In this document: positions 1 through 36,835 of the stretch, in pieces
Position numbering within the stretch: the first letter of the stretch is position 1
Layout: the number at the start of each line of letters is the position of its first letter
The notes under the pieces: generated by a model
Told to the model about the DNA's origin: nothing
Database searches by the model: none
Seen by the model: only the letters and a program-made list of their open reading frames with translations
Translations under genes and position numbers: made by a program
NCBI GenBank assembly: GCA_030726915.1
Contig: JANRCR010000047.1
Coordinates: 1-36,835, forward strand
DNA: 36,835 nt
From: Candidatus Nanopelagicales bacterium
GTDB taxonomy: Bacteria > Actinomycetota > Actinomycetes > S36-B12
Direction of reading: 5' to 3'

Positions 1-869
1 AGGTCACACTCGGCGATGGCAGCCTCCATGCTCACGATGTCGCACACCATGGCGATGCCCCGCACCCGCACACCCCCGATGGTGAGCAGCCCGAAGCCCA
101 GGCCACCGGCGGCACCCGCCCCCGCCTCGATGGTGAGGTCCCGCCCTGTGTCCACCTGCACTTCGGTGGCACACACGCGGGCAAAACTGGCCAGAGCCGC
201 ATCCAGGAGTTCGACATCGCCGGCCGTCGCACCCTTTTGCGGGGCAAAGCCGCGCGCCGCGCCCTGCGGGCCGCACAGGGTCGCGTCGACGTCCGTCGCA
301 ACAATCAGGTCAACACCGGCCAGGCGCTCGCGCACGGCCATCACATCGATGCGAATCACGTCAGCCAGTGGCTGGCCTCCCCCATCAAGTCTCACGTCAT
401 TGCCCGCTGCATCCCATGCCCGAGCCCCCAGCGCCGCAAGCATGCCCGCCCCGGCATCCGTCGTGCTGGAGCCACCCAGGCCCACCACGATGCGTCGTAC
501 CCCCGCCGCGACCGCGGTGCTCAGGAGCTCCCCCAATCCGTATGTCGTTGCCTCGAGAGGATGGCGCTGACTCTCCGGGATCTGACCCCAGCCGCATGCC
601 TGGGCGGATTCGACGTACGCCGTGTCATCCACGATCACGATCTCGGCGGCGACGGGGTGTCCCAGGGGACCTCGGACGACCACCGGGAGGGTCCGCCCCG
701 CGAGTGCGTGTCCAACAACGGCGAGGAATCCCGGGCCGCCATCCGACATGGGACGCAGCGTCACGTGATCCCCGGGCGCCCCTCGACGCCAACCCTCAGC
801 GATAGCGGCCGCAGCCTCGAGAGCTGTCAGTGTGCCGGTGAAGTCATCCGGAGCGATGAGGATGCGCAC
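1..869 (-). CDS. Glycerate kinase, 3' end cut by window edge (absent from ORF track because it runs off the end)
   Basis: Reverse-strand translation from GTG at 869: VRILIAPDDFTGTLTALEAAAAIAEGW..., then LVGLGGSSTTDAGAGMLAALGA...LIVATDVDATLCGPQGAARGFAPQKGA; matches the glycerate kinase family 1 pattern. Confidence 0.85.
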   Translation of the reverse strand, partial: MRILIAPDDFTGTLTALEAAAAIAEGWRRGAPGDHVTLRPMSDGGPGFLAVVGHALAGRTLPVVVRGPLGHPVAAEIVIVDDTAYVESAQACGWGQIPESQRHPLEATTYGLGELLSTAVAAGVRRIVVGLGGSSTTDAGAGMLAALGARAWDAAGNDVRLDGGGQPLADVIRIDVMAVRERLAGVDLIVATDVDATLCGPQGAARGFAPQKGATAGDVELLDAALASFARVCATEVQVDTGRDLTIEAGAGAAGGLGFGLLTIGGVRVRGIAMVCDIVSMEAAIAECD

Positions 870-925
870 ATCCGAGACCGTAGCCGCCAAGAGGCCGGTC
901 CGGGCTTCGGTGAGACAATGATCAA

Positions 926-2101
926 ATGGCGTTCACCGAACCTGTCGCTACTCCGCTGGCATTGCTCCTCCTGGGACACGGGGCTGACCCCGATAGCGAG
1001 CGCGGAGTGGAATGTCCCGGCGACCTCCCCCCCGTGAGCGACCCGGATCTTGTCACGCGAGCCGCCGCCGCGAAAGCCGCGCTCGGTGACCGGCTCTACA
1101 TCCTGGGCCACCACTATCAGCGCGACGAGGTCATCCAATTCGCCGACGTGACGGGTGACTCATTTAAGTTATCCCAGCAGGCTGCCGCTCATCCGGAGGC
1201 TGAGTTCATCGTCTTCTGCGGGGTGCACTTCATGGCAGAGAGCGCCGACATCCTCACTGCCGCCAACCAACAGGTGATCCTCCCCGACCTTGCCGCCGGA
1301 TGCTCCATGGCCGACATGGCGGCCATTCACCAGGTCGACGCCGCGTGGCAGGCCATCAGCGCGGCGGGGCTCGCAGATTCCACGATTCCCATCACCTACA
1401 TGAATTCCGCGGCCGACATCAAGGCATTCACCGGTCGCAACCACGGTGCGATCTGCACGTCCAGCAACGCCAAGCGCTCCCTCGAATGGGCCTTTGAGCA
1501 TGGTGAGCGAGTGTTCTTCCTGCCCGATCAGCATCTTGGGCGCAATACCGCTGTCCGTGACCTGGGCCTATCGCTGGATGACTGTGTCGTCTGGGATCCG
1601 CATCACCCCACATTGACTCCCGAGCAACTGCGCGATGCCAAAGTGATCCTCTGGCGCGGCCACTGCTCGGTCCATGGACGCTTCACGGAGTCGAGCGTGA
1701 AGGACGTGCGTGCGCGTGTGCCGGGCGTCACCGTGATCGTCCATCCGGAGTGCCGCTACGAGGTCGTGGAGATGGCCGATCTCGTGGGGTCGACGGAATT
1801 CATCATCACCGCGATCGAGGAAGCACCCCCGGGCAGCTCCTTCGCCGTCGGCACCGAACTCAATCTTGTCCGCCGGCTCGCCCTGCGCCACCCCGACAAG
1901 ACCGTGGTCTTCCTGGATCGCGATGTCTGTTTTTGCTCCACGATGAATCGCATCGACCTACCCCACCTGGTGTGGACTCTGGAAAACTTGCTTCAGGGCC
2001 GAGTCGTCAACCAGATCACCGTTGAGGACGAGTCAGCGAAGTGGGCGCGGGTGGCACTTGACCGCATGCTGGCACTCCCCGGAGTCGGCGCGAAGGATTA
2101 G
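926..2101 (+). CDS. nadA: Quinolinate synthase NadA
   Basis: LYILGHHYQRDEVIQFADVTGDSFKLSQ, FCGVHFMAESADILT, LPDLAAGCSMADM, ICTSSNA, VHPEC: typical NadA motifs and Fe-S cysteines. Confidence 0.95.
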   Translation: MAFTEPVATPLALLLLGHGADPDSERGVECPGDLPPVSDPDLVTRAAAAKAALGDRLYILGHHYQRDEVIQFADVTGDSFKLSQQAAAHPEAEFIVFCGVHFMAESADILTAANQQVILPDLAAGCSMADMAAIHQVDAAWQAISAAGLADSTIPITYMNSAADIKAFTGRNHGAICTSSNAKRSLEWAFEHGERVFFLPDQHLGRNTAVRDLGLSLDDCVVWDPHHPTLTPEQLRDAKVILWRGHCSVHGRFTESSVKDVRARVPGVTVIVHPECRYEVVEMADLVGSTEFIITAIEEAPPGSSFAVGTELNLVRRLALRHPDKTVVFLDRDVCFCSTMNRIDLPHLVWTLENLLQGRVVNQITVEDESAKWARVALDRMLALPGVGAKD

Positions 2102-2119
2102 CCGACCGGCACAACCGGG

Positions 2120-2701
2120 CTAGACGGGATCCTGCAGGCCGGGGGCGTCCCACACCGGGAACCACCGAGACAGATCCGCTTCCCAGGGAAGTTCCCCACG
2201 CAGCAGGTCGCGGACCTGCAATTCCACGACAGAATCCCGGCGCTCATCTGCCTGGGGGGCGAAGGGATAGAACGTGCCGCGCTTGTAGAGGTAGATCAGC
2301 GCCATGCGCGTGCCACGAGGGTCCTGGAAGGGCACGAGCGAACACAGCAATTGCGGTCCGAATCCGTGATCTGACAGCGTCACGTTGACCGCGTGCAAGT
2401 CCGTGACCACGGCACCCACATCCGGGGGATCGGTGGTGACGACGATCCAGGTATAACCAAAGTGATCCGACACCACGCGGATCGGTGGCCCCTCGTCGGC
2501 GTCGAGCAGCGCACGGATCTCCGCCTCCACATCGGCGAAGGCTCGGCCCTCCGCCGGACGGAAGGCCACGGCTCCCTCGCCTGTCGAGAGATAGTCCAGG
2601 GACACCTGAAGCGTGATCGCGGCCGACGGGATCGCGAAGAGTGAGTCCAGATTGGGACGCACCGGCTTGCGTCGACCCCGGAGGCCGTCCATGAAGCCCA
2701 C
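2120..2701 (-). CDS. PspA-associated protein PspAB-like
   Basis: MGFMDGLRGRRKPVRPNLDSLFAIPSAAITLQ...; recognised family appearance plus position directly after htpX and pspA. Confidence 0.7.
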   Translation of the reverse strand: MGFMDGLRGRRKPVRPNLDSLFAIPSAAITLQVSLDYLSTGEGAVAFRPAEGRAFADVEAEIRALLDADEGPPIRVVSDHFGYTWIVVTTDPPDVGAVVTDLHAVNVTLSDHGFGPQLLCSLVPFQDPRGTRMALIYLYKRGTFYPFAPQADERRDSVVELQVRDLLRGELPWEADLSRWFPVWDAPGLQDPV

Positions 2702-3615
2702 TAGCGCTGGCCTAGATCCGTCGCGATCTTGGCCAATTGCTCCAGGCGCTTTTGCAAGGGCGGGTGAGTGGACATCAGGGACTCGAGCCCGAAGCCACCG
2801 CTGCCGCGGCCCTTGGAGAAGGCGGGCACGAAGGCAAAGGAGGCGATGGGCTCCATCTGGCGTAGATCGCGCGTCGGGATAGCGGCCATCTCACCGGACA
2901 CCTTCTGCAGCGCCGTGGCAAGTGCGGTGGGCTTCCCCGTGATCAGGGCGGCGCCACGGTCGGCACCAAGCTCGCGATAGCGCGATAGCGCGCGGATCAG
3001 CAGGAAGGAGACCAGGTACACGAGCACGCTGACGACCATGACGACGAGGAAGATCACTGCGGAATTTTGATCACGGCGGTCGCGCATCATGGACCCCCAC
3101 ATGACGGACCGGACCATGAAACCCGCGAGAATGGCGCTGAACGACGCGATCGTCATGACGGTCACGTCCTTGTGGGCCACGTGCGACAACTCGTGCGCCA
3201 GAACCCCTTCGAGCTCATCGCGGTCCAGCCGCCGAAGCAGACCGGTCGTCACGACGACGACGGAGCGCTTCGACGTGCGACCGGTCGCAAAAGCATTGGG
3301 TGCATCGTTGTCGGCGATCGCGATGCGCGGCTTCTCCATATCGGCCATCGCACACAGGCGATCGACTATTCCGTGGACCTGGGGGGCCTGCTCCGGTGTG
3401 ACGACGTGTGCCTTCATCGCCCCCATGGCCAGGGAATCGGAGAACCACCACTGGCCGAAGAGCAAGCCGCCACTGATGAGAATCACCCAGAGTGCATTGA
3501 CACCGACGGCGTAGAGGACCGCGGCGAGGATGACGTAGAGCAGGCCGAGCCCAAACATGGTGCCAAACATGCGGGCGGACAGACCGCGGTCGGTTCCGTA
3601 GCGAGTGCGTGCCAT
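2701..3615 (-). CDS. htpX: M48 family zinc metalloprotease HtpX
   Basis: HELSHVAHKD zinc motif, N-terminal TM segments, RELGADRGAALITG. Confidence 0.92.
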   Translation of the reverse strand: MARTRYGTDRGLSARMFGTMFGLGLLYVILAAVLYAVGVNALWVILISGGLLFGQWWFSDSLAMGAMKAHVVTPEQAPQVHGIVDRLCAMADMEKPRIAIADNDAPNAFATGRTSKRSVVVVTTGLLRRLDRDELEGVLAHELSHVAHKDVTVMTIASFSAILAGFMVRSVMWGSMMRDRRDQNSAVIFLVVMVVSVLVYLVSFLLIRALSRYRELGADRGAALITGKPTALATALQKVSGEMAAIPTRDLRQMEPIASFAFVPAFSKGRGSGGFGLESLMSTHPPLQKRLEQLAKIATDLGQR

Positions 3616-3632
3616 GTGTGGTTCCGAAACCC

Positions 3633-4370
3633 CTACGCCTTATCGCCCTCGATAGCCGCCGGGTTGCCGCCTGACCCGAGCTCAAGCCGGATCTGCGCCA
3701 GTTCGTCATCCACCTGACTCTGGCTCGCCATGCGCTCCAACTCAACGGTCAGGTTGTCCTTGCCCGTACTTGATACATCGTCCAGGGCACCTGAGGCCAC
3801 CAACTCGTCAATGGCACCGGCTCGCGCCTGCATCTGTGCGGTCTTGTCCTCAGCGCGCTGGACAGCAAGGCCAACATCGCCGAGTTCACTGGAGATACCG
3901 GCGAATGCCTCATTAATCTTGGTCTGCGCCTCGGCTGCGGAGTAGGTCGCCTTGATTGTTTCCTTCTTCGTCCTGAAGGCATCCACCTTGGCCTGCAGTT
4001 GCTGGGACGCAGCGATCAGCTTCTCCTCCTGATCTTGCAACTGAGCCAGTTGGACCTGGAGGTCTGCGACCTGATTTTGCAATCCACTCTTGCGGGTGAG
4101 CGCCTCGCGAGCGAGATCCTCGCGTCCGCCGCTCAGCGCCGCCTTGGCCTGGGCCGACAGCTTGTCCGTCTGCTGAGACAGCGTCTGGATCTGCAATTCG
4201 ATGCGCTTGCGGCTCGTGGCAACGTCCGCCACACCGCGGCGTACCTTCTGGAGCAACTCCAACTGCTTTTCGTAGGAGTAGTCAAGCGTCTCGCGGGGGT
4301 CTTCGGCCCGATCGAGGGCCTTGTTGGCCTTCGAGGCGAAGATGAGCTTAAAGCGCTGCCACATACCCAT
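3633..4370 (-). CDS. pspA: PspA/IM30 (ESCRT-III-like) phage shock protein A; start chosen at MGMWQRFKLIF within ORF 3633..4445
   Basis: MGMWQRFKLIFASKANKALDRAEDPRETLDYSYEKQLELLQKVRRGVADVATSRKR and long coiled coil. Confidence 0.9.
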   Translation of the reverse strand: MGMWQRFKLIFASKANKALDRAEDPRETLDYSYEKQLELLQKVRRGVADVATSRKRIELQIQTLSQQTDKLSAQAKAALSGGREDLAREALTRKSGLQNQVADLQVQLAQLQDQEEKLIAASQQLQAKVDAFRTKKETIKATYSAAEAQTKINEAFAGISSELGDVGLAVQRAEDKTAQMQARAGAIDELVASGALDDVSSTGKDNLTVELERMASQSQVDDELAQIRLELGSGGNPAAIEGDKA

Positions 4371-4520
4371 GGTGTCCTCCTGCCGGGTGGATATCTCCCT
4401 CCAGACTAGGGGGCGGTCCCGGGCCACGCGCCCCGGCTCGGACATCGGACCCGGGAGCTCGGGAGATCCATCCCCCGCGGTCGGCTCCGATCGCTGCGCT
4501 CGCGGCGATAGATTGCCAGC

Positions 4521-5126
4521 ATGTTTGGACGTAGGGAGACCCCCGTGGACCCGCAGCCCCTCGACCCCGCGGATGGGAGTCCCGCCAGCGGCAAGGGACG
4601 ACCGACTCCCTCACGCAAAGAAGCCGAGGCAGCCCGCAAGCAGGCGCTGAAGGCGCCGAAGGATCCCCGGGCGGCGCGACGAGCTGCTCGTGGGCGCGAC
4701 CGGGCTGCCCGGGCCCAGCAGCGGGCGGCTCTCATGGCCGGCGACGAGAGGGCGCTGCCCGCGCGCGATCAGGGTCCTGTCCGACGCTACGTGCGCGACT
4801 ACGTGGACAGCAGATTCACCATCGCGGAGTACTTCATCTTTGTCGCACTCGCCGTCCTCGTGCTGGGCTTCATCCCCAACCCGGTGATCCAATTTGCCGT
4901 CTCGATCTCGTGGATGGTGTTGATCGCCCTGGTGGCTTTCGACGAACTATTCCTGCTGGTTCGACTCAACTCAGCGCTGCGCAAGCGCTTCCCCGACAAG
5001 GCTGAGCGCAAGGGCGCGCTCTGGTACGCCGGACTACGCACCTTGCAACTGCGACGCTTCCGACTCCCCCCGCCCCGACTGCGTCGCGGCGAAACGCCGG
5101 AAGAACCTCGCACGCACCGCGACTAG
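4521..5126 (+). CDS. DUF3043-type membrane protein
   Basis: Basic N-terminus (GKGRPTPSRKEAEAARK) followed by a C-terminal TM pair and RFPDKAERKGALWYAGLRTLQLRRFRLPPPRL, typical of the family. Confidence 0.8.
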   Translation: MFGRRETPVDPQPLDPADGSPASGKGRPTPSRKEAEAARKQALKAPKDPRAARRAARGRDRAARAQQRAALMAGDERALPARDQGPVRRYVRDYVDSRFTIAEYFIFVALAVLVLGFIPNPVIQFAVSISWMVLIALVAFDELFLLVRLNSALRKRFPDKAERKGALWYAGLRTLQLRRFRLPPPRLRRGETPEEPRTHRD

Positions 5127-5151
5127 GCCCGGTCGGGGCTCCAGCCGCGTG

Positions 5152-5367
5152 TCACGGGGTGGGGTGCAGGCTCATCGGCCCGTACACCTGACGGGCGTCC
5201 TCCCACAGCACAACGGCGTCAACGCCACCGTCGAGGAGTTCCTTCCACGTCTCACCGAGCCAGGTCTCGGCGTCAGTTTGCGTGGGGAAGGGCGTCATGA
5301 CGGCGCATCCGGGCGGGTCCGCGACGGGGGCGCCCTCGAGATTGGTGAAGATCCAGGTCCAGGCCAT
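5152..5367 (-). CDS. Small conserved hypothetical protein
   Basis: MAWTWIFTNLEGAPVADPPGCAVMTPFPTQTDAETWLGETWKELLDGGVDAVVLWEDARQVYGPMSLHPTP; compositionally protein-like; longer upstream extension of the ORF is arginine-rich and overlaps the riboswitch, so rejected as start. Confidence 0.65.
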   Translation of the reverse strand: MAWTWIFTNLEGAPVADPPGCAVMTPFPTQTDAETWLGETWKELLDGGVDAVVLWEDARQVYGPMSLHPTP

Positions 5368-5439
5368 GGGAGGACGGTACGCCGAACCGGGGCCGGGCGC
5401 GCCCCCTTTGACTCTCCTGGCACTCCGTGGTCGGATGAG

Positions 5440-5575
5440 ACCCACAAGTGAATACGCGCCCGATGTCCAGGGGAAGCCGGTGAGAATCCGGCGCTGACCC
5501 GCAACCGTGAGCACCGCAGGGAGTCGTGAAGACCTGCGGGCAAGTCGGAGCACCTGGCGGGCGCGAGCGCCTCGT
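5440..5575 (+). promoter_or_regulatory. Cobalamin riboswitch (boundaries approximate)
   Basis: Conserved core GGGGAAGCCGGTGAGAATCCGGCGCTGACCCGCAACCGTGA (from about 5470) and AAGTCGGAGCACCTGGC; long-range stem CGCGCCCG (5455-5462) with CGGGCGCG (5558-5565). Confidence 0.93.
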
Positions 5576-5691
5576 GATGTTGCCGGTTGGCGATGTCACC
5601 CCGTCGAGGTCTACGGGACGTCGTGGCACTTGTGGATGCGAGTCCATGAGCGACCGTGTACGTCTGGTGGGTCGCTCACCCTGGAGTGCAC

Positions 5692-6810
5692 ATGCACGCG
5701 TTCATCCGCATGGCCGGCGCGCGAACTCAGCGCCGCAATGTCCCGCGGTTATCTGTCGCCCTCGTCGCCTTTGTCACAGCCCTCGGTGTGACCCTCGGAC
5801 TCATGACCACCTCGGTGCACGCGGCCGAGCCCGATACGCGGGGCCTCTTCGGACAGCAAGATCCGACGTACAACGGCGTATACCGTCAATCGGCCTCCGT
5901 GTTGGGACTCGCTGCCGTCGGCATCACCGCCCCCCGGCCCACCGTCACCTGGCTGCTGCGCCAGCAGTGCGCTGACGGCTCCTTCACCGGTTACCGCCTC
6001 GATCCCACGCAGGCCTGCCCCGAACCCGATCTGGTCAGTTTCACAGGACCGGACACCAACTCCACGGCGATGGCCGTCATGGCTTTGCGAGCCCTCACCG
6101 CGCGGTACACCGGATCTGCACGGGATGCGCAGCGCAAGACCGCCGTCAAGGGGGCAGCTGCGCGTGCTGCTGCGTGGCTGACTCAACAACAACTCAGCGA
6201 CGGCGGATGGGAATGGATCCGCGGGCTTGGAGCCGATGCAACGTCGACGTCCATGGCCCTGGCCGCCATCGGGCGGAAGGCAACGCCCACGAGCCGCCGC
6301 GGATCAACGTGGTTGAGACGTGCCATGAGCATCGAGTCCAACTGTGGCGTGGCCTTCCAGCCGGGCAGTCTGGTCGATCCCCTGTCGACAAGTTGGACTC
6401 TCATCGGTGCCGAAGGCGCCCTGCCCTACGTGCGCTACACAGGCCCACGGACCCTCACCCCGTGTACTGGTGCGCAGCCGGGTGTCTTGGCTGCGGGCAC
6501 CTGGCTCGCATCCGCGCTCATCGACGGGGAGGGACAGATCCCCTCGCCGTACTCACCCGATGAGACGGACTGGAACGCCACCGCTCTCGCCACGCTGGGC
6601 CTGTCCCAGTCACACGGGTCCACCGGTGCTCTACGCCTTGGCCTGGCCGCGCTGAAGAGCAACGTCTCGGCGTACGCCGAATCCGCTGATGGAGACATTC
6701 CTGCCGCCCTCGGCACTCTGCTCATGGTCGCGCACGCAGCCAACGCCAACCCTCGAGACTTCGGTGGAGTCAATCTGCCCGCTCGACTCCTCGCCACCGT
6801 GCAGAAGTAA
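5692..6810 (+). CDS. Secreted prenyltransferase/squalene-oxidase-repeat (alpha/alpha-barrel) protein, putative corrinoid-binding surface protein
   Basis: Signal peptide (RLSVALVAFVTALGVTLGLMTTSVHAAEPD); repeats VTWLLRQQCADGSFTGY and AAWLTQQQLSDGGWEWIRGLGADATSTSMALAAI typical of terpenoid-cyclase toroid; first gene after the B12 riboswitch. Confidence 0.8.
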   Translation: MHAFIRMAGARTQRRNVPRLSVALVAFVTALGVTLGLMTTSVHAAEPDTRGLFGQQDPTYNGVYRQSASVLGLAAVGITAPRPTVTWLLRQQCADGSFTGYRLDPTQACPEPDLVSFTGPDTNSTAMAVMALRALTARYTGSARDAQRKTAVKGAAARAAAWLTQQQLSDGGWEWIRGLGADATSTSMALAAIGRKATPTSRRGSTWLRRAMSIESNCGVAFQPGSLVDPLSTSWTLIGAEGALPYVRYTGPRTLTPCTGAQPGVLAAGTWLASALIDGEGQIPSPYSPDETDWNATALATLGLSQSHGSTGALRLGLAALKSNVSAYAESADGDIPAALGTLLMVAHAANANPRDFGGVNLPARLLATVQK

Positions 6811-6841
6811 TCATCCAGACGGCTGATAGGACTTCCCGAGC

Positions 6842-7788
<947 letters not shown>

Positions 7789-7792
<4 letters not shown>

Positions 7793-8958
7793 CCGCGGTC
7801 GGGGTGGAGACAGCGGGAGTCGACCTCACCGCTGTCCGTGGGCCGGGCGGAGTGCGCACCCGTGGGCGACGGCGCCTCCCGCGCGCACTGCATCCCGGGG
7901 CCTGGTGGCTCTGGGCTGCTGGCCTGGCGATCGCGGCATCACGCACGACGAATCCGCTGCTCCTGGTGTTGATCGTCGCCGTCGCGGGCTACGTCGTCTC
8001 CGCTCGAAGGTCTCAGGCACCCTGGGCCCGATCCTTCGGCTTCTTCCTCAAACTCGGCCTCGTGGTCATCGCCATCCGCGTCCTCTTTCAAGCCATCGTC
8101 GCCGCGCCCATCGGCACGACGATTCTGGTGACGCTGCCGTCGTTCACACTGCCCGAGATCATGGCCGGAGTCCGGCTCGGCGGCCCCATCACCGCGGAGT
8201 CCCTCATCGCCGCCCTCTACGACGGTATGCGACTCGCCACCATCCTCATCTGCATCGGGGCGGCCAACTCTCTGGCGTCACCGGCACGCCTGCTCAAGGC
8301 TGTTCCGTCGGCCCTGTACGAATTCGGCCTGTCCATCGTCATCGCCGTGACCTTCGCACCGCAATTGGTCACCGACCTGGACCGCATCCGCTCCGCTCGC
8401 CGCCTCCGTGGACGCGCCATCGGTGGCCTCCGCGGCACAGCGGGGTCGGCACTGCCCGTCCTCGAGGGTGCCCTGGAGCGCTCCATCACCCTCGCGGCCG
8501 CCATGGACTCACGTGGATACGGTCGCCAGGCGCATCGCTCGCGGATGGTGCGGCGGACCACGGGCGCGGCACTCCTCGGTGCCCTCGTCATGGTGGTCAT
8601 CGGCACCTACGCACTGCTGGACGCTTCCGCGCCCGCCGCTCTCGGCCTCCCTCTCCTGGCGACCGGTTTCATCCTCGGCGGCATCGGCTTCGCCCTCGCG
8701 GGGCGTCGTTCGATCCGCACCCGCTATCGGCCAGACCCGTGGACATGGCCTGAGTGGGGCGTGACACCCTGCGCGCTCGCCACGGCCGGCATCGTCGTCG
8801 CCGCCAGCGTGCAGGGTGTCTCCGGCCTCATCGCTCCGGTGGATCCGATCGCCTGGCCCACCGTTCCCGCCGTCGCCGTGCTCGCCATCCTCATCAGTGC
8901 GCTGCCCGCTGTCATCACACCACCCGTGCCCGACTCCGCCAGAGGATCCAGGACATGA
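7789..8958 (+). CDS. ECF transporter T component (CbiQ/EcfT-like)
   Basis: Multi-TM; VIAVTFAPQLVTDLDRIRSARRLRGR, LEGALERSITLAAAMDSRGYGR (ARG-type EcfT coupling motifs); GTG start overlaps previous stop (GTGA). Confidence 0.88.
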
Positions 8959-10613
8959 GCCCGATGGTGGATTTTGCCTCGGTCACCGTGACCTACTCCG
9001 GCGCCGTGCAACCCACCCTGCTCGACGTCAATCTGCAGATCGATGAGGGTGAATTGGTGCTCGTCGTGGGCGAGACGGGCAGCGGCAAGACCACATTGCT
9101 GCGTGCCATCAACGGACTCGTGCCTCACTTCACGGGGGGCACGCTCGCGGGTCGCGTCACCGTCGCGGGCCGTGATACGTCGACTCATCGTCCGCGCGAC
9201 CTGGCCGATGTGGTCGGCGTCGTCCCGCAGGATCCCCTGTCCTCGTTCGTCACGGACACGGTCGAGGAAGAACTCGCCTACGGCATGGAGTGCCTGGGCA
9301 TCCTCCCCGATGTCATGCGCCGACGCGTCGAGGAGACCCTCGACCTGCTGGGACTTGCGGACGTGCGGAATCGCCCGCTCCTCAGCCTCTCCGGAGGTCA
9401 GCGTCAACGCGTCGCTATCGGCGCAGTCCTGACATCACACCCCCGCGTGCTTGTGCTCGATGAGCCCACGAGCGCACTGGATCCCGGGGCGGCGGAGGAG
9501 GTCCTCTCGACACTGCAGCGCCTCGTCCATGACCTCGGCATCACCGTGATCCTGGCGGAGCATCGACTGGAGCGGGTCCTGGAGTACGCCGACCGGGTCG
9601 TGCACGTCCCCGGTGCCGGACGTCCCGTCATCGTCGGTTCGCCGCAGGACATCATGGCAACGTCACCGGTGGCTCCACCCGTCGTACGCCTGGGTCGTCT
9701 CGCTGGCTGGTCACCCCTGCCCATGTCTGTGCGCGATGCTCGGCGTCGGGCCCCCGCGTTGCGCGAACGTCTGCATCCGCCGGCTGGCGCCCGGGGGAAT
9801 GTGCGATCACCGTCGCCACCGTCCCTCGACAGCGGACGCGACTGTGTCATCAGCATCGACCGCACGCGTGCGTCCTACGGACATGTGCCGGCCCTGCGCG
9901 GCATCACTCTCGACATCGCTCAGGGTGAGGTCATCGCGCTGATGGGGCGCAACGGAGCGGGCAAATCAACCCTGCTGTCCACCCTCGTGGGACTACGTCG
10001 ACCCGATGCAGGCACGGTTCGCATCGACGGCGTGGACCCGGCGACCATGACGGGACCACGCCTCATCGGCCGGATCGGGCTTGTCCCGCAGGACAGTTCC
10101 GACCTGCTGACCCGCGACAGCGTGGCGGAGGAGTGCACCGACGCCGATCGCGATGCGGGCATGCCGCACGGAAGCACTCAGGATCTCCTGGCCCGCATTG
10201 CGCCGGAGATCAGCGCCCAGACACATCCACGAGACCTGTCCGAGGGACAGCGCCTCGCACTTGCACTGTCGGTTGTGCTCGTCGCCTCTCCCCTCGTCCT
10301 CCTCCTTGATGAGCCCACGCGGGGGTTGGACTATCCCACCAAGGAGCGTCTCTCAGCACTCCTGCGTGACCTGGCCGCCTCCGGCCACGCCATCGTCATC
10401 GCAACACATGACGTCGAGCTCGCGGCCGAGACGGCGACGCGCGTCGTCGTCCTTGCCGATGGCGAGATTGTGGCTGACGGGCCCACCGCACATGTCGTCA
10501 TCGGATCACCGCTCTTTGCCCCCCAGGTCGCCAAGATTCTCGCGACGGCAGACGGCGGTGACGTGCCTCTCACGGTCGCGGCCGTGCGAGACCTGCTGGC
10601 GGTGAGTGGGTGA
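8955..10613 (+). CDS. ECF transporter ATPase with two fused ABC domains (EcfA-EcfA' fusion)
   Basis: NBD1: GETGSGKTT / LSGGQRQRVAIGAVL / VLVLDEPTSALD; NBD2: GRNGAGKST / LSEGQRLALALSV / LLLDEPTRGLD; ATGA overlap with the T component. Confidence 0.92.
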   Translation: MSPMVDFASVTVTYSGAVQPTLLDVNLQIDEGELVLVVGETGSGKTTLLRAINGLVPHFTGGTLAGRVTVAGRDTSTHRPRDLADVVGVVPQDPLSSFVTDTVEEELAYGMECLGILPDVMRRRVEETLDLLGLADVRNRPLLSLSGGQRQRVAIGAVLTSHPRVLVLDEPTSALDPGAAEEVLSTLQRLVHDLGITVILAEHRLERVLEYADRVVHVPGAGRPVIVGSPQDIMATSPVAPPVVRLGRLAGWSPLPMSVRDARRRAPALRERLHPPAGARGNVRSPSPPSLDSGRDCVISIDRTRASYGHVPALRGITLDIAQGEVIALMGRNGAGKSTLLSTLVGLRRPDAGTVRIDGVDPATMTGPRLIGRIGLVPQDSSDLLTRDSVAEECTDADRDAGMPHGSTQDLLARIAPEISAQTHPRDLSEGQRLALALSVVLVASPLVLLLDEPTRGLDYPTKERLSALLRDLAASGHAIVIATHDVELAAETATRVVVLADGEIVADGPTAHVVIGSPLFAPQVAKILATADGGDVPLTVAAVRDLLAVSG

Positions 10614-11473
10614 ACGCCGTACATATGGGAGTGCGCTCCTGGATTGCCGTCAGCCTGGCCACCGTCGTGGGAGTCCTTGCCTTCGGGTGGCCCTTCCTTG
10701 CCGAGCCCGGGTCGACCGCGATAGCGCATGCCTCGGATGCACCCTGGATCTTCGCGGCGATCGTCCCCCTCGTGCTCCTTGTCGTCCTGGCCCAGGTGGC
10801 CGACGGTGGCATGGATGCCAAGGCCATCGCCATCCTCGGAGTGCTCGCCGCAGTGATCTGCATCCTTCGCCCGCTCGGAGCTGGGACAGCCGGGTTGGAG
10901 CCCATCTGGTTCATCATTATCCTCGGTGGCCGGGCCCTGGGGCCGGGATTCGGCTTTGCACTCGGCTCGCTCTCTCTCGTCGCCTCCGCACTCATCACCG
11001 GCGGCGTCGGCCCGTGGCTGCCCTTCCAGATGATTGCCGCGGCATGGGTGGGACTCGGTGCGGGACTCCTGCCCCCGATGCGCGGACGGCGCGAGATCGC
11101 CATGCTCGCCACCTACGGACTGATCGCCTCAATGGGGTACGGCCTCGTGATGAACCTGTGGTTCTGGCCGTTCCTCGGCGGGCTGGAAGCCACCGCCTAT
11201 GCCCCTGCCATCATGTTTGACCCCGGCGCCCCGGTCAGTGACAACCTGGGCCGCTGGTTGGCCTTCTCCCTGGTGACCTCTCTCGGCTGGGACATCCCAC
11301 GCGGCATCCTCACGGCCGCCCTCATCATCGTCATCGGCCGGCCCGTCCTGGTCGCTCTGCGGCGGGCATCGCGGAAGGCCAACTTCGCTCCCCACGTGGT
11401 TTTCGCGCCGGAGACTCACCTCCAGACCGGCGCCCCCGTCCATGCCGTCGGCCCGGGGACGAGCGCGCCCTGA
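10610..11473 (+). CDS. ECF transporter S component, probably corrinoid-specific (CbrT-like by context)
   Basis: Six-TM-like small hydrophobic protein; IIILGGRALGPGFGFALGSLSLVASALITGGVGPWLPFQMIAAAWVGLGAGLLP is a typical S-component stretch; embedded in the B12-riboswitch operon. Confidence 0.8.
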   Translation: MNAVHMGVRSWIAVSLATVVGVLAFGWPFLAEPGSTAIAHASDAPWIFAAIVPLVLLVVLAQVADGGMDAKAIAILGVLAAVICILRPLGAGTAGLEPIWFIIILGGRALGPGFGFALGSLSLVASALITGGVGPWLPFQMIAAAWVGLGAGLLPPMRGRREIAMLATYGLIASMGYGLVMNLWFWPFLGGLEATAYAPAIMFDPGAPVSDNLGRWLAFSLVTSLGWDIPRGILTAALIIVIGRPVLVALRRASRKANFAPHVVFAPETHLQTGAPVHAVGPGTSAP

Positions 11474-12843
11474 TGGAGGTGATCGTTCTTGGCACAGGAG
11501 CCGCCGACGGGTGGCCCAGTCCCTTCTGCGAATGCCTCTCCTGCGCCGACATGCGCTCACGCGGCCGTGTTCGGGTGCCCACGGCCGCCCTGGTGGACGG
11601 ACTCATCCTCCTGGACGCGGGCCCGGCGGTAGCCTCATCCGCTGCCCGGGCACGAGTGTCGCTGCGAGATGTGCGCCACGTCCTCGTCACGCATGCGCAT
11701 CCTGATCATCTCGACCCGGCGCTGCTGCTGTGGCTCGATTGGAATCCCACTCCCGCCGTGCTGCACCTGTGGGGTCCGCCGTCCGTCCTGAGCCGCTGCC
11801 GAGATTGGATCGGACCGCGCACTCCCGTCCAACTCCATGAGATTGCTGCCGGTGACACCTGGGGACTGCCGACTCCGCGCGGGGATTACACCGTGCGCGC
11901 TGTGGCCGCAGCACACGGTGGACACGCACCGGACTCCGTGGCCGATGAGGCCGTGCTCTACGACCTCACCGCTCCCGATGGCAGCCGCCTGCTCTACGCC
12001 ACGGACACGGGCCCGATCGGTGATCTCACTGCATGCGCGGGCGCGGCGTACGACGTCATCCTGCTGGAGGAAACCTTCGGAGATCACCTCGACCATGGCA
12101 CGGGCCACCTCGACCTTGCCACGCTTCCGGTCATGCTCCACGACCTCACAGCCGTGGGCGCGCGCGTAGACACCACCCAGGTTGTCGCCGTGCACCTCGG
12201 ACATCACAATCCCCCGGAGGCACTCCTGCGCGAGCGGCTTGCGGCCCACGGGGTGCGGCTCGTCGACGACGGCACGACGATCGGGCGCCCCACACGCGGA
12301 CTCATCGTCGGTGGGGCACGCTCGGGCAAATCCACAGAAGCCGAACGCCGAGCCGGAGCATTCGCGCACGTGACGTACGTCGCCACAGCATCTGCGCGCC
12401 CGGATGATGCCGAGTGGCAGGAGCGCGTGCGGATGCACCGCGAGCGCCGCCCCGCACACTGGCGCACGGTCGAGGGGGGTCATCACCTCGCGGACACACT
12501 GCGCGACGCTTCACCGGGATCGGCCATCCTCGTTGACTGCTTGACGCTATGGCTGACCGACGTCCTTGACAGGGCCTCCCCCGACTGGAGTGACGATGAT
12601 GCCCTCTCGGCGGGTGCGCACGCTGCCACCGCGGACCTCCTTGCGGCACTCGCACAGTGCCCTGCCACCGTGATCCTCGTGAGCAACGAGGTGGGCATGG
12701 GCCTGGTGCCCGCGACGCGTGCGGGTCGGATTTTTGTCGACCTGCTCGGACGCCTGCACCAGCAGGTCGGGGATGTCTGCGACACCATCACCCTCATGGT
12801 CGCGGGACAACCGTGGGTGATGCGAGGTGGACATGTCGACTGA
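11473..12843 (+). CDS. cobU: Fusion: N-terminal PhnP-like metallo-beta-lactamase-fold hydrolase + C-terminal CobU (adenosylcobinamide kinase/guanylyltransferase)
   Basis: N-term: VIVLGTGAADGWPSPFCECLSC..., THAHPDHLD; C-term: GLIVGGARSGKSTEAERRA..., ILVDCLTLWLTD, VSNEVGMGLVPATRAGRIFVDLLGRLHQQV. Confidence 0.9.
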   Translation: MEVIVLGTGAADGWPSPFCECLSCADMRSRGRVRVPTAALVDGLILLDAGPAVASSAARARVSLRDVRHVLVTHAHPDHLDPALLLWLDWNPTPAVLHLWGPPSVLSRCRDWIGPRTPVQLHEIAAGDTWGLPTPRGDYTVRAVAAAHGGHAPDSVADEAVLYDLTAPDGSRLLYATDTGPIGDLTACAGAAYDVILLEETFGDHLDHGTGHLDLATLPVMLHDLTAVGARVDTTQVVAVHLGHHNPPEALLRERLAAHGVRLVDDGTTIGRPTRGLIVGGARSGKSTEAERRAGAFAHVTYVATASARPDDAEWQERVRMHRERRPAHWRTVEGGHHLADTLRDASPGSAILVDCLTLWLTDVLDRASPDWSDDDALSAGAHAATADLLAALAQCPATVILVSNEVGMGLVPATRAGRIFVDLLGRLHQQVGDVCDTITLMVAGQPWVMRGGHVD

Positions 12844-13948
12844 CGCGGATGAGTCCCCAGCCCAATCACTCCTCGCGGACGTGGTGGCACGCATCGACTG
12901 GCCCGACCGCGAGGCGGCTCGTCAGGCCACGGAGCGGTGGCAGTCACTGACCAAGCCGGAGGGTGCGCTCGGTCGTTTGGAAGACCTGGGCACGTGGTGG
13001 GCTTCGGTCCGAGGTACCTGCCCACCAGCGCCTCCCGCGCGACCGGTTTTGGTGATCTTCGCCTCCGACCATGGCGTCGCACGCACAGCACGGACGTCGG
13101 CGTACCCCCCTGAGGTCACCGCGCAAATGGTGCGCATCCTCCTCTCCGAGCGCGCCGCCGCGAATGCGCTCGCACGTCAGGTGGGCGTCCGGGTCCGCGT
13201 CGTCGATGTCGGTGTCGATGCACCGGAGGACTACGCGAACGACCTGGGACCTGATGTCGCCGCGATGCGCATTCGACGGGGAAGCGGATCCATCGATCGA
13301 GAGAATGCACTCACGTCCGAGGAGGCCGATGCGGCCTTCGCACTCGGCGTGGCTATCGCGGACACCGAGATTGATGCAGGTGCTGACCTGCTTATTGCTG
13401 GAGACATGGGCATCGGCAACACCACATCCGCCTCGGCCATCGTGGGCCTCCTCGCACCCGCAGAGGTGACATCCGTGGTGGGCCGGGGCACGGGCATTGA
13501 TGACCACACCTGGATGCGCAAGACGGGCGCGGTGCGCGATGCGATGCGACGCGGCAAGGCGCACAAGGCAGCGCCCCTGGATCTCATCGCCACGATCGGT
13601 GGTCCCGATATCGCCGCCATGCTGGGATTCCTCCTCGAGGCTGCCGCACGGCGTACCCCCGTCATCCTCGATGGGACGGTGCCGACAGCCGCCGCCCTCA
13701 TCGCCCACCGAGCGGCCTACAAGTCTCGCGACTGGTTGCTGGCCGGACATCGCTCCACCGAGCCGGCTCATTCAGCAGCCCTGGGGAGGCTTGATCTTGA
13801 GCCCCTGCTGGACCTGCGCATGCGCCTGGGAGAAGGCACGGGAGCCCTCCTTGCCGTCCCACTTATCGCCGCGGCCGCCGCAGCCCTGGGGGAGATGCTC
13901 ACCTTCACCGAGGCTGGTGTGAGCACGGCCGAGGAGCCCGCGGAGTGA
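12833..13948 (+). CDS. cobT: Nicotinate-nucleotide--dimethylbenzimidazole phosphoribosyltransferase CobT
   Basis: LTKPEGALGRLEDLGTWWA, FASDHGVA, LIAGDMGIGNTTSASAIVGLL, VVGRGTGIDD, ILDGTVPTAAALIA. Confidence 0.95.
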   Translation: MSTDADESPAQSLLADVVARIDWPDREAARQATERWQSLTKPEGALGRLEDLGTWWASVRGTCPPAPPARPVLVIFASDHGVARTARTSAYPPEVTAQMVRILLSERAAANALARQVGVRVRVVDVGVDAPEDYANDLGPDVAAMRIRRGSGSIDRENALTSEEADAAFALGVAIADTEIDAGADLLIAGDMGIGNTTSASAIVGLLAPAEVTSVVGRGTGIDDHTWMRKTGAVRDAMRRGKAHKAAPLDLIATIGGPDIAAMLGFLLEAAARRTPVILDGTVPTAAALIAHRAAYKSRDWLLAGHRSTEPAHSAALGRLDLEPLLDLRMRLGEGTGALLAVPLIAAAAAALGEMLTFTEAGVSTAEEPAE

Positions 13949-14736
13949 GGGCACTGCGCCTGACCTTCGGGCTCCTCACCGTCATCCCCGTTGGCGCTAT
14001 CGGCGACGTCGATCGCCACCTGGCCCGCAAAGCCATCCTCCTGGCACCGCTCGTCGGCCTGGTGCTGGGAGCACTCGCTGCGCTGGTGGTCGCGGTCGTG
14101 CACGCACTCGTACCGTCCACACTCGGCGCGCTGCTCGCTGCCGTCCTGGCTGTGGCGCTGCTCGCCTATCTCACTCGCGCACTGCACCTGGACGGCCTCG
14201 CCGACACCGCCGATGCACTCGGCAGCGGCAAGCCGGCGGATGCCGCATTGGAGATCGCCCGACGCGGCGATGTCGGGCCATTTGGTGTCGTGACACTCGT
14301 GCTCGTACTTCTCATGCAGGTGACCGCTCTCGCCATCGCCACCGAAGCCGGCTGGGGTGGAATGACCGTCGTCATCGCCGTCGTCACCGGTCGAGCCGCG
14401 GTCGTCGTCGCCTGCACCCGCGGCATCCCCGCGGCACGACCCGAGGGCCTCGGTGCGCTTGTTGCCGGCACCATCCCGCGAGTCGCATCCGCGGCCTGGG
14501 TCATCGTCATCGTGATCGGAGCCTTCGGGGTCGGCACGTGGCTCACTCCGGATGCTGCGTGGACGTGGCCGCTCGCAGTCGCGGTCGGCCTCGCGGTCGC
14601 CGCACTGCTGGTGCGCCGCGCCGCGCGCAGGCTCGGAGGTGTCACGGGTGACGTGATGGGGGCGACGGTGGAGACCGCGTCCACCACGGCCCTTCTCGTC
14701 GCAGCTCTCACCTACGCGAGCGCGCTCACCTCGTAG
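13945..14736 (+). CDS. cobS: Adenosylcobinamide-GDP ribazoletransferase CobS
   Basis: LTFGLLTVIPVG..., LTRALHLDGLADTADALGSGKPADAALEIARRGDVGPFGVVTLVLVLLMQ; GTGA overlap with cobT. Confidence 0.95.
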   Translation: MRALRLTFGLLTVIPVGAIGDVDRHLARKAILLAPLVGLVLGALAALVVAVVHALVPSTLGALLAAVLAVALLAYLTRALHLDGLADTADALGSGKPADAALEIARRGDVGPFGVVTLVLVLLMQVTALAIATEAGWGGMTVVIAVVTGRAAVVVACTRGIPAARPEGLGALVAGTIPRVASAAWVIVIVIGAFGVGTWLTPDAAWTWPLAVAVGLAVAALLVRRAARRLGGVTGDVMGATVETASTTALLVAALTYASALTS

Positions 14737-14902
14737 GACGCTCGCTCCAACCACGCCGGATTGATCTCCATAGCCCAACACAGGGCCGGGAGGGTCCAGG
14801 CCTAGCTGAACGTCACGAAGCCAACCGTGCACACCGCGAGGGCAGATCTTGACTCTCTCATCGCGCCATTAAGGCGAGCTGCTTCCGCCATCGAGCAGTC
14901 GA

Positions 14903-15661
14903 TCACTGCTCGGTATGCCTACTGACGCCGTCATCCGGTGCCCCGACGAGCATCTGCGCGAGAGTCTCGAAGACCCGGTCGCTGTGGCTTGCGTGGGTGA
15001 CACCGGGGAGAACCCTGCTCGAAACCGTGGCAGGCTGCGTGTCGACGATCGGACCGATCGCGTACAGCGCGGCGTAGGGACGGAACACCTCGTCGTCCTT
15101 CCCGAGCACCAGCGCCACCCGCTGTGCTAGCGGCCCTGGCAGGTGGCCCTCTCCCCGGGGCCAACCAGCTCCGCTCACCGGGCGCAGATCGCGCCAGGTC
15201 GAAGGATCCGGAGCCGTTCGGACCAGGCCAAGGGCACCGAGTGGAGCGTCGGGGTGGATCTGCGACCACGCCCTAGCGAGGAATGCAGCCATGATTCCGC
15301 CCTGGGATTCGCCGACAATGGCGACTGATCGCGAGTCGGCGCGAGAGCACAAGTACTCGACCTCGGCGATGAGCCCCTGTCGATTCCCGGCGAAGGGATA
15401 GTCGAACAGCGAGTCGTGGACGTCCTCGAGTTCAGCGAGATCAGGCCGCTGGGGGACGGTCGCCGTGAGATCCGTCGCGTAGCGAAACCAACTCGCCCTG
15501 CCCTCCGGGTTGAACGGATCGACGCGCGAGGGGCCCTGCGGCCCGACCGGGGCGTAGACCTCGACGGCGGGCCCGGCGGAGGCGAAAGCGGCCGCGACCG
15601 CAGAGTCAGGTGGATCCCCCGGCGTCGCGTAGCCGTGCAGGAAAAGAACGATCTCCAGCAT
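14903..15661 (-). CDS. Alpha/beta hydrolase (esterase-like)
   Basis: LFLHGYATPGD, nucleophile elbow GESQGG, C-terminal LPGVTHASHSDRV histidine; RBS-like GAGG 8 nt before ATG at 15661. Confidence 0.75.
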   Translation of the reverse strand: MLEIVLFLHGYATPGDPPDSAVAAAFASAGPAVEVYAPVGPQGPSRVDPFNPEGRASWFRYATDLTATVPQRPDLAELEDVHDSLFDYPFAGNRQGLIAEVEYLCSRADSRSVAIVGESQGGIMAAFLARAWSQIHPDAPLGALGLVRTAPDPSTWRDLRPVSGAGWPRGEGHLPGPLAQRVALVLGKDDEVFRPYAALYAIGPIVDTQPATVSSRVLPGVTHASHSDRVFETLAQMLVGAPDDGVSRHTEQ

Positions 15662-15720
15662 CTGCGCCACCTCTAGCCCCGTCCCCGCACACCGCCGATG
15701 CTAGTCGCGGCAAGGGGGAT

Positions 15721-15740
15721 TTCTGACGGATGCGTCAGAA
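15721..15740. promoter_or_regulatory. Palindromic operator candidate TTCTGAC-GGATGC-GTCAGAA
   Basis: Perfect 7-bp arms; in the divergent intergenic region between the hydrolase and the SBP gene. Confidence 0.6.
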
Positions 15741-15778
15741 TCGCTTGCGAACCTCATGACTGATAACGATACTGCCTT

Positions 15779-15796
15779 ACTGACTGCCCGGTCAGT
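15779..15796. promoter_or_regulatory. Palindromic operator candidate ACTGAC-TGCCCG-GTCAGT
   Basis: Perfect 6-bp arms, 12 bp upstream of the SBP start codon, same TGAC-N6-GTCA core. Confidence 0.6.
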
Positions 15797-15808
15797 TATG
15801 GAGGATCC

Positions 15809-17695
15809 ATGAACCCGATCCGCAAGGCCATCGCCCTCGGTCTTATCAGCGCCACAGCATCGGCGCTCGCTGTGCTCGCACCCGCGGCGGCGAGTGCGGA
15901 GGAGGGGGAGATCTTCACATTGGGAACCCTGGCTGACATCGACTCGGCCAATCCCTTCGTCGGATACTCCGGCTCCGCCTACGAGGTGTTCCAGATGCAG
16001 TACCTCACGCTGACCCAGTACGCGGCGGATGACTTCGCCATCGTTCCCGGTCTCGCCGAGTCATGGGAGGAGGCGCCGGACCAGCTGTCGTGGACGTACA
16101 ACATCCGCCCTGGCATGGCGTGGTCGGACGGCACACCCATCACCGCCAACGACGCGGCCTACACCTTCAACCGGATCCTCAATGGCAAGCAGGAGTCCGT
16201 CAACTACTACGCCTACACCGCCAACATCACGTCCGTGGAGGCCGTCGACGACCTGACATTCCGCATCAACGTCGATAAGCCGTCGCCCATCATGGAGAGG
16301 CTCTACGTCTACATCCTCCCCGAGCACATCTGGTCAGGCATCGATAAGAAGGAGGTCGCGACCTTCAAGAACGAGGGCACGCCGGAATCGCCGATCGTCG
16401 GCTCCGGCCCCTACCTCATGATCGAGCGACGGCCCGGCCAGTTCACCCGCTTCGCCGCCAATCCTGAGTACTTCCGCGGGGAACCGGCCGTCAAGGAAGT
16501 GGTGTGGCGGATCTTCCTGAACGCCGACGCCCTGGGCCAGGCCCTCAAGAAGGGTGAGGTCGACGCCGCAACGGATCTCACACCGACCGTGTGGAGCAAC
16601 CTGAAGGACGCCCCGGGCATCACGGCTGTCGCATCGGCGAACACCTACTTCAACCACATCGCGTTCAACACCGGCGCAGCCCTCGTCGACGGGACCCCGA
16701 TCGGCGATGGCAACCCGGCCGTGCGCGATGCCCGAGTACGCCGAGCCCTGAGCCTGGCGATCGACCGGGAGGCGATGACCGAGCGGCTCCTCCAAGGCCT
16801 GGGCACTTCCGGAAGCACCGTGATCCCGCCGATGTACGCCGACCTGCACCTCACTCCCGCGAGCGGAGTGGAGTACGACCCCGCGCTCGCCGGGCAACTG
16901 CTCGACGAGGCGGGATACCCCCTAGGGCCCGACGGCGTTCGCGTCGGTTCCGACGGTCAGCCGCTAACGCTGCGGTTCTTTGGCAGGTCCGACGGAGACG
17001 CCGACTCAGCGAAGATCCTGGAGTACGTCCAGGCCTACTTCGCCGACGTCGGAGTGACCCTTGAGTCGAGCCTCGTCTCGACCGACGTCATCATCACGAA
17101 GTACGGCGAGGGCAAGTACGACCTCTACGAGTGGGGCTGGGGCGTCGAGCCGGATCCGAACTACATGCTCTCGGCCTTCACCTGCGCCAACAGGTCCTAC
17201 GAGGACGAGGGAGCTATCTACTCGACCCTCTCCGACTCCTTCTATTGCAATGAGGAGTATGACGCCCTATGGGAGGAGCAGTCGACGGAGACCGACTCGG
17301 TCCGGCGCGCTGAGATCGTCCGGCAGATGCAGCAGATGCTCATCGACGACATGCCCTACCTCGTCCTGTACTACCCCGATCAGCTCTCCGCCTACCGCTC
17401 CGACCGATTTACGGGATTCATTCCGCAGCCGAGGGAGAACGGAGCCATCCTCTTCCAGTACGGCACGTGGACGTGGGATGCCCTCGCGCCAGTGACGGCG
17501 GAGGCACCAGCGTCGGAGGGCGGGTCGGCCTCAGCCCCGGCATCCGGGGAAGGGAGCTCGGCGTCGACCCCCGCAGCCACATCGGGATCGTCCACGCTGC
17601 CCTACGTCATCGTCGGCGCGGTCGTCATCGGCCTCGGAGTTGGCGTGGTCCTCCTCCAGCGCCGGCGGCGAACCTCGGCCAACCTGCGGGAGTAG
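15809..17695 (+). CDS. ABC transporter family 5 (SBP_bac_5) substrate-binding protein with C-terminal TM anchor
   Basis: Signal peptide; TLGTLADIDSANPFVGYSGSAYEVF, LAESWEEAPDQLSWTYNIRPGMAWSDGTPITANDAAYTFNRIL, DARVRRALSLAIDREAM; C-terminus LPYVIVGAVVIGLGVGVVLLQRRRR. Confidence 0.92.
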   Translation: MNPIRKAIALGLISATASALAVLAPAAASAEEGEIFTLGTLADIDSANPFVGYSGSAYEVFQMQYLTLTQYAADDFAIVPGLAESWEEAPDQLSWTYNIRPGMAWSDGTPITANDAAYTFNRILNGKQESVNYYAYTANITSVEAVDDLTFRINVDKPSPIMERLYVYILPEHIWSGIDKKEVATFKNEGTPESPIVGSGPYLMIERRPGQFTRFAANPEYFRGEPAVKEVVWRIFLNADALGQALKKGEVDAATDLTPTVWSNLKDAPGITAVASANTYFNHIAFNTGAALVDGTPIGDGNPAVRDARVRRALSLAIDREAMTERLLQGLGTSGSTVIPPMYADLHLTPASGVEYDPALAGQLLDEAGYPLGPDGVRVGSDGQPLTLRFFGRSDGDADSAKILEYVQAYFADVGVTLESSLVSTDVIITKYGEGKYDLYEWGWGVEPDPNYMLSAFTCANRSYEDEGAIYSTLSDSFYCNEEYDALWEEQSTETDSVRRAEIVRQMQQMLIDDMPYLVLYYPDQLSAYRSDRFTGFIPQPRENGAILFQYGTWTWDALAPVTAEAPASEGGSASAPASGEGSSASTPAATSGSSTLPYVIVGAVVIGLGVGVVLLQRRRRTSANLRE

Positions 17696-17708
17696 CCGGC
17701 CAGGCTAC
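17692..17708 (+). terminator. Short hairpin GTAGCC-GGCCA-GGCTAC overlapping the SBP stop codon
   Basis: Perfect 6-bp stem, 5-nt loop, no U-tract; weak terminator/attenuator candidate only. Confidence 0.3.
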
Positions 17709-17776
17709 GGGGGAGAACGACTGGATCACGGGCGCACTACCCTGACGTGCGTGACCGAGGACTACGAGGAGGTCGG

Positions 17777-18406
17777 GTGAGCCCGCGACCGAGCGTGGAA
17801 GCCCAGCGCCGCGAGGAAGTGCTCGTTGCAACCTGCGCGGTGATCAGCGAGGTGGGCTTCCGCCACGTGCGCATCGCCGACGTAGCCGAGCACATCGGCA
17901 CGAGCACCGGGATCATCCACTACTACTTCCGGACCAAGGACGATCTCCTTGAAGAAGCGTTCCGCTTCGTGATCGAGTCCGCGCGCGCCCGCAGCCTGGA
18001 GGCGCTCGACGGCGTGACTGATCCCGAGGAACGCCTCCTGACGGTCATCCGCGTCAATCTGCCCACAGCCTCCGACCACCAGGACTGGCCCATCTGGATC
18101 CACCTCTGGGCCGAAGCTCTTCGCGATCCCGCACTTCGCCGAATCAGCGTCACCGCCTACGACCGCTGGGCGCGCCTCATCGAGGACATCGTCACCCAGG
18201 GTCAAGAGCAGGGCGCCTTCATGCACCTGCATGCCCGGGAGTTCGCGATGCAACTCCTCGCCATGATCGACGGTCTCGTGATCCAAGCCCTCATCTCCGC
18301 TCGTCCGGCCGCCATGAAGGCGTTGCGACCCACCGTCGAGGCCTTTGTGCGCCAGGCCCTGAGCGAACCGTCCGACCGGCCCGCCGACGCCCTCCTGCGA
18401 GGATGA
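17777..18406 (+). CDS. TetR/AcrR family transcriptional regulator
   Basis: VATCAVISEVGFRHVRIADVAEHIGTSTGIIHYYFRTKDDLLEEAFRF; GTG 17777 preceded by GAGGAGG. Confidence 0.92.
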   Translation: MSPRPSVEAQRREEVLVATCAVISEVGFRHVRIADVAEHIGTSTGIIHYYFRTKDDLLEEAFRFVIESARARSLEALDGVTDPEERLLTVIRVNLPTASDHQDWPIWIHLWAEALRDPALRRISVTAYDRWARLIEDIVTQGQEQGAFMHLHAREFAMQLLAMIDGLVIQALISARPAAMKALRPTVEAFVRQALSEPSDRPADALLRG

Positions 18407-19197
18407 GCACGCCTGCCCGTCGCGTGATCGTCACGGGCGGAGCCTCGGGGATCGGTGCTGCGATCGCCTCACGCCTGCTCGCAGACGGCGCCCGTGTCGC
18501 CCTCGCCGATCCCGACGAGCAGGCACTGTGCTCCTGGGCAGATGCGCCCGGCATCACATGCCTGGTTGTCGACGTCTCGGACCCCGCGGCGCTCGACGAA
18601 GCCCTGCCCCGGGTGATCGACGACTGGGGTGGTGTCGATGTGCTCGTCAACGCCGCCGGGATCGCCGGCCCCATCGCACTCGCGGAGGACTGCGATCCAT
18701 CCGAATGGGCGCGATGCGTCGAGGTTGACCTAGTCGGCCACTTCCTCACGGCTCGCCTGGTGATCCCGGCGATGAAGCGCCAGCGCGACGGTGTCATCGT
18801 CAACATCGGATCTACATCGGGTCTGTACGGCGTCGGCCTGCGCACCGCGTACGCCGCATCCAAGGCGGGCCTCGTCGGGCTGACGAAGTCACTTGCGGTG
18901 GAGTTGGGGCCGTGGCAGGTCCGCGTCAACCTCATCTGCCCGGGCTCGGTCAGGGGAGAGCGCATCCGCCGCATCGCCGAAGCCGAAGCCCAGTCTCGGG
19001 GGACGACTGCTGACGCCGTCGAGGCGGAGTACGTCGCGGGGCAGTCAATCGCGCGGCTGGTCGAGCCCGACGAGATCGCCGATATCGTCCACTTCCTGGC
19101 CTCCCGAGCCGCCCGGATGATCACGGGCCAGGTGATTTCCGTCGATGGGCACACGGAGACCTTCCACCTACCCGGGCCACCTTCCGCCGCTCATTGA
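18403..19197 (+). CDS. SDR family oxidoreductase
   Basis: VIVTGGASGIGAAIASRLL, NAAGIAG, YAASKAGLVGLTKSLAVELGPWQVRVNLICPG; ATGA overlap with TetR gene. Confidence 0.92.
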   Translation: MSTPARRVIVTGGASGIGAAIASRLLADGARVALADPDEQALCSWADAPGITCLVVDVSDPAALDEALPRVIDDWGGVDVLVNAAGIAGPIALAEDCDPSEWARCVEVDLVGHFLTARLVIPAMKRQRDGVIVNIGSTSGLYGVGLRTAYAASKAGLVGLTKSLAVELGPWQVRVNLICPGSVRGERIRRIAEAEAQSRGTTADAVEAEYVAGQSIARLVEPDEIADIVHFLASRAARMITGQVISVDGHTETFHLPGPPSAAH

Positions 19198-19210
19198 CGC
19201 TCGAGTCAGT
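19191..19210. promoter_or_regulatory. Operator candidate TGAC-GCTCGA-GTCA (19195-19208)
   Basis: Third TGAC-N6-GTCA copy, about 20 bp upstream of the acyl-CoA dehydrogenase start; right flank GTCAGTT matches the 15779 site; its TGA is the SDR stop codon. Confidence 0.5.
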
Positions 19211-19228
19211 TTTGGCTACCGTGCGCCC

Positions 19229-20332
19229 ATGACCGCAGCCTCAGCCCTCGCACGGGCCTTCGTCGACAACCACGTCCGCCCGAATCTCGCCAGCTGGGAT
19301 GCCGCCGCGACCTACCCGCGCGAGGTTGTCGCGGCCTCCGGGCTCACCGGCCTGTTCGTCGCCCCCGACAAGGGAGGACTGGGTCTGAGCTACGGCGAGG
19401 CAGTCGACGTCTTCGAGGAACTCGGCCGAGGTGACGGCTCGCTCGCCTTCTCCATGTCGATGCACAACGCCGTCGCTGCCGCGGTCAACGGTGCGGCGAC
19501 CGGTGTCCTGCTTGAGCGCTGGGGCGGGGCCCTCGCATCAGGTCAAGCGCTCGGTTGCTTCAGCATCACCGAGCCGCAGTCGGGCACGGATGCCACCGCG
19601 CTTCGCACCCGGGCAACCGAGCGCGACGGCTCGTGGACCATCACCGGGCGCAAGGCATGGGTGAGTCTCGGCGGGGTCGCCGACGTCTACGCCGTGGTTG
19701 CCAAGACCTCCGACGAGCCAGGCCACTCGGATGTGGCCATGTTCATCGTCGAGGGAGCGGACCCGGGGGTTACCTTCTCCGCCCCGTACCGCAAGGCCGC
19801 CTCGGACTTCCTGCCCATCACGGACATGGAGTTGACCGAGGCCAACGCCTTCCTGCTGGTTCCCCCCGGCTCGGGCATGTCCGCCGCCCTGGCGGCCATC
19901 GACGTGGCCCGCTTCGACATCGCCGCCATCAGCGTGGGACTCCTAGCCGAGGCCCTCGATGTGGCCACGCGGTACGCCTGCCAGCGCGTGACCTTCGGCA
20001 AGCCAATCATCGAGCACCAGGGCCTTGCTTGGATGCTCGCCGACGTCGCAACGGACGTGGAGGCGGGCCGGCACCTCACCCGAGCTGCCGCCGAGGCCAT
20101 CGGAATGCCGGAGGGCCGGGTCGCCATCGCCCACGCCAAGCGTTTCGCCCCGGACGCTGCTGTGCGGGGCACCGCCGCCTGCAGCGAAGTGCTCGGCGCC
20201 TATGGATGGCTGCACGACCACCCCATCGCACGCATGGCGGCCGTCGCCACGATGCTTACCGTGGTGGACGGCACCGCCGAGGTCCAGCGCATCGTCATCG
20301 CCCGCGACCTGCAGCGCCGAGCCAGCAAGTAG
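19229..20332 (+). CDS. Acyl-CoA dehydrogenase family protein
   Basis: FSITEPQSGTDATALRTRA, WTITGRKAWVSLGGVADVYAVVAKT, YACQRVTFGKPIIEHQGLAWMLADVATDVEA, VDGTAEVQRIVIARDL. Confidence 0.92.
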   Translation: MTAASALARAFVDNHVRPNLASWDAAATYPREVVAASGLTGLFVAPDKGGLGLSYGEAVDVFEELGRGDGSLAFSMSMHNAVAAAVNGAATGVLLERWGGALASGQALGCFSITEPQSGTDATALRTRATERDGSWTITGRKAWVSLGGVADVYAVVAKTSDEPGHSDVAMFIVEGADPGVTFSAPYRKAASDFLPITDMELTEANAFLLVPPGSGMSAALAAIDVARFDIAAISVGLLAEALDVATRYACQRVTFGKPIIEHQGLAWMLADVATDVEAGRHLTRAAAEAIGMPEGRVAIAHAKRFAPDAAVRGTAACSEVLGAYGWLHDHPIARMAAVATMLTVVDGTAEVQRIVIARDLQRRASK

Positions 20333-20369
20333 CCCCATAGGCCGCGCTGACGCCCAACGAGGAGCCACC

Positions 20370-21560
20370 ATGACCGGGACGATCCCCTCCTTGGACGCCC
20401 CTGGAATCGCCGACAACGTCGAAGCGTTGGCCAACTACGCCGACTCGCACTCCGTGGTGCGCATCAGCGCCAAGCGCTTCAGCGAATCGCCGTGGAGTCG
20501 TCATTACGCCGACGACCAGACTGTTTTCGGTGTCTACGGTGGCCGGCTCTACCCGCTCTCCCTCGGCGCGGACCCCGTCGCCGACTACTGGCACCTGCGC
20601 ACCAAGGTCGCCTTGTTCGACGTACCCGAGAAGCCGATCGAGATCAGCGGACCGGACACCGAGGCTTTCCTGAACTCCCTGCTCACACGCGACGTCACCA
20701 AGGTGCCCGCTGGCAAAGCCCGCTACGCCCTCGCGTGCGATCACCGAGGCCGCATCCTCATGGACGGGGTCGTGATCAAGTGGGCCAAGGACCGGTTCTG
20801 GTACGTCCTCGCGGACGGTGACTTCCTCGGCTGGATGAGGGCACAGGCGGCCCACTTCGACGTCAAGGTGCGCGATCCTGATGTGTGGGTACTTCAGATC
20901 CAGGGACCCCTCAGCCTCGATGTGCTGAACGCTGCATGCGACGACCCGTCACCCGAGCCACTCGCCTACTTCGCCGCGCGAGGCGCGCTCATCGGCGGGC
21001 AGGAGGTCCTCATCACCCGCACCGGCTGGACGGGTGAACTCGGCTTCGAGATCTACGCCGGACCCGATATCGATCACGACACCCTCTGGTCCCACCTCAT
21101 GCAGCAGGGGGCAGCGCATGACCTGCGCTGCCTGAGCCTGGAATGCATGGGCATCCGGCGGATCGAGGCCGGCATCTTGGACAACGGCAGCGATATGGAT
21201 CCCGGCCTGACCCCCTACGACGTCGGGCTCGGGGCCTTCGTCGATCTCGCCAAGGAGTCCTTCCTCGGGCGGGAGGCTCTGGCGGCAGGCGACACCGGCA
21301 ACCGACTCACTGGCATCGTCGGGCCCCGGGCACCGCGGCCCGGCGAGAGCCTGCTCGTCGACGCTCGCGAGGTGGCGCGGGTACGAGCTGGTGCGTGGTC
21401 ACCGACCCTCGGGAGCGGTATCGGCTACGCGCTCTTCCTCGGACCCCCCAGCGATGAGAACCCGCTGGTCTCAGCGATTGACGGCAGCGTCTTCACACCC
21501 CACACGCTGCCCTTCCTCGACCCAGAGAAGCGACTGGCGCGAGGGCTCCCGCTCGATTAG
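20370..21560 (+). CDS. GcvT-superfamily aminomethyltransferase/demethylase-like protein (DmdA-like branch)
   Basis: LFDVPEKPIEISGPDTEAFLNSLLTRDVTKVPAGKARYALACDHRGRILMDGVVIKWAKDRFWYVLADGD; VWVLQIQGPLSLDVL; TRTGWTGELGFEIY; RIEAGILDNGSDMDPGLTPYDVGLGAFVDL. Confidence 0.8.
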   Translation: MTGTIPSLDAPGIADNVEALANYADSHSVVRISAKRFSESPWSRHYADDQTVFGVYGGRLYPLSLGADPVADYWHLRTKVALFDVPEKPIEISGPDTEAFLNSLLTRDVTKVPAGKARYALACDHRGRILMDGVVIKWAKDRFWYVLADGDFLGWMRAQAAHFDVKVRDPDVWVLQIQGPLSLDVLNAACDDPSPEPLAYFAARGALIGGQEVLITRTGWTGELGFEIYAGPDIDHDTLWSHLMQQGAAHDLRCLSLECMGIRRIEAGILDNGSDMDPGLTPYDVGLGAFVDLAKESFLGREALAAGDTGNRLTGIVGPRAPRPGESLLVDAREVARVRAGAWSPTLGSGIGYALFLGPPSDENPLVSAIDGSVFTPHTLPFLDPEKRLARGLPLD

Positions 21561-21681
21561 CCCCGCGCGTTCGCCTGCGGATCGCCCACCCAAAGGACGA
21601 CCAGGCTCGCTGCCTACGTCACAGAACTCGACCCGACCGGCGCCATCCCCGACATCGCCGGCTAACCGCTACGGTCGGCGC

Positions 21682-22767
21682 ATGAGCCTGCGCCAGACCC
21701 CGCTGCACTCCCGCCATGTGGCCCTCGGCGCCAAGATGGCCGACTTCGGGGGCTGGGACATGCCCATCGAGTACGTCGGCACCGTCACCGAGCACACTGC
21801 CGTCCGCGAGAGCGCCGGCGTCTTCGATGTCTCGCACATGGGCTACACCGAGGTGACGGGATCGGGTGCCATCGCGTGGCTCAACTCCGTGCTCGCCAAT
21901 GACCTCGAGCGTGTCGGTGCTGGGCAGGCGCAGTACTCACTGCTGTGCGACGAATCGGGCGGCGTGATCGACGACCTCATCGTCTACCGCATCAATGACG
22001 ACAACGCCTTCATCATCCCCAATGCGAGCAACTCCGATGCCGTGGTGGCAACGCTCTCCGCAGCGGCAGCTGCTGCCGGGACCGGTATCACGGTCGCGGA
22101 CAAGCGCGAGGATTACGGAATCCTCGCTGTGCAGGGTCCCCGCAGCGACGCAATTCTCGAGGCCCTCGGCCTGCCCTGCGGGCACGACTACATGAGCTTC
22201 GCGCGCACAAGCTGGCAGGGCAGCCCGGTTGTCGTATGCCGCACCGGTTACACCGGCGAGCGAGGCTACGAAGTCCTCGTCCCCGCCTCGGTCCTCGCAG
22301 ACCTGTGGGATGCCGTGGTCACGGCGGGCGCGACCCCGGCGGGGCTGGGTGCGCGCGACACGCTGCGCACCGAGATGGGCTACCCCCTGCACGGCCACGA
22401 GCTCTCGCTCGACATCACGCCGGTGCAGGCGGGCCTGGCGTGGGCCGTGGGCTGGGACAAGCCAGCCTTCGCGGGGCGCGATGCACTGGCCGCAGAGCGC
22501 GCCTCCGGACCGCGTCGGCGACTGCGCGGCCTCGTCGCGGTGGAGCGGGCCATCCCCCGACCCGGCATGCCCGTGCTGTCGGCGGACGGCGCGACCATCG
22601 GCGAGATGACCAGTGGCACGTTCTCGCCCACGCTGAAGCAGGGCATCGGTCTTGCGCTGCTCGACCCGGCCATCGCCGAGGGCGACGAGGTGGTCGTCGA
22701 CGTGCGCGGGCGTCAGGCGCGCTTCACGGTGACGAAGCCACCGTTCGTGACGCCGCACGTCCGCTGA
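21682..22767 (+). CDS. gcvT: Glycine cleavage system aminomethyltransferase GcvT
   Basis: TPLHSRHVALGAKMADFGGWDMPIEY, FDVSHMG, RTGYTGERGYEVLV, ARDTLRTEMGYPLHGHELS, GEMTSGTFSPTLKQGIGLALL. Confidence 0.93.
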   Translation: MSLRQTPLHSRHVALGAKMADFGGWDMPIEYVGTVTEHTAVRESAGVFDVSHMGYTEVTGSGAIAWLNSVLANDLERVGAGQAQYSLLCDESGGVIDDLIVYRINDDNAFIIPNASNSDAVVATLSAAAAAAGTGITVADKREDYGILAVQGPRSDAILEALGLPCGHDYMSFARTSWQGSPVVVCRTGYTGERGYEVLVPASVLADLWDAVVTAGATPAGLGARDTLRTEMGYPLHGHELSLDITPVQAGLAWAVGWDKPAFAGRDALAAERASGPRRRLRGLVAVERAIPRPGMPVLSADGATIGEMTSGTFSPTLKQGIGLALLDPAIAEGDEVVVDVRGRQARFTVTKPPFVTPHVR

Positions 22768-24163
22768 GCGTGAGGCCAGCCACCGCCATGACGACCACGG
22801 TCGTGACCCCGGCGAGCGGTGCGACGAGCTCCCAGCCGCTCGGCAGTGGGAAGAGCGAGAAGTAGAACACGATGAGCACGATGATCACGCCCGCAAGGGG
22901 AATGAGGCTGCCGAGGCGCGCGCGGCCGCCCTTGCGCCAAAGAACCACGGCAGCGGCCACGCAGGCGGCGCCATACGCCGAGACGATGAGGACCCCGGCG
23001 TAGTCACTCACCAATTCGAAGACGGAGAAGGGATCTGCTGCCGTCGGGATCATGGACAGTCCCACCATGGCGATGCCGACGCCCGCGGTGATGACGCTGC
23101 CCAGCACGGGGGTGGACCACCGGCGCGACAGGACTCCCAGCCGTCGGGGCAGGACACCATCGCGTCCGAAGGCGAACATGATGCGCCCGCCGGCGATCTG
23201 GGCAGCGATCATGCATGCCAGTGAACTCACGGCCCCGCCGAGGGTGATGAGGTCTCCCAGGGCCGTCGACACGTAGGCGTCGGCCATGCTTCCCGGCAGT
23301 GACGCACTCGAGACGAAGGCCTGCATCTCGCTCGTCGACGTACCAAATGACCACACGCCCACCGCAGTGACGAGGATGTAAAAGACGTTGACGAGGATCG
23401 CCGTGGCGAGGATGGCCAAGGGTACATTGCGCGTGGGATTGCGCGTCTCTTCACCCGCCGCCGCGGCGCCTTCGAATCCCGCGGTCGACAGGATCGCGAA
23501 CGTGAGCGCGAGCCCCAGCGCTCCCGTGGAGACACCGCTCAGGCTGAACTCCGAGAAGTCCACCGTCTGCCCCTGCGGGCCTCCCGTGGTGACGAGCGCG
23601 GCGAAGGTGAGGATGACCGTCACGAAGATGAGCGTCATCGTGAGGCCTTCCATGCCCAGGAGCAGGTGACCGGCGCGTCGCGCGGGCCGGATGGAGAAGA
23701 TCAAGGCCAGGAGCACTCCGGCGAGCATGAGCAGGAAGGTCCCCGCCGTCGAGACCGTCACGCCGGTGAGTGCCTCGATGAAACTCGCGGTGAAGATCCC
23801 AAACGACGACGCCGTGACGGCTGTGAAGGCGCAGTACGCCGTCACGAGCCACAGGCCTGAGATCGCTCCAGCGCGCGGCCCCAACTCCAGCCCGACGAGG
23901 GTGTAAAGCGATCCCGCGGTGCCGTGACGTCGGGTGAGGACGATGAAGGCGATGGCGATCGTGGCGATCGGCACCAGGGCTATGACGTAGACCAACGGCA
24001 CCGCCCCACCGACCTGCTCGGCCATGGCCTGGGGATTCAGGCTCACCGACATGCTCGGGCCCACGACGGCGAGGGACACGGCAATAGCACCGAAGAGCCC
24101 GAGGTTGCGGACAAGGCTGGTGGGGACCGCGTCCGTCGGACTCGCGGGGTCACGGGGAGCGGC
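22724..24163 (-). CDS. APC family amino acid permease (alternative start at 24208)
   Basis: LVRNLGLFGAIAVSLAVVGPSMSVSLNPQAMAEQVGGAVPLVYVIALVPIATIAIAFIVLTRRHGTAGSLYTLVGLELGPRAGAISGLWL; about 12 TM; convergent overlap with gcvT 3' end. Confidence 0.88.
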   Translation of the reverse strand, partial: AAPRDPASPTDAVPTSLVRNLGLFGAIAVSLAVVGPSMSVSLNPQAMAEQVGGAVPLVYVIALVPIATIAIAFIVLTRRHGTAGSLYTLVGLELGPRAGAISGLWLVTAYCAFTAVTASSFGIFTASFIEALTGVTVSTAGTFLLMLAGVLLALIFSIRPARRAGHLLLGMEGLTMTLIFVTVILTFAALVTTGGPQGQTVDFSEFSLSGVSTGALGLALTFAILSTAGFEGAAAAGEETRNPTRNVPLAILATAILVNVFYILVTAVGVWSFGTSTSEMQAFVSSASLPGSMADAYVSTALGDLITLGGAVSSLACMIAAQIAGGRIMFAFGRDGVLPRRLGVLSRRWSTPVLGSVITAGVGIAMVGLSMIPTAADPFSVFELVSDYAGVLIVSAYGAACVAAAVVLWRKGGRARLGSLIPLAGVIIVLIVFYFSLFPLPSGWELVAPLAGVTTVVVMAVAGLTLSGRAASRTVASSP

Positions 24164-24235
24164 CATGGCGAGGGACCCTAGCGGCTCCTGAGTTCCGTGG
24201 CCGGTCATAGGTGCAATGGCCTAGGGTCGTCGCCC

Positions 24236-25729
24236 ATGACAAGCATCGCCCTCACCGCAGCCCCCGTGACCACCCTCGACGTCGACGCCCTGATCATCGG
24301 CATCACCGACGACGGCAAGAAGCATGTCGAAGGGCCACCGGCCCTGCCCGACGTCGTGCGCACCTCCCTCGAGAAGGCCCTCGAGGCGTTGGGCGCCACG
24401 GGCAAGCTCGGCGAGATCACGCGCATCCCGGGCGCCGGGCTCGTCAAGGCCCGTATGATCGTGGCCGTCGGCCTCGGCGACGTGCGCATCCTGGATTACG
24501 AGAAGGCACGCCGCATAGCCGGCGCAGCACTGCGGAGTCTCGCGGGCAGCGCATCGGTCGCCATTGTCGTGACCGCACCCGACGGACCTCGCGTCGAGGC
24601 GATGGCCGAGGGTGCACTGCTCGGCAACTACGCCTTCCACTCCTTCCGTGGTGCGAGCGCTGCCAGCCAGCCCACACCCGTGCAGCGGATCCTCATCACG
24701 GGCGACCCCAAGGACAAGGAGCAGGCGGCTGCCCTTGAGCGCGCCGAGATCATCGCCGAGGCCGTCAACTACGCGCGCGACCTCGTCAACACTCCCCCTT
24801 CCGCGCTTCCCCCCGAGGAGATTGCCCAGCAGGCGATCGATGCTGCGCGCAAGTTGCCCGTGGGTGTCGAGGTGTGGGACGAGGAGTCCCTGGCGCGCGA
24901 TGAATTCGGCGGCATTCTCGCGGTCGGGCAGGGCTCGGCGAATCCGCCCCGGCTCATCCGCATGGAGTACGCCCCCAAGGGTGCGAAGCGCTCCATTGCA
25001 CTCATCGGCAAGGGCGTCACCTTCGACTCCGGCGGTCTGTCGCTCAAGCCGCCGAAGGCCATGGAGACGATGAAGTGCGACATGAGCGGTGCCGCTGCCG
25101 TGATCGCCGCGATGGCTGCCATCGCACGTCTCAAGCCCAAGGTGCGCGTCGTCGGATGGATCCCCACGGTGGAGAACATGCCCGGGGGCCGTGCACAGCG
25201 CCCCGGTGATGTCATCACCATCCACGGCGGGCGCACCGTGGAGGTCCTCAACACAGATGCCGAAGGCCGGCTCATCCTCGCGGATGCCATCGTGGCCGCT
25301 TCGCAAGAGGAGCCGGACCTCATCATCGACGCGGCCACGCTCACCGGCGCAGCCGTCGTCGCACTCGGGGACCGGACCTCCGGGATCATGGCCAACGACG
25401 ACGACCTGCGCGTCGCGGTCTACGAGACCTCGAAGCGCGCGGGCGAGACCATGTGGCATCTGCCCATCCCCGAGGAGTCGCGCGGCACCCTAGACTCACC
25501 CATCGCCGACATCAAGAACATCGGAGACAGCAAGGGTGGCATGCTCAGCGCCGCTGCCTTCCTCCGCGAGTTCGTTCCGGAGGGGCAGCCCTGGGCCCAT
25601 CTCGACATCGCCGGGCCGGCCTTCAACGACGGCGGGCCCTACGGCTACACCCCGAAGGGCGGGACGGGCGCGGCAGTCCGCACGTTTATCCAGGCTGCCG
25701 AGGACGTCGCGGAGGGCCGCCTACCCTGA
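24236..25729 (+). CDS. pepA: Leucyl aminopeptidase (M17)
   Basis: IGKGVTFDSGGLSLKPPKAMETMKCDMSGAAAVIAAM, NTDAEGRLILADAI, signature of M17 peptidases. Confidence 0.96.
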   Translation: MTSIALTAAPVTTLDVDALIIGITDDGKKHVEGPPALPDVVRTSLEKALEALGATGKLGEITRIPGAGLVKARMIVAVGLGDVRILDYEKARRIAGAALRSLAGSASVAIVVTAPDGPRVEAMAEGALLGNYAFHSFRGASAASQPTPVQRILITGDPKDKEQAAALERAEIIAEAVNYARDLVNTPPSALPPEEIAQQAIDAARKLPVGVEVWDEESLARDEFGGILAVGQGSANPPRLIRMEYAPKGAKRSIALIGKGVTFDSGGLSLKPPKAMETMKCDMSGAAAVIAAMAAIARLKPKVRVVGWIPTVENMPGGRAQRPGDVITIHGGRTVEVLNTDAEGRLILADAIVAASQEEPDLIIDAATLTGAAVVALGDRTSGIMANDDDLRVAVYETSKRAGETMWHLPIPEESRGTLDSPIADIKNIGDSKGGMLSAAAFLREFVPEGQPWAHLDIAGPAFNDGGPYGYTPKGGTGAAVRTFIQAAEDVAEGRLP

Positions 25730-25760
25730 CGGCGTACCTGTCCGGGGGGCGCCCCTCTGA

Positions 25761-25811
25761 CGAACTTGGGGACGAAAGTGCCCTACAGCAGCACTTCCGT
25801 CCCGAAGTTCG
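25761..25811. repeat. Large imperfect intergenic palindrome (21-nt arms, 9-nt loop)
   Basis: CGAACTTGGGGACGAAAGTGC (25761-25781) / loop CCTACAGCA / GCACTTCCGTCCCGAAGTTCG (25791-25811); 19 of 21 positions complementary. Confidence 0.9.
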
Positions 25812-25839
25812 CTTCACGCAGCCCCCCGCTGAGAGCCGC

Positions 25840-25854
25840 CTGCCCTGAGGGCAG
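25840..25854. terminator. Short GC-rich hairpin CTGCCC-TGA-GGGCAG, possible terminator element
   Basis: Perfect short inverted repeat in the pepA-lpdA intergenic; no clear T-tract. Confidence 0.35.
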
Positions 25855-25909
25855 GGCCTCGGGCGGACGGTGAAAGGATGACCCTCACATCGATGCGAGG
25901 GGAGTTCCC

Positions 25910-27280
25910 GTGACCGAGGCCGACGTCGTCATCCTGGGTGGTGGCAGCGGTGGGTATGCCTGTGCGCTCCGCGCATCTCAATTGGGGCTGTCGGTGGTCC
26001 TCATTGAGAAGGGCAAACTCGGCGGAACCTGCCTGCACCGAGGCTGCATCCCCACCAAGGCACTCCTACACGCGGCTGAAGTCGCTGACACGACCCGTGA
26101 CAGCGAGGACTTCGGGGTGCGGGCGACCTTCGAGGGCATCGACATGGATCGCGTCAATGCCTATCGAGATGGCGTGGTGGGACGCCTCTACAAGGGACTC
26201 CAGGGTTTGGTCAAGAGCCGCAACGTCATCTACGTCGAAGGTGAAGGTCGCCTGACCTCCCCGACAACCGTCGAGGTCAACGGCACCACCTACACCGGCA
26301 CGTCCGTCGTTCTCGCGACCGGCTCATACGCTCGAACACTCCCGGGACTGGAGATCGGCGGCCGGATCATGACCTCCGATCAGGCCCTGACACTCGACTA
26401 TGTCCCCCGCAAGGTCGTCGTCCTGGGTGGAGGTGTCATCGGTGTCGAATTCGCCAGTGTCTGGAAGTCGTTCGGCGCTGATGTCCACATCATCGAGGGT
26501 CTCCCCCGCCTTGTCTCCGGCGAAGACGAAGCCGTCTCCAAGGCTTTCGAGCGCGCCTACCGCAAGCGCAAGATTGACGTCACCACCGGCGTGCGCTTCC
26601 AGTCGGCCACCCAGGATGACAACGGCGTCCACGTGACCTTAGAAAACGGCGACACGATGGATGCTGATCTGCTCCTGGTGGCGGTCGGGCGAGGGCCGCA
26701 GACTGAGGACCTCGGCTTTGAGCAGGTGGGGATCGCCATGGATCGCGGGTGGGTGCTCGTCGACGATCGCCTACACACCAACGTCCCCGGGGTCTACGCG
26801 GTAGGAGACATCACACCCGGCTACCAACTCGCCCACCGCGGCTTCCAGCAGGGCATCTTCGTGGCGGAGGAGATCGGTGGCCTTGCTCCCCGCACGATTC
26901 GCGAGATCGATATCCCGCGCGTCACCTACTCCGAGCCGGAGATTGGTTCCGTCGGCCTCACCGAGGCCCAAGCGCGTGAGCAGTACGGCGCGGATGGGGT
27001 GTCGGTCTATGAATACAACCTCGGCGGCAATGGCAAGAGTCAGATCCTTGCCACGACCGGCTTCATCAAGCTCGTGCAGCGCACCGATGGTCCGGTGGTG
27101 GGCATCCACATGATCGGCTCACGCATTGCCGAGCAGATCGGGGAGGCTCAACTCATCGTCAACTGGGAGGCCTACCCCGAGGACGTCGCATCACTCGTCC
27201 ACGCCCACCCCACGCAAAATGAGGCCATGGGCGAGGCCCACCTCGCCCTCGCTGGCAAGCCACTCCACGCCCACGCCTGA
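25910..27280 (+). CDS. lpdA: Dihydrolipoyl dehydrogenase
   Basis: [89 protein letters not shown]. Confidence 0.96.
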
Positions 27281-27305
27281 CCGCAACCTCGCTAGAAGGA
27301 GTCCC

Positions 27306-29030
27306 ATGTCCGTCTCGGTCACCCTCCCCCCGCTCGGTGAGTCGGTCACCGAGGGCACGGTCACACGCTGGCTCAAGCAGGTCGGGGACACCGTCGCTGC
27401 CGACGAACCCCTGGTCGAGGTCTCCACCGACAAGGTCGATACCGAGATCCCATCCCCCGCCAGCGGTGTACTCCTCGCCATTAGCGTGCCCGAGGATGGC
27501 ATCGTCGCCGTCGGAGGCGAACTCGCTGTCATTGGCGAAGCCAGTGAGGCGCCCGCACCCGCTCCCTCAGCACCGGCAACTCCCCCGCCGGCGCCCGCGT
27601 CCGCCCCTGTACCCGTCGCACCCGCCGTAGTCGCACCCGTCGTAGCGGCACCGGCGCCCGCCCACGCCACTGTGCCGGCGCACGGCACGACCTCGGTCGT
27701 CCTGCCACCCCTGGGAGAGTCCGTCACCGAAGGCACCGTGACGCGATGGCTCAAGCAGGTCGGTGACGCGGTGACTGCCGACGAACCCCTGGTCGAGGTC
27801 TCCACCGACAAGGTCGACACTGAGATTCCGGCACCGGCGGGCGGCATCCTCCTCGCGATACGCGTGCCCGTTGACGCCACCGTCGCCGTAGGTGCTGAAC
27901 TCGCCGTCATCGGCGATGCCGGTGCGCTCCCCGCGGGAGGCGCCGGCGAGACGCCCGCGCCTGCGGCAATGACGCCACCCGCAGCAATCGTGCCGGCGAC
28001 TCCGGTGACCCCGGCACCCACGCTTGCTACCCCCGCACCCGCCCCCACATCCACCCCCACCGACACATCCGCGGGAGCACCCGCCAGCGACGAGGAGCCC
28101 TACGTCACTCCGCTCGTTCGCAAGTTGGCAGCGGAGCGGGGTGTCGACCTCGCCACCGTTGTCGGCACCGGCGTCGGAGGCCGCGTCCGCAAACAGGACG
28201 TCATTGCAGCTGCCGAGCGCGCCGCCGCCGCCGCGCCGATCCCCGCCGCCTCGAACCCTGCCGCGTCGGCCTCGACCACGGCCAGCACGTCACCATCGAC
28301 GGCAGCCAACGTGCGCGGCACCACGCAGCCGCTGTCGCGCCTGCGTCGCGTCATCGCCGAGCGATTGGTCGAGTCGCTGCAGACCTCAGCGCAACTCACC
28401 ACCGTGATCGAAGTTGATGTCACCCGCATCGCCAATCTCCGAGACCGCTCCAAGCACGACTTCGAGGCGCGTGAAGGCGTCAAGTTGACCTTCCTCCCCT
28501 TCTTCGCCAAAGCTGCCGTCGAGGCCGTCGCCACGCATCCGGCTATCAATGCCTCCATCGACCTCGCTGCTGGCACGGTCACGTACCACGGTGAAGTCAA
28601 CCTCGGAGTGGCCGTCGACACCGATCGCGGATTGCTCGTACCCGTCGTACGCGATGCGGGTGACCTGAGCGTGGCCGGACTGGCACGGCGCATCAGCGAT
28701 GTTGCGGAGCGCACGCGATCCAATCGCGTGGCACCGGATGAGTTGTCCGGCGGCACCTTCACGATCACCAATACCGGGAGCCGCGGAGCACTCTTCGACA
28801 CCCCGATTCTCAACCAGCCCCAGGTGGCCATCCTGGGCACGGGCGCCGTCGTGAAGCGCCCGGTCGTGGTCAAGGACGAGTCCGGCGGTGACGTCATCGC
28901 CATTCGATCGATGGTCTACCTCGCGCTGACGTATGACCACCGACTCGTCGATGGCGCTGACGCCGCTCGATTCCTCTCTGCCATGCGCAGTCGACTCGAA
29001 GAGGGCACCTTCGCTGACGTGGGTGCCTGA
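27306..29030 (+). CDS. sucB: 2-oxo acid dehydrogenase E2 component (dihydrolipoamide acyltransferase), two lipoyl domains
   Basis: Two lipoyl domains ([17 protein letters not shown] and [17 protein letters not shown]), Ala/Pro linkers, E3-binding domain ([37 protein letters not shown]), catalytic [16 protein letters not shown]. Confidence 0.93.
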
Positions 29031-29926
29031 TGCGCGTTGCCGTCACCGGAGCCAGCGGACTGATCGGATCGGCCTTGGTGCCGCATCTGCGCGCGCGTGG
29101 TCATGAGGTTGTTCGCCTCGTGCGTCGGGCTCCGTCCAGCCCCGATGAAGTTCGCTGGGATCCAACGACGGGCGATGTGGACCTCGCCGGCCTCACCGAT
29201 GTGCAGGGGGTCATCCACCTCGCCGGCGCTGGTGTCGGCGATAAGCGATGGACCGACGCCTACAAGGACGAGATCCTCAACTCCCGCGTGCAGGGCACCA
29301 CGACAATCGCCCTGGCCATGGTGGCGCTCGACCCACAACCGACCGTGCTGGTGTGCGGTTCGGCCATCGGCTACTACGGCGATACCGGTGATACGCGCAT
29401 CACGGAGAGCTCCCCCCAGGGCGCCGGCTTCCTCGCCGAGGTCGTGGCACAGTGGGAGGCCTCAGCCAAACCCGCCGTCGACGCAGGGATCCGCGTGCCC
29501 TTCGCCCGCACCGGCCTTGTCGTCAGCTCCCAGGGGGGTGCGTGGAAGCGACTCATGCCGATCTTCAAACTCGGTGCTGGCGGGCGCATCGGCTCCGGCC
29601 GGCAGTATTGGTCGTTTATCTCGCTGCGCGATGAGGTCGCTGCCCTGACGGCTCTGCTGGAGGAGGACCGCTACTCCGGTGCGGTCAATCTCACCGCCCC
29701 CCAGCCGGTAACCAACGCCGAGGTTACCCGGGCGATGGGCAGCGTCCTGGGGCGCCCCACGCTGCTCCCCGTGCCAGCCATCGCCCTCAAGATCGCACTG
29801 GGGGAATTCTCCCAGGACGTGCTGGGCAGCCAACGCGTGATGCCGACGGTCTTGACCGCCGAGGGATTCAGCTGGAGTGATCCGACAATCACTACCGCGA
29901 TCGAGCAGGCGGTCGCGGGTCACTAG
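29030..29926 (+). CDS. TIGR01777-type NAD-dependent epimerase/SDR protein
   Basis: [74 protein letters not shown]; overlaps E2 stop. Confidence 0.9.
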   Translation: MRVAVTGASGLIGSALVPHLRARGHEVVRLVRRAPSSPDEVRWDPTTGDVDLAGLTDVQGVIHLAGAGVGDKRWTDAYKDEILNSRVQGTTTIALAMVALDPQPTVLVCGSAIGYYGDTGDTRITESSPQGAGFLAEVVAQWEASAKPAVDAGIRVPFARTGLVVSSQGGAWKRLMPIFKLGAGGRIGSGRQYWSFISLRDEVAALTALLEEDRYSGAVNLTAPQPVTNAEVTRAMGSVLGRPTLLPVPAIALKIALGEFSQDVLGSQRVMPTVLTAEGFSWSDPTITTAIEQAVAGH

Positions 29927-30806
29927 TCGATGCCGCCGGAGACGATGCCCCGTCGTTGACCTCGGCCATCACATCGTTGAGATAACTCCCTGCAGGACTG
30001 ACGTACGCCCCCACAGGCGCAGCCGGACATTCCACCTCTGCTGACCCGACCGCGGTGAATCCAAGAAATGCCGCCATGGCGGCACCGAGCCCGGCGACTC
30101 CCCATCGCCACGGCACGGGCCTTCGCTCACCCGTGGAGCGCCCCGCCGGCACACGCCGTGCTGCATGGCGCCCACGGGAGGGGCGGGGGGGCGCTCCATC
30201 CGGGGATGAGACAGGACGCGGGGGTGGCGCCGGAGTCTCTGCCACACGAGCACGGCGGTGTGCCGGCGGGGACGTCGGGGGTAGGGCTCGACTGGAGGCA
30301 CGTTCGAGTGCCGCAGCCAGCCGGGCCATGGTGGGTCGCACGGTGTGGTCAGGGTCGGCTCCCATGATGAGCATCTGGGCGATGTCGGCTCCCACGGACC
30401 CCGACGGCAGCCAGGACTGCAAGACGGACACCACATCTCGCACGTCCTGCGCTGCATCACCCCCGGGGAGCCAGCCCGTGAGGATTCCGACACCGTGATC
30501 ATCGTGAATCGCGGACACAGACACGCCACCGTGGGCAAGACCCGCATCATGCAGCACCGCGAGGCCCGCGGCAATCGGCGTCATGAGCCGGAGGATCTCA
30601 GCCGCATCCGCCGTACTCCCATCACAGCCAACGGCATTCGCGGGGATCTCCCACGTGAGCGCGAGGCCCTCGCTGACAAACGCTGCGTCACGCAGGGCAG
30701 CCAGGCCCTCGTGGCGGATGGCACCTGCCCGTAGTGCCTGCCGTCGTACGCGGTCGCGGTGAACGAGGTCGGGTGGGAGTGGGATGAGCGTCGTGAGTGT
30801 CGTCAT
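29892..30806 (-). CDS. Degenerate kinase-like (pseudokinase-like) protein with a single C-proximal TM segment
   Basis: LMTPIAAGLAVLHDAGLAHGGVSVSAIHDDHGVGILTGWL resembles the HRD/DFG region of Ser/Thr kinases but lacks catalytic residues; proline-rich linker; TM GVAGLGAAMAAFLGFTAVGSA. Confidence 0.6.
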   Translation of the reverse strand: MTTLTTLIPLPPDLVHRDRVRRQALRAGAIRHEGLAALRDAAFVSEGLALTWEIPANAVGCDGSTADAAEILRLMTPIAAGLAVLHDAGLAHGGVSVSAIHDDHGVGILTGWLPGGDAAQDVRDVVSVLQSWLPSGSVGADIAQMLIMGADPDHTVRPTMARLAAALERASSRALPPTSPPAHRRARVAETPAPPPRPVSSPDGAPPRPSRGRHAARRVPAGRSTGERRPVPWRWGVAGLGAAMAAFLGFTAVGSAEVECPAAPVGAYVSPAGSYLNDVMAEVNDGASSPAASTSDPRPPARSR

Positions 30807-30874
30807 GGAGGCATCGTGCATCCAATGGGCGGTCCCATGCTTTTGGTCATCCACAGGCGACTAACGTGTTCGCC

Positions 30875-32161
30875 ATGACTGTCGTCGTCGTGGGTGCAGG
30901 TCTGAGCGGCCTCGCCGCGGCCCGCCACCTCACGCAGCACGGCGTCGAGGTCATGGTGCTCGAGAGCGCGGATGCCGTGGGCGGACGGGTGCGCACCGAC
31001 ATCGTCGACGGATACCGACTCGATCGAGGCTTTCAGCTCTACAACCCGGCCTACCCGGAGGGCGCTCGCCTCCTCGACTACGAGGCCCTCGACCTCAAAC
31101 CCTTCATCGCCGGTGCGCGCATCATCATCAGCCAGGGTGGCCATCGACAGGTGATCCGCGTCGCAGATCCGCGACGGCAACCGTCGTGGGCCGTCCCGTC
31201 CCTCACCGCCCGAATCGGATCACCGCTGTCGACAGCCCGATTCGGTGCCTACGCCGTGTCGCGCGCCGTCCGCTCCCCCGCAGCCTTGAGTGGGGAGCCC
31301 GACATCACTGCCGAGGATGCATTACGCCGCGCTGGAGCGGATCGCACACTGATGGAACGGGTGCTGCGCCCCTTCCTCTCCGGTGTCTTCCTGGAGTCCG
31401 ACCTCACGACCTCACGACGCTTCCTCGACCTCGTGTTGAAGTCCTTCGTCCAGGGCACACCGAGTGTGCCCGCCCTCGGCATGCAGAGGATCCCCGATCA
31501 GTTGGCCAGGGGACTCGATGTCCGACTAGACCAACAGGTCGCCTCGGTCTCAGCACATAGCGTCGATGTCACGGGTGGTGACGTGCACTCCGCGGAAGGT
31601 GTGATCGTCGCGACCGATCCCACAACCGCAGCTCGACTCATCCCGGGGGTGCGAGCGCCAGCAGCACGCTCGGTCACGACGTGGTACTACCGCCCCACGT
31701 GCGCACCCGATGAACTCGCTGACGGCGAGGCCGCCCTCATCCTTGATGGCGCTCGTCGCGGGCCACTCGTCAACACCGTCGTGCTCACCCATGCGGCACC
31801 CGACTATGCACCGGCCGGCAGCGCACTGATTGCCGCGTCCGCTCTCGGCGTGCGTGACACTCCCGCACACGAGAGTGCCGTGCGAGACCATCTCGCCTGG
31901 CTGTACGGCGTGCCCACGAGGGACTGGGACGTCATTGCTCGATACGCCATCCCCTATGCACTCCCGGCTATGCCGGTGCCCTTTGACCTGCAGCGACCGA
32001 CACGCACATCCCGAGGTGTCTACATTGCTGGTGACCATCGCGACACCTCATCCATCCAGGGTGCCCTGGTGAGCGGACGCCGGGCAGCCCAGGCGCTGCT
32101 CTCCGACCTCGGGATCGCGGCGCCCAATCCGGCACCTTCTGAGTCACTGGAGGCTTCATGA
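30875..32161 (+). CDS. NAD(P)/FAD-dependent oxidoreductase (amine oxidase/desaturase-like)
   Basis: MTVVVVGAGLSGLAAARHLTQHGVEVMVLESADAVGGRVRTDIVDGYRLDRGFQLYNPAYPE; C-terminal GVYIAGDHRDTSSIQGALVSGRRAAQALL. Confidence 0.92.
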   Translation: MTVVVVGAGLSGLAAARHLTQHGVEVMVLESADAVGGRVRTDIVDGYRLDRGFQLYNPAYPEGARLLDYEALDLKPFIAGARIIISQGGHRQVIRVADPRRQPSWAVPSLTARIGSPLSTARFGAYAVSRAVRSPAALSGEPDITAEDALRRAGADRTLMERVLRPFLSGVFLESDLTTSRRFLDLVLKSFVQGTPSVPALGMQRIPDQLARGLDVRLDQQVASVSAHSVDVTGGDVHSAEGVIVATDPTTAARLIPGVRAPAARSVTTWYYRPTCAPDELADGEAALILDGARRGPLVNTVVLTHAAPDYAPAGSALIAASALGVRDTPAHESAVRDHLAWLYGVPTRDWDVIARYAIPYALPAMPVPFDLQRPTRTSRGVYIAGDHRDTSSIQGALVSGRRAAQALLSDLGIAAPNPAPSESLEAS

Positions 32162-32892
32162 CCACGCGTCGCATCCTCGCCACGAGTGGCGGCTTCGTTG
32201 CCGGTGACCGCTGGGGTGTCATGCGACCCGGGGGCATCCTTCAGGAGGCTCTGCGCCTCACCGGCGCGGATCGGCCACGCGTCTGCCTGGTGATGACCGC
32301 CTCCGGCGACGATGCGTCCTACCTCGCCCGCAGTTATGCCGCGTTCGCCGGACTGGGCTGCGATGTCGATCACCTAGCGCTCTTCACCATGCCCAATCGG
32401 GACCCGGAGGAGATCCTTGCCCGCAGCGACCTCGTCTGGGTCGGTGGTGGCAGTGTCGCAAATCTGCTCGCGCTGTGGCGTCTGCACGGCGTCGATTCGG
32501 CGATGCGCGAGGCGTGGGAGCGCGGCGCCATCCTCGCGGGGGTGAGTGCAGGTTCCATCTGCTGGCACGTCGGCGGTCCCACGGATTCCTACGGCCCGGA
32601 CTTGCGGGTGATAACCGATGGGCTCGGCCTGCTCCCCTATGGCAATGGCGTGCACTACGACAGCGAGGAGCAGCGTCGACCGCTCCTGCAACGCGTCGTC
32701 GGTGACGGGCTCCTACCGACGTCCTATGCCACCGACGACCATGTTGGCATTCTCTACGAGGGGGATGAGCCGGCGCGCGTCATCGCGGACCAGGACGTCG
32801 ATCCGGCCACGGGGCCTGCGGCGTACCGGATCGAGCGCGTGGGTGGCCATGTCGTGGAGACCCGCCTGCCCGTGGGGGAAATTCCCGCATAG
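32158..32892 (+). CDS. Peptidase E (S51, class I glutamine amidotransferase-like)
   Basis: ILATSGGFVAGDRWG, DLVWVGGGSVANLLALWRLHGVD, ILAGVSAGSICW; ATGA overlap with upstream gene. Confidence 0.9.
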   Translation: MTTRRILATSGGFVAGDRWGVMRPGGILQEALRLTGADRPRVCLVMTASGDDASYLARSYAAFAGLGCDVDHLALFTMPNRDPEEILARSDLVWVGGGSVANLLALWRLHGVDSAMREAWERGAILAGVSAGSICWHVGGPTDSYGPDLRVITDGLGLLPYGNGVHYDSEEQRRPLLQRVVGDGLLPTSYATDDHVGILYEGDEPARVIADQDVDPATGPAAYRIERVGGHVVETRLPVGEIPA

Positions 32893-32930
32893 TGCTTGCC
32901 TGCGCGCGCTCTGACGATCACTATGTGCGC

Positions 32931-33230
32931 ATGCGCATCTCCATCGTGAAGTCTCCACTCATCGCCCTCGCCGCCTCGGCAGCCTTGGTGCTCTCCGCAT
33001 GCGGTGGGGGTGGCTATGATTCGAACCAGGCTCAGGAGTTATGCGACCAACTCGCCGCAGGCACCGACCCCTTCGAGATCTTCCAGTCCATGCGCGACGA
33101 CTTCGCCGACCAACCCAAGTGGGCTGCGGCGGCGAAGGACTGGGCAAAGTCCACATGCCCCGATCAGCTCGCCAACAACGAGATCCTGCGCAACATCATC
33201 TCGAATACCGGCGGCGATCCCGACTCCTGA
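32931..33230 (+). CDS. Small putative lipoprotein
   Basis: MRISIVKSPLIALAASAALVLSACGGGGYDSNQAQELCDQLAAGTDPFEIFQSMRDDF: lipobox LSAC. Confidence 0.75.
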   Translation: MRISIVKSPLIALAASAALVLSACGGGGYDSNQAQELCDQLAAGTDPFEIFQSMRDDFADQPKWAAAAKDWAKSTCPDQLANNEILRNIISNTGGDPDS

Positions 33231-33247
33231 GATCGGGAACTACTCGC

Positions 33248-33589
33248 TCAGGGACGGCTGTATGCGCGGATGACCTCGGCAACGATGACGTCGTACTCGG
33301 TGTACCAGTCCTGCCGGCCTCGCGCTTGCGCCTGCGCATGCTCGGCCACGGACTTCCACGCGCGAGCACTGACATCGTCGCGCCAGTAGGAGACGGTGAT
33401 CCCCTCGACCCCATCGCGCACCGAGCGCACGCCGAGATAGCCGGGCTGCTCGGCGGCGAGCACATCCATGCGCGCAGCCATCGCGGCGTATCCATCGGCA
33501 TCAGACAACCGACCCGATCGATCGGGATTGATGCGCCTCATGGAGTGGAAGATGACAGCTACGGCGCCCGGCGGCAGGTCGGGGATCAT
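33248..33589 (-). CDS. Antibiotic biosynthesis monooxygenase (ABM)-like protein
   Basis: AVAVIFHSMRR...YAAMAARMDVLAAEQPGYLGVRSVRDGVEGITVSYWRDDVSARAWKSVAEHAQAQARGRQDWYTEYDVIVAEVIRAY; ATGA overlap with MMPL stop. Confidence 0.75.
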   Translation of the reverse strand: MIPDLPPGAVAVIFHSMRRINPDRSGRLSDADGYAAMAARMDVLAAEQPGYLGVRSVRDGVEGITVSYWRDDVSARAWKSVAEHAQAQARGRQDWYTEYDVIVAEVIRAYSRP

Positions 33590-35958
33590 TCGACGCTGAA
33601 GTTGGGTAGCCGCTTGCCGAGCCATCCAGGAAGCCACCAGTTGGCGCGCCCGATCATCGACATCACGCAGGGGATGAGAACCAGACGGATGATGAAGGCG
33701 TCAATGAGGATGGCGGAAGCCAGCGCGACCCCAAAGAGCTTTATGGTGTCGTTCGGCATGGGCACGAAAGCGATGAAGACCGAACTCATGATGAGGGCCG
33801 CGGCCACGACGACGCGACCGGAGCCGGCCAGTCCGTGGCGCACCGCCTCTCCATTGTCACCGGTCACATGCCAGCCCTCTTGCATGCGGGAAACGAGGAA
33901 GACCTCGTAGTCCATCGACAGGCCAAAGAGAATCGCGAACACCATGATGGGCAGGAAGGGCAGGATGGGTCCTGTCGTGGACACACCGATCAGGCTCGCG
34001 CCCCAGCCCCATTGGAAGACAGCGACGCTAATGCCGAGTGCGGCCGCGAAACTGAGCAGACTTGTCAGGGCCGCCGTGAGTGGAATCACCACGGAGCGGA
34101 AAAGCAGGAAGAGCGCGAGGAATCCCAGGCCAATAACCACGAGAAGGAACAGCGGCAGCACGCTGATGAGCACATCCGTGAAGTCCTGGGTCACGGCCTG
34201 CACTCCACCGACATAGATCGTTGCCCCTGACGGCGTGATCGCCGCTGAAGTTTGGGAGCGTAAGCGCTCGAGCAAGGCATTCGTCGCCGGGTCATCGGGT
34301 GAGGTCGTCGGCTGGACGAGCACGCTGGTGACGATCCCATTGTCGCTAAAAAGTCCGTTGGTATCGCCGACCGTTGCGGTGGTGTAGAGGGGCAGCATGT
34401 CCTCATTCGGCAACGTGAGGGCGACCCCCTCAGTTGCTGCCAACTCGCTCACGACCGACTTGAGGGCCGTGTCGTCCAAGGGAGTGGGAAGTGTGGCAAC
34501 GACAAAAAACGGACCGTTGACCCCTGGACCGAATCCCTTCGCCATCAGGTCGAATCCCACGCGGGCTGGCGTCCCTGGTTGGGCACTTCCGTTGTCCGGG
34601 AAGCCTTGGCGCAGTGACAGCGCAGGTATGGCAAGGACGAGCACGACGATGAGGGCGAGAATGGCATATAGCCATGGCGCCTTCTGCAGGAAACCTCCGT
34701 ACGTCGCCCAGGCGCTTTGGTCCAAAGGCTTCACCGACGGGTGCCGGGACCACGGCATGCGAAGTCCAATCGTTCGACGGCCGAGCAGGCTAGCGACTGC
34801 TGGGAGCAAAAAGAGTGCGGCCAGCATGATGACGAATACGGTCACTGCCGCAGCGATCGCGAGTCCGTAGAAGAAGCTCACACGCAGGACGAAGAGACTG
34901 AGAAGCGCCATGATCACGGTGCTGCCAGCGAAGAGGACAGCACGCCCGGCCGTCCTAGTAGCCGTACGAATCGCATCCTTCGGTTCGGACCCGGACAAGA
35001 CCTCCTGCCGGAATCGATTGAGGATGAAGAGCGAGTAGTCGATCCCGACACCGAGGCCGATCATTGACGCCAGTTCGGGCGAGAAGGAGGCCACGTCCAA
35101 GAAGCCGGCGATGAGCAGGATCAGGAACTGACCGATTGCGAGACCACCGACCGCGACCAGGATGGGAAGGCCTGCCGCGACAAGGCTGCCAAACGCGATG
35201 GCCAAGATGATGATGGCAGCAATGATGCCCACAAGTTCGCTGGATGAGTCACCGGCGCCGGCTGCCGTCAAAATCTGACCGGTGGCGCCGACCTGAAGCG
35301 TGTCCGAACCCGCCGCCTCCAAGACGTCCACGAAGTCGGTGGCCAACTCCTGGCTGACGACCCCGGTGCCGGACCCCTCGAAGGTCACAGCGGCGTAGGC
35401 GACCGTACCGTCCTTGCTGATCGTTGACGTTGCTTCCTTCGCTGCCTTGTTGGCCTCAAGGAGGCTGTTGAGTTCGTCTTGCACCGACTGCGGAGTGCCG
35501 TCGGGATACGTGACATCGGTGGTCCCATCCGCAAACGCCTTGTTGACCTCATCTTGGAAGTCCTGAGGAGTGCCGGGCGGGAAGTTCAGAGTCGGGTCGG
35601 TGGGAGGGGGGCAATCGGGCCCATAGGTCTTGTCGTAGGGCGACGTGACGCACGAGATGCCATCGATGGCCGCGAGAGTCGTGAGCAGGGTGTCGACCTC
35701 GGACCTCACCTCTGGGGCATCGACCGGGCCGGTCACCGGAGACCACACCACATCCGCGCTGTTGCCGTCAGCGGCCTGGGGGTTCACCTCACCGAGGAGT
35801 TCCTGTGCAAACGCCGACTGGGTGTTGGGCAGCGAGAATGAGTCATTAAAGGTGCCTTTGAAGCTTGTCGCCAAGACAGCGACTCCGATCGTCGCTAACA
35901 CCCAGATGGCGATAGCAACCACGGGCCTGCGGATGGCCCAGGCGGATAGCGGTCCCAC
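33586..35958 (-). CDS. MMPL/RND superfamily transporter
   Basis: About 12 TM, two repeats; GLGVGIDYSLFILNRFRQEVLSG and FAILFGLSMDYEVFLVSRMQEGW signatures. Confidence 0.93.
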   Translation of the reverse strand: MGPLSAWAIRRPVVAIAIWVLATIGVAVLATSFKGTFNDSFSLPNTQSAFAQELLGEVNPQAADGNSADVVWSPVTGPVDAPEVRSEVDTLLTTLAAIDGISCVTSPYDKTYGPDCPPPTDPTLNFPPGTPQDFQDEVNKAFADGTTDVTYPDGTPQSVQDELNSLLEANKAAKEATSTISKDGTVAYAAVTFEGSGTGVVSQELATDFVDVLEAAGSDTLQVGATGQILTAAGAGDSSSELVGIIAAIIILAIAFGSLVAAGLPILVAVGGLAIGQFLILLIAGFLDVASFSPELASMIGLGVGIDYSLFILNRFRQEVLSGSEPKDAIRTATRTAGRAVLFAGSTVIMALLSLFVLRVSFFYGLAIAAAVTVFVIMLAALFLLPAVASLLGRRTIGLRMPWSRHPSVKPLDQSAWATYGGFLQKAPWLYAILALIVVLVLAIPALSLRQGFPDNGSAQPGTPARVGFDLMAKGFGPGVNGPFFVVATLPTPLDDTALKSVVSELAATEGVALTLPNEDMLPLYTTATVGDTNGLFSDNGIVTSVLVQPTTSPDDPATNALLERLRSQTSAAITPSGATIYVGGVQAVTQDFTDVLISVLPLFLLVVIGLGFLALFLLFRSVVIPLTAALTSLLSFAAALGISVAVFQWGWGASLIGVSTTGPILPFLPIMVFAILFGLSMDYEVFLVSRMQEGWHVTGDNGEAVRHGLAGSGRVVVAAALIMSSVFIAFVPMPNDTIKLFGVALASAILIDAFIIRLVLIPCVMSMIGRANWWLPGWLGKRLPNFSVE

Positions 35959-36030
35959 GACACTCCCTCGATCGATGCATCCGAACCATGCGGATGGGCA
36001 GACGCTACCGTGTCCGGTTAGCCTTCAGGG

Positions 36031-36678
36031 GTGATCCAGGTACGACGGCTCGGCCCGGCATCGATCGACTATGCCGAAGCGTGGGACCTACAGCGCAGCG
36101 TGCACGCGCGCGTGGTGGCTGGCGTAGGGACAGACACCCTTCTCCTGCTCGAGCACGCGCCCGTCTACACCGCAGGCCGACGGACCGAGCCACTCGATCG
36201 ACCCCTTGATGGCACACCCGTGATTGACGTGGATCGCGGCGGCCGCATCACCTGGCACGGCCCGGGTCAACTCGTGGGATATCCGATCGTGCACCTGCCC
36301 TTCCCCCTTGATGTGGTGGGCCATGTGCGTCGACTTGAGGATGCACTCATGGAGGCCTGCCAAAACGTCGGCGTGATGACGGTACGCATCGATGGGCGCA
36401 GTGGAGTCTGGGTGCCAGCGGACGATCGGGGTCCTGACCGCAAGGTAGCGGCCATCGGGGTGCGCGTGGCCCGAGGTGTTGCTCTGCATGGCTTCGCCCT
36501 CAACTGCAACTGCGATATGTCCGCCTTTGATGCCATCGTGCCCTGCGGCATTCGTGACGCCGGCGTCACCAGCCTGAGTCGTGAGCTCGGACGTGATGTC
36601 ACCGTCGCGGAGATGCTGCCCCTCGTCGAGGGGCACGTGACGCGCATCCTCAGCATCGCCGTAGGGTCACCCACATGA
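36031..36678 (+). CDS. lipB: Octanoyltransferase LipB
   Basis: [76 protein letters not shown]. Confidence 0.95.
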
Positions 36679-36835
36679 CCGAGCGCCGCCTGCTGCGCCT
36701 CGAGGTCAAGAACTCCGCAACTCCTATTGAGCGCAAGCCCGAGTGGATCAAGACCCGGCTGCGCACCGGACCCGAATACACCGCGGTGCGCTCCCTGGTC
36801 GAGCGTGAGGGCCTCCACACCGTGTGTCAGGAGGC
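36675..36835 (+). CDS. lipA: Lipoyl synthase LipA, N-terminal part only (runs off window, absent from ORF track)
   Basis: ATGA overlap with lip[55 protein letters not shown], typical LipA N-terminus up to the first cysteine motif. Confidence 0.92.

Follow-up and report, generated by a model that had tools for sequence, protein, structure and literature searches.

A candidate two-piece, transcobalamin-like corrinoid trap encoded beside an ECF importer in an actinobacterium

The riboswitch-headed operon

The window, a 36,835-nucleotide stretch of DNA from a Candidatus Nanopelagicales bacterium, carries an operon with the order riboswitch–barrel (P1)–SLBB (P2)–EcfT–EcfA–EcfS–CobU–CobT–CobS. The genes run head to tail, and stop and start codons overlap at most junctions. 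The cobalamin riboswitch aptamer at 5444–5575 (+) scored 40.7 bits against RF00174 (E 4.4e-07; gathering threshold 31.5 bits) and was the only RF00174 match in the 2.2 Mb genome. The first gene behind it, as an earlier note on this DNA had read, is P1 (5692–6810, +), whose ATG at 5692 is preceded by a plausible ribosome site (ggag). The 372-residue product, a typical Sec signal followed by a compact domain, is assigned here as an exported α6/α6-barrel (toroid) protein, SCO2321-like, and may be the alpha half of a transcobalamin-like binder that is divided between two genes. P2 (6842–7792, +), an exported protein of the SCO2322 family, is the candidate beta half; a rotation scan and a DUF4430 comparison (see below) place a putative circularly permuted SLBB/DUF4430-like beta-grasp domain at approximately 6923–7351 (+).

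The components of an ECF transporter follow on the same strand: the CbiQ-like transmembrane subunit EcfT (∼7789–8958, +; PF02361, E 3.4e-07), the start of which is inferred and overlaps the P2 stop codon; EcfA (8955–10613, +), with two fused ECF-type ATPase domains (two stretches matching PF00005 and ECF ATPase models); and the substrate-specific component EcfS (10610–11473, +; PF12822, E 2.4e-09). EcfS is kept beside P1/P2 in relatives and is a probable corrinoid S-component, although neither its single sequence nor its profile found a recognisable relative among the solved structures in the PDB. Three genes of corrinoid salvage complete the operon. The first (11473–12843, +) encodes a metallo-β-lactamase-fold domain fused to CobU/CobP (cobinamide kinase/guanylyltransferase; PF12706, PF02283, PRK05800 187 bits), the second (12827–13948, +) CobT (nicotinate-nucleotide-dimethylbenzimidazole phosphoribosyltransferase; TIGR03160, 388 bits), and the third (13945–14736, +) CobS (adenosylcobinamide-GDP ribazoletransferase; PF02654, E 6.3e-45). 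The metallo-β-lactamase-fold domain is PhnP/RNase Z-like, and many relatives have the fusion to CobU/CobP over its whole length; the domain might catalyse a phosphatase or hydrolase reaction that corrinoid salvage otherwise lacks.

Neither of the two corrin-ring markers tested, CbiC/CobH and CobJ/CbiH, was found in the genome (95% complete). Four proteins with B12-binding domains scored above cut-off; these include two mutases, methylmalonyl-CoA mutase and an IcmF-like one, as well as a corrinoid methyltransferase partner. As judged from its gene content, the host is probably unable to make vitamin B12. Since the two ring markers are absent, B12-binding-domain proteins are present and CobU, CobT and CobS lie beside an importer, the bacterium looks like one that imports corrinoids and completes them.

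The predicted P1 barrel and the probable P2 beta-grasp domain

Mature P1 was predicted by AlphaFold2 (78-sequence alignment) to be an all-helical, 12-helix barrel (pLDDT 93.6, pTM 0.93). The signal peptide, the α/α barrel and the stretches LLRQQCADGSF and QQQLSDGGWEW described in the earlier note were all recovered, and the model thus contains the barrel on which that reading depended. Six inner helices, assigned by alternation and not from coordinates, begin near residues 62, 122, 183, 230, 294 and 337, and each starts with a short stretch of polar or small residues (e.g. DTNSTA, DATSTS, DWNATA). Cysteines C93, C109, C218 and C258 are 99–100% conserved, which fits an extracytoplasmic protein, and the polar residues R65, Q91, Q92, D121, N123, D182 and T186 are nearly invariant. 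P1 is not a chance reading frame, because a homologue is present in 50 of 59 related genomes and because it resembles the NCBIfam family SCO2321 (NF053823; 148.9 bits, E 1.9e-43). Its score lies under the 300-bit equivalog cut-off of that model, which by that rule makes it a relative and not an equivalog.

The Foldseek matches listed for P1 were α/α toroids, among them squalene-hopene cyclase, drimenyl diphosphate synthase, the farnesyltransferase β-subunit and complement-type domains. The comparison with transcobalamin proposed in the note gave nothing among the best 50 of 722 matches. A profile search of the PDB with P1 likewise found cyclases (1e-24) and no transcobalamin, and the Pfam matches, to cyclase, prenyltransferase and TED models, were all sub-threshold. 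P1 has no beta domain; its chain stops with the barrel. The proposal that P1 by itself is an analogue of transcobalamin or intrinsic factor therefore fails for lack of both the beta domain and a transcobalamin match in these searches, and survives for the P1–P2 pair: on the sequence evidence, the half missing from the P1-alone reading is P2, the product of the next gene.

P2 scored 146.8 bits against the SCO2322 family model (NF040672), above the curated cut-off of 85. Its signal peptide is followed by a domain of ∼140 residues, in which four cysteines are conserved; a stretch rich in Pro, Thr and Ser then leads to a hydrophobic membrane helix at the C-terminus and a positively charged RMRRAAS tail. 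Genome G193 gave the first sign of a permutation: there, the SCO2322 profile matches with its second half ahead of its first. In 17 distant actinobacterial homologues the two halves of the profile occur in reverse order relative to the window. Unrotated, the window-type profile aligned to the distant type with a score of 96.6 over 53 columns; a rotation by ∼72–80 columns raised the score to 143.5 over 114 columns.

The distant type is also the one that connects P2 to DUF4430. A profile of the 17 sequences was colinear with DUF4430 (score 37.8, E 9.3e-06), and one of 48 sequences matched it over 99 columns (score 42.8, E 6.2e-07, 92%), whereas the best of 60 block-shuffled controls reached 20.8. 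The DUF4430 alignment used (29 sequences) was built in this analysis. Window-type P2 alone matched DUF4430 over about 45 columns (63%), so that the whole-domain profile relationship is shown for the non-permuted P2 relatives. The Pfam DUF4430 model gave no match in the window's genome, in most relatives or in P2-type domains; a haptocorrin fragment did not score above control against P2-type profiles, and P2-type relatives matched PDB entries at chance level only. Because there was neither a DUF4430 model match to P2 nor a direct haptocorrin match, the link from P2 to transcobalamin runs via DUF4430 only.

The AlphaFold2 model of P2 (pLDDT 93.3) has strands at residues 4–14, 17–20, 34–43, 70–78 and 95–102, a helix at 107–114 and a short hairpin at 117–127. 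Its strand order is S3-S4-S5-S1-S2-helix-hairpin, compared with S1-S2-helix-hairpin-S3-S4-S5 in a standard SLBB domain, and the distant relatives retain the standard order. A transcobalamin-type beta-grasp would present this layout if its chain were cut at the junction of the hairpin insert with strand 3. Judged by the profile comparisons, the P2 domain is a circular permutant of a relative of the transcobalamin-type beta-grasp (SLBB). Foldseek found nothing significant for P2, a result expected for a permuted chain, since the program follows chain order, but one that gives the beta-grasp no structural confirmation. A circular permutation of P1 was also considered, the end of its profile preceding the start in distant relatives. 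It is not claimed, because repeat-built barrels give ambiguous orders and because two loci (L088 and L090) pair the P1 order of the window with the standard P2 order.

P1 and P2 in related genomes

P2 followed P1 in 76 of 76 loci with a continuing contig (from 80 loci in named genomes), and 67 loci had the order P1–P2–EcfT. A B12 riboswitch (RF00174, RF01482 or RF01689) lay just upstream of the P1 orthologue in each of the 13 loci that were inspected from the same taxonomic order but from families other than f7; none scored above threshold upstream of P1 in three f7 loci and four Streptomyces loci. Streptomyces has the same gene pair in the same order, and there, as in some other relatives, P1 ends in a membrane helix, which the P1 of the window lacks.

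Most of the relatives surveyed are metagenome bins, and the genome counts that follow ignore shared ancestry. Among 297 genomes of the phylum, a P1-type barrel was found in 90, a P2-type domain in 53 and a DUF4430 domain in 50. The 90 genomes with a barrel had a P2-type partner in 48 cases, DUF4430 in 31 and neither in 12; both partner types occurred together in 1 of the 297 genomes only. Co-occurrence of the P1 and P2 types gave a Fisher p of about 1e-24, a statistic that also ignores shared ancestry. The order DUF4430–EcfT–EcfA–EcfS–barrel was present in all eight DUF4430 loci inspected, so that DUF4430 occupies the slot adjoining EcfT that is filled by P2 in the window, and the ECF subunits of these loci are homologous to those of the window (EcfS, E 1e-28 to 1e-36). 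Fusions were found in three genomes of one family. Locus L102 (8397–11279) encodes a single exported protein with the layout signal–barrel–SLBB–SLBB followed by further domains, and two more genomes of the family (G221 and G317) have barrel and SLBB-like matches in one frame. The further C-terminal domains of the L102 protein resemble cell-wall-binding repeats.

Several loci depart from the common arrangement or vary within it. The riboswitches that precede P1 in closely related genomes (L064–L076) score best with RF00174, RF01482 or RF01689. Three of these loci (L071, L072 and L074) have riboswitch, P1 and P2 with no adjacent ECF genes, so their importer must be elsewhere or shared; CobU, CobT and CobS are still nearby in L072 and L074. 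Within 17 kb, locus L096 (G263:C1:669000-686000) holds two pairs of barrel and SLBB-like genes, together with four matches to cobalamin riboswitches. A genome of the Streptomyces family (L085, G230:C1:3648000-3666000) combines the permuted set with a second P2/ECF set in standard order and a DUF4430 protein.

Proposed corrinoid capture and alternative functions

We consider it likely that P1 and P2 together form a transcobalamin-like corrinoid catcher, each chain providing one half, and that this catcher feeds an ECF importer, probably the vitamin importer encoded next to them. A more detailed version, in which the pair is an actinobacterial two-piece transcobalamin whose soluble barrel and tethered, permuted SLBB domain clamp one corrinoid and deliver it to the ECF S-component, we favour by a narrower margin over its being wrong. 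According to the catcher model, the riboswitch would permit expression of the operon when cobamide is scarce. Both proteins would be exported. P1 would be a loose α/α barrel, and P2 would stay anchored through its C-terminal membrane helix and carry its SLBB-like domain on a flexible stalk. Barrel and beta domain would then close over one corrinoid, a sandwich geometry taken from transcobalamin, the two domains of which hold one B12 between them (PMC1796856). The corrinoid would be passed to EcfS and imported through EcfT/EcfA, after which CobU, CobT and CobS could rebuild imported cobinamide or incomplete corrinoids to a cobamide, which methylmalonyl-CoA mutase and the other corrinoid proteins would use. 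It is plausible that P1 is retained at the surface by P2, since the P1 of the window, unlike that of Streptomyces and some other relatives, lacks a membrane anchor. If the two-piece reading is true, the split may permit release through dissociation of the halves.

In a first alternative, P1 and P2 might be the exported capture module of the ECF importer, but for cobinamide or another corrinoid fragment, or in some lineages for a different nutrient. That the operon includes CobU, CobT and CobS suggests salvage of cobinamide, the known B12 transporter ECF-CbrT also carries cobinamide (PMC5997447), and the ligand could differ in Streptomyces, where the orthologues have no riboswitch above threshold. 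However, B12 riboswitches precede the gene across most of the order, and the genome has corrinoid-dependent enzymes without the two corrin-ring markers; both points make it more likely that whole cobamides are among the ligands. We therefore regard this alternative as unlikely, if worth keeping in mind. It is less probable still that P1 is an exported barrel with no part in capture (an envelope scaffold, a TED-like or a peptidoglycan-associated protein) that merely travels with the importer. The many functions of α/α toroids, the appearance of complement C4 and α2-macroglobulin among the sequence or fold matches of P1, and the cell-wall-binding-like repeats of the fused relative would suit such a role, but P1 is strictly paired with a partner of SLBB-like or DUF4430 type and with an ECF operon, and this, together with B12 riboswitch control, argues against it.

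A terpene cyclase or prenyltransferase-like enzyme is the least probable of these, even though squalene-hopene cyclase and its relatives are the best matches of P1 by both sequence profile and fold. The DxDD motif of class II terpene cyclases, which the earlier note had not seen in P1 by eye, occurs in none of the 78 aligned P1-type sequences, and on this ground a terpene cyclase was rejected. The export signal, an operon free of isoprenoid genes, the B12 riboswitch and the ECF and Cob neighbours agree with the note's view that a role in intracellular terpenoid chemistry is unlikely.

The proposed two-piece trap resembles animal transcobalamin, intrinsic factor and haptocorrin in combining an α6/α6 barrel with an SLBB beta-grasp, in being exported and in its tie to B12 supply. 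In the animal carriers, however, the SLBB domain is C-terminal on the same chain, whereas here it is permuted and encoded by the next gene. P2 is membrane-anchored, the partner is an ECF importer instead of an endocytic receptor, and the searches described above linked neither P1 nor P2 directly to the animal carriers by sequence. The principle of scavenging with a toroid and an SLBB domain is not new: Burroughs et al. (2007) predicted that bacterial α/α toroid and SLBB proteins encoded with CbiO/CbiQ are B12 scavengers (PMC1796856). Those DUF4430 systems, like the window, have both domain types encoded next to genes of the ECF type, and P2 differs from them in being missed by the DUF4430 model, in its conserved cysteines and in its permuted strand order. 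With the NCBIfam families SCO2321 and SCO2322 the window shares the gene pair and its order in Streptomyces, and P2 passes the SCO2322 cut-off, whereas P1 falls below the equivalog cut-off and lacks the C-terminal membrane helix of its Streptomyces counterpart. ECF-CbrT of Lactobacillus delbrueckii is likewise an ECF-type importer tied to B12 and cobinamide (PMC5997447); the S-component of the window differs in having no detectable similarity to solved structures and in the addition of putative exported binding partners. Circular permutation has been reported for the E1 ubiquitin-fold domain in a review of the beta-grasp fold (PMC1949818), and the parts of that review consulted make no mention of it for SLBB.

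The family names SCO2321 and SCO2322 give no function, and in the literature searched we found no study that assigns one to either, and no description of two such genes placed behind a B12 riboswitch, of a circularly permuted SLBB-like domain, of the assignment of that domain to the SCO2321/SCO2322 pair or of a strict association with a single ECF family. The trap reading offers a testable function for these two widespread actinobacterial families, the Streptomyces pair included. It lends support to the idea that bacteria have a counterpart of the animal B12 carriers, one in which the two domains exist as separate, recombinable parts, and this bears on the origin of transcobalamin. In ECF importers, substrate binding is ascribed to the S-component. 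The trap would add an extracellular capture step, and the literature searched yielded no description of such pre-capture for ECF importers; it also suggests a way in which B12-dependent plankton could compete for a scarce vitamin.

Elsewhere in the window, at 20025–22767, two adjacent frames on the same strand resemble the glycine-cleavage T-protein (aminomethyltransferase-like), as read from their translations.
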